Positions 1-42,913 of a stretch of DNA of 42,913 bases are shown here, piece by piece. The notes under the pieces are model-generated. The model saw only the letters and a program-made list of their open reading frames with translations, searched no databases and was not told the DNA's origin. Every line of letters begins with the position of its first letter. Positions within the stretch are counted from its first letter, which is position 1. The translations under genes were made by a program, and so were the position numbers. The stretch covers positions 1-42,913 of the forward strand of contig JAFGRT010000072.1 of NCBI GenBank assembly GCA_016935015.1, in the 5' to 3' direction. The DNA comes from Acidobacteriota bacterium (GTDB taxonomy: Bacteria; Acidobacteriota; JAAYUB01).

Positions 1-118
1 CTTTGGGGGGGGGGAATGAGTCGGGGATCGATCGGCCGTGGATATTCGACTACGACCACGACAACGAAGCGTGCCTGGTAGGGATCATAAATACCAAATC
101 ATTTTTCTCACAGTGACG

Positions 119-219
119 CGGTGGCGCAGAGAGAAGAAAGAGTTATCGTTAAGAATCTCAGGCCCAAATTCTTCCCCGCGTCACAGCGAGAAATATTGTT
201 TTTTCTCTCGCCGTGGCGA
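119..219. repeat. Imperfect inverted repeat, about 20-bp arms
   Basis: The left arm (119-139) contains GTGGCGCAGAGAGAAGAAAG and the right arm (199-219) reads TTTTTTCTCTCGCCGTGGCG, roughly its reverse complement, around an ~60-base AT-rich centre. This is the form of a small palindromic interspersed repeat. No transposase is nearby and no second copy is visible in this window, so the call rests on symmetry alone. Confidence 0.35.
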
Positions 220-447
220 AGTTGTTGTCTTGTGCTTTTTCCGTTCCTTTTGAGTGAATGGGGTCGGACCAAGGCAAATAATTGTAATATAATTTATTAA
301 GCAAGATATCCACAGGAATTTGAGCCTTAAAAGGCGCTTTTTAGGGTAAAAATGGAAGGATTCCCTCCGGAGGATACCTGAAAGCCCTTTAGATTGCCCC
401 AAGATGCCGACCATGTTCAGAACGGCACCATTTTTTCATGTATTTCT

Positions 448-571
448 GGTCGGCCCTTCAGGCCTCCATTCTTCCTGGAGGAATCCTTACCGGGGGCTCG
501 CGTTGCTCACCCCCGGCTAACGGACGGTTCGGCCCTCCGGGCCTCCATATTTCTTGTGGGTATCCTGATGG
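448..571. repeat. Pair of degenerate ~46-bp direct repeats
   Basis: Copies begin at 448 (GGTCGGCCCTTCAGGCCTCC) and 526 (GGTTCGGCCCTCCGGGCCTC). They stay alignable through a shared ATCCT near the end, at about three identical bases in four by eye. They are offset by 78 bp with a hairpin (490-516) between them. No coding function is evident. Confidence 0.45.
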
Positions 572-890
572 TCATTGCCTGCCACCCCGGGCAGGGGTGG
601 AGGGTTGGTAGCCGGTGGCGGCGCCGGAGGCACGGCCACCGGTCAGTATGGCCTCAATTCGTGGCCGCCCCGGGCAGGGCGGCCGGAGAGTGCGCATCAT
701 CCGTCCGCCGATAATATTCCGAATATGAGGCGACTTCAATCCGGAAAGAGAGCGTAACAATGCCCCGATTTTCCCCGCGCCCCGCCCTGGGGCGCGAAAA
801 TCCAGCCCAAACGCATCCATCCGGTGGCCGCACCTCCGGCGCGGCCACCGACTGCTTTCCCCGCACCGCTCCGCGGCGCACTGGGAAAGC
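463..890. repeat. Run of seven or more GC-rich hairpins
   Basis: Perfect stems seen by eye: 463-468/476-481 (CCTCCA/TGGAGG), 490-496/510-516 (CCGGGGG/CCCCCGG), 582-588/594-600 (CCACCCC/GGGGTGG, loop GGGCA), 663-670/677-684 (GGCCGCCC/GGGCGGCC, loop CGGGCA), 823-831/841-849 (GGTGGCCGC/GCGGCCACC) and 854-861/883-890 (GCTTTCCC/GGGAAAGC). A further stem with a CCC bulge spans 767-802 (GATTTT..CGCGCCCC/GGGGCGCGAAAATC). None is followed by a clear T-run, so they do not look like ordinary terminators. Two share the loop core GGGCA. Confidence 0.55.
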
Positions 891-1280
891 CGCTCTCTCT
901 TCGTCACTCACCGGTGGAGACATAGAGGACCGGTCCGCGCCCCGCTCCATAAACGTTCTTTTAATCATCAGAATATGGCGAATGACCGTGGAGATCGCTC
1001 TCTTCCTTCCTTCCATCCATCTATGTTGTCTATCCAATCAGCCGATTTATCAGGATATTGAGCCACTCGAACAACACGTGAGGATCAAGCCACTGCAGAG
1101 GAGCGATTCAGCAACCATCGCGATAACGAGCCGGCGACTACGACAACGATTACGACAACGACAGAGCCAGGGTTACTCAGGTATCAGGCAACCTTCCCGC
1201 AATGATCGTTGCGCTCACTCCATAAAAATACTAGAATTTTCTTTTTGATACGGAATTTCAAATCAACAGAGGAGAAAGAT

Positions 1281-4200
1281 ATGCGGAATTGGCGGAGGAT
1301 CGGCCCGTTGGGATGGTTGGCGATTTTGTTCTGGCTGGGCGCCATGGCATGCCTGGCCGCGGAAATCGAGGTTGTCAACGCGGAGTTCGAACAAAGCCTG
1401 CCCTCGGGCGCGCCGGTGAGCTGGGAGCGTGTCGGCGACACCGCCCCGGGCAACAGCATCGGCCTCGATGGGGATATCATCCGCGACGGGGAGCACAGCC
1501 TGCGGATCAGCAACGTCACACCCGACCGGGCGGTGATCCAGTCGGCACCGGTGACGCTGCAGGTGGGGCACCTGTACCGTCTCCGCGCCTGGGTGCGCAC
1601 CGCGGAGGCCTTCGCCGATCCCACCAGCCAGTATCCCACGGCGGTGCCGGCCTGCCTGACCATGGCTTCCTTTCCCTTCACCAATCATTCGCCGGCCCTG
1701 GGAGCGACCCGCGACTGGACCGAACTGCAGGTCCTGTTCATCGCCACCCACCAGGAGGACCGGGTCCGCCTGCACCTCGGTCTGAACGGGACGGCCACGG
1801 GCACGGCCTGGTTCGATGACGTGGTTCTGGAGAAGGTCGAGGACATCACCGAGTTCATCGCGCCGGAGACGGTACGCCGCTTCGGCCCGGCCTACCGGTA
1901 CGACGACCGGGGCTGGATCTTCGTCCACATCGAGGGCGAACCCTACGCGCGGGGCTACCAGCTGGGCCGCCTGCTGTCCGAAGAGATCGTGGCCTACATG
2001 AGCAAGCTGGCCATCCAGAAGAACCGCCATGACTCAGCGACCGGCTGGCGGGACATCCGCTTCATGACGGAAGCCATGATGCTGCGCAAGTACGACGAGG
2101 AATTCCAGTTCGAGATGAAAGGGATCGCCGATGGCGCCGCCGCGGCCGGCGCCGAGTACGACGGTCGACCGGTGGATTTCGTGGACATCGTCTGCCTGAA
2201 CTCCGTTATCGACCTGGGCCAGATGGAGGACGCCCTGCCGCACACGGCCAGCGCCGTCAGTGGCATTAATTTTCTCAAGACTGAGGACGAACTTCTCACA
2301 TCTATCCACAATCATAAATGCTCGGCCGTGGTGGCCTCCGATTCGGCCACCGCCGACGGCCGTTTTGTATTCGGCCAGATTTTCATGTGGTACGGCTACA
2401 CCGGCGTGCACTGGAACGTCATCTGCGACGTGCAGCCGTCGCAGGGGCACCGGTTCGTGCACCAGACCTTCCCCGGCGGCATCCATTCCGGGTCCGATTT
2501 CTACATTAACACGGCCGGCCTGGTCATCGGCGAGACCACCGTCCGCCAGACACCCTACAACCAGGACGGCACGCCCCAGAGCAACCGGATCCGCCAGGCC
2601 GTCCAGTACGCCGACACCATCGACGACGTGGTGCGGATCATGACCACATCCAACAACGGGCAGTACACCAACGAATGGCCCTTCGCCGACGCGCAGACCG
2701 GCGAGTTCGGCATCTTCCTGCTGGGGACCGACCGCCACCGCCTGTGGCGCTCCTCGGAAAAGGAGTTTCCCGGCGGCCTGACGGATTTCTACTGGTGCAA
2801 CAACAACAACAAGGACCCGCGAGTGCGCGAAGAGTACGTGGTCAATCCCGACAACGCCCCGTACGATCTGATCTTCCGGCCCTGGAACCGCGATCTTGCC
2901 TTCAACGAGTTCTACCGGACGCACCAGGGGCGCATCGACACCACCGCTGTGGTTAACCTGTGGGCCTCATCGCCGATCAACCGCGCCCACGCCTGTGACG
3001 GCAAGATCACGTCGGCGGAGATGGCCGAACAGCTGGTCTTCCTGGCCCACCACGGCAAGCTGACCCTGCGCCACAAAATGCCCGGCGGCCGCTGGATCTC
3101 CGATTTGCCGGGGGCGACGCCCCATCTGAGCCTGGGCTATTCGGTGCCCAGTCCGCTGTGGGTGACGCCGAAGCTGCAGGCGCTGCCCGCCGGCGAGGAA
3201 GAGCACGACCACGTCGCAGCAACGGAACTGGATCTCGGCGCGGAGGGTGAGGTCTACGGAGTGGATGTTAGGCGGCTGTGGCGCAACACCGTGTATCCTG
3301 TCTCAGCTGGCGAGAACTGGCTGGTCAGCGGCTCGGCCGCTTACTGGCGCATGCTCAACGATCTGCCCAACGAGGCCGTCGCGGCGGCCGACACCTTGGC
3401 CGACCAGCTGGCCGAGCTCAACTGCCGCTATTTGTATACTGTCTCCCGCGAGGGTGGGCTGGCACCGGCGCAAGCCGAACTGCGCTACGACCGCTACAAG
3501 GACTACGAGATCCCGCGCATCAAGGGCACTTTCGCCCTGCATCAGCTGCGCCTGCTGCTGGGCAATGACCTCTTTCTGAAGGTGATGGATGCCGTGTACA
3601 CCGAATTCGCCGGCCGGGAGCTGACCACCAACCAGTTCATCGCCCGGGCGGGCACCATCAGCGGCCGGGATCTGGGGCCGTTCATGGCCCAGTGGTTCGA
3701 GCGCGACGGGCTGCCGGACCCGCTGGTCTCGGTCCTGGTGGAGGCGCGCGGCGAGAACGATTTCGTGGTTCGTCTAGATGTGACGCAGTTAGGCGAGCCT
3801 TACCGGCTGGCGGGGATGGTGGACATCCGCGGCGAGGAAAAAACGTACCGCCGGCGGGTGGACCTGGACGGCGCCGCAACGCTGCTGGAGCTGCCCGTGC
3901 CGGAAATGCCGCGGGAAATCGTTTTCAACGCCGGCAACGACTTCCCCGTACCCCGGGAGCGCTTCTATACCCTGGCCAATTTCATCGACGATTTCCATCA
4001 CACCCTCATCGTCTACGGCACGGCCCGCCAGATCGAGGCCAACCACAGCCTGGCCCGGCGCTGGCAGGAAACGGTGGCCGACGCCTATGTGGAGATTCTG
4101 CCCCCTCTGCGCAAGGATTGTGAGATCACCGACGAGGAGATGCGCACCCACGACCTGATGGTGCTGGGCGAAGCGGCCGACAACACCCTGCTGGAACGGC

Positions 4201-4493
4201 TGCGGGACGAGATCCGCGGCTTGGAATTCGGCCGGGGCTGGTTTCGCTGGCGGGGAGAGCAGTACGCCCGACCTGACGACGGCCTGGTGCTGGTCGTCCC
4301 CAATCCGTTCAACGAGGAGAAGGTGCTTTACCTGTTCCTCAGCAACAGTGCGCTGCAGCTGTATCACATGACCACCGAGTGGAAGCGGAACATTCCGTCG
4401 TGGGCTGTCTATCGGGCCGACGAGATCGTGCGCCAGGGCTATCACGAGGTGGGCGCCTTCAGCTTCACCGGGGGGGATGGTCACGATCATTGA
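1281..4493 (+). CDS. Exported C45-type (acyltransferase/phospholipase B-like) hydrolase fused to an M1-like region
   Basis: A 1070-residue exported protein. The ATG at 1281 follows GAGGAGAAAG and is preferred over the upstream in-frame codon at 1209. Residues 10-27 form a signal peptide. Residues ~29-187 look like a carbohydrate-binding beta-sandwich (EHSLRISN, ending WFDDVVLEKVED). Residues ~205-560 match the Ntn-hydrolase C45 (acyl-CoA:6-APA acyltransferase-like) family: PYARGYQLGRLL, then HKCSAVVASD with Cys347 as the presumed autoprocessing nucleophile. Residues ~745-890 resemble the helical part of M1 aminopeptidases (FMAQWFERDGLPDP), but no HEXXH zinc site is visible anywhere. Residues ~895-1060 form a further domain I cannot name. 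Likely cleaves amide or peptide bonds outside the cytoplasm; substrate unknown. The aldo/keto reductase follows after 38 bases on the same strand. Confidence 0.88.
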   Translation: MRNWRRIGPLGWLAILFWLGAMACLAAEIEVVNAEFEQSLPSGAPVSWERVGDTAPGNSIGLDGDIIRDGEHSLRISNVTPDRAVIQSAPVTLQVGHLYRLRAWVRTAEAFADPTSQYPTAVPACLTMASFPFTNHSPALGATRDWTELQVLFIATHQEDRVRLHLGLNGTATGTAWFDDVVLEKVEDITEFIAPETVRRFGPAYRYDDRGWIFVHIEGEPYARGYQLGRLLSEEIVAYMSKLAIQKNRHDSATGWRDIRFMTEAMMLRKYDEEFQFEMKGIADGAAAAGAEYDGRPVDFVDIVCLNSVIDLGQMEDALPHTASAVSGINFLKTEDELLTSIHNHKCSAVVASDSATADGRFVFGQIFMWYGYTGVHWNVICDVQPSQGHRFVHQTFPGGIHSGSDFYINTAGLVIGETTVRQTPYNQDGTPQSNRIRQAVQYADTIDDVVRIMTTSNNGQYTNEWPFADAQTGEFGIFLLGTDRHRLWRSSEKEFPGGLTDFYWCNNNNKDPRVREEYVVNPDNAPYDLIFRPWNRDLAFNEFYRTHQGRIDTTAVVNLWASSPINRAHACDGKITSAEMAEQLVFLAHHGKLTLRHKMPGGRWISDLPGATPHLSLGYSVPSPLWVTPKLQALPAGEEEHDHVAATELDLGAEGEVYGVDVRRLWRNTVYPVSAGENWLVSGSAAYWRMLNDLPNEAVAAADTLADQLAELNCRYLYTVSREGGLAPAQAELRYDRYKDYEIPRIKGTFALHQLRLLLGNDLFLKVMDAVYTEFAGRELTTNQFIARAGTISGRDLGPFMAQWFERDGLPDPLVSVLVEARGENDFVVRLDVTQLGEPYRLAGMVDIRGEEKTYRRRVDLDGAATLLELPVPEMPREIVFNAGNDFPVPRERFYTLANFIDDFHHTLIVYGTARQIEANHSLARRWQETVADAYVEILPPLRKDCEITDEEMRTHDLMVLGEAADNTLLERLRDEIRGLEFGRGWFRWRGEQYARPDDGLVLVVPNPFNEEKVLYLFLSNSALQLYHMTTEWKRNIPSWAVYRADEIVRQGYHEVGAFSFTGGDGHDH

Positions 4494-4531
4494 AGAGGTT
4501 CTTCCCGGCAGCAGGAGGAAGGGAGGATGTC

Positions 4532-5575
4532 ATGCATTATCGACCGCTGGGCCGCACCGGCGTCCGGGTGTCGTGCCTGTGCCTGGGGGCGCTGAATTTC
4601 GGTACGCCCACGCCCGAACAGGAGTCCATAGAGATCATCCACCGGGCGCAGGAGGCCGGCGTCAACATCATCGACACGGCCAACTTCTACAACCTGGGGG
4701 AGAGCGAGCGGGTGGTGGGTCGGGCTCTGCAGGGCCACGGGCGGGAAAAAGTCCTCATCGCCACCAAGTTCCATTTCCCCATGTCCGACGACATCAATGC
4801 CCGGGGCAACTCGCGGCGTCACCTCATGCTGGCCGTGGAGGATTCCCTGCGCCGGCTCGGCACCGACTGGATCGACCTGTACCAGATCCACCGGCCGGTC
4901 TTCGACATGCCCCAGGACGAGACCCTGCGGGCGCTGGACGACCTGGTGCGCCAGGGCAAGGTGCGCTACATCGGTACGTCCACCTTTCCGGCCTGGCTGG
5001 TGATGGAAGGCCTTGCCCTGAGCGAACGCTACGGACTGGCCCGCTATATCACCGAGCAGCCGCCCTACAACCTGCTGGACCGGCGCATCGAAAACGAGCT
5101 GGTGCCGCTGGTCCAACGCTACGAACTGGGCCTGCTGACCTGGGCGCCCCTGGCCAGCGGCGTTCTGGCCGGACGGTATTCCAGCGCCGCCGACGTGCCG
5201 GCCGATTCCCGGGCGGCCCGGGTGGGCAGCTACGTCGTGGATCGGATCACTCCGGAGGGGATCCGGGTGGGGCAGCGCCTGGCCGAGCTGGCGGCGGAGA
5301 ACGGCCTGACCGCTTCACAGCTGGCCCTGCTGTGGGTCAAGGAGCAGCCGGGTGTCACGGCGCCCATCATCGGCTCGCGCACCCGCGCCCAGCTGGAGGA
5401 GATGCTGGCCGTGGCCGACCGCGGTCTGTCATCCGAGCTGGCGGCCGCCCTGGACGAACTCGTGCCGCCCGGCAGCGCCGTGGCCAACTTCCACAACAAC
5501 AGCAACTGGATGAAGATGAAAGTCTGCCTGACGGATGTCCACCTGAATCAGGAACGGCCGGGGGAGTCGTCCTGA
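4532..5575 (+). CDS. Aldo/keto reductase
   Basis: A 347-residue cytoplasmic NADPH-dependent oxidoreductase of the AKR superfamily, closest in form to the bacterial YghZ/Kv-beta-like group. It opens with MHYRPLGRTGVRVSCLCLG, typical of the family. The catalytic tetrad is readable as Asp48 (IIDTANFY), Tyr53, Lys79 (IATKFHF) and His120 (LYQIHRP). The C-terminal half carries the cofactor-binding GVTAPIIGSRTRAQLEE segment. The ATG at 4532 lies 8 nt after GGGAGG; upstream in-frame codons overlap the preceding gene. It starts 38 bases after the C45-type gene, so the two are probably co-transcribed. Substrate cannot be told from sequence. A weak stem (CGGC/GCCG at 5586-5598) followed by six T may end the transcript. 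Confidence 0.95.
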   Translation: MHYRPLGRTGVRVSCLCLGALNFGTPTPEQESIEIIHRAQEAGVNIIDTANFYNLGESERVVGRALQGHGREKVLIATKFHFPMSDDINARGNSRRHLMLAVEDSLRRLGTDWIDLYQIHRPVFDMPQDETLRALDDLVRQGKVRYIGTSTFPAWLVMEGLALSERYGLARYITEQPPYNLLDRRIENELVPLVQRYELGLLTWAPLASGVLAGRYSSAADVPADSRAARVGSYVVDRITPEGIRVGQRLAELAAENGLTASQLALLWVKEQPGVTAPIIGSRTRAQLEEMLAVADRGLSSELAAALDELVPPGSAVANFHNNSNWMKMKVCLTDVHLNQERPGESS

Positions 5576-5695
5576 ACGTTTCGGGCGGCAGTCAGCCGAG
5601 GTTTTTTGACGGGTAGCGCCGCCCGCAGGGCAATTGGCGGCATCGATTTTCGGTTTGTTTCATCCAATGTCCTGATAAACATCATCATGCACAAT

Positions 5696-5714
5696 CAGGC
5701 GCCCGAATCGCCTG
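5696..5714 (+). promoter_or_regulatory. Leader hairpin upstream of the S9 peptidase gene
   Basis: CAGGCG (5696-5701), a seven-base loop and CGCCTG (5709-5714) form a perfect 6-bp stem, followed at once by the ribosome site GGAGGAG. No convincing -35/-10 pair was found upstream; GATAAA near 5674 is a weak -10 candidate. Confidence 0.4.
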
Positions 5715-5730
5715 TGGAGGAGTCATCACC

Positions 5731-7782
5731 ATGAAACCGCAACGCTTGAGAGTTGTTTTTGGACTGATCTGGCTGGCCGTCGCCGGCGTGGCCCTGGCCA
5801 CCGACAAGGCGCCACTTACGGCGGAGACCATGTGGCAGTTGAAGCGGTTGGGCGCGCCCAGCCTGTCGCCCGACGGCCGCTGGGCGGTGCTGCCCGTCAC
5901 CGGCTTCGATCTGCAGACGGACAAGTCGTCGACGGATTTGTGGCTGGTGCCCACGGACGGCGGCGCCGCCCGCCCGTTCACCAGTCATGCCGCCGGTGAA
6001 GGCGAGCCGGTCTGGAGCCCCGACGGCCAATGGATCGCCTTCACCGCCAAACGGGACGGCGACGAGGAGAGCCAGCTGTATGTCATCCCCCTGGCCGGCG
6101 GCGAAGCGCGCCGCGTCACCCAGGTGCCCACGGGCGTATCGGCCCTCCGGTGGTTCGACGATTCCCAGCGGGTGGCCTTTATCAGCCGGGTGTGGGAAGA
6201 CCTGGGGGACTGGGAGAAGCACAAGCAGCGGCTGAAGATGCGCCAGGAGTCCAAGGTTTCCGCCCGGCGCTGGGACATGGTGCCCATCCGCTACTGGGAT
6301 CATTGGATTGACGACCGCCAGGCCCACGTGTTCGCCGCCGATATCCACACGGGCGTGGTCAAGGCCGTCACCCTCGGCACCGGCCTGGAACTGTCGCGGG
6401 AGGGCGCTGGAACAGGGAGTTATGACCTGTCGCCTAACGGGCAGGAAATCGCCTTTGTGGCTGATACGAACCACAACGGAGTGGATCCGGACGAAAATAT
6501 CTACCTTCTGACCATGGGCGAGACGGAAGCCCGGAACATCACCGCCGACAATCCGGCGCCGGACGCCGCCCCCCTCTTCAGTCCCGAAGGCCGCTGGCTG
6601 GCCTTTGTCCAGCAGACCATCCAGGGCTTTTACGGCGACACCCGGCGTTTGGTGTTGTACGATCGGCAGCAGGCAGAGAGCCGGGTGGTGACGGCAGCGT
6701 GGGACCGCTCGGCCGACGGGCTGGTCTGGCTGCCCGACTCCTCGGCGTTGCTGGGGGCCATCGACGATGCCGGCCACAACCGCATCTACCGGATCGCCCT
6801 GGACGGAGAAGTGAGCAAAGTCACCGGCGAGAACAGTTTCGGGGCACTGGATGTGGCGGCGACGGATGAGGGATTCACCGTTGTCGCTTTGCGGCAGTCC
6901 TTTACCGAGCCGCCGACGCTGGTGGCGGTGGATCCGGCGGAAGGAACCGTCACCAAGCTATCCACCTTCAATGACAACATCCTGGCCACCGTCGACTTCG
7001 GCACTTACGAGAGCGTCACGTATCCCGGCGCCAACGGCGACGAAATCCAGATGTGGATCAACTACCCGCCGGGCTTCGATCCCGCCCGCCAATGGCCCCT
7101 TTACCTGCTGCTGCACGGCGGCCCCCATAACGGCGTCACCGACAGCTGGCAATGGCGCTGGAACGCCCAGATCTTCTCCGCCTGGGGCGTCGTCACTGCC
7201 TGGCACAATTTCCACGGCTCCAGTGGCTTCGGTCAAGAGTTTTGCGACGCCATCAATCCCGAACGGGCGGAACTGCCGTACATCGATACCATCACGGCGG
7301 CCGAGTGGCTGGCGGCCAAACCCTGGATCGACGCCGGCCGCATGGCCGCCGGCGGCGGCAGCTACGGCGGTTATCTGGCTAGCGTCGTTCTCGGTCGGGT
7401 GCATCCCTTCCAGACCCTGGTGGCCCACGCCGCCGTGTACAATCTCATCACCCAGTACGGCGCCGATTACGGGGCCGGTCAGCGCCGTCATGGCGAACAC
7501 TGGGAGGAGACGGAGCAGTTTTTTCGCAATTCACCCCACACCGGGGCCGGAAATTTCAACACGCCGACCCTGGTCATCCATGGCCAGCTGGATTACCGTG
7601 TCCCCCTGAATCATGGTATCGAGCTCTATCAGACCCTGAAAAACCGGGGCGTACGCACCAGCCTGATCTATTTCCCCGACGAGAACCACTGGGTGTTGAA
7701 AGCGAACAATTCCATCTACTGGTACAGCGCCAAGCAGGACTGGCTGGACGAATTCATCGGTCACGGACCGACGGATCAATGA
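5731..7782 (+). CDS. S9 family prolyl oligopeptidase-like serine peptidase
   Basis: A 683-residue exported serine peptidase. A signal peptide (residues 1-23, cleavage after ALA) leads into a seven-bladed-type beta-propeller (~40-420) with recurring SPDGRW/SPEGRW strands, which in this family gates access to the active site. The alpha/beta-hydrolase domain (~430-680) shows the nucleophile Ser544 in GGGSYGGY, Asp621 in HGQLDYRV and His653 in PDENHW, a complete triad. It should hydrolyse short peptides in the periplasm or outside. The ATG at 5731 follows GGAGGAG. It stands alone as a transcription unit, with a leader hairpin before it and a strong terminator 34 bases after it. A second S9 enzyme lies at 27376-29673. 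Confidence 0.95.
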   Translation: MKPQRLRVVFGLIWLAVAGVALATDKAPLTAETMWQLKRLGAPSLSPDGRWAVLPVTGFDLQTDKSSTDLWLVPTDGGAARPFTSHAAGEGEPVWSPDGQWIAFTAKRDGDEESQLYVIPLAGGEARRVTQVPTGVSALRWFDDSQRVAFISRVWEDLGDWEKHKQRLKMRQESKVSARRWDMVPIRYWDHWIDDRQAHVFAADIHTGVVKAVTLGTGLELSREGAGTGSYDLSPNGQEIAFVADTNHNGVDPDENIYLLTMGETEARNITADNPAPDAAPLFSPEGRWLAFVQQTIQGFYGDTRRLVLYDRQQAESRVVTAAWDRSADGLVWLPDSSALLGAIDDAGHNRIYRIALDGEVSKVTGENSFGALDVAATDEGFTVVALRQSFTEPPTLVAVDPAEGTVTKLSTFNDNILATVDFGTYESVTYPGANGDEIQMWINYPPGFDPARQWPLYLLLHGGPHNGVTDSWQWRWNAQIFSAWGVVTAWHNFHGSSGFGQEFCDAINPERAELPYIDTITAAEWLAAKPWIDAGRMAAGGGSYGGYLASVVLGRVHPFQTLVAHAAVYNLITQYGADYGAGQRRHGEHWEETEQFFRNSPHTGAGNFNTPTLVIHGQLDYRVPLNHGIELYQTLKNRGVRTSLIYFPDENHWVLKANNSIYWYSAKQDWLDEFIGHGPTDQ

Positions 7783-7815
7783 TTCACGGCCGATGGCCAC
7801 GCTGTAACAACGGAA

Positions 7816-7856
7816 ACGCCCGGCTCTCCGGCAAGGGGAGAGCCGGGCGTCTTTCT
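7816..7856 (+). terminator. Intrinsic terminator after the S9 peptidase gene
   Basis: A perfect 13-bp stem (CGCCCGGCTCTCC 7817-7829 and its complement 7837-7849) with a 7-base loop is followed by TCTTTCTT. An A-T pair (7816/7850) extends the stem. The AAA before the stem may let it also stop transcription of the convergent minus-strand gene that ends at 7899. Confidence 0.85.
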
Positions 7857-7898
7857 TGGTGTATCCGAAGGGGAGAAGCAGCGATTCACGACGGGCGA

Positions 7899-8411
7899 TC
7901 AACGCCCCCCAATGATCGATAGCCCGACCATGATGCGGACCTGATCGGCCTCATTATCGCCCGTCTGCCGGATATAGTCGATCTGGAATGGACGCAGGTA
8001 GATGTGGTCGGTGAGGCGGATATCCACGCCGCCGCCTATGAGGAAGGCGAACTCGGCGCTGGACGTGCTCAGCGTCTGTCCGCCTACCAATAGATCGAAC
8101 TGGGCCTGACCGGCTCCCACCAGGAAATGGGTGAAGGGGACATAGTCCTCGTTTTCCCAGAAAGCCAGCTTCGGCCCGATGAAAAAATTGTAAAACTCGA
8201 AATTGTCCCGGTAATGACCGCTGATGTCCGCCTCCACCGCCAGGTAGTTGTTGAAGTAGTACGAAAGCCCGATATCCCACCCGGCACCGAAATTCACTCC
8301 TTCCGACCGCATGTAGGCATAACCGCCATGGAATTGAAACCGGGGCGCATCCTGAGCCAGCGCCGCCCCGGACAGGATCACGACCGCCAAAAGGTACATC
8401 CACTTTCTCAT
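7899..8411 (-). CDS. Outer-membrane beta-barrel protein (OmpA/OprF-barrel type)
   Basis: A 170-residue protein with a clear signal peptide (MRKWMYLLAVVILSGAALAQ). The mature part alternates hydrophobic and aromatic residues as beta-hairpins do (FQFHGGYAYMRS, DIGLSYYFNNYLAVEADISG, FNFFIGPKLAFW homologous pattern), matching the eight-stranded barrel class. There is no peptidoglycan-binding domain. The start follows AAGGAGGACTC, an excellent ribosome site. It reads convergently with the S9 peptidase gene and divergently from 8705. Function beyond outer-membrane location is unknown. Confidence 0.85.
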   Translation of the reverse strand: MRKWMYLLAVVILSGAALAQDAPRFQFHGGYAYMRSEGVNFGAGWDIGLSYYFNNYLAVEADISGHYRDNFEFYNFFIGPKLAFWENEDYVPFTHFLVGAGQAQFDLLVGGQTLSTSSAEFAFLIGGGVDIRLTDHIYLRPFQIDYIRQTGDNEADQVRIMVGLSIIGGR

Positions 8412-8704
8412 TGAGTCCTCCTTTTGCTGAAATATCGCCGATTTGCTTTTTTAGATTCTTGTATATACGGTTGCGTTCAGCCACTTGCTTCTGTCATCTG
8501 AAAAAAATTCAACGGCCCTTCTGTTCCGGACAGTCGTCCGGTACCCGGGTTACATCCCCCGGCTGGAAACTATTTCCGGATTGGGGGCATTGGCCGGGGC
8601 CGGACGGACCCATGGTAACAAAACGTGAGGGGGGGGCGTACACTAGAGATGAACCTTTGAGCGTGAGCGCCACTCTCGTAACTATATTTCTGCTGGGGTG
8701 GGAC
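8412..8704. other. Divergent intergenic region
   Basis: 293 bases between the divergent barrel gene (start 8411) and the exported-protein gene (start 8705). It holds the AAGGAGGA ribosome site of the former and an AT-rich stretch (8440-8475), but no promoter, hairpin or small gene I can support. A run of eight G lies at about 8630. Confidence 0.4.
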
Positions 8705-9580
8705 ATGAGATCATTATGGTGTAGCAGACTGGCCTGGATTCTTCTGCTGCTGGTCTTCGGGATGACCGTCCGGTCGGCCGGGCCCGACAGCCAGGCGGAT
8801 GCTCCGCCGGCCACGGATATCGACACCTTCATGGAAAAAGTGCTGGTGCAGCGTCAAACCAACTGGGAAGCCCTGCACAACTACGTGTTTCGTGAAAAAG
8901 AGGTGCTGGAGTTCCGGGGCGGCCTGGACATCCCGGCGCTGCAGAGCTTCCGGCGGGAATACGTTTGGATCGTGCGCGACGGACTGCTGGTCAGAAATCC
9001 GGTGGTGGTCAACGGCGTCACCTTGTCCCCGGAAGAACAGCGGGCCGAAGAGAGCCGGTACAAGCCGAGCCCCACCGGCCGGGAAGTCAGCCTGGGCGGC
9101 GTGCCGGACCGGGAAAGCTTCCTCACCTTCAAATTCGAGCGCGGCAACTATTTTTTCGCCGGCCGCCGTGAATTCCGGGGACGGCCGGTGGTGGTGGTGG
9201 AATATTATCCGGAACGTCTGTTTTCCGGTGATGACGGCGGCGATGAATATGAAAACATGCTGGACAAGACCACCCTGGTGACCATGCTCATCGATCCGGC
9301 CGAATACCAGATCGTAAATGTTACCTTCGACAACGTCGGGCTGGATTTTCTGCCGGGCCGCTGGCTGGTGCGGGTGGAGAAGTTGTGGGCTACCATGACG
9401 TTGGGGCAGCCGGTGGAAAACGAGTGGCTGCCCGAGGGGATCCGGTTGGAGGCCCGGGTGACCACCGCCATGGGTGACATGACGGCCTACTATGAGCGAT
9501 CCTTTTACGAGTATCGCCAGACGGACGTCAAGGTGAAGTTCTATGCCGGCGAGGTGCTGGAGGAAAAAGATGAGAAATAA
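8705..9580 (+). CDS. Exported protein of unknown function, coupled to an Omp85-like gene
   Basis: A 291-residue protein. The N-terminus has a hydrophobic signal segment (~residues 7-24) followed by a short linker. The mature part is rich in alternating hydrophobic residues, with strands such as RPVVVVEYYPERLF and PAEYQIVNVTFDNVG, and a conserved-looking LVTMLIDP segment. The pattern would suit a LolA/RseB-like beta-sheet scaffold, but I do not recognise the family. ATG at 8705 (preceded by GGGGTGGG) is preferred because upstream in-frame codons precede the natural signal peptide. The stop overlaps the start of the Omp85-like gene by 11 bases, so the two are translationally coupled and probably work together at the outer membrane. 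Confidence 0.8.
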   Translation: MRSLWCSRLAWILLLLVFGMTVRSAGPDSQADAPPATDIDTFMEKVLVQRQTNWEALHNYVFREKEVLEFRGGLDIPALQSFRREYVWIVRDGLLVRNPVVVNGVTLSPEEQRAEESRYKPSPTGREVSLGGVPDRESFLTFKFERGNYFFAGRREFRGRPVVVVEYYPERLFSGDDGGDEYENMLDKTTLVTMLIDPAEYQIVNVTFDNVGLDFLPGRWLVRVEKLWATMTLGQPVENEWLPEGIRLEARVTTAMGDMTAYYERSFYEYRQTDVKVKFYAGEVLEEKDEK

Positions 9581-10784
9581 GCCGCTCTGCCCCGGCCTGA
9601 TCACCGGGCTGATTTTCCTCACCGCAATCGTGGTCATGGGCGCGTGGGAGCTGCGCACCATCCGCGTCCACGGCAACCACAGCATCCCCGACAATGAAAT
9701 CATCCGTCTGGCCGGCATCTCGGAGGGGCAGAGCATGACGGACGGCGACCTGGAGGATATCCGTCGCCGGCTGCTGGACAGCGGCCGCTTTGCCCAGGTG
9801 GATGTCAAGAAAAGATACCTGTCTCTGGAGGAAACGGGTCCCGTGGCCGTGGTCATCATGGTCCAGGAAAAGGAAGTGGCTTTCAAAAAATTCATGTTCG
9901 CCCCCATCCTGGAACTGACGGACGAGTACGGCTTCACCTACGGCGCCCGGGCGACCTGGGTGGAACCCCTGGGCAAACGTGACCGGTTCTCCTTTCCCCT
10001 GAGCTGGGGCGGCCACAAGCAGGCGGCGGTGGAGACGACCTTCGACTTCGGCGAACCGGCGGCAACGCCTCACCAGCTGTTTTTCAGCTTCGGCTGGCAG
10101 CGCCGCGAAAATCCACACTATGAGCTGGACGACGAACGCGTGGCGGTGCGAGGGGGCTGGAGAACCCGATTCCGTTGGATCACCATGGATGTCGCTGCGG
10201 GCTGGTCGGATATCAGCTTCAACGGGACCGATGACCGGATGTTTAGCCTCGGTGCCGGTGTCGCCTTCGACAACCGGCCCGACCGAAACCTGCCCACGGA
10301 CGCCGTCTATCTCGGCTATCACTGGGAGCGACTGGAACCGGATCTGACCGACGGCGCCAACCGCCATACCATCGACCTGCGCGGTTACAAGCACCTGGTC
10401 GGGCAAAGCGTCCTGGCGGCCCAGCTCCGATATGATCTGGCCGATGGGCCGCTGCCCGACTATGAGCGTCCATTCCTGGGGGGCGGCGCCACCCTGCGCG
10501 GCCACGGGGCAGGTCGTTACATCGGCGATAACCGGCTGATCGGCTCGGTGGAAGTCCGGTGGCCCCTGTCCCGCCCGATGGCCTGGTACCGCTATGGATT
10601 GAGTGTTTTTGTGGATACGGGCGCGGCCTACGATTATGGCAAGTCCCTGGGGGATGCCCGGTTCCGCTATGGCACCGGTGTGGGATTCTGGGTCTTCGCC
10701 GCCATGATCGGCTTCAAGGTGGAGGCCGGCTATGATTTTGACGAATCAGTGAAGGTTCATTTCAGCACGGGCTTCCGGTTTTAA
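9570..10784 (+). CDS. Omp85/BamA-TamA superfamily outer-membrane protein with one POTRA domain
   Basis: A 404-residue protein. After an N-terminal hydrophobic segment (~11-24), residues ~28-104 read as a single POTRA domain (IRVHGNHSIPDNEI, then GRFAQVDVKKRYL). The remainder is a beta-barrel ending in phenylalanine (HFSTGFRF), the usual signal for barrel assembly. The segment FLGGGATLRGHGAG near residue 309 occupies the place of the family's VRGF/Y loop-6 motif, here LRGH. Full BamA has five POTRA domains, so this is a reduced member, in the size range of patatin-associated or orphan Omp85 barrels. ATG at 9570 follows GGAGG and overlaps the preceding stop by 11 bases. Likely inserts or exports a substrate, perhaps the upstream-encoded protein (inference). 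Confidence 0.85.
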   Translation: MRNKPLCPGLITGLIFLTAIVVMGAWELRTIRVHGNHSIPDNEIIRLAGISEGQSMTDGDLEDIRRRLLDSGRFAQVDVKKRYLSLEETGPVAVVIMVQEKEVAFKKFMFAPILELTDEYGFTYGARATWVEPLGKRDRFSFPLSWGGHKQAAVETTFDFGEPAATPHQLFFSFGWQRRENPHYELDDERVAVRGGWRTRFRWITMDVAAGWSDISFNGTDDRMFSLGAGVAFDNRPDRNLPTDAVYLGYHWERLEPDLTDGANRHTIDLRGYKHLVGQSVLAAQLRYDLADGPLPDYERPFLGGGATLRGHGAGRYIGDNRLIGSVEVRWPLSRPMAWYRYGLSVFVDTGAAYDYGKSLGDARFRYGTGVGFWVFAAMIGFKVEAGYDFDESVKVHFSTGFRF

Positions 10785-10826
10785 TCATACCGCACCGATG
10801 GGCATGATGCATGATGGCCGCCGTTC

Positions 10827-11738
10827 TCAGTCCAGGGAAACGAGAACAAACGCGATGATACCGGCTGCGGCGCACACAAGTACCATGAAAACCACGATGC
10901 CGATGGTCACCATGGGCATGATGGACGAACTCTTCGCCCGGAAGGAACGTTCGAACTGTTCCGCCGAGGACTCCTCCGTCCGCACCTCCGGGGGCGGCAG
11001 CTTTTCCATGATATCGGCCAGATCCAGCAGCGCATCCACCTGCTGATGCAATTCCTGCGCCGTCAGAGGGAACTGGAAGGCCATGAGGCTCTGGCTGCCG
11101 TAAAACCGGAGGCGCAGGCCGCCCGGTCGCAGAATGACATCATGGCGTTGGAACGAACCGGGGGCGGCCAGGCGGCGCAGCAGGTCACCGACGCCCGGCT
11201 GCTTCAGGAGTTCATGGGCCCATGGGTCGTTATGGGCGTAGACCAGGAGATCGCCCAAACCCAGCGGGTTCAGATCCAGGGGCGTGCGCTTGAACAACGC
11301 GGCCAGCATGGGCGAATCGTTGGCTTTCAGGGTCACGGCCAGGCGGGTCGGGATCTGCAGGGGAATGTCCGCCTCCACCACGGGACCACGGGAAAAATAC
11401 ACCGCCAGGCGCCGACCACGGTACTCGCCGTGATATTGACGGAACCAGAGCTGGTACTGGCTGCCGCTCAATCCGAAAGGCGCGGTAACGGCATCCAGTC
11501 GTCGTTTGCGTTTGGTGAAGGTGATATAGAGGGCCAGGAATCCGCCCCCGAACAGGATCAGCAAAAACAGGGCCGCGGGCAGGATGAGCCACCAAATGCT
11601 GGCATGGGTGTTCATGACGTACCCCATGGGCAGAAAAATGAGCAAGATGCTCAGGGGAATCACGATCGCCATGCTGACCAGCATGATAATGATTCCGCGG
11701 CTGCAACCTCTCATTCCGGCTTTGGCAATCCCGGTCAT
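10827..11738 (-). CDS. Integral membrane protein of unknown function
   Basis: A 303-residue protein with two N-terminal transmembrane segments (~17-40 and ~47-73), a soluble middle domain (~75-270) and a C-terminal transmembrane segment (~277-300). The soluble part contains RRLDAVTAPFGLSG and DLLVYAHNDPWAHELL; I recognise no catalytic motif or named family. The start follows AGGAGAAGATC, a good ribosome site, so the call as a gene is secure though the role is not. It converges on the Omp85-like gene with a 42-base gap. Confidence 0.75.
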   Translation of the reverse strand: MTGIAKAGMRGCSRGIIIMLVSMAIVIPLSILLIFLPMGYVMNTHASIWWLILPAALFLLILFGGGFLALYITFTKRKRRLDAVTAPFGLSGSQYQLWFRQYHGEYRGRRLAVYFSRGPVVEADIPLQIPTRLAVTLKANDSPMLAALFKRTPLDLNPLGLGDLLVYAHNDPWAHELLKQPGVGDLLRRLAAPGSFQRHDVILRPGGLRLRFYGSQSLMAFQFPLTAQELHQQVDALLDLADIMEKLPPPEVRTEESSAEQFERSFRAKSSSIMPMVTIGIVVFMVLVCAAAGIIAFVLVSLD

Positions 11739-12129
11739 GATCTTCTCCTATCGGTATTCATCGGTGTACGGAGGCGCTGATCCGGTGGGCGTCCCCCGCG
11801 AAGAACGCGAATACACCCGCCCGGTCCAGGTTATGGTTGTGGTTACTCACAAAATCTAGCCGTCGAACAGGCTGTCTCCGTTTCTGATTGCGAAATGATA
11901 GACTGCTTTTTCTATTGTACAAACAAGGGAGGCGGGAGACAAGACGATTGATACCGGAATCCGAAGAGGCTCCCGTCCATCGGTTCATAGTACCAAGGGG
12001 ATTGACCAGGCAGGAATGAGGTGTACGGGTAACGAAAGTGTTCCTTTGACGCATGTGGCCAGGGCCCGCCGGCGGACAGGAACACCACCAGCCGGCGGGA
12101 TTGGAACCGGACGTCGACGGTATGGCCGC
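11739..12129. other. Intergenic region without a gene
   Basis: 391 bases between two minus-strand genes. The only reading frame is a low-quality one lacking a ribosome site. A possible minus-strand promoter reads TTGTAC (11917-11922), a 16-base spacer and TATCAT (11895-11900), placing a start ~160 bases before the membrane-protein gene. A 9-bp stem CCCGCCGGC/GCCGGCGGG (12065-12073/12091-12099) lies downstream of the serine hydrolase stop but has no T-run. Confidence 0.45.
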
Positions 12130-13635
12130 TCAGTGACCGGTAGTGGGATCGGGTTCATCGCTTTGAAAGATTTGCAGTGCGGCGGCAGCCGCCCGGTTCT
12201 GCGGGTTCTGCGCCGCATACTCTGCCAGAACGGACACCGCACCGGACAGAGCGTTCTCCGGTAAAACATTCCGAATGAACCGGGCCAAATCCGCTGCATC
12301 CGCCTCTCGATCCAACAAGACGGCGGTTTGCATGATTTGAAAAAATTGCTGCGGAGAAAAATCATATCCTTCCGGATCTGTTTGATACAGCGAATGCCAC
12401 AGCTGGACGGCAGCCTCCCGGCCGGTGGTCTTCAATTCGGCCAGCACCTTGAGGCTGGCCAGCGGTGGGCGAAGTTGAGGCGGTTCCTGGCCGAGCAGGA
12501 TATCGACGGCGGCATAGGCAATCATTTCCACCGGGGCTGGGATGAAATTGCATAACACCACGACGGCTGTTTTACGCTCCGGCAGCATGACTAGCATCGT
12601 GTTGAAGCCGACGTCTCCGCCGCCATGTGAGATGGTTTTTTCACCCTTGTATTCACCGATAAACCAGCTCAGTCCAACCTGGCGGGAACGGCCGGCATCC
12701 GCCTGGGGGCGCCAGAGCTCGTCGTAGGCCACCGCCGGCAGGATCCGTTGCCCCGCCCGTTCGCCCCGATTCATATTGATCTCGGCCCAGCGGCACATCT
12801 CCAGGGCGCTGGAATGCAGGGTCGAACTCGGGCCGTGCATCCGGTTATAGGGATAGCCGTCCCAGGTGAACGTAACCAGTGTCCGCAAATGGGGGGCGGC
12901 CCACAATTCCGGCAGGTGTTCCGGCTTCAGAAACGTGCTGGCCGTCATCCCGGATGGATCCAGGATGTTCTGTTTGACATAATCGGCGAATGTCATGCCG
13001 GAGACCTTGCCGATCAGATCGCCCAGGCATTCGAAGGCCATGTTGCTGTAGCGGAATGTTTCGCCGGGCGGGTGTACCGGTTGCTGGTCGGCCAGACTGC
13101 GGACATACCGTTCCAGGGCCCCTTCGTCGTAGACGGGCTTGTCCCATTGATAATCTTCCACGTCGGGCATGCCCGAGGTGTGGGTGAGCATCTGGCGGAT
13201 GGTGATCTGTGAATGATCGTGGCCCTGCAGCCGGAAGTACGGCAGGTACTTTGTCACCGGATCGTCGAGGTTTATTTCGCCCTCTTCCACCAGCTGCATG
13301 ACAGCGGTAGCGACAAACGGTTTCGAGATGGATGCCATGTGAAACAGGGTGCGGATCGTTACAGGTTGGCGGTTCGCCAGGCTTTCAAAGCCGAACCCGC
13401 GGGCGTAGACGACTTGGCCGTCCTGAACGATTCCCACGGCCAGGCCGGGCAGATCAAAATGGGTGAGGGCCTGCTGCAGGTACGGGGTGAGCCGGGCGTC
13501 GATGCCCGCCCCGGTGTCATCGGCGATAATCTGGTCCGGCGTAGCCTCTTGCTGATCAGCGCAACCGAGAAAGCCGACCAGGATGAAGATAATCATAGTC
13601 CATTTGCCAATGCACGCGAACGTTTTCTTGGACAT
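12130..13635 (-). CDS. Serine beta-lactamase-like hydrolase, lipoprotein
   Basis: A 501-residue protein of the class C beta-lactamase/penicillin-binding-protein-like (Pfam Beta-lactamase) family. The N-terminus has a signal with a lipobox VGFLGC (Cys25), so it should be anchored as a lipoprotein. The active-site motifs are present: SISK with Ser102 and Lys105, YSN (Tyr196-Asn198), and a later ISHGGGDVGF segment in the place of the KTG/HxG box. Residues beyond ~390 form a helical extension absent from simple AmpC enzymes. Family members include D-amino-acid peptidases and esterases as well as beta-lactamases, so drug resistance should not be assumed. The ATG at 13635 is chosen because AAGGATC precedes it; an in-frame TTG at 13653 lacks a site. 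Confidence 0.93.
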   Translation of the reverse strand: MSKKTFACIGKWTMIIFILVGFLGCADQQEATPDQIIADDTGAGIDARLTPYLQQALTHFDLPGLAVGIVQDGQVVYARGFGFESLANRQPVTIRTLFHMASISKPFVATAVMQLVEEGEINLDDPVTKYLPYFRLQGHDHSQITIRQMLTHTSGMPDVEDYQWDKPVYDEGALERYVRSLADQQPVHPPGETFRYSNMAFECLGDLIGKVSGMTFADYVKQNILDPSGMTASTFLKPEHLPELWAAPHLRTLVTFTWDGYPYNRMHGPSSTLHSSALEMCRWAEINMNRGERAGQRILPAVAYDELWRPQADAGRSRQVGLSWFIGEYKGEKTISHGGGDVGFNTMLVMLPERKTAVVVLCNFIPAPVEMIAYAAVDILLGQEPPQLRPPLASLKVLAELKTTGREAAVQLWHSLYQTDPEGYDFSPQQFFQIMQTAVLLDREADAADLARFIRNVLPENALSGAVSVLAEYAAQNPQNRAAAAALQIFQSDEPDPTTGH

Positions 13636-13657
13636 GATAGCTGATCCTTTCAAGATA

Positions 13658-13685
13658 CTGTCGGCCGACAGGTGAGGCGATTATG
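13658..13685 (-). promoter_or_regulatory. Candidate -10 and 14-base palindrome before the serine hydrolase gene
   Basis: On the minus strand CATAAT (13685-13680) is followed after 8 bases by the perfect palindrome CTGTCGGCCGACAG (13671-13658). The start codon is 22 bases further on. The palindrome could be an operator or a 5'-terminal mRNA hairpin. No good -35 box is visible. Confidence 0.45.
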
Positions 13686-13896
13686 GCTGTCCGGCCAGGA
13701 AAATGGAACTGTGGACATCAGCCTGTGTCTCTGAGTCAGCTGTGTTGAGGTTCGTCACTGTGATCCTGTTTATACGTGGAAATGGCGAAAATGTTGGCGG
13801 AATTGCGTGGAACAACTCACCACAGGATCCCCGCGGCCCAGCCAACGATCGGCCTGGTCGTCGTCGCGAGGGAAGTGTGCACCCCTCCCGTCTGTG

Positions 13897-14352
13897 TCAT
13901 AGCGGTGGATTCAGCCGCCAAATGGCGAAGTTGAGGGCGGCGGCGAAACCGACCCAGAGTGCATACGGCACGAAGAGCCAGGCGGCGGCGACGCTATAGC
14001 GGCGGGCGAAGACCATGAACAGTATAATGAGGACAAGCAGCCCGCTGATATCGACCATCGCGAGATCCGGCCGGTGGAGTCCAAAAAAGAGCCACGACCA
14101 GAGCCCGTTGAGCGCCAGCTGCCCCGCCCAGCATCCCAACGCCGGGTTGAAACGACCGCCGGCGCGCCGCCAGACCCGCCAGCCGGCAATGGCCATGCCG
14201 ATATAGAAGAGGGTCCACACCGGTCCGAACAGCCAGTTGGGTGGAGTCCAGACCGGTTTTTGCAGTGCCGCGTACCAGTCACCCGGTGGAAAGAGGGCGC
14301 CGCTGAAGGCCGTCGTCGCCACCAGGAGAAGAAAAACCAGCAGTGACCACAT
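13897..14352 (-). CDS. tspO: TspO/MBR family protein
   Basis: A 151-residue five-helix membrane protein, the normal length for bacterial TspO (tryptophan-rich sensory protein, homologue of the mitochondrial translocator protein). Diagnostic segments are PVWTPPNWLFGPVWTLFY after helix 1 and FVPYALWVGFAAALNFAIW near the end. Tryptophans are frequent throughout. Family members bind porphyrins and sterol-like ligands and take part in redox or stress sensing; the substrate here is unknown. The ATG at 14352 follows CAGGAGAACC, and upstream codons in frame would only add a non-conserved arginine-rich leader. It lies 94 bases downstream of the outer-membrane protein gene on the same strand and may share its transcript. 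Confidence 0.95.
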   Translation of the reverse strand: MWSLLVFLLLVATTAFSGALFPPGDWYAALQKPVWTPPNWLFGPVWTLFYIGMAIAGWRVWRRAGGRFNPALGCWAGQLALNGLWSWLFFGLHRPDLAMVDISGLLVLIILFMVFARRYSVAAAWLFVPYALWVGFAAALNFAIWRLNPPL

Positions 14353-14400
14353 GGTGTCGGTTCTCCTGTTTCGAGCATTGGCAGGCTCGCGGTGGAAACG

Positions 14401-14433
14401 GCCGGTTTCCCGGCAGGTCACACCGCGGCGGTG
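14401..14433 (-). repeat. Two hairpins between the outer-membrane protein and tspO genes
   Basis: Read on the minus strand, CACCG/CGGTG (14421-14433, 3-base loop) is followed by GCCGG-GAAA-CCGGC (14401-14414), a stem capped by a GNRA-type loop. There is no T-run, so they more likely stabilise or separate mRNA segments than terminate transcription. Confidence 0.35.
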
Positions 14434-14446
14434 CGGCCCGGCGTTC

Positions 14447-15313
14447 TCAGAAGATAAGCAGATAGGTCATACCAAAACTGACGTAGTCGTCATCTTCTTC
14501 GAACCGGGGCGAACGGATATCCTCGTCGGCCAGCCTGACGTACTGAATATGGCCGGAGATAGTCCCTTTGGGCAGCTTGATCGGCAGGGAAAGACGCACG
14601 GAGAAATCGGTCAGCCCCCAGGCGGCGTCGTCGGCCGGCATGCCGCCGCCCGAGCCGCCGCCGTTCACGCCGCCATCGCCCGGGCCATTTTTGGCGCGGG
14701 GATCGCCCAAAACCCCGCCACCGGAGCCGCCGGCCGCCGGCGGGCCCGGCTCACGGTCGGGGTTGCCGCGAAAATAGCCGCGCTTGAAGTCGCTGGAGCC
14801 GAAGCCGAGGCCGGCCGAAATCTCCAGTCCGTCGGTGATGTCCGGCGCGCCCAGGCCGATGGTGTGGGATCCGCCCAGGAGTAAGTAAGTGCCCCTAGTT
14901 TCGGCCACATCCTGGTAAAGGGTGACCATGGGCGACAGGGGCGCATCCACCATGATTCCGGCGAACACCTCGGCGGTGGTATCGAATTCCTGTTGGGAAA
15001 AGACATAGAGGGCCGCGCCGCCCGACAGCAGCACCCGGCCCCACTGACGGTCATAGGAGATGGAGAAATCGCCGCGGTTAAAACGGAAGGCGTCGCCGCC
15101 GTTCTCCTGATCCGTCAGGGGCATGTTGCCCCAGGCGCCTAGGGTGAAGTCGCCCAGCAGTACCGTAACGCCCGGCTGAAAGACCGGACCGTCATCGTTC
15201 TTGAGACCACGCCAGATGTAATTTGACTGGAAGGTGACGTCCAGGGCGGCGTCGGCGGCAGGCATGGCTCCCCACAGGCCCGCCGCCAGCAGGATCAGGA
15301 TCATACATCTCAT
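14447..15313 (-). CDS. Outer-membrane protein with a Gly-rich insertion
   Basis: A 288-residue protein with a signal peptide ending near AADA. The mature start LDVTFQSNYIWRGL resembles the family of periplasmic/outer-membrane proteins that open with SNYxWRG (TIGR02001-like). Strand-rich sequence continues to FGMTYLLIF at the C-terminus, a barrel-type ending. Between about residues 190 and 225 lies a low-complexity stretch rich in Gly, Pro and Asp (for example GGVNGGGSGGGMP), which would sit in a loop. The ATG at 15313 has AGGGG five bases upstream; the GTG six bases earlier is too close to that site. It diverges from the kinase gene at 15507. Confidence 0.8.
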   Translation of the reverse strand: MRCMILILLAAGLWGAMPAADAALDVTFQSNYIWRGLKNDDGPVFQPGVTVLLGDFTLGAWGNMPLTDQENGGDAFRFNRGDFSISYDRQWGRVLLSGGAALYVFSQQEFDTTAEVFAGIMVDAPLSPMVTLYQDVAETRGTYLLLGGSHTIGLGAPDITDGLEISAGLGFGSSDFKRGYFRGNPDREPGPPAAGGSGGGVLGDPRAKNGPGDGGVNGGGSGGGMPADDAAWGLTDFSVRLSLPIKLPKGTISGHIQYVRLADEDIRSPRFEEDDDYVSFGMTYLLIF

Positions 15314-15342
15314 GGTCACCCCTGCGTTTTAAGCATTTCGGG

Positions 15343-15387
15343 CGGACGCCCCGCGTCCGTCACTCAAAATGGTAAAGAAAAACTATA
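15343..15387 (-). promoter_or_regulatory. Leader hairpin and candidate -10 of the outer-membrane protein gene
   Basis: On the minus strand TATAGT (15387-15382) precedes, by 22 bases, a 7-bp stem with a 3-base loop (CGGACGC/GCGTCCG, 15343-15359). The region around 15361-15440 is strongly AT-rich and lies between divergent genes. No confident promoter for the kinase gene was found. Confidence 0.35.
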
Positions 15388-15506
15388 GATTATGCAATCA
15401 TTTGTCGAAATTTTTACAATATATTCATGATCCGGAATGGTTCTTCAGGGCCGATGCAAACACATAGAACTGGCAATGACACGGTTTATCTCTTAGAATA
15501 CCATCC

Positions 15507-17102
15507 ATGAAGCCACGGCATGCTAGGTTCGTCGAGAAAGGGCTCTATCTTTTTGTACTGGCGGTCAATACCGGGATCGTGCTGCTACTGGTGCTGCAGA
15601 TCCGTAACGAAAAAACCGCCTACATGGAGCTGCGCAGCGAGGACGGCTTCCTGTTTCTGGAAAGTGTCAACCAAAGCCTGCAGGCAGCGCTGACTCGTCT
15701 TGAGCAAGACGCCGGCCGGCTGGAGCTGGAGGCAGCCGAACCCCACCTGTCAGAGGTTTTGACCCCACTGGCCGATTATCAGGACATTGTGTTCATCCAG
15801 GTGGAGTCCCTGGGCGGTCCCTTGTTTGGCACCGAGCCGAATCCCCTGGCGGCCGGGCTGGGCGGGCTAGGGGAGGATCCCCTCCTACAAGAGGCGGTGT
15901 ACGGCGGGGCGCCTTTCACCCGCGAAATCACGTTCCAGGGCGAGGACGTGCTGGAGTGCGTGGCGCCCCTCTACCGCGACAGGGCCTTCGTGGCCCTCTT
16001 GCGCATCGGCCTCAGCCTGGAGTTTGTCGAGTACCTGGAATCGTCGTTCCGAAACATCGTTCTGGTGGCGTTGGGATTCATTCTCCTGCTGGATCTCATT
16101 TTCGTGTATGCCATCCTGATCAGCAAGCGGCTGGGACGGGAAGGAGCGCGATTCCGCGCCATCATGAACGAGATCGGCGACGGCGTCCTTGTCCGCGACC
16201 GGCGCGGCCGCGCGTTCCGCAACAGAAGTCTGGAGGTCCTTTTGGGCAGCGGGGCGGAAAAGCGTTTGCGCAATCTCCCGACGGAGATGGCCCGTATCAG
16301 GCACCATGAACGAACCCTACTGGTGTTGCGGGACTCCCTTCCGGATGCCGATGTTTTTATCGTCAAGGATATCTCCCTGGAGACCATCGCCGAGGAGACC
16401 CGCCAGCGCGAGCGGCGACTCTTTTCCATGGGCTGGCTGTCCAGCACCTTCGCCCACGAAATCCGGAACCCGCTGAATACCGTTTCCATGATTATCCAGC
16501 AGCTGCGTCTCGAATCCACCCTGCCCGAGCAGGAACAGCAGCTATGCGATATCCTGCATGCCGAGATCGGCCGGCTGAACAATACCGTTTCGGAATTTAT
16601 CCAGGTGGCCCGTCAGCCGGCCGTCGAGATGCAGGACGTCGACATGGAGGCCTTTCTCGGGGAGATCCATCGCTTCTACGCGGCCGGCGGCACCGCCCTG
16701 GATCTGGAGATCCTGTGCCCGGCGGACAGTGATCTGATAGTGCGGATGGATGTGGAAAAAATGAAGGGCGTGCTCATCAATTTGGTGGAAAACAGCCGCC
16801 AGGCGCAAGCCCGACATATTCGGATCACCTGCCGCCGGCAGCCGCCTTTCGCCGTTCTCGATGTCAGCGACGACGGTGAGGGCATGAGCCCCCAGGTCCG
16901 CGAGCGGGCGTTCGAATTGTATTTTACCACTCGTCCCGAGGGGAGCGGCCTGGGACTGGCCACGGTCCACCGGCTCGTCGTGGCGCACGGCGGTATGGTG
17001 GACATTGAATCGACCGAAGGGCGGGGAACATCCATCTTTCTTTATCTGCCGCTGAGCAAGGGAGAAACGCCTGATGAAGCATCGGATCCTGGTGGTGGAT
17101 GA
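15507..17102 (+). CDS. Membrane sensor histidine kinase, NtrB/AtoS-like
   Basis: A 531-residue kinase. Transmembrane segments at ~12-31 and ~184-206 flank a ~150-residue periplasmic sensor domain of unknown ligand. A PAS-like segment follows (~212-290, FRAIMNEIGDGVLVRDRRG). The dimerisation/phospho-acceptor helix carries FAHEIRNPLN with His317. The ATP-binding domain shows the N-box NLVENSRQ (Asn429 region), DDGEGMS and GSGLGLA (479-485), so all catalytic parts are intact. On phosphorylation it should pass the phosphate to Asp53 of the response regulator, whose gene overlaps its 3' end by 29 bases. The start is the ATG at 15507, shortly before the first transmembrane helix; the ribosome site is weak. 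Confidence 0.95.
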   Translation: MKPRHARFVEKGLYLFVLAVNTGIVLLLVLQIRNEKTAYMELRSEDGFLFLESVNQSLQAALTRLEQDAGRLELEAAEPHLSEVLTPLADYQDIVFIQVESLGGPLFGTEPNPLAAGLGGLGEDPLLQEAVYGGAPFTREITFQGEDVLECVAPLYRDRAFVALLRIGLSLEFVEYLESSFRNIVLVALGFILLLDLIFVYAILISKRLGREGARFRAIMNEIGDGVLVRDRRGRAFRNRSLEVLLGSGAEKRLRNLPTEMARIRHHERTLLVLRDSLPDADVFIVKDISLETIAEETRQRERRLFSMGWLSSTFAHEIRNPLNTVSMIIQQLRLESTLPEQEQQLCDILHAEIGRLNNTVSEFIQVARQPAVEMQDVDMEAFLGEIHRFYAAGGTALDLEILCPADSDLIVRMDVEKMKGVLINLVENSRQAQARHIRITCRRQPPFAVLDVSDDGEGMSPQVRERAFELYFTTRPEGSGLGLATVHRLVVAHGGMVDIESTEGRGTSIFLYLPLSKGETPDEASDPGGG

Positions 17103-18444
17103 CGAACCCAACCAGCGAACAGTCCTTGCGGGCTTCCTGGGGAAACATGGCTACGACATCCTGACCGCGGAGTCGGCGGAAAAGGCGCTGACCGTTTGCA
17201 GCGCCACGCCGCCCGACCTCATCATCTCCGACATGAAAATGACCGGGAAAAGCGGTCGGGAACTGCTGGCCGAGATCCGCCGCGCCGATCCGTTGATCCC
17301 ATTTATCATGATCACCGCCTACGGCAATGTCGACGAAGCCGTCGCCATCATGAAAGAAGGCGCAACGGACTATCTGGGCAAGCCGGTGAATCTCTCCGAA
17401 CTGCTCCTCAAAATTGCCAAAGCCCTCGAGCAAAAGATGCTGCTGGAGGAGAACGAGGAACTGCGGCGGGAACTTGTAGACAGCCAGATGACGGAATCCA
17501 TCCGGACCCGCAACCCCCGCATGCGCGAGGTGCTGAGCATGGCCGCCCGGGCGGCCCGGGCCGACGTGCCCATCCTGATCCTGGGGGAGAGCGGTACCGG
17601 CAAGGAACTGCTGGCCCGCACCATCCATTCCCTCAGTGCCGTCAAGGGCGGCCCGTTCGTGCCGGTGAACTGCGCCTCACTGAATCCGGGGGTCCTGGAG
17701 AGCGAGCTGTTCGGTCACGAACGGGGGGCGTTCACCGGCGCCGCTACTACCCGCAAGGGTCGGTTCGAAATTGCCCAGAACGGCAGTCTGTTTCTGGATG
17801 AAGTAGGCGACATCCCGCCCGAGATCCAGGTGAAACTGCTGCGCGTGCTGCAGGAAAACGAAATCGAGCGGGTGGGGGGCAACCAGTCCATTCCCGTTCG
17901 TTTCCGGCTCATCAGTGCCACCAATCGGGATCTGGAGGAGCTCATCCAGGCCGGGGGGTTCCGTGAAGATCTTTTTTACCGTATCAACGTGGTCTCCCTG
18001 CGGCTGCCGCCTTTGCGCCAGCGGCGCGAGGACATCCCGGTCCTGATGGATCATTTCCTGGGGTACTATAGCGAAAAGTACGGTATTGAGATGAAAGGCT
18101 TTTCCCGGGAAGCCAGGCAGCGCCTGCTGGCGTACGATTATCCCGGCAATATCCGCGAACTCATGAATGTCATCCAGCGCTCGCTGGTCCTGGCCCGGGG
18201 GGATGTCATCCAGACGGTCCAGTTTGATCAGGGGGCGTGTGCCGAGGCGGCGGGGGATACGGTTTCGACCGATGTCCCCGGCGGCACTCTGCCCGAAGCG
18301 GTGGAAAGTCTGGAGAAACGCATGATCATGCAGGCGCTGGAGGAGAACGATCACGTCCAGGTCCGGGCGGCCCGCCAGCTGGGTATCAGTGAGCGCAACA
18401 TTCGCTACAAGATGGAAAAATACGGTCTCAAAGCGGAGGAGTGA
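17074..18444 (+). CDS. NtrC-family sigma-54-dependent response regulator
   Basis: A 456-residue activator. The receiver domain (1-120) has Asp9/Asp10, the phospho-acceptor Asp53 (IISDMKMTG), Thr81 and Lys103. The AAA+ domain (~145-380) has the Walker A box GESGTGKE (171-178), the sigma-54-contacting GAFTGA loop (218-223) and Walker B FLDEVGD (240-246). The C-terminal Fis-type helix-turn-helix is about 430-455 (AARQLGISERNIRYKMEKYG). Everything needed to activate sigma-54 RNA polymerase is present. It overlaps the kinase gene by 29 bases and has GGGAG upstream of its ATG. The best target in view is the sigma-54 promoter 225 bases downstream. Confidence 0.96.
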   Translation: MKHRILVVDDEPNQRTVLAGFLGKHGYDILTAESAEKALTVCSATPPDLIISDMKMTGKSGRELLAEIRRADPLIPFIMITAYGNVDEAVAIMKEGATDYLGKPVNLSELLLKIAKALEQKMLLEENEELRRELVDSQMTESIRTRNPRMREVLSMAARAARADVPILILGESGTGKELLARTIHSLSAVKGGPFVPVNCASLNPGVLESELFGHERGAFTGAATTRKGRFEIAQNGSLFLDEVGDIPPEIQVKLLRVLQENEIERVGGNQSIPVRFRLISATNRDLEELIQAGGFREDLFYRINVVSLRLPPLRQRREDIPVLMDHFLGYYSEKYGIEMKGFSREARQRLLAYDYPGNIRELMNVIQRSLVLARGDVIQTVQFDQGACAEAAGDTVSTDVPGGTLPEAVESLEKRMIMQALEENDHVQVRAARQLGISERNIRYKMEKYGLKAEE

Positions 18445-18590
18445 AATCTCCGCTCCTGATGGCCGGCCCCAACTATTTTATAATCTTGCACGATTTCCTT
18501 CCTATGGGTCAACCTACCCCCGACCATCGGGGGGTGGCACCATCACTGTCGTTAGGCAGGTGACCAAACTGACGATTCGGCGGCGGAGCC

Positions 18591-18608
18591 CTCGTCAGAA
18601 CCGACGAG
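18591..18608. promoter_or_regulatory. Candidate enhancer dyad for the NtrC-type regulator
   Basis: CTCGTC and GACGAG form a perfect 6-bp dyad around a 6-base centre. It lies about 87-104 bases upstream of the start expected from the sigma-54 promoter at 18669-18684, the usual distance for an NtrC-family binding site. It could instead be an mRNA stem at the end of the regulator transcript, but no T-run follows. Confidence 0.4.
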
Positions 18609-18668
18609 CTCGGCTGCGGTGAAATTCTAAATTGCTTTATTAGATTCTTTTACGAATTCAATCAGGTT

Positions 18669-18684
18669 TGGCATGCCACATGCA
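18669..18684 (+). promoter_or_regulatory. Sigma-54 (-24/-12) promoter
   Basis: TGGCATGCCACATGCA matches the consensus TGGCACG-N4-TTGCW at all but two defined positions. It keeps the two invariant dinucleotides, GG (18670-18671) and GC (18682-18683), exactly ten bases apart. Expected transcription start is ~18695, about 30 bases before the next start codon. It sits directly downstream of an NtrC-family activator gene. Confidence 0.78.
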
Positions 18685-18726
18685 GGTACCGGTTCATGAA
18701 GAGATTATTTTAAGGAGGATTCGTAC

Positions 18727-19647
18727 ATGAAACACCTGATGATGATCCTGAGCATGCTTTTGTTGACGTGCAGCCTGGCCGCGGCCCAGCAGGGCGGCGG
18801 TCGCGGCAACGGGGACGGAACCGGTAACGGTGAGTGCGACGGTTCCGGTTACGGGGAGGATCACGGCCGGAATGGCGGCCAGGGCGAAAACGGCGGCCCC
18901 CACGGTTCGGGTTATGACCTGAGTGCCGTGATCACTGTGACGGGCGAGATCGTCGACATGGACTTCTGTGAAGACGACGGCGTCCGCCGGCAGAAAGGCA
19001 ATGCCTCTTTTTACCTGCGCACCGAGGCCAACGATCTCTATCTCGTGAATGTGGCCCCGGCCTGGTTCATGGAAAACCAGGAATTCCCGTTGGCCGTAGG
19101 CGATGTGGTCACAGTGACGGGCGCCCTGACGCAGGGTCAGGAAGAGTGTCAGCTGGACGAGGAAAACGTCTTCGTCATTCTCGCCGCGGAAATTATCAAC
19201 GGCGAATTGGCACTGGTGCTGCGCGACGAACTGGGCTATCCCGTGTGGCGCGGCACCCGGGGCGCCGACAACGGCCGCAATCCCGGGACGTATATCGGTT
19301 ACGACTATGATCCCGCTGCCGAAACCGTCGTCCAGGGCATCGTCGCCGGGATCGCCGTCGGCTGCACCGAAGAGAACACCTATCCAGGATACCATATCCT
19401 TCTGACACTGGACGACGGCAGCGACCTGCTGGTGGTGCTGGGGCCCTACTGGTACCTGGTCAACCAGGAGATGGATCTCACCGCCGGAACGGACGTCGTG
19501 ATCACGGGCGTGTATGTGACGTTGGATGACGGCACGGAGATTTTCATCGCCCGGCTGGTGGAGTATGACGATACCACCATCGTGCTGCGGGACGAGAACG
19601 GCAGCCCTCTCTGGAAAAGCGTGCGGCGCGGCAACGGGCAGCAGTAA
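18727..19647 (+). CDS. Secreted protein with two copies of an OB-fold-like domain
   Basis: A 306-residue protein with a signal peptide (1-20, LAAAQ). A low-complexity region rich in Gly, Asn and Asp follows (~21-58). Two homologous domains come next: ~60-178 and ~195-303. Each has the order TG-EIV / V-GIVAGI strand, a W[FY] turn (APAWFMENQ, GPYWYLVNQ), a D-VTVTG or DVVITG strand, and a closing LRDELGYPVW or LRDENGSPLW box. Small five-strand barrels of the OB type would fit (inference). Function unknown; possibly metal- or ligand-binding in the periplasm. AAGGAGG precedes the ATG by 7 bases, and a sigma-54 promoter lies upstream, so expression probably depends on the adjacent two-component system. 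Confidence 0.85.
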   Translation: MKHLMMILSMLLLTCSLAAAQQGGGRGNGDGTGNGECDGSGYGEDHGRNGGQGENGGPHGSGYDLSAVITVTGEIVDMDFCEDDGVRRQKGNASFYLRTEANDLYLVNVAPAWFMENQEFPLAVGDVVTVTGALTQGQEECQLDEENVFVILAAEIINGELALVLRDELGYPVWRGTRGADNGRNPGTYIGYDYDPAAETVVQGIVAGIAVGCTEENTYPGYHILLTLDDGSDLLVVLGPYWYLVNQEMDLTAGTDVVITGVYVTLDDGTEIFIARLVEYDDTTIVLRDENGSPLWKSVRRGNGQQ

Positions 19648-19678
19648 TCCAGTGACCGCTTCCTGCTGACAGATTTTC

Positions 19679-19724
19679 GCCGGCTCTCCCCTGAAGGACG
19701 CAGGGGGGGGCCGGCTTCCCCTTT
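19679..19724 (+). terminator. Terminator after the duplicated-domain gene
   Basis: GCCGGC (19679-19684) pairs with GCCGGC (19710-19715), and CCCCTG (19688-19693) with CAGGGG (19701-19706). Intervening TCT/GGG wobbles make a stem of about 15 bp with a 7-base loop. TTCCCCTTT follows, a weak but T-containing tail. Confidence 0.6.
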
Positions 19725-19750
19725 GGACGCTAGGGAATTCCGCCCGGATC

Positions 19751-19759
19751 TGGTATACT
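19751..19759 (+). promoter_or_regulatory. Candidate extended -10 promoter
   Basis: TGGTATACT has the TGN extension and a five-of-six match to TATAAT. It would start transcription near 19766, only ~14 bases before the next start codon. No -35 box is evident at the right spacing. Confidence 0.4.
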
Positions 19760-19779
19760 GAAAAAAAGCGGTGAACGGA

Positions 19780-20268
19780 ATGAAGCCGTACAGAAGCAAT
19801 AAAATCATTCTGTTGATTGGTCTGATGGTGGCGTCGGGCGCGTGGGCACCGGGGGCCGAGGACCAGCGGGTGATCCTGAAGTACGACCAGGATACGGTCC
19901 GGGAAGTGTCCGGCGCCATCCAGGAAATCCGGGCCGCGAACTGGTATGACGGCGATCAGACGAATTACTTGGTGCGTGTCGTGGCGGAGGACCATTACGA
20001 GATATGGGTGGACGCCGGATTGGAAAGCCTTTACGAAGTAGACCTGCAGCCGGGTCAGCGGTTCTGGGCCACCGGGTCACTAGTGGAGCATGGCGACACG
20101 ACCTATCTGCTCGCGTCGAAGGTTGCCGTGGGCGGCGGTCAAAATGTGGAGGTCCGCGGCGACGACGGCGTGCCCATGTGGATCAAGTCCCAGCGGATGA
20201 AAAACAGCCAGATGCGCATGAAACGATTCCATTACCAGCGCGGCCGGCACGGTGGCCGACGCCGCTGA
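19780..20268 (+). CDS. Secreted single-domain paralogue of the preceding protein
   Basis: A 162-residue protein with a signal peptide (~1-26). One domain (~40-135) follows the same plan as those in the neighbouring protein: VSGAIQEI strand, IWVDAGLESLY in place of the W[FY] turn, FWATGSLV strand, and the closing VRGDDGVPMW box matching LRDexGxPxW. The C-terminus is a basic, Met/Arg/His-rich tail (RGRHGGRRR at the end). ATG at 19780 is chosen over an in-frame GTG at 19771; neither has a strong ribosome site. It appears to have its own promoter after the upstream terminator. Role unknown; shared domain and adjacency suggest it works with the preceding protein. Confidence 0.75.
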   Translation: MKPYRSNKIILLIGLMVASGAWAPGAEDQRVILKYDQDTVREVSGAIQEIRAANWYDGDQTNYLVRVVAEDHYEIWVDAGLESLYEVDLQPGQRFWATGSLVEHGDTTYLLASKVAVGGGQNVEVRGDDGVPMWIKSQRMKNSQMRMKRFHYQRGRHGGRRR

Positions 20269-20314
20269 GCAAGCCTCGCCACAACACCCTTTCCACACGC
20301 AGAAACACTCCTTC

Positions 20315-23300
20315 CTAATCGCCTTCCTGGCTGTCTTTGTCCAGCCCGATGGCCGGTATGTTCTCCTCCCGGACCAGGCGGTTGAATGCCGGGATCTGTT
20401 CCTCGAGAATGGCCCGGAACCGGCGCAGCTGCACGTCAGCGGCGGCGAAAAGCTCGTCGCGTACTGCCACGGCCTGGTCCGTCGGGGCGTGATCGCCCGT
20501 GCCCGCCACGCCGAGCAACCCGGCCAGCTTGTCGTTCAGGCGGATGGGAAAGTTGAGGGGATCCTGGGCGCTCCGGTTCTTGACCTGGTAGAGGATCGCC
20601 TCGATGTCCGCCAGATCGGTTTTGATTTTCTCCGACATCTCCACCAGTGACGGGTGCTTTTCCCGCTCCGTGACCGGCTCCATCACCCGGTCGATGCGGG
20701 CGCGGATGTCGCGGATCTGGGCCACGGTGCGGTGTATCTCGGACAGCTTGTCGCGTACCGACCGCATGAAGTCGAACTGGGCCCGGTAGTCTTCCGCTGG
20801 AATGTCCGAACGGGGATCGGGCCGCAGGGTGAAGGGGGCTGTCTGTGATTCTTCATCCACCGTCAGACGCACCCGGTAATCACTCGGCACGGCCGTGGGA
20901 CCCAGCAGCCAGCGGTTCCACAGGACCAGGCCCGGAAATGTCTCCGCCTCGGCGTAGCGCAGGTCCCACACGAAACGGTTCAGTCCGGCTTTCACCTCGA
21001 GTGTGTCCTTTTTCTCCTCGGCTTGGGTACTGAAGCGACGGATAAGGGTGCCGTCGGCCTCCAGAAATTCGAGGGTGATCGCCGGGCCGGTCTGGGCCGC
21101 GTCATCTTCACCCACGACCGTTTCCGATTCTGTTTCCGGTTCGGAGGCTTCGGGGGTTTTTTTCACAACGGGCGGTTCCTTGACATAAAAATAGACGAAC
21201 GCCCCGCCGGGCCGGTTGGTGCCGTTGGCCCCCGGCTCCGCCATGCTGCGGCCGCCGGACCGATAAGCGGGTGCCGGCGTGAAGAGATGGGTGGCGCGGG
21301 CCATGGTGGCGTCATCGAGCTGATGCAGCGGTGAAAGGTCGTCCAGTACCCAAAAGGAGCGGCCCTGGGTGGCGACGATGAGGTCGCCGTCCTTCAGTGT
21401 TAGGTCCGTTACCGGGACGATGGGCAGATTCAGCTGGAACGGCTGCCAACGGGCGCCATCGTCGAAGGAGATGTACATCCCCCACTCGGTGCCGGCGTAT
21501 AGAAGACCCGGCCGTTCCGGATCGGCCCGCACCACCCGGGTGAAATGATCGGGGGCGATGCCGGCGGTGATTTTCCGCCATGACCGGCCGTAGTCCTCCG
21601 TCCGGTACAGGTAGGGTGAAAAGTCATCCAGCTTGTAGCGGGTGGCGGCCACGTACAGGCCGCCGGGCCGGAACGGATCGATCTCGAGGCTGTTGATCTG
21701 CGCCCACCCGGGCAGATCGGGCGGGGTGACGTTCTGCCAGGTTGAGCCGCCGTCCCGGGTTACATGGAGCAGGCCGTCGTCGCTGCCGGCCCAGATGACC
21801 CCGGCCTCGTGCGGGGATTCGGCGGCGGTGAAGATGGTGCCGTAGTATTCCACCGCCGTGTTGTCCTTGGTGATGGGGCCGCCCGAGGGGCCCATGGTGG
21901 ATGTGTCGTTGCGGGTCAGGTCCGGACTGATGGCCGTCCAGCTCTCTCCCTCATCGGTGGTTTTGAAGAGGACATTGGCCGCCGTGTAAAGGACGCCCGG
22001 ATCGTGGGGCGAAAAGAAGATGGGGAAATTCCACTGGAACCGGTATTTCAGGTCAGCGGCACCGTGCCCCATGGGATTGTCGGGCCAGACGTCGACCCGG
22101 CGGAGGTCGCCGGTGCGGTGGTCGAGACGCTCCAGATAGCCGCCGTATGAGCCGCCGTACACGATGTCCGGGTTTTCGGGATGGGGGGCCAGCCAGCCGC
22201 TCTCGCCGCCGGCGGTGGATTCCCAGTCCCGCTCGCCGATGACCCGGCCGTCGGTGCGGTGCAGGATGCGCACGGTGCTGTTGTCCTGCTGGGCGCCGTA
22301 GATCCGGTAGGGGACATGGTTGTCGGTGGTGACCCGGTAGAACTGGGCGGTAGGCTGGTTGTGATAGGTGGACCAGTTGGCCCCGCCGTCGAACGTGACC
22401 TGGGCGCCGCCGTCGTCGGCGATGATCATGCGCCGCGGGTCCTCGGGTGCGATCCAGAGGTCATGGTGATCGCTGTGGGGGGTAGAGATGGCGGTGAAGG
22501 ATTTGCCGCCGTCCTTGGATTTCCAGAAGCGCACGTTCAGCACATAGACTGTGTCGCGGTCACCCGTGTCGGCATAGATGCGGGTGTAGTACCAGGCCCG
22601 CTGGCGCAGGGAACGGTCCTCGTTGACCCGCTTCCAGGTCTCGCCGGCGTCGTCGGAACGGAACACGCCGCCGTCGGGCGCCTCGATGATGGCCCATATG
22701 CGGTTGGAGTCCACCGGGGAAACGGTCACGCCGACGATACCCGTCAGGTCCTGGGGCAGCCCTTTGTGGCGGGTGATCTCCGCCCAGGTGTCGCCGCCGT
22801 CGGTGCTCTTCCAGAGGCCGGAGCCGGGTCCGCCGCTTTCGAGACTGTAGGGGGTGCGCCGGACCCGCCAGCTCCCGGCATACAGGATGCGCGGGTTGTT
22901 GGGGTCCATTTCCAGGTCCACGGCGCCCACCTCCTCATTGATGAAAAGGATTTTTTGCCATGTTGCGCCGCCGTCCGTGGAACGGAAAATGCCCCTTTGG
23001 GCGTTGGGACCGTACAGGTGGCCCAGAGCGGTGACGTAGACCAGCTCGGGATTGCGCGGATGAATGCGGATGCGGGGAATGTGATGGGTGTCTGTCAGGC
23101 CGATGGAGCGCCAGGTCTTGCCGGCATCGGTGGATTTCCACATGCCGCTGCCGTGGGAGACGTTGCCTCGCACCGTCACCTCGCCGCCGCCCACGTAGAT
23201 GACGTTGGGGTCCCAGGCACTGACGGCCACGGCGCCGATGGAACCGCCGAAGAAGCTATCGGACACGTTCTTCCAGCTGGCGCCGCCGTCGTCGGTCTTC

Positions 23301-23527
23301 CAGACGCCACCGCCGGTGGCGCCGAAATAGTAGACCAGGGGGCGGTCGGGGATGCCGGCCACGGCGGCGGAACGTCCACCGCGGAAGGGGCCGATTTCAC
23401 GGTATTTCAAACCGCTGAACCAGGATGGGTCCACCGGTGGTTTCGCCGATTCGGCGCGCACCAGGGGCATGGCGGAACAGAGCAGAACCAGCAGAACGAT
23501 GGCGGAGATGAGCGAACGAATGGACAT
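20315..23527 (-). CDS. Exported sortilin/VPS10-like BNR-repeat protein
   Basis: A 1070-residue exported protein. The signal peptide covers residues 1-26 (ending VRAE). Residues ~35-780 form tandem beta-propellers of the WD40/YVTN/BNR type with at least eleven Asp-box strands (for example KTDDGGASW, STDAGKTW, SDDAGETW, TRDGGSTW, TEDYGRSW). The last ~300 residues contain a beta-domain (TLEVKAGLNRFVWDLRY) and a helical end. Close relatives are common in Acidobacteria-like genomes and are often called glycosyl hydrolases, but no sialidase catalytic residues are apparent, so binding or processing of an extracellular polymer is all that can be inferred. The ATG at 23527 follows AAGGAGG. The stop converges on the preceding gene with a 46-base gap. 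Confidence 0.92.
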   Translation of the reverse strand: MSIRSLISAIVLLVLLCSAMPLVRAESAKPPVDPSWFSGLKYREIGPFRGGRSAAVAGIPDRPLVYYFGATGGGVWKTDDGGASWKNVSDSFFGGSIGAVAVSAWDPNVIYVGGGEVTVRGNVSHGSGMWKSTDAGKTWRSIGLTDTHHIPRIRIHPRNPELVYVTALGHLYGPNAQRGIFRSTDGGATWQKILFINEEVGAVDLEMDPNNPRILYAGSWRVRRTPYSLESGGPGSGLWKSTDGGDTWAEITRHKGLPQDLTGIVGVTVSPVDSNRIWAIIEAPDGGVFRSDDAGETWKRVNEDRSLRQRAWYYTRIYADTGDRDTVYVLNVRFWKSKDGGKSFTAISTPHSDHHDLWIAPEDPRRMIIADDGGAQVTFDGGANWSTYHNQPTAQFYRVTTDNHVPYRIYGAQQDNSTVRILHRTDGRVIGERDWESTAGGESGWLAPHPENPDIVYGGSYGGYLERLDHRTGDLRRVDVWPDNPMGHGAADLKYRFQWNFPIFFSPHDPGVLYTAANVLFKTTDEGESWTAISPDLTRNDTSTMGPSGGPITKDNTAVEYYGTIFTAAESPHEAGVIWAGSDDGLLHVTRDGGSTWQNVTPPDLPGWAQINSLEIDPFRPGGLYVAATRYKLDDFSPYLYRTEDYGRSWRKITAGIAPDHFTRVVRADPERPGLLYAGTEWGMYISFDDGARWQPFQLNLPIVPVTDLTLKDGDLIVATQGRSFWVLDDLSPLHQLDDATMARATHLFTPAPAYRSGGRSMAEPGANGTNRPGGAFVYFYVKEPPVVKKTPEASEPETESETVVGEDDAAQTGPAITLEFLEADGTLIRRFSTQAEEKKDTLEVKAGLNRFVWDLRYAEAETFPGLVLWNRWLLGPTAVPSDYRVRLTVDEESQTAPFTLRPDPRSDIPAEDYRAQFDFMRSVRDKLSEIHRTVAQIRDIRARIDRVMEPVTEREKHPSLVEMSEKIKTDLADIEAILYQVKNRSAQDPLNFPIRLNDKLAGLLGVAGTGDHAPTDQAVAVRDELFAAADVQLRRFRAILEEQIPAFNRLVREENIPAIGLDKDSQEGD

Positions 23528-23568
23528 GGGAGGCCTCCTTCCCGGGTATCGGCCCGAACCGGTGTGAT

Positions 23569-23600
23569 GCTCCTGCGGAGCAGAAGACTCCATTCTAGCA
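23569..23600 (-). promoter_or_regulatory. Extended -10 promoter and 5' hairpin of the BNR-repeat gene
   Basis: On the minus strand TGCTAGAAT (23600-23592) is an extended -10 box with one mismatch to TATAAT. Ten bases later comes GCTCC-GCA-GGAGC (23581-23569), a perfect 5-bp hairpin that would sit at the very start of the mRNA. The start codon is 41 bases further. Confidence 0.5.
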
Positions 23601-23712
23601 GAAACCGATGCCGTAGAGCGGGCTTTCTTTCATGGTTGGATGACAAGAGATGCCGGCCCCTGGTGCAGGATCGTTCCATGCCCGTGGCGTTGAACGGGTG
23701 TGCCGGATGATT

Positions 23713-25410
23713 TCAGCGGGCATATTGGATGCGGCCGCCGACGATGGTGTAGAGGACGTCGGCCTTCAGGATTTCCGGCGGCGGCACCGTCAGGATATCG
23801 GTGTCCAGGATGGTGAAATCCGCCAGTTTGCCTACCTCGATGGATCCCAGCCGCTCTTCCTGGAACGCTCCGTACGCCGCCCAGATGGTAAAACCGCGGA
23901 CGGCCTCCTCCCGGGTCAACCGCTGCTCGGGATGCCAGCCGGCGGCAGGGGCGCCGTCTTCGTCCTGGCGGGTGACGGCGGCGTAGATCCCCTTGAGGGG
24001 GTCGTTGGACTCCACGGGAAAATCGGAGCCGCAGGGGATGACCAGACCGGCGTCCCTGAACCAGCGCCAGGCATAGGCGCCGCGGGCGCGTTGCGGGCCG
24101 ATGCGGTCCTCGACGAAGGGCATGTCCGACGTGCAGTGGGTGGGCTGCATGGCCGGCAACACACCCAGGGACGCGAACAGCGCCACGTCTTCCGGCCGGA
24201 CGATTTGGGCGTGCTCGATGCGCAGCCGGTAATCGCCGGCCGGCACCTCGGCCAGCGCCCGCCCGTAGGCCTCCAGGCAGAGACGGTTGCCGCGGATGCC
24301 GATACAGTGGGTCCCCACCTGCATCCCCTCGGCCAGGGCGGCGCGCGTCACCTCGTAGATATAGTCGGGCGTGATGCGCAGCAGGCCGCTGTTGCCCGGG
24401 TCGTCCGCGTAGGACTCGAAAAAGGCCGCCCCCCGCGAACCCAGGGCCCCGTCGAAGAAGAGCTTCACGCAGCGGACATCCAGCAGGTGGCGGCCGCCGT
24501 AATTGAGGACCTTGTGCTGACGGAACCATGCGGCGAGGTCGCCTTCGATGACGGGATGCGCCTGGTCGCCCAGCATGGCGTACAGGCGGAGGGGCATTTC
24601 ACCGGCGTCGATAAGCCGCTTGTAGAGGGCGATCTCCCGCGGCCCCACGCCAGCCTCATGGACGCCCGTCAGGCCTCTGGTCAGGCAATCCTCGGCCGCC
24701 AGGAGGAACTTGCGGCGCAGGGTTTCCTCGTCGTCGGCCGGCATGACCTCTTTCACCAGGTTCATGGCCCGGTTGATGAGGACACCCGTCGGCTCGCCCC
24801 GGGCGTCGCGGACGATCCGCCCGCCGGGCGGATCGGGCGTATGGCGGGTGATGCCGGCCAGGGCCATGGCCCGGGCGTTGACCAGGGCCGAGTTGCCGTC
24901 GACCCGTGAAAGATACACGGGATTTTCTGGTGATACGGCACTGAGGGGAGTGTGGGTGGGGAATTCGTTGTCGGCCCAGTCATTGTGATCCCAGCGCCCG
25001 CCGCGCAGCCATTGGCCCGGAGCGGCGCGGGCCGCGCCCTCGGCCACAGCGCGGACAACCTCGTCATAGCTTCGGGTCCCGGTGATATTGAGATAGGTCA
25101 TCGCCTCGCCCAGGCTGTGCAGGTGGGCGTGGCCGTCGATGAGGCCGGGCAGCACCAGCCCGCCGTCGAGTTCCAGCACCCGGGTTCGCGGGCCGATCCA
25201 GGCCGTTGCATCGTCGTCTGAACCGATGAACACGATCCGCTCGTCGCGCACCGCCACCGCTTCCCGGATGGAGAACGCGGCGTCCACGGTGGCGACTTTC
25301 GCGCCGCGCAGTACCAGGTCGGCGGCCGACTGTTCGGATTCTACGCCGGCCGGGGTGCAGGCGGCCAGCAGGAGAAAGGGAATGAGCGTAAGTTTCAGAA
25401 CGTGTTGCAT
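23713..25410 (-). CDS. Amidohydrolase family 3 (YtcJ-like) lipoprotein
   Basis: A 565-residue metal-dependent hydrolase. The lipobox LLAAC (Cys18) marks it as a membrane-anchored lipoprotein, which is unusual for this mostly cytoplasmic superfamily but frequent in exported YtcJ-like members. LPGLIDGHAHLHSLG holds the HxH metal pair (His94, His96). The TIM barrel continues with RIEHAQIV, supplying a further histidine, and CGSDFPVESNDPLKGI, holding the conserved catalytic Asp. It ends with a small beta-domain (ADFTILDTDIL). N-acyl amide or amino-acid amide hydrolysis is the family activity; the substrate here is unknown. ATG at 25410 follows GAGGATCC; an in-frame ATG at 25440 has no ribosome site. 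The LuxR-type remnant lies 98 bases upstream on the same strand. Confidence 0.93.
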   Translation of the reverse strand: MQHVLKLTLIPFLLLAACTPAGVESEQSAADLVLRGAKVATVDAAFSIREAVAVRDERIVFIGSDDDATAWIGPRTRVLELDGGLVLPGLIDGHAHLHSLGEAMTYLNITGTRSYDEVVRAVAEGAARAAPGQWLRGGRWDHNDWADNEFPTHTPLSAVSPENPVYLSRVDGNSALVNARAMALAGITRHTPDPPGGRIVRDARGEPTGVLINRAMNLVKEVMPADDEETLRRKFLLAAEDCLTRGLTGVHEAGVGPREIALYKRLIDAGEMPLRLYAMLGDQAHPVIEGDLAAWFRQHKVLNYGGRHLLDVRCVKLFFDGALGSRGAAFFESYADDPGNSGLLRITPDYIYEVTRAALAEGMQVGTHCIGIRGNRLCLEAYGRALAEVPAGDYRLRIEHAQIVRPEDVALFASLGVLPAMQPTHCTSDMPFVEDRIGPQRARGAYAWRWFRDAGLVIPCGSDFPVESNDPLKGIYAAVTRQDEDGAPAAGWHPEQRLTREEAVRGFTIWAAYGAFQEERLGSIEVGKLADFTILDTDILTVPPPEILKADVLYTIVGGRIQYAR

Positions 25411-25508
25411 GGATCCTCGTTTCGGCTGGGGATAGGTCATGGTAAACGGAAACCGGGGCGTTTGGAAAGGAAAACTTCAGGCATGGGGTCACCGCCCGCG
25501 GCCATGCC

Positions 25509-25757
25509 TCAGCGGTCGTCGTCGTTCGGCTGCAGGTTCTGGACGAGGGTGATGAGCTGCCAGCGGTTGTTGATGCCCAGTTTCCGGTAAATAGGGTAGA
25601 TATGCGTTTCGACGGTCTTGATGGAGATGAAGAGGTTGTCCTCGATCTCCTTGTGGCTTTTTCCTTCCGGAATCAGGCGAATGACTTCCAGTGCCAGCTC
25701 GGAGATCTGGTAACGGCTGAAGAAGTCGGCCAGATCCTCGTCGGGGAGTGGCTGCAA
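25509..25757 (-). CDS. LuxR-type HTH domain protein, probably a remnant
   Basis: An 82-residue frame that is essentially one LuxR/FixJ DNA-binding domain: ISELALEVIRLIPEGKSHKE, then NLFISIKTVETHIYPIYRKLG and NNRWQLITL. This is the form found at the C-terminus of membrane-anchored LuxR proteins. The only start codon is TTG at 25757 and it has no ribosome site. A TAG lies four codons upstream in the same frame (25767-25769), and the frame beyond that TAG is open for another 40 codons with a hydrophobic segment. So the gene is probably broken by a nonsense mutation, or read through. If expressed it would bind DNA without any sensor domain. Confidence 0.5.
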   Translation of the reverse strand: MQPLPDEDLADFFSRYQISELALEVIRLIPEGKSHKEIEDNLFISIKTVETHIYPIYRKLGINNRWQLITLVQNLQPNDDDR

Positions 25758-25769
25758 GATGTGGCGCTA

Positions 25770-25889
25770 TTGCTGCGCCTGTCCTCCGATTTTCTGATTT
25801 GAAGCTGGAAAGAAAAGCATCGGGCCGGTACCCACTACAAACAGAACGGCGGCGTGCACCCTGACGACCCCGCGGCACGGGACCATCAT
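25770..25889 (-). pseudogene. Open 40-codon frame upstream of and in phase with the LuxR-type HTH
   Basis: ATG at 25889, five bases after the stop of the Fe-S protein gene, opens 40 codons (MMVPCRGVVRVHAAVLFVVG at the start, PASNQKIGGQAQQ at the end) that stop at TAG 25769-25767, in the same frame as the HTH. The hydrophobic stretch followed by a polar linker is what precedes the HTH in membrane-bound LuxR proteins. It may be the N-terminal part of one broken gene, or chance. Confidence 0.35.
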
Positions 25890-25893
25890 GACA

Positions 25894-27174
25894 TCATTCT
25901 TTGCGGCGCCGGATCAGCTGTTCCAGATAACGGGATTTGACCTGCTGCGTGGCCAGGGCCTGCTTGAGGGGCGGCAGCCGGAGAATCACTCCCAGCACGG
26001 CCGCCAGGGCGCGGTGACTCCACAACACCTGGTTATCGAAGATGAGGTGGTGCAGCTTGCCGCGTTCCAGCGCCATCATCACCACCCGGTGCGTAGAGTT
26101 GACGGGTGTGATGATCCGCTTCTTTCGCGCTCGCAGTGTCAGGGCGTCATGGGGGCAGTTGCGGACGCAAAGCCCGCAGCCCAGGCAGATTTCCTCATTC
26201 ACGCCGGCCTGCCGGCGCTGGGGTTGCACCGGATCATGGGCAGACACCAGTGCCAGAGCATCCACGGGACAGATATCCACGCACCGGCCGCAACCGGTGC
26301 AAGCGTCCGGCTGGACGACGGGCAGAAAATTAGTTGTGTGGACCGGATGCAGGAAAGCAAAGCGGCGGGCGGCGATCATGGCCTCGCAGCAGCAGGCGCA
26401 ACAGTTGCAGATAAAATTGACGTTCTCCCGGACATTCTCGCCGAACTGCACCAGGTTGTGCTCGTAGGCCTGGTCCAACAGCTCGAGTCCCTCGGCCGCG
26501 CTGACCCGCCGGGCGATCCCGTGACGGATGAGGGAGGCCGCCGTCGTGTTGAAGGTCATGCAGATATCGAGTGGGGCGTCGCAGGAACGATCCAGGTGCT
26601 GCATCTTGTGGCGGCAGTAACAGATGCTCACCGCCATGGGCCGGGCTGTCCGGATCACTTCCGAGGCACGTTCATAATCAAGGACCAGCAAGGCATTATC
26701 ATCCGACAGGGCCGGCTCGTGGACGAAGGTTCGGCCCAGCTGGGTTTCGCCGTCGGTAAACAGGGCACGGATGAAATCCTCTTCCTGGTTCAGGTATTGG
26801 TAAAACAGTTCGCTGAGCAGCTTCTGGTTGATGTCGTCCCGCAACCGCATCATGGAAAATTCGAAAAATCCGGCCATGGGCGGCGGCAGGACATAGGTGG
26901 TCGTGCCGTCGTGTTCCATGTCCACCAGAAGCCCCCGGGCGGCGAGGGTGTCCAGGATCCGGCCGGACTCGGCGGCGGGCAGGTCCCAGGCCCGGCCGGC
27001 TTTCTCGACGGAAAAGGGCTTGATGGGCAAGCGCGAGATCAACTCCGCTTCCCGTTCGTCCATGAGAACGCCGAGAATACGAAAGAGAAGATCCGACGGC
27101 GGGGCGCCTTGGGGGAAACGGTTCAACCGCTCCGCCAGTCGTGAATACGCCGACTGGGTCACCCGGTGGGCCAT
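25894..27174 (-). CDS. 4Fe-4S dicluster protein with extra Cys-rich motifs
   Basis: A 426-residue cytoplasmic iron-sulfur protein. The N-terminus (~1-105) looks like a winged-helix-type module. A middle region has CYC (185-187) with Cys198 and Cys205 nearby, and then CNCCACCC (256-263). Two ferredoxin-type [4Fe-4S] motifs follow: CTGCGRCVDICP (from Cys292) and CLGCGLCVRNCP (from Cys330). This arrangement occurs in a widespread but uncharacterised family usually labelled 4Fe-4S binding domain-containing protein. It probably moves electrons to or from a partner oxidoreductase, though none is encoded nearby. The ATG at 27174 has only the distant GGAGAG, which lies inside a palindrome in the leader. 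Confidence 0.9.
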   Translation of the reverse strand: MAHRVTQSAYSRLAERLNRFPQGAPPSDLLFRILGVLMDEREAELISRLPIKPFSVEKAGRAWDLPAAESGRILDTLAARGLLVDMEHDGTTTYVLPPPMAGFFEFSMMRLRDDINQKLLSELFYQYLNQEEDFIRALFTDGETQLGRTFVHEPALSDDNALLVLDYERASEVIRTARPMAVSICYCRHKMQHLDRSCDAPLDICMTFNTTAASLIRHGIARRVSAAEGLELLDQAYEHNLVQFGENVRENVNFICNCCACCCEAMIAARRFAFLHPVHTTNFLPVVQPDACTGCGRCVDICPVDALALVSAHDPVQPQRRQAGVNEEICLGCGLCVRNCPHDALTLRARKKRIITPVNSTHRVVMMALERGKLHHLIFDNQVLWSHRALAAVLGVILRLPPLKQALATQQVKSRYLEQLIRRRKE

Positions 27175-27185
27175 AAGTCAATGAC

Positions 27186-27236
27186 TCTCCATGGAGAATT
27201 TTTTTATATTATAGATCAAAAGTCGACGGGGGTGAA
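27186..27236 (-). promoter_or_regulatory. Sigma-70-type promoter and 5' palindrome of the Fe-S protein gene
   Basis: On the minus strand TTCACC (27236-27231), a 17-base spacer and a perfect TATAAT (27213-27208) form a promoter. Ten bases later the palindrome TCTCCATGGAGA (27197-27186) begins; it contains the only GGAGA that could serve as ribosome site, so pairing could affect translation. Confidence 0.6.
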
Positions 27237-27375
27237 GAGGAAAGAATGGAGGAGCAAGAACCGTTAATCTTGTCGGGCAAAAAAGACCGATTCGTTTGGT
27301 TTCAGATATCAGCCAATGATGGATGGCCAGGTCCGACGCAGGTCCGGAATCGGATAGAGCTGAAAATATCCCCGG

Positions 27376-29673
27376 TCAGTCATTCTTCTTTCGAAACGCC
27401 GTGATGGTGTACTCCCGCGGCGGAGTCACCCCGAGCAAGTGTTGGACGAAGTAATCCCAGCGGCGGCGCACGACATAGGGATGATCGCCCAGGTTGTGGC
27501 CGCGGTTGGGGATGATGACGAGGTCGAAATCCTTGTTAGCGGCGATGAGCGCCCCGTTCAGGCGCAGGGTGCAGGCCGGATTGACGTTGGCGTCCATGTC
27601 GCCGTGCATCAGCAGGAGCTTGCCCTGGAGGTCGGCGGCGTGGGTCAGGTTGGACTGCTCGTCGTAATGCCCGCCAGGCATGCCCATCCAATGCTCGGGC
27701 CACCAGGCCTTGGCCATGCGGTGGTCGTGGTTGCCGGCTGAGGCGACGCCGACTTTATAGAATTCGGGATGGGTGAGTAACGCCCGTACAGTGTCATACC
27801 CGCCGGCCGAGTGACCGTACATGCCGACCCGGCTGATGTCCATCCAGTTGTGTTTTTTCGCCAGCTGTTGCAAGGCGGCGATATGATCGGCCGCGCCGAT
27901 GTCGCCCAGGTTCCGATAGGAAAAGTCGTGGAATTTTTTGGAACGGTAGGCGGTGCCGAAGCCGTCCACCGTGACCACCACAAAGCCCAGCTCGGCCATG
28001 GCCAGGTCTTCGTTGAGGCAGCCGCGCCGGTAGCTCTTGGGGGTTCGGATGGTATGCGGTCCCGAGTAGGCGGCGTCGATCACCGGGTAGGAACGATTGG
28101 GGTCGAACGTGGTCGGCTTGATGATGACGCCGTAAATATCTGTTTTTCCATCGGGACCCTTGACGGTGAAGGGCTCGGGCGGCTGCCATCCGGTGGCCTG
28201 CAGATCGGTGATGTCCGCCGCGGCGATGGTGCGGATGATCCCGCCGTCGGGCAGGGCGCGGATGACCGTCACCGGGGGCAGGTCCACCCGCGAGTAGGTG
28301 TCGATGACATATTTCTTGTCGGGGGAGATGGTAATTTCATGTTCGGCGTTTTCGGGGGTCAGGAGGACCAGGCCGTTGCCGTCAAAGCCGGCCCGATAGA
28401 GGTGGCGCAGGTAAGGATCCCGGTCCGGTTCGCGACCGTTGGCCGTAAAGAACACCTGCCGCTCTTTCTCATCCACATGGATGATTTCCCGCACGACGTA
28501 AGCGCCACGGGTCACGTGATTCTTCAGTTGACCGGTCTTCCAGTCAAAGAGATAGAGCTGGTTCCAGCCGTCGCGTTCCGATGCCCAAAAGAGTTCGTCC
28601 CCGTCGCCGGTGATCTCCTGCGTCAGCAGGCCGACATCCACCACCGTGGGCGATGTTTCGGTGAGAACAGTCCGTGAGTGGCCCGTTGTCGCGTCGATTT
28701 CCACAAGGTGCAGGGTCTGGTAGCCCCGTTCATGGTAATGATAGTGCAGGCGTCGGCCGTCCTCGAACCAGCGGGGCATGCCCCACGCGGTGACCGGAGA
28801 GAGGGGCGGTAGATCGATCAGGATTCTGGCCCGGGTCTCCACGTCGAAGATCATGAACTGGAGCAGGCTCGTGTCCGTCTCGCCGGGCAATGCGCGTTCA
28901 TAGGACCACACCCGCGCCCGAAAACCCTGGTCGGGCGTCGACTGAAACAGAAAGAGATCGCGGGCGCGGCGCGAGTCGCGCCGGTGGGTCAGCAGCCGGC
29001 GGGAATCGGGCGACCACGATACGGCGACTTCAGGCTCGCCCTTGTTTTGGGATGAGTCGCTGACGCAGACCAACTCATCCCATTGTTGGGCCAACGCATA
29101 AGCGTAATCGACCGTGCCGTCCCATGTCAGACGGATGGCGTCCCCGCCGGCAACCGGACGGACGTAAAGATCATAGTCGCCGACGAAGGCCAGCCACTTG
29201 CCGTCGGGGGATTTGCCGGGCGCCTGTTCCGCGGCCCGCTCTGTCGTGATGTCGCGGCACTGATAATCGTCCAGACGGACAGCGATCCATTTGTCCTTGA
29301 GCCGGACATGGATCTCCCTTTGTTCCGTTGGAAACTCCAGCTGGCGGATGGGCAGATCTTCGGCCGGCAAAGTCTTTGTCAGGAATTTGGAAAGTACGGC
29401 GGCCATCCGTGGGTGGTCGAAAGCCGGTTCCAGCGTGTTTCCGGGGATGTCGCACAGCATGTATTTTTTGCCGGAGCGGGTCTGATTCACGAACCAGAAG
29501 CGCGGCTCCTCACCGATCCAGTGGGGGGCCACCTGGGTGTTAAAGATCAGCTTTTCCACGTTGGGGCGCAGGAACGTTTCCGCCCGCTGATAATCGGCCA
29601 GGGTGCCCTGGGCTGGGACCCAACACAGGCCGAACGACAACAGAATGGTTAGGGTCATGATTCGAGGAATCAA
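27376..29673 (-). CDS. S9B-type (DPP4-like) dipeptidyl peptidase
   Basis: A 765-residue exported serine peptidase, the usual length for dipeptidyl peptidase IV-like enzymes. A short signal peptide is followed by an N-terminal propeller (~50-500, with SPDGKW and WSPDSRR strands) and a C-terminal alpha/beta-hydrolase domain. The triad is complete: Ser622 in GHSAGGY, Asp694 in HGDMDANV, His726 in NRGHNLG (numbering from the chosen start). It should release N-terminal dipeptides, often after proline. The TTG at 29673 is taken as start because GGAGG lies five bases upstream; the ATG at 29658 would be 20 bases from that site. It precedes the Fe-S gene by 201 bases without an evident terminator. A candidate promoter is TTGCAG-N16-TACATT (-10 at 29720-29725). 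Confidence 0.93.
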   Translation of the reverse strand: MIPRIMTLTILLSFGLCWVPAQGTLADYQRAETFLRPNVEKLIFNTQVAPHWIGEEPRFWFVNQTRSGKKYMLCDIPGNTLEPAFDHPRMAAVLSKFLTKTLPAEDLPIRQLEFPTEQREIHVRLKDKWIAVRLDDYQCRDITTERAAEQAPGKSPDGKWLAFVGDYDLYVRPVAGGDAIRLTWDGTVDYAYALAQQWDELVCVSDSSQNKGEPEVAVSWSPDSRRLLTHRRDSRRARDLFLFQSTPDQGFRARVWSYERALPGETDTSLLQFMIFDVETRARILIDLPPLSPVTAWGMPRWFEDGRRLHYHYHERGYQTLHLVEIDATTGHSRTVLTETSPTVVDVGLLTQEITGDGDELFWASERDGWNQLYLFDWKTGQLKNHVTRGAYVVREIIHVDEKERQVFFTANGREPDRDPYLRHLYRAGFDGNGLVLLTPENAEHEITISPDKKYVIDTYSRVDLPPVTVIRALPDGGIIRTIAAADITDLQATGWQPPEPFTVKGPDGKTDIYGVIIKPTTFDPNRSYPVIDAAYSGPHTIRTPKSYRRGCLNEDLAMAELGFVVVTVDGFGTAYRSKKFHDFSYRNLGDIGAADHIAALQQLAKKHNWMDISRVGMYGHSAGGYDTVRALLTHPEFYKVGVASAGNHDHRMAKAWWPEHWMGMPGGHYDEQSNLTHAADLQGKLLLMHGDMDANVNPACTLRLNGALIAANKDFDLVIIPNRGHNLGDHPYVVRRRWDYFVQHLLGVTPPREYTITAFRKKND

Positions 29674-29830
29674 TGTTACCTCCGGATGAAAGAATTCAGT
29701 CGGTCGAATCTGCTGAAACAATGTACCGCAGACTTCTTTCACTGCAAAAGGGGAAATACCGATTTTCAATTGTCGGGATCATCTGTTGTCGATCGGAGGC
29801 GTGGCAGGGGGATGGGGTTATGGAGACTGT

Positions 29831-31759
29831 TCAAGTCATAATCGCGCGGACCACCTGGTTCTTGCCGTTCAGTTTGCCCTGGTAGAGCGCTTCGTCGGCT
29901 CCACGGATGCATTCATTGATGGGATTGGGCTTGTCGTACACGTTGACGCCCATGGTGACGGTGACACTGACGGGGCGGCCGTCATATTCCACCACGGAAC
30001 GGGCAATGCACTGGCGGATTTTCTCGGCCACCACCACCGCGCCGTCCATGTCGGTCTCCGGCAACATCAGCAGGAATTCCTCGCCGCCCCAGCGGGCGGC
30101 CACATCCGGTTCGCGCAGCGTGTCGCGTACGGTCGCGGCGAGATTGCGCAGCACCCGATCGCCGCATTCATGGCCGAGGGTGTCGTTGATTCTCTTGAAG
30201 TCATCCACATCCACCATGATGACGCTGAAGGGACGCCAGGTCCGGCCCATGCGCACCATCTCGATTTCCATCCGCTCCATGGCGGATCGCCGGTTGAGCA
30301 GTCCGGTGAGTTCGTCATGTTTGGCCAGCTGGGACATTTTCGTGTAGGCGGCGCTCAATTCCGTGTTGGTGCGGATTTTCAGACGATAGCGGCGATAGAG
30401 GAAGAAGGCGATCACGGCGGCCAGGATCAGGGCGGTGGAGATGAAAATCATCCACAACCGCTGTCGCTTGATCTGGAGTTCCCCGATCTCCCTCTCCCGT
30501 TGCAGCAATTCGATTTGCTGTTGCTTTTTTTCCGTCTCGTAACGGGCCTGCAGGGTGGCTATTTTCTCGATGTTTTCGCCGGAAAAAAGCTGTTCCTTTA
30601 GGTCGGTGTGGATTTTCTGATACCGGAGGGCCTGCTGGTAATCACCGAGTTGCTCATACAGCTGAAAGAGGGCGTCGGCCGCTTCACGCTGGAAATTCCG
30701 CTCCTCCGTTTCTTCGGCCAGACGGAAGGCCTGGATCAGATACTCTTGGGCCTTCTGCAGCCGGCCATCCCGCACATACAGCTTGCCGATGTTGAGATAG
30801 GAAATCATGATCCGCGGCTTGGCGTTCATCTTCTTGAAGATTTTCATGGAGGCCAGGTAATTTTCCAGCGCGGCGGCGTTGTCACCCATCTCCCGCCGGG
30901 CGTCGCCAATATTGTTTAGGCAGACGGCTTCGTACTCCGGGTTGCCGAGTTCCCGGGCCAAGGCCAGGGCACGGGTGTTTTGCTCCAGGGCTTCGGGCCA
31001 GGCGCCTGTCCGGGCGAAGATCTCCCCCATATTCACCAGACAGCTGACCTTCAGCTGCTTGTGCCCGGTGTTCTCAGCGATCGACAAAACCCGGCGAAAA
31101 TACTTCAAAGCCTGGTCGTGTTTACCCAATTTGTTGTAAATGTTGCCGATAGCGTTCAGGACCACACCGACGCCTGATTCATCGCCCAGTTCCTCGTAGA
31201 GCAGTTGGGCCTTAAACATGTAATCGAGGGCCTGGTCATACTCGCCGCGGTTGTAATAAATGATGGCGATGTTGTTGTGGATACCGGCCAGTTTTTCCTT
31301 GTCCCCAGCCTTCTCCAGAAAGGAAAGCGCCTGCTCGAAGTGTCCCAAAGCCGCTAGCACCTGGCCGCGTTTCATTTCGACGGCGGCGATGCCGTTGAGA
31401 CAACCGCCCATGACATCAGGAAGATGGATCGTTTGGGCCTTGTCCAGCCCGGACTGATAACTGGCCAGGGCTTGATCAAGTTTTCCCAGTTGAAAAAAGC
31501 CGGTGGCGCGCAACAGCAGACCCCGGGCTTCACCGGTCGGGAAATCCATCGCTGCCGCGACCTGGATGGCCTCATCGGCATAACGAACCACCTGGGCCGG
31601 CTCCTTGTAGCGGTATTCAGCGCTCAGTTTCAAGAGCAATTCCACCCGCTGGGCACCAGCGGCGGAGGCCAGTTGCTGCTGAAGCTGCTCCACGGTTTCC
31701 GCTGCCAGAAACAAGGCGAAAATGATGACCAATACCGGCAGAAAAATCTTTCGAATCAT
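29831..31759 (-). CDS. TPR-repeat diguanylate cyclase (GGDEF)
   Basis: A 642-residue membrane protein. A signal/anchor (1-20) leads into a periplasmic array of tetratricopeptide repeats (~40-390, for example LNAIGNIYNKLGKHDQALKY), then a coiled-coil (~395-432), one transmembrane helix (436-456) and a cytoplasmic GGDEF domain. The active-site motif is GGEEF (558-562), and the inhibitory I-site RxxD is intact as REPD (549-552), five residues before it, so cyclic-di-GMP synthesis with product feedback is expected. The external TPR array presumably senses a protein or peptide partner. Start is ATG 31759 with a weak ribosome site. Its leader carries a palindrome next to a candidate extended -10 box. 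Confidence 0.94.
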   Translation of the reverse strand: MIRKIFLPVLVIIFALFLAAETVEQLQQQLASAAGAQRVELLLKLSAEYRYKEPAQVVRYADEAIQVAAAMDFPTGEARGLLLRATGFFQLGKLDQALASYQSGLDKAQTIHLPDVMGGCLNGIAAVEMKRGQVLAALGHFEQALSFLEKAGDKEKLAGIHNNIAIIYYNRGEYDQALDYMFKAQLLYEELGDESGVGVVLNAIGNIYNKLGKHDQALKYFRRVLSIAENTGHKQLKVSCLVNMGEIFARTGAWPEALEQNTRALALARELGNPEYEAVCLNNIGDARREMGDNAAALENYLASMKIFKKMNAKPRIMISYLNIGKLYVRDGRLQKAQEYLIQAFRLAEETEERNFQREAADALFQLYEQLGDYQQALRYQKIHTDLKEQLFSGENIEKIATLQARYETEKKQQQIELLQREREIGELQIKRQRLWMIFISTALILAAVIAFFLYRRYRLKIRTNTELSAAYTKMSQLAKHDELTGLLNRRSAMERMEIEMVRMGRTWRPFSVIMVDVDDFKRINDTLGHECGDRVLRNLAATVRDTLREPDVAARWGGEEFLLMLPETDMDGAVVVAEKIRQCIARSVVEYDGRPVSVTVTMGVNVYDKPNPINECIRGADEALYQGKLNGKNQVVRAIMT

Positions 31760-31779
31760 CCGCGTCAGTCCGTCCCAAA

Positions 31780-31806
31780 GGAAACTGTTTCCATCACATT
31801 ACATCA
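31780..31806 (-). promoter_or_regulatory. Extended -10 promoter and 5' palindrome of the TPR-GGDEF gene
   Basis: On the minus strand TGATGTAAT (31806-31798) is an extended -10 with one mismatch. After five bases comes GGAAAC-A-GTTTCC (31792-31780), a perfect 6-bp inverted repeat. The start codon is 20 bases further. Confidence 0.45.
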
Positions 31807-32004
31807 TGTTGCCATCGGAATCAATGACAAAGGGCGGTCATAACTCCTGCACAATTCCCGTTGAACGGTCCGTCCCGGTGGTGATACTATTTGACAATCT
31901 GCTCATCAGGGTCAAGCACCGGCCTGGTCCGGATACCGGGCGACAGGCGCATTCCATGGAGCAGGCCAACATTCATCACCAAACCCGGCGAAGGAGGCAG
32001 CAGT

Positions 32005-34773
32005 ATGATCAGGCGGCTGGCGAGGAGCGGGTGGATTCAGGCGGATTTCATTCCGATTTTATGGGTAACCCGCGGGTGGATCTTGCTGATGAGTTTGGTT
32101 TTGGGGGTTTCGGGTTTGGCGGGAGAGCGCGGGGTCATCCTTCCGCAGGCCGATTCGCCGGCGCTGGCGCCGGCCTGGCTGCCCGGGTTTCACATGCCCG
32201 GAACCCTGGGCCAGATCTACACGCTGGCCCGGGATGTCTACGGCAATATCTACGCCGGCGGTTCCTTTACCCGCATCGGTGGCGTGGCCGCCAACCGCAT
32301 CGCCCGCTGGGACGGGGTGCGCTGGCAGCCGTTGGGGGAGGGGATGAACAGCTGGGTTCGTTCCATCGTTGTGGCCGATGATGGTACCGTCTATGCCGCC
32401 GGCTATTTTGAGCAAGCGGATGGCCAGGCGGTGAATTGCGTCGCCCGCTGGGACGGGGCAACCTGGTCCGGACTGGGGAGTGGGCTGAACGACGACGCCG
32501 AGTGCCTGGCCCTGGCGGCGGACGGCAAGCTCTATGTGGGGGGGATTTTTACCCAGGCCGGTAGTACGGCGGTGGCCAACATCGCCTGCTGGGATGGCGC
32601 GGCCTGGTCGGCTCTCGGTTCGGGGACCAGCGGTCGGGTAGGTTCTCTGGCGGCGGATGATGAAGGCAATCTCTTTGTGGGCGGGTATTTCGATGTGGCC
32701 GGCGGGCAGGAGGTGCATCGGCTGGCCCGTTGGGACGGTTCAACCTGGTGGCCGGTGGGCGGTGGAATGGGGCACTCGGTGACCGCTCTGCTGTGGGATG
32801 GGTCCGGAAATCTGTATACCGGCGGCTGGTTTACCGTGGCCGGCACGACTCCGGCCGAGCACGTGGCGCGCTGGGATGGCACAGATTGGCACGCCCTGGG
32901 CAGCGGCACCGACGCCCCTCCGTCTTCGTTCGCGCTGGACGGCATGGGCCGGTTGTACGTCGGCGGCCAGTTCCGGAACGCCGGTGGGGCGCCGGCCGAT
33001 TATCTGGCCGTCTGGGACGGTGCCGGCTGGACCACTCCCCCGGGGCCGTTGACGGACGATGTCAGGGCCTTGTTGTGGGACGGCGATACACTGGTGGCGG
33101 GCGGCGATTTCTACTCGGCCGGTGACGTCATCGTCAACCGCCTGGCCACCTGGGACGGCGATGCCTGGCAGGCCCTCGGCGGAGGCCAAGGCATGCGCGG
33201 GGTGGTGGAGGCCATGTGGCGCGAACCGGACGGCCGTCTGCTGGTGGCGGGTGGGTTTACCGCCGCCGGCGACGTGGAGGCGCGGTACATTGCCGCATGG
33301 AACGGACAGGAGTGGACGCCGGTGGTGGACGGCCTCAACGATGCCGTTTATGCCCTTTGTCGGGACGGGGCTGGCAACCTCTATGTCGGCGGGCGATTCA
33401 CCCAGGCCGGCGGACAGACGGTGAAACGGATCGCCTGCTGGACCGGCACGGAGTGGCAGGCGTTGGGCAACGGTTTCGACGGCAGCGTGTACGCCCTGGC
33501 CATCGATGCGCAGGGTCACCTTTACGCCGGCGGCAGTTTCGAAAAAACCGGCGGTCTGCAAGTCTATTATATCGCCCACTGGGATGGCGCCCAGTGGCTG
33601 CCCCTTGAAGACGGATTGGGCAATGAGGGCCTCGACGGCAGCGTGTACGCCCTGCTGGCCACGGGGTCGGACGTGTATGTCGGCGGCAACTTTATCAACA
33701 CGGCCCAGTCCTATCTGGATCCGGGCGTTTTCCTCGGCAATATCGGCCGCTGGGACGGCACGGCCTGGTTTGATATGGACGGCGGCGTCAACGGCATTGT
33801 GCATGCTCTGGCCCTGGATGGCTCCGGTCATCTGCTGGTGGGCGGGATGTTTACCGAAACGGGCGAGCAGGGTGGCTCCGGCATCGCCCGCTGGGACGGC
33901 TCCGCCTGGTCGGCTCTGGGAACCGGAGTGGACGGGGATGTCCGGGCCATTGCCGTGGACGGGCAGGACCGCATTTATGCCGCCGGCGAGTTCGTGGCAG
34001 CCGGCGGAACACCCGCCCGGAACATCGCTTGCAGGGACAACGCGGCCTGGCATCCTCTGGGCGCCGGTGTGGATGATCGGGTCGAGGCACTGGGCATCGA
34101 CGTGTACGGCGGTCTGCTGGCGGGAGGCTGGTTTTTCGAAGCCGGTCTGTATCCGGCCACCTACATCGCCCTGTGGCGGGATGTCCCGACGGAATGCTAC
34201 GATCTGGACATTCCCGGCAACGGAATGGCCATCATGGACGCTACCCTGCAGGGGATGGGGGCGGACCTGGCCGCCTATCCCTGCCGGGACTGGCCGGCCG
34301 GCGGCGAGGACTGCATCTATCGGCTGGAGCTGGGCTCGACGCGCTGGTTCCGGGCGGCGATCACCGGTCTGGAGGGGGCGGATCCGGATTTCTATGTCCT
34401 GACCGACGGTTGCGACGCCACGAGTTGTTTCGGTTACGGTGACGGCGAGGTGATCTTCGGCGACCTGGCCGCCGGGATCTACTACATCGTCGTCGACTGC
34501 GGTGCGGACACCGGAACGGATGTCGGTTACCATATCCGGTTCGATTGGGCCACGCCGCTGCAGTACGGCGACTTGGACCTGGACGGGCAGATCGATGCTG
34601 CCGATGCGGTCTGTCTGGCCGGTTACTTGGCCGAAAATCGTCTGTTTTTCGCCAACTGGACAGAAGCGGCCGATGTGGCCCATGACGGTCGCATCAACGT
34701 GCTGGATCAAACCGTGCTGATGAATTTCCTGGTGGACAACCTCACGCGTCTGCCTCACTGGGACGAAAAATAA
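32005..34773 (+). CDS. Secreted double beta-propeller protein with C-terminal dockerin
   Basis: A 922-residue secreted protein. The signal segment is ~20-42. Residues ~70-730 hold 14 repeats of ~47 residues with the plan LYVGGxFTxAGG...IARWDGxxWxxLGxG; 14 would give two seven-bladed propellers. Next comes a pre-peptidase-C-terminal (PPC)-like domain (CIYRLELGSTRWF to YYIVVDCG). The end is a type I dockerin-like module with two calcium loops: DLDLDGQIDAAD and DVAHDGRINVLD. Dockerins normally dock onto cohesins; no cohesin is seen here, and such modules also occur as C-terminal calcium-bound domains in secreted proteins of non-cellulosome bacteria. ATG at 32005 follows AAGGAGG by 7 bases. The upstream region is shared with the divergent GGDEF gene. 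Confidence 0.88.
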   Translation: MIRRLARSGWIQADFIPILWVTRGWILLMSLVLGVSGLAGERGVILPQADSPALAPAWLPGFHMPGTLGQIYTLARDVYGNIYAGGSFTRIGGVAANRIARWDGVRWQPLGEGMNSWVRSIVVADDGTVYAAGYFEQADGQAVNCVARWDGATWSGLGSGLNDDAECLALAADGKLYVGGIFTQAGSTAVANIACWDGAAWSALGSGTSGRVGSLAADDEGNLFVGGYFDVAGGQEVHRLARWDGSTWWPVGGGMGHSVTALLWDGSGNLYTGGWFTVAGTTPAEHVARWDGTDWHALGSGTDAPPSSFALDGMGRLYVGGQFRNAGGAPADYLAVWDGAGWTTPPGPLTDDVRALLWDGDTLVAGGDFYSAGDVIVNRLATWDGDAWQALGGGQGMRGVVEAMWREPDGRLLVAGGFTAAGDVEARYIAAWNGQEWTPVVDGLNDAVYALCRDGAGNLYVGGRFTQAGGQTVKRIACWTGTEWQALGNGFDGSVYALAIDAQGHLYAGGSFEKTGGLQVYYIAHWDGAQWLPLEDGLGNEGLDGSVYALLATGSDVYVGGNFINTAQSYLDPGVFLGNIGRWDGTAWFDMDGGVNGIVHALALDGSGHLLVGGMFTETGEQGGSGIARWDGSAWSALGTGVDGDVRAIAVDGQDRIYAAGEFVAAGGTPARNIACRDNAAWHPLGAGVDDRVEALGIDVYGGLLAGGWFFEAGLYPATYIALWRDVPTECYDLDIPGNGMAIMDATLQGMGADLAAYPCRDWPAGGEDCIYRLELGSTRWFRAAITGLEGADPDFYVLTDGCDATSCFGYGDGEVIFGDLAAGIYYIVVDCGADTGTDVGYHIRFDWATPLQYGDLDLDGQIDAADAVCLAGYLAENRLFFANWTEAADVAHDGRINVLDQTVLMNFLVDNLTRLPHWDEK

Positions 34774-35054
34774 AATCAGCGCTGGGCCGGGTATTTTGCC
34801 CACCACGGTCCCGCTCCCCCCGATTGCCCCGTCACAGTACCGGGCCGGCTCCCTGTCCGCAGAACGCACCGTTTTGCGGGGCTCCCCGAAAAGCGCGACT
34901 TTCCGCGAGGAATTCTCGTAAAAGGAAACTGGCTGATCTGTTAGACGTTTTGACGGGCCATCCGGAAATAAATGCTAACAGGCCGTCTGCCCGCGTGTAT
35001 ATATCAGTAGCGTCAACGGGCCGATCCGCTGCCGCAGCCGCAAGGAGTGGGGAT

Positions 35055-35615
35055 TTGGAATTCAGCGACGAGAACCTGATTCGGGAATCACTGGCCGGCT
35101 CGACCGTGGCGTTCGACGAGCTTATGTGCCGTTACCAGCGGCTGGTCTTTAAAATCGCGTTTACCTATACCCGGAACCGGGACGTGGCCCTGGACCTGAC
35201 CCAGGATGTGTTCGTCAAGGTGCATCGCAAGCTGGCCACCTTCCGGACGGGGCGTCCATTTCACGTCTGGCTCGCCCGGGTGGCGGCCAACGAGGCCCTC
35301 AACTGGCTACGCCGACACCGGGATCACCTGACGGTGGACGTTTTGCCTGCGGAATGCACGCCGGCCGCCAATGCCGAACAGGAACGGCGGCTGCTGGAAC
35401 GGGAGCGGCAACGGGAGCTGTTCCGGCGTCTGGGCAAGCTCAGCCGCCGGCAGCGACTGGCGGTGACCCTGCGATATTTCGAGGAGATGCCCATTGGCGA
35501 GCTGGCCATGGTGCTGCGCTGCAGTGAAGGGACGGCCCGGAACCTTCTCTTCCGCAGCCTGCAAAAAATGCGGGAATTGAAGAGCCCGCTGACCCGAGTG
35601 GAGGAAATCCGATGA
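35055..35615 (+). CDS. ECF-type RNA polymerase sigma factor
   Basis: A 186-residue sigma-70 factor of the extracytoplasmic-function group, with region 2 (~20-85, VALDLTQDVFVKVHRKL) and region 4 (~125-180, RQRLAVTLRYFEEMPIGELA then CSEGTARNLLFRSLQKMRE), joined by a short linker. It directs RNA polymerase to stress-type promoters when released by its anti-sigma factor. TTG at 35055 is taken as start: AAGGAG stands 7 bases upstream and the protein then begins with the normal EFSDENLIRESLAG. The stop overlaps the anti-sigma start (ATGA at 35612-35615), showing translational coupling. The 281 bases before it hold no gene and no promoter I can defend. Confidence 0.93.
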   Translation: MEFSDENLIRESLAGSTVAFDELMCRYQRLVFKIAFTYTRNRDVALDLTQDVFVKVHRKLATFRTGRPFHVWLARVAANEALNWLRRHRDHLTVDVLPAECTPAANAEQERRLLERERQRELFRRLGKLSRRQRLAVTLRYFEEMPIGELAMVLRCSEGTARNLLFRSLQKMRELKSPLTRVEEIR

Positions 35616-36553
35616 ACGAATGCCGTAAAGTGCAAGCCCACATCCGAAAAATGGCGGCCGGCCAGGAGCCGTCGGCCCTGCCGGAAGCCATGCGGCAGCA
35701 CATGCGGCAGTGCGGCGGGTGCCGTGAACTGTGGGAGCTGCATGCCCGGCTGGCGGAGGGGGATATGGCCGCGGAATTCCCCACGGCCGAGGAGTTCGCC
35801 GGGATGCGCCGGGCGGTCCGGCAGCGGATTCAGGCCCGTCCCCGTCTCGCGGTCCGGGCTTCCTTCTGGCAGGATCTCGACCTCCTGCTGCGGGCGCATC
35901 CGGCCGTCGGGGCCATCATGGCGGTTATCCTGCTGGCCGGTGTGTTCTGGCTGGGACGGGCGACCATGCCCGGCGCGGGCGTTTCCGGCGGGGAAGAGTG
36001 GCTCCTCCAGGATCTGCAGCAACACAGCGGCCGGATTCACGACATCCGGGACATGTGGGATTCCCCCTACGTCTACTCCAACGTTTCCTTCCGGCCGGTG
36101 GAAGGGGGGGGACTGGAAGTCGGTTTCGACGTGACCCGGCATGTATCGCTGAAGGTCGGGCGGGACTCCTCCCTGATGAAGGGGATTCTGGTCCATGCCC
36201 TGCTGGATTCATCGACCATGGGCCATCGGCTGGAGGCCATGGACATGACGGATGTGGCCGCTGATGCACGGATCCGGCAGGCGGTGATCTACACCCTGCA
36301 TCATGATCCGGAGCTGGCAGTGCGCCTGAAGGCGTTGGAGGTGGTGGCCCGCGGCGGCCCGGGGCCCGATGTGCAGGCTGCCCTGCTGGGCACACTCCGC
36401 CAGGACACCTCGGTGCAGATGCGGCTGCGGGCGCTGGAGCATCTTGCCGCCATGGAGACCGATGGGCAGGCGATCCGCGAAGCCATCTTTTCCGCCGGTC
36501 AGGCCAGCGATCCGGCCTTGTGGGTCAGGGCCCGGGAGTTGCGGGTGAACTGA
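35612..36553 (+). CDS. Transmembrane anti-sigma factor with HEAT-like C-terminus
   Basis: A 313-residue protein. The cytoplasmic N-terminus has a zinc-binding anti-sigma (ZAS-type) signature: His30, Cys34 and Cys37 in HMRQCGGC, with Cys4 upstream. One transmembrane helix lies at ~97-116. The outside part contains a beta-rich stretch (~150-185) and then HEAT-like helical repeats (~205-310, for example RLKALEVVARGG and RLRALEHLAAME). It should hold the sigma factor at the membrane and release it on an envelope signal sensed outside. The start codon overlaps the sigma factor stop and GGAGG precedes it. A HEAT-type sensor arm is less usual than the short tails of classical RseA proteins. Confidence 0.9.
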   Translation: MNECRKVQAHIRKMAAGQEPSALPEAMRQHMRQCGGCRELWELHARLAEGDMAAEFPTAEEFAGMRRAVRQRIQARPRLAVRASFWQDLDLLLRAHPAVGAIMAVILLAGVFWLGRATMPGAGVSGGEEWLLQDLQQHSGRIHDIRDMWDSPYVYSNVSFRPVEGGGLEVGFDVTRHVSLKVGRDSSLMKGILVHALLDSSTMGHRLEAMDMTDVAADARIRQAVIYTLHHDPELAVRLKALEVVARGGPGPDVQAALLGTLRQDTSVQMRLRALEHLAAMETDGQAIREAIFSAGQASDPALWVRARELRVN

Positions 36554-36597
36554 CGGAATAACGGGCCTTTTGATCCGGTCGACGCGTCCGAAGTGAA

Positions 36598-36612
36598 TAT
36601 AACCATCGATGG
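36598..36612 (+). promoter_or_regulatory. Possible -10 with palindromic operator before the DUF4097 gene
   Basis: TATAAC (36598-36603) abuts the perfect palindrome CCATCGATGG (36603-36612) in the 95-base gap between the anti-sigma and DUF4097 genes. This could mark an internal promoter with an operator; no -35 box is visible. Confidence 0.3.
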
Positions 36613-36648
36613 GAAATTGAATAAATCAAAACCATAAGGAGATTTGTC

Positions 36649-37812
36649 ATGAAACGGATCCATTATCAAATGATGTTCCTCCTGCTGCTGGGCTTGACTC
36701 TGGGCAGCCTGGCCCTGGCCGAGACGAGGCAGTTCCCGCTAGAACCGGGAAGAACGGTGGCGTTCGATCTCGCGTCGGGCGGCAGCGTCACTGTGTCGGG
36801 GTGGGCGGACCATTTGGCCGAAGTCACCATCACCCGCGAAGGTGACTATGAGAAGAGCGTCGAGGTGTTTTTCGAGGAGACGGGCGCCGGACTGCGGATC
36901 AGCTCCGAGATGACGTCCAAGGGCCGCACGTCGGGCAACCTGCATTTCGAACTCATGGTGCCCCGTGACTGCAACGTGGATTTCGGTTCCATGGGCGGCG
37001 GCCTCAAGGTCGTCGATCTGCGGGGCCGGTTCACCGGCAAGACCATGGGCGGCAGCCTGACCTTCCTGGATGTGGAGGGAGAGGTGAAAATGACCACCAT
37101 GGGCGGGACCATCGAGGTTCGCAACAGCATTCTGGATGGTGTGGTCAAGACCATGGGCGGCCAGGTACTGCTGCAGGATGTGGTGGGGGACGTGGAGGCG
37201 TCCTCCATGGGCGGCAATGTCCAGTACAGGAATGTCCGCGACCGGGACGGCAACCTGCGTCTGCCCGGTGACCTGTCCGTGCCGGGCATGACCGAGGATA
37301 CGGTGACCATCACCACCATGGGCGGCCCCATCGAGCTGGATGAGGCCCCCGCCGGCGCGGCGGTGCACACCATGGGCGGCGAGATCCATATCCGCAACGC
37401 CGAGCGATTCGTCAAGGCCAAGACCATGGGCGGTGACATCCGCCTGCAGGTCATGGACGGCTGGGTGGAGGCCACCACCATGGCCGGCGATATCGACGTG
37501 GTCATCACGCAGGGCGCCGGCGATGGCGCAGAGGGGATCACCCTCACCTCCTATTCCGGCACCATCACCCTGACCGTGCCGGCCGGTTTTTCCATGAATC
37601 TGGACCTGGACATCGCCTACACCCGGAACAGTGAGAGAAACTACAGAATTATCAATAATTTGGGAATTGAAGGCCAGCACACCAAGGAATGGGAAACGGA
37701 TCAGGGCTCGCCCCGCAAGCACATCCGGGCCGGCGGCGCCGTGGCCGGCGGCCGCTACCCGGTGAAGATCCATACCATCAACGGCGACATCCGGATCATC
37801 GAGGCGGATTGA
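36649..37812 (+). CDS. DUF4097-type exported beta-helix protein
   Basis: A 387-residue exported protein with a signal peptide (1-24, ending LALA). Residues ~30-120 form an N-terminal strand-rich module. Residues ~120-290 contain a ladder of short repeats marked by eight MGG turns (SMGGG, KTMGGS, TTMGGT, KTMGGQ, SSMGGN, TTMGGP, HTMGGE, KTMGGD) plus one MAG, then SYSGTI and TINGDI, the right-handed beta-helix pattern of DUF4097 (DUF4098) proteins. The family commonly accompanies ECF sigma/anti-sigma pairs, as here, and its exact role is unknown. ATG at 36649 follows AAGGAG. A strong terminator follows 66 bases after the stop, so sigma, anti-sigma and this gene probably form one operon. Confidence 0.92.
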   Translation: MKRIHYQMMFLLLLGLTLGSLALAETRQFPLEPGRTVAFDLASGGSVTVSGWADHLAEVTITREGDYEKSVEVFFEETGAGLRISSEMTSKGRTSGNLHFELMVPRDCNVDFGSMGGGLKVVDLRGRFTGKTMGGSLTFLDVEGEVKMTTMGGTIEVRNSILDGVVKTMGGQVLLQDVVGDVEASSMGGNVQYRNVRDRDGNLRLPGDLSVPGMTEDTVTITTMGGPIELDEAPAGAAVHTMGGEIHIRNAERFVKAKTMGGDIRLQVMDGWVEATTMAGDIDVVITQGAGDGAEGITLTSYSGTITLTVPAGFSMNLDLDIAYTRNSERNYRIINNLGIEGQHTKEWETDQGSPRKHIRAGGAVAGGRYPVKIHTINGDIRIIEAD

Positions 37813-37877
37813 TAGTCGCCATTGACTGATGGTGCATTGACTTCCTGCTTTCCTTCGGATCGGCAACGATCCGTGGA

Positions 37878-37905
37878 CCTCCCTCCGCGCGAGGGAGGTT
37901 TTTTT
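37878..37905 (+). terminator. Intrinsic terminator after the DUF4097 gene
   Basis: CCTCCCTC (37878-37885), the loop CGCGC, and GAGGGAGG (37891-37898) make a perfect 8-bp stem followed by seven T (37899-37905). An A-T pair extends it. This ends the ECF operon and faces the convergent M28 peptidase gene. Confidence 0.9.
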
Positions 37906-37947
37906 ATGGCCGGCGGTCAATTGCGCCAGCGAGCGGATTCCGATGAC

Positions 37948-39621
37948 CTATTCGGCGACGGATTCCTGCTCCGGCGATACATACTTCCTGTCCCGGACGC
38001 GGATGGCAGCGGTGAACGGATGACCGGGCACCAGGCGCGGGGAGGGCGCCCCGGCGGCATAATGCCGACCGATGAAGGTGAGGATCCTCATCTCCTGAAG
38101 AACGCCGTCGTACCGGAAAAACGGATAGATCTCGTCGTTGGGCTGATGGTACCAGCGGCCCACCCGCTGGCGAAGGGCCTTTTCCTCTTCGGCGGACAGG
38201 GTCAGGTTCTGGCCGCCCAGACCCACGGACAGACCCACCACGCCCCGGGCGCAGAACGGGAAATTGTCCACCCGGAACGCGCCGCCGCCGCGGTCGACAC
38301 CGCCCACGTGCAACTCGAGTCCCATCTGTTCGCCCAATGAGCGGAAGGTATCCACAGCATCGGTATACTGCGCCGGAAACAGGCCGAAACCGTCGCGCCG
38401 GCCGTAGAAATTGCAGCAGTCCTTGTTGAGGATGATGGCGGTCTTGTCCAGGGGCACGACCGGGTGTTCCGCATAGTATTCACTGCCCAGCAGGCCGGTT
38501 TCCTCGCCGGTGGTGGCCATGAACACCATGGTCCGCCGGGGTGGTGGCGCGGCGGCGAACGCCTCGGCCAGGCAGATGACGGCGGCGGTGCCGCTGGCGT
38601 TGTCCACGGCGCCGTTGTAGATGGCGTCGCCGTCGATCTCCCGGCCCACGCCCAGGTGATCGTAATGGGCCATGTACATGACGGCCTCGGCAGCCAGGTC
38701 CGTGCCGGGCAGGAGGCCGATTACGTTGGGACTGGTGAAAGTGCGAAAAGACTGGCGAAAGCGGGCGGTGAGGGTGAGCCCCAGGGGGAAGGGCCGGAAT
38801 TCCCGCGAGTCGGCCCGGACTTTCAGTTTATCAAAATCCAGCTGCAGGGGCGAGAGGGCCTTGTCCAGAGCCGGCCGGGCAATCCAGCCCTGAATGAGGG
38901 AAGGATTGCGGATTTCAGCATGTAGCTGCACCCGTTCCACCGTCCAGCTGGACTGCACTACCTCCCAGCCGTAGGTGGCCGTTTCGGGGGTATGGACCAT
39001 AATCACCCCCTTGGCCCCCATGATACGGGCGATTTCCTCCTTGTATGTCCAGCGGCCGTAGTAGGTCAGGCTCTCGGAGCCGAAACCGGTGGCGGAAAAA
39101 TCGGGATCGTTCACCAGCATGACCAGTACTTTGCCGGCGGGGTCGAAGTCGCGGTAATCGTTCCAGTCGTACTCGGGCGCCTGGACGCCATAACCCACGA
39201 ACCAGAGATCCTCGTCCAGGGCGACCTCCTCCCGGGGCAGTTCGCTGCCCAGGACAATGTCCGTGACCGCTTCCAGTGGGAACGTATGGTCACCGGCCCG
39301 CAGGGCGGCCTGCACCGTGTCCTGGTGCGTCCGGTTGCCCATCATGGGCACCGGCTGGTAGTACCCTGTTTCAGGGGAGATGGGCCGCAGTCCGGCGGCC
39401 TGAAACCGGCCGGCGATGTACAGCGCCGCCAGGTCACCACCGCGCGTTCCCGGCGCCCGGCCTTCACACAGGTCACTGGCCAGGAAACCGAGGTGGGCGC
39501 GATAGGCGGCTTCGGAGAAGCGGGGCGTGGCATTCCCGGCCGCCGGGGCCGGACTTTCCGCCGGCACCAGCATCGGCAACAGATGGAGCAACAATATCAG
39601 GAACGGAGTGAGTTTGGTCAT
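37948..39621 (-). CDS. M28 family zinc peptidase with PA-type insert
   Basis: A 557-residue exported metallopeptidase. A signal peptide (1-~22) is followed by an N-terminal region with a protease-associated (PA)-like domain (~100-260, GVIMVHTPETATYGWEV). The M28 catalytic domain begins near residue 320. Metal-ligand segments are MAHYDHLG, NGAVDNASG, GEETGLLGSEYY and LNKDCCNF, giving His, Asp, Glu and Asp. The place of the last ligand, normally His in SDHxxF, reads VDNFPF with Asn (codon AAT). It should act as an aminopeptidase or carboxypeptidase on extracellular peptides if two-zinc geometry is kept. ATG at 39621 follows GGAAGGAAAC. An extended -10 promoter and leader hairpin lie just upstream. 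Confidence 0.93.
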   Translation of the reverse strand: MTKLTPFLILLLHLLPMLVPAESPAPAAGNATPRFSEAAYRAHLGFLASDLCEGRAPGTRGGDLAALYIAGRFQAAGLRPISPETGYYQPVPMMGNRTHQDTVQAALRAGDHTFPLEAVTDIVLGSELPREEVALDEDLWFVGYGVQAPEYDWNDYRDFDPAGKVLVMLVNDPDFSATGFGSESLTYYGRWTYKEEIARIMGAKGVIMVHTPETATYGWEVVQSSWTVERVQLHAEIRNPSLIQGWIARPALDKALSPLQLDFDKLKVRADSREFRPFPLGLTLTARFRQSFRTFTSPNVIGLLPGTDLAAEAVMYMAHYDHLGVGREIDGDAIYNGAVDNASGTAAVICLAEAFAAAPPPRRTMVFMATTGEETGLLGSEYYAEHPVVPLDKTAIILNKDCCNFYGRRDGFGLFPAQYTDAVDTFRSLGEQMGLELHVGGVDRGGGAFRVDNFPFCARGVVGLSVGLGGQNLTLSAEEEKALRQRVGRWYHQPNDEIYPFFRYDGVLQEMRILTFIGRHYAAGAPSPRLVPGHPFTAAIRVRDRKYVSPEQESVAE

Positions 39622-39650
39622 GTTTCCTTCCAGGTAAGACATTTCGGAAA

Positions 39651-39691
39651 TCCGCCGCTGCCGGGCGGCGGAGAAACAAATCATTATAACA
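39651..39691 (-). promoter_or_regulatory. Extended -10 promoter and 5' hairpin of the M28 peptidase gene
   Basis: On the minus strand TGTTATAAT (39691-39683) is a perfect extended -10 box. Ten bases later an 8-bp perfect stem begins (TCCGCCGC/GCGGCGGA, 39672-39651, 6-base loop), so the hairpin would form the first ~25 bases of the mRNA. Confidence 0.55.
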
Positions 39692-39800
39692 GACAGGACC
39701 TCGACGGAAAGCGGGAATCCCGTCCGCAATGGGCGCAACAAACACTTTTGACCGCCACCCGGATTTTTCGCCTGGGCTCTGAACCCGGAAAGGAAGGATC

Positions 39801-40244
39801 ATGCGCACCTTGCTTCGACCGGATTACCGACACCTGATTCACGAGCGGCTGCGCCAATTGCAAGCCGACGACACCCCCGACTGGGGTTCCCTTGATGCGG
39901 CCGGCATGCTGGCCCATCTTCACTTCGCCATGGAGGCCACTTTCCACCCGGCGACGCCGACTGCCGGCCGGATACCGCGGGACCGGACGTTCATGAAATG
40001 GTTCATCCTGTACGCGCCCCTCCGTTGGCCCAAAGGCGTGAAGGTGCCGCGCAGCCTGTTTCCCGCCCCGGCGGAGGATTTCGAGGAACAGCGGAGCGCC
40101 GTCCTGAACACCCTGCATTACTTCGACGCCGATCCGGGATCGGCGTTCGGCCACCATCCGTTGCTGGGACGTCTGACGTTCCGGGAGTGGGGCCGCCTCC
40201 ATTACCGCCACTTCGACCATCATCTGCGGCAGTTCGGCCGTTAG
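39801..40244 (+). CDS. DUF1569 (DinB-like) protein
   Basis: A 147-residue cytoplasmic protein of the DUF1569 family, a branch of the DinB/YfiT four-helix-bundle superfamily. Recognisable segments are SLDAAGMLAHLHFAMEA near residue 30 and the closing FREWGRLHYRHFDHHLRQFG, whose histidines are typical of the metal-binding face of this fold. Some DinB relatives are thiol transferases, but no activity is established for DUF1569. ATG at 39801 follows GGAAAGGAAGG. The DUF429 gene follows after 31 bases on the same strand and may be co-transcribed. Confidence 0.9.
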   Translation: MRTLLRPDYRHLIHERLRQLQADDTPDWGSLDAAGMLAHLHFAMEATFHPATPTAGRIPRDRTFMKWFILYAPLRWPKGVKVPRSLFPAPAEDFEEQRSAVLNTLHYFDADPGSAFGHHPLLGRLTFREWGRLHYRHFDHHLRQFGR

Positions 40245-40275
40245 CCGCGGCCGGGAACAGCCGTCGACCGATTCC

Positions 40276-41061
40276 ATGAATATTCTGCTGGAAGACAAAC
40301 GCAACATCAACTCCCGGCGGCCGTTGTGGGGCAAAACCCTGGGTGTCGACGGCTGTCGCGGCGGCTGGCTGGCGGCGTGGCTGGGGGTGGACGGGCCGGG
40401 AATTTGTTTGTACGAGAATATCCGCGCCTGCTGGACGGATCACGCCCACTCGCCGCTGATTCTCATCGACATCCCCATCGGACTCAGTGACAGCGGAGCG
40501 CGGACCTGCGACCGGCTGGCGCGGCGGCTGCTGGGCCGGGGCCGGTCGGCCAGCGTGTTCGCGCCGCCCTGCCGCGCGGCCCTGGCGGCCGCCGACTACC
40601 GGGACGCCCTGGCCCGCAACCGGGCGGTGACGGAGCGGGGGATCTCTATCCAGGTCTGGAACATCAGCCCCAAAATCCGCGAAGTGGACGAATTTCTGGC
40701 GGCCATGCCGGGGGCGGCCGGGATCATGCGCGAGTCCCATCCGGAGTTGTGTTTTCAGGCTCTGGCCGGCGGCCACGCCATGCGGTTCAGCAAGAAAACC
40801 GTGGCGGGGCAACGCGAACGCCGGGCGGTCCTGGCGCGGCTCATCCCGGGCCTGCATGATGACTGGTCCCGCCTGCGGGCGGCACTTCCGGCGGGCCGGG
40901 CAGCGGCGGATGATTTGCTGGACGCTCTGGTGCTGGCCGTGAGCGCCGCCCGGGGTGTCGATGTGTTGAAACGGCTGCCGGCCTCGCCGCAATATGATAT
41001 CCGGGGTCGTTGTATGGAAATTGTTTATCCGGCTTGGTCGGGTGAAGAATGTCAGGCCTGA
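40276..41061 (+). CDS. DUF429 (predicted RNase H-like fold) protein
   Basis: A 261-residue cytoplasmic protein matching DUF429, predicted to adopt an RNase H-like nuclease fold. Signature segments are LGVDGCRGGWLAAW (first acidic position), LILIDIPIGLSD, RESHPELCFQALAGG and the C-terminal DDLLDALVLAVSA. Substrate and activity are not known for the family. The ATG at 40276 has a weak ribosome site; the first ~20 residues are not obviously conserved, so the true start may be a little downstream. Its last 10 bases overlap the 3' end of a small convergent gene. Confidence 0.9.
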   Translation: MNILLEDKRNINSRRPLWGKTLGVDGCRGGWLAAWLGVDGPGICLYENIRACWTDHAHSPLILIDIPIGLSDSGARTCDRLARRLLGRGRSASVFAPPCRAALAAADYRDALARNRAVTERGISIQVWNISPKIREVDEFLAAMPGAAGIMRESHPELCFQALAGGHAMRFSKKTVAGQRERRAVLARLIPGLHDDWSRLRAALPAGRAAADDLLDALVLAVSAARGVDVLKRLPASPQYDIRGRCMEIVYPAWSGEECQA

Positions 41062-41270
41062 GATTTAAAACGGTACAGGATCCGGCCCAGGTAGCCGGCG
41101 TCGTTGATTTCGGCGATATACATGCCGGGCTGCAGATGGGCCTGACGGTTCAGAACCCGGTCGGACAAATCCGCCAGCAACTCCGCCGGTGGCCAGCCCT
41201 GGCGGCTGTCATACAAGATTACCGGCTGCGGTTGGGTGGCCAGTTTTTCTAAAATTTCCCGGAGACTCAT
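41052..41270 (-). CDS. Small hypothetical protein, 72 residues
   Basis: A short frame with amphipathic helical and strand-like segments (MSLREILEKLATQPQPVILY at the start, GYLGRILYRFKSQA at the end) and no motif I recognise. The ATG at 41270 follows AAGGGAGCGGTG, a good ribosome site, and composition looks protein-like, so it is likely real. It converges on the DUF429 gene with a 10-base overlap of 3' ends. Confidence 0.6.
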   Translation of the reverse strand: MSLREILEKLATQPQPVILYDSRQGWPPAELLADLSDRVLNRQAHLQPGMYIAEINDAGYLGRILYRFKSQA

Positions 41271-41459
41271 CACCGCTCCCTTCACGATCGAATGTGACCA
41301 TTTTCGAAACTATAGAACTATACGTAATTTCATCAAAAAAGTTGTATCCCTCCCCCGGATTTTTACCGATACAACACCCGGCCTGATTCAGGGGCGGCCG
41401 AACACAAAAGGAAGCGAAAGGCGCTCACTGCCATGACCGCCCGGGTCAGCCGGAAAAAT

Positions 41460-41513
41460 TTGACGCCGCCTTCCCGGGGCGAGTTACAATAGCGCAAACC
41501 GAACTGGAGTTCG
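41460..41513 (+). promoter_or_regulatory. Promoter and SD-masking hairpin of the phosphatase-family gene
   Basis: TTGACG (41460-41465) and TACAAT (41485-41490) are separated by 19 bases, slightly long for sigma-70. Nine bases after the -10 comes CGAACT-GG-AGTTCG (41500-41513), a perfect inverted repeat. The GGAG that serves as ribosome site (41506-41509) lies in its centre, so pairing could limit translation. Confidence 0.45.
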
Positions 41514-41517
41514 CAGG

Positions 41518-42408
41518 ATGATGGGATTGTGGTTTCTCTTTGGATTGATTTGCTGTCTAAGTCCGCGACCGGCGGAAAATGCCCCAACCTCCGCGGAGAT
41601 TCCCTTGCGGGTCATGTCCTTCAACATCCGTTATGACAATCCTGCTGACGGCGAAAACGCCTGGTCGCACCGTCGGAGGGTGGTGGCCGATCTCATCCGT
41701 GCTCAAGACGTCGATCTGGTGGGCGTGCAAGAGGCCCTGCATCATCAACTGCTGGATCTGCAAGAACGGCTCCCGGACCACACATGGTTCGGGGTTGGGC
41801 GGGACGACGGCCGGCAGGCGGGGGAGTTCACGGCCATCTGGTATCGCCATGGGCGACTGGAGCTGATAGAGCAAGGGACGTTCTGGTTGTCGGAGACCCC
41901 CGACAAACCCGGCCTGGGGTGGGATGCCGCCTGTCCGAGGACCGTCACCTGGGGACGATTCCGTGACCGGTTCACCAGGTCCGTTTTCGTGCTGTTCAAT
42001 ACCCATTTCGATCATTATGGACAGGAGGCCCGGCGGGCGGGCGCCCGCCTGATGCGCCGCCGCATCGGCCAGATCGTGGCCGGTGATGCGGTGGTGATTA
42101 CGGGCGATTTCAACACCCCGCCCGACTCGGAGCCCATCGGCATCCTGACGGAAGCCGCGCCGGATGGTCCGCGGCTCCGCGACAGCGCCGCTGTGACGAC
42201 ATTCCCCCGGCAAGGTCCACGGGGCACCTTCACCGGTTTCCGGAACGATACCCCACTGTCGGAACCCATCGATTACATCTTTTTGGACGAAAACTGGATT
42301 GTGACGGCTCATTACACCCTGGCCGACCGCCCGGAAGGGCAATATCCGTCAGACCACCTGCCGGTGCTGGCGGTCCTGCATTTCGTCACCTCGGAGCGCC
42401 GCCAATAG
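41518..42408 (+). CDS. Exported endonuclease/exonuclease/phosphatase family protein
   Basis: A 296-residue protein of the EEP (DNase I/sphingomyelinase-like) superfamily. A short hydrophobic N-terminus (~1-16) indicates export or membrane anchoring. Motifs in order: RVMSFNIRYDNP, VGVQEALHHQ (metal-binding Glu), FNTHFDHYG, ITGDFNTPPDSEPI (Asp and Asn of the active site) and PSDHLPVLA (catalytic His). All catalytic positions are present. Members of this exported subgroup act on phosphodiesters, lipids or inositol phosphates; the substrate cannot be chosen from sequence. ATG at 41518 is immediately followed by a second ATG, and GGAG lies 8 bases upstream of the first. Confidence 0.93.
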   Translation: MMGLWFLFGLICCLSPRPAENAPTSAEIPLRVMSFNIRYDNPADGENAWSHRRRVVADLIRAQDVDLVGVQEALHHQLLDLQERLPDHTWFGVGRDDGRQAGEFTAIWYRHGRLELIEQGTFWLSETPDKPGLGWDAACPRTVTWGRFRDRFTRSVFVLFNTHFDHYGQEARRAGARLMRRRIGQIVAGDAVVITGDFNTPPDSEPIGILTEAAPDGPRLRDSAAVTTFPRQGPRGTFTGFRNDTPLSEPIDYIFLDENWIVTAHYTLADRPEGQYPSDHLPVLAVLHFVTSERRQ

Positions 42409-42540
42409 GCCTGAAGGGCGCGATATTCCGGGATTTGTCGATCCTTGACCCATAAACGGCTTCCTCTCATCTCCGTTCGCCGTCCCGGTGATGGCATTCT
42501 TGGAATTCAGGGCATATAGCGGGAAATAATGACAAAGGAG

Positions 42541-42568
42541 TATAATATTAATGATTGGCCATTTCATT
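42541..42568 (+). promoter_or_regulatory. Possible promoter of the last gene
   Basis: A perfect TATAAT (42541-42546) lies 53 bases before the last start codon, without a visible -35 box. A weak inverted repeat AATGA/TCATT (42550-42568) follows it. Confidence 0.35.
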
Positions 42569-42599
42569 TAAAACAAAATGATCTACGCCGGAGGCTGTT

Positions 42600-42913
42600 A
42601 TGAGACAAATCATTCTTCGCGCGTTACTGGGACTCGTGTTGGCGTCGGGCGGGCTGACGGCCCTGGCCGCCACCTATCGGTATTATGGTCCCCATGTCAC
42701 GAACCAGACGCCATGGATCAATACCATCGTGGTGTACAACAACGGTGCCCTGGCGGGCTCCTTTGAAATCACTGTTTGGGATGAGGCCGGGGCGGTCTGG
42801 CATCAGCAGGAGTATCTGGTGCCGGCCACGGCTTCCCTGGGGATGGTCATGTCCAATGACCCCGGCCACATTCCGGACCCCGAGGAGATCCCCCTGGTTC
42901 CTGTCGAAGGGAC
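42600..42913 (+). CDS. Secreted protein of unknown function, cut by the window end
   Basis: The first 104 codons of a gene running off the window. A clear signal peptide (1-23, MRQIILRALLGLVLASGG at the start, ending LAA) leads into TYRYYGPHVTNQTPWINTIV and a strand-rich segment with FEITVWDEAG, which suggests a beta-sandwich cell-surface or secreted protein. GGAGG lies 6 bases before the ATG at 42600. No family can be assigned from this fragment. Confidence 0.75.
   Translation, partial: MRQIILRALLGLVLASGGLTALAATYRYYGPHVTNQTPWINTIVVYNNGALAGSFEITVWDEAGAVWHQQEYLVPATASLGMVMSNDPGHIPDPEEIPLVPVEG

Follow-up and report, generated by a model that had tools for sequence, protein, structure and literature searches.

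Why does a bacterium of the Acidobacteriota, which is not known to be magnetotactic, encode directly downstream of a two-component system two adjacent, predicted secreted proteins that carry between them three copies of one small domain? The window, that is the whole stretch of DNA analysed, comprises 42,913 nucleotides (contig JAFGRT010000072.1 of assembly GCA_016935015.1), and the features of the locus are collected in Table 1. The original prediction had read the two proteins alone; the two-component system, the sigma-54 promoter, the relation to MamS and MamX and the presence of the module in related bacteria were absent from it, and the main content of the locus is this conserved regulatory module together with a link to a magnetosome domain.

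Table 1. Features of the locus and of related loci (L numbers), with positions in the window or in the named locus
Feature	Position	Strand	Basis or remark
Sensor histidine kinase	15507..17102	+	Pfam HisKA/HATPase_c
NtrC/AtoC-type response regulator: receiver, sigma-54-activating AAA+, Fis-type HTH	17074..18444	+	
Putative sigma-54 (-24/-12) promoter TGGCAT-N5-ATGCA	18669..18684	+	58 nt 5' of ORF1 ATG
ORF1, 306 aa, predicted secreted: acidic linker and two OB domains	18727..19647	+	
ORF1 Gly/Asn/Asp-rich linker, probably disordered	18790..18912	+	pLDDT <50, residues 12-60
OB copy A, box LRDELGYPVW	18913..19257	+	family HMM, AlphaFold2
OB copy B, box LRDENGSPLW	19306..19623	+	family HMM, AlphaFold2, MamS profile
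GC-rich hairpin, 15 bp, without T-run, between ORF1 and ORF2	19679..19715	+	
ORF2, predicted secreted: one OB domain and Arg/Lys-rich C-terminal helix	19780..20268	+	
OB copy C, box VRGDDGVPMW	19882..20190	+	family HMM, AlphaFold2
ORF2 basic C-terminal helix/tail	20191..20265	+	AlphaFold2 helix 133-156
DUF2202/DUF4405 genes with strong putative sigma-54 promoters beside OB or two-component-system genes	L048:6607-7296, L058:6168-6848, L042:10143-11090, L048:5570-6364		

The three boxes of the LRDexGxPxW type were all found in ORF1 and ORF2 as first quoted. The six-frame translation of the window contains the pattern [LVIM]R[DG]xxGxPxW three times, whereas 20 codon-shuffled windows taken together contain it once. 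Alignment scores set against 2000 shuffles support homology of the copies (z=16.6 for A-B, 7.3 for B-C and 3.5 for A-C). The family HMM delimits a domain of about 100 residues, closed by the LRDxxGxPxW box, at ORF1 63-177, ORF1 194-299 and ORF2 35-137, close to the segments first proposed (60-178, 195-303 and 40-135), and the family profile finds only these three copies in the whole 4.75-Mb genome, which is 97% complete. The [AG]PxW[FY] turn and the D-V-TG strand described for both ORF1 copies are real, as are the Gly/Asn/Asp-rich stretch of ORF1 and the basic tail of ORF2, while in ORF2 the GPxW turn is lost and DAGLESLY stands in its place. Gly, Pro, Trp, Arg and Leu account for the near-invariant positions of the domain family; His, Cys and Met are nowhere conserved, reaching at most 31% in any column, so that the OB domain itself has no obvious metal or haem site, and metal or haem binding by the domain was rejected for want of conserved ligands. 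ORF2 counts 162 aa from the ATG at 19780, or 165 aa from an alternative GTG at 19771, and export of both proteins is predicted from signal peptides read by eye. Antisense to both genes runs a 433-codon open frame (18694-19995, minus strand) that has the look of a composition artefact but was enough to mislead a gene caller based on the longest ORF.

AlphaFold2 models built on an alignment of 36 homologues confirm the OB-like barrel that had been suspected. Both copies of ORF1 follow the order strand-strand-strand-helix-strand-strand-short strand, most core residues exceeding pLDDT 90, and ORF2 shows the same barrel strands followed by its basic C-terminal helix; the three segments, which might have turned out to be unrelated folds, thus share one barrel. 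The models have the five strands of an OB barrel with the helix between strands 3 and 4, and the top Foldseek matches are OB proteins (SSB, RPA, Teb1, the LysRS anticodon domain, ModG). We conclude that the three segments are, as modelled, OB barrels; no solved structure was found for any sequence relative.

Does the domain belong to an already characterised family? In Pfam and NCBIfam, ORF1 and ORF2 exceed the cut-off of no model, and the matches below threshold are to OB domains (tRNA_anti-codon) and to the magnetosome proteins MamX and MamS. The MamS model (NF040991) scores 18.5 bits against ORF1 (E=0.0017) for an equivalog cut-off of 200 bits; against copy B alone E is 0.0025, with MamS residues 100-182 aligned to nearly all of the copy. 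MamX (NF040996) matches more weakly, with 20 bits for a cut-off of 400. Across the family the MamS profile matches 14 of 26 and 24 of 33 members, at best with 1.1e-12. MamS and MamX are both predicted OB folds that affect magnetite crystal formation (PMC3905215), and in MamX a "domain of unknown function" stands next to the cytochrome c domains (PMC3971196); MamS is made up largely of the domain that it shares with MamX. Since the MamS match spans nearly the whole domain, the OB domain is, on the evidence of profiles, the same as that of MamS and the one of unknown function in MamX. ORF1 and ORF2 have in common with these proteins a domain homologous by profile to their C-terminal one and a predicted OB fold, but differ from them in scores far below the cut-offs, in the lack of a magnetochrome domain, in the two copies per protein of ORF1 and in their two-component and sigma-54 context. 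Neither protein has a CxxCH motif, and the two magnetochrome domains that characterise MamX are missing. A magnetosome cluster in the window was rejected, the ten neighbours scanned giving no match to any Mam family.

The family is widespread. Besides the 36 domains collected from acidobacterial relatives, a degenerate DNA pattern run over 84,980 species genomes returned 61 loci, nearly all with the OB domain, from Acidobacteriota, Geobacteraceae and other Thermodesulfobacteriota, Myxococcota, Bacteroidota, Balneolota, Planctomycetota, Cyanobacteriota, Elusimicrobiota, Atribacterota, Spirochaetota, a Photobacterium and others. Relatives carry one, two or four OB copies per protein; the protein with four tandem copies (L044:9789-11294) adjoins an NtrC-type regulator and has a sigma-54-like site. 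That the domain is duplicated in one gene and single in the next, as originally predicted, describes the layout correctly, but the domain tree, poorly resolved as it is, lends no support to a single domain having been duplicated on the spot in a simple and recent event: copies A, B and C each fall in different places. In this weakly resolved tree other acidobacterial two-copy proteins have their N- and C-domains for the most part in groups of their own, and copy C goes with the regulator-adjacent single-copy protein of L042, from another family, and with proteins of L049, L059 and L060; the latter three likewise bear Arg/Lys-rich tails, basic tails being common in the single-copy subfamily of ORF2. 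Because copy C groups with these tail-bearing proteins, the two-copy and the tail-bearing single-copy proteins look like long-separated subfamilies rather than a fresh duplicate. The tail-bearing genes of L049, L059 and L060 (three genomes, two genera) adjoin a glmS-like gene, which in L059 and L060 encodes GATase plus SIS domains.

What, then, controls these genes? The kinase has two transmembrane segments flanking an extracytoplasmic sensor region of about 150 residues (transmembrane scan) and an AtoS/ZraS-like core, and the regulator, with Response_reg, Sigma54_activat (6e-68) and HTH_8 domains in Pfam, finds its best NCBIfam match in AtoC; all matches to AtoS, AtoC, ZraS and ZraR stay below their cut-offs. 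ZraPSR has the layout of a kinase, a regulator and a neighbouring gene for a secreted protein. The present locus resembles ZraPSR and AtoSC in its periplasm-sensing kinase, its NtrC-type sigma-54 activator and the adjoining secreted-protein gene, but its exported product is an OB protein and not ZraP. The putative -24/-12 promoter, at a functional distance from ORF1, is weak when taken alone, two-mismatch sites being as frequent in the window as in shuffles, and becomes strong once compared with the relatives. NtrC-type regulators number 11 within 4 kb of OB genes (199 kb) and none in the 157 kb further out, against 0.92 expected from the 22 such genes of the 4.75-Mb genome (P~4e-9). Sigma-54 sites precede 12 of 20 module transcription units, a list hand-picked after a first scan and including the close relatives L043 and L047, versus 3 of 413 background genes (p=7e-16); when all 32 scanned genes are counted, 13 reach a score of 5.7 or more, a proportion that also lies far above the background. 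Among OB genes without a two-component system, 5 of 58 have such sites, and a Pfam tally of their nearest neighbours yields no dominant functional family. The kinase-regulator-OB layout recurs in 11 loci (L042, L048, L053, L056, L058, L062, L077, L109, L120, L122 and L124), and in the flanks examined a kinase-regulator pair is missing beside the majority of the named OB genes. The regulator of L042 is orthologous to that of the window (63% identity) and those of L048 and L077 are not; that every module has the same kinase and regulator by orthology was thus rejected for these two. As judged from these comparisons, regulation of the OB genes by sigma-54 and two-component systems is well supported. 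Between ORF1 and ORF2, the strong hairpin, which was not scored as a terminator, could limit read-through, and ORF2 may therefore not share the transcript of ORF1.

The partners of the OB genes in related modules are suggestive of function. In L042 the order is OB-RR-HK-DUF4405, followed by a divergent small protein and by a gene (L042:11720-12817) whose secreted product joins the OB domain to a ferritin-like DUF2202 domain; L048 reads RR-HK-OB-OB-DUF4405 with a divergent DUF2202 gene, L058 combines DUF2202 with OB-HK-RR, and a DUF4405 gene also adjoins an OB gene in L093. DUF4405 (L042, L048) and DUF2202 (L048, L058) genes have good sigma-54 sites of their own at -25 to -51. Relatives of the ferrosome protein FezC, DUF4405 proteins bind haem b (PMC11334425); DUF2202 has weak similarity to ferritin-like domains. 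Since these genes with sigma-54 promoters stand beside OB and two-component-system genes, DUF4405 and DUF2202 may share a regulon. Both are co-encoded with OB genes in some sigma-54-controlled loci, but they are not homologous to the OB proteins and are absent from the locus of the window, whose genome has no DUF2202 and a DUF4405 gene elsewhere with no visible sigma-54 site. Our search of open-access papers turned up no mention of DUF2202, and the DUF4405 paper that it found treats flavinylation and ferrosomes, not an association with OB proteins. RND efflux pumps (ACR_tran) lie directly beside OB genes in three loci (L062:4645-7809, L063:2245-5403 and L076:4253-7381). Genes for secreted FecR-domain proteins (L120:2743-3501, L122:5093-5812) adjoin two-copy OB genes and NtrC-type systems.

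Taken together, we consider it rather probable that the locus is the regulon of a periplasm-sensing two-component system, in which ORF1 and ORF2 would be sigma-54-induced periplasmic OB proteins of an envelope metal- or redox-stress response, functional analogues of SipA/YgiW from a different family. The kinase would sense a condition on the outer side of the inner membrane and phosphorylate the regulator in a presumed phosphorelay; the regulator would activate sigma-54 polymerase at the putative promoter, and ORF1, possibly also ORF2, would be produced on demand and exported. The OB proteins would then use the conserved GPxW turn and RDxxGxPxW box to bind a ligand or a partner and would contribute to envelope protection, most likely as part of metal or redox (iron) homeostasis. 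SipA/YgiW, likewise a periplasmic OB protein under two-component control and protective against cadmium, H2O2 and antimicrobial peptides (PMC6370654), provides a precedent. As regards ligand and physiological role, we infer the metal or redox reading from the association with DUF4405, DUF2202, RND pumps and MamS/MamX.

Other explanations deserve to be weighed against this stress response. The OB proteins might act in the periplasm on cationic peptides or misfolded envelope proteins, as scavengers or chaperones after the manner of SipA/YgiW, with no special metal or redox link and with the cytochrome and ferritin-like genes as lineage-specific extras. SipA/YgiW is a periplasmic OB protein under two-component control that binds antimicrobial peptides, works with OmpA and is needed for survival with cadmium, H2O2 and antimicrobial peptides (PMC6370654). 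ORF1 is strongly acidic (net charge -32), the OB domain lacks conserved metal ligands, and genes that read in sequence like outer-membrane barrels adjoin OB genes in L057 and L058. In the window itself a barrel-like protein with no Pfam match (14447-15319, minus strand) is encoded divergently from the kinase gene and, by analogy with SipA and OmpA, is a possible candidate partner of the OB proteins. Many members of the OB family are however basic, and scavenging leaves aside the sigma-54 promoters common to the DUF4405 and DUF2202 genes of L042, L048 and L058. Like YgiW, YdeI and SipA, ORF1 and ORF2 are small exported OB proteins near or under a two-component system (E. coli ygiW adjoins qseBC), but the LRDxxGxPxW box is missing there and the class of regulator differs. 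Membership of BOF/YgiW (PF04076) was rejected: there is no Pfam match, hhalign gives a non-significant probability of 7%, and no BOF gene was found in 60 genomes of the phylum. We regard peptide scavenging as unlikely, though it is the foremost of the competing accounts.

CcmE is also a periplasmic OB protein, and an accessory role at the membrane, in electron transfer or cytochrome maturation together with c-type cytochromes or DUF4405, would agree with the DUF4405 neighbours named above and with the place of the domain beside the cytochrome c domains of MamX, as well as with an OB gene followed by CcmH (L124:5549-5938) and another followed by a thioredoxin-like protein (L109:6037-6558). We hold such a role to be improbable: the family, alike in its periplasmic OB fold, is without conserved His or Cys and so without the covalent haem residue of CcmE, and the genome has its own CcmE elsewhere. 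A relationship to CcmE (PF03100) was rejected at an hhalign probability of 0.3%, the likeness of KHDENYMP to LRDENGSP being superficial despite the CcmH neighbour in L124. There is very little to be said, finally, for sigma-54 sites and regulators that lie beside ordinary, constitutively expressed secreted proteins by accident, as the many family members of Geobacter, cyanobacteria and Bacteroidota without an adjacent two-component system might suggest; against it stand the two enrichments, the position of the sites at the usual distance from the start codon and the kinase-regulator-OB layout of the 11 loci.

Returning to the regulated envelope response, the findings indicate that the MamS/MamX domain extends beyond magnetotactic bacteria as a common periplasmic module under the control of signals, which brings it within reach of tractable hosts such as Geomonas and Geobacter. 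They tie this domain to the cytochrome class related to FezC and to a ferritin-like protein, and provide DUF4405 and DUF2202 with a candidate shared regulon. It is tempting to go further and to speculate, though we would not put the chances high, that iron or redox stress outside the cytoplasm is handled by a widespread sigma-54 and two-component envelope module, made up of a MamS-type OB protein, a b-haem cytochrome of the DUF4405 class and a ferritin-like protein with DUF2202, and that the domain of MamS and MamX was recruited from it. If this were true, a previously undescribed and widespread envelope iron/redox-stress module would be the origin of the MamS/MamX domain.
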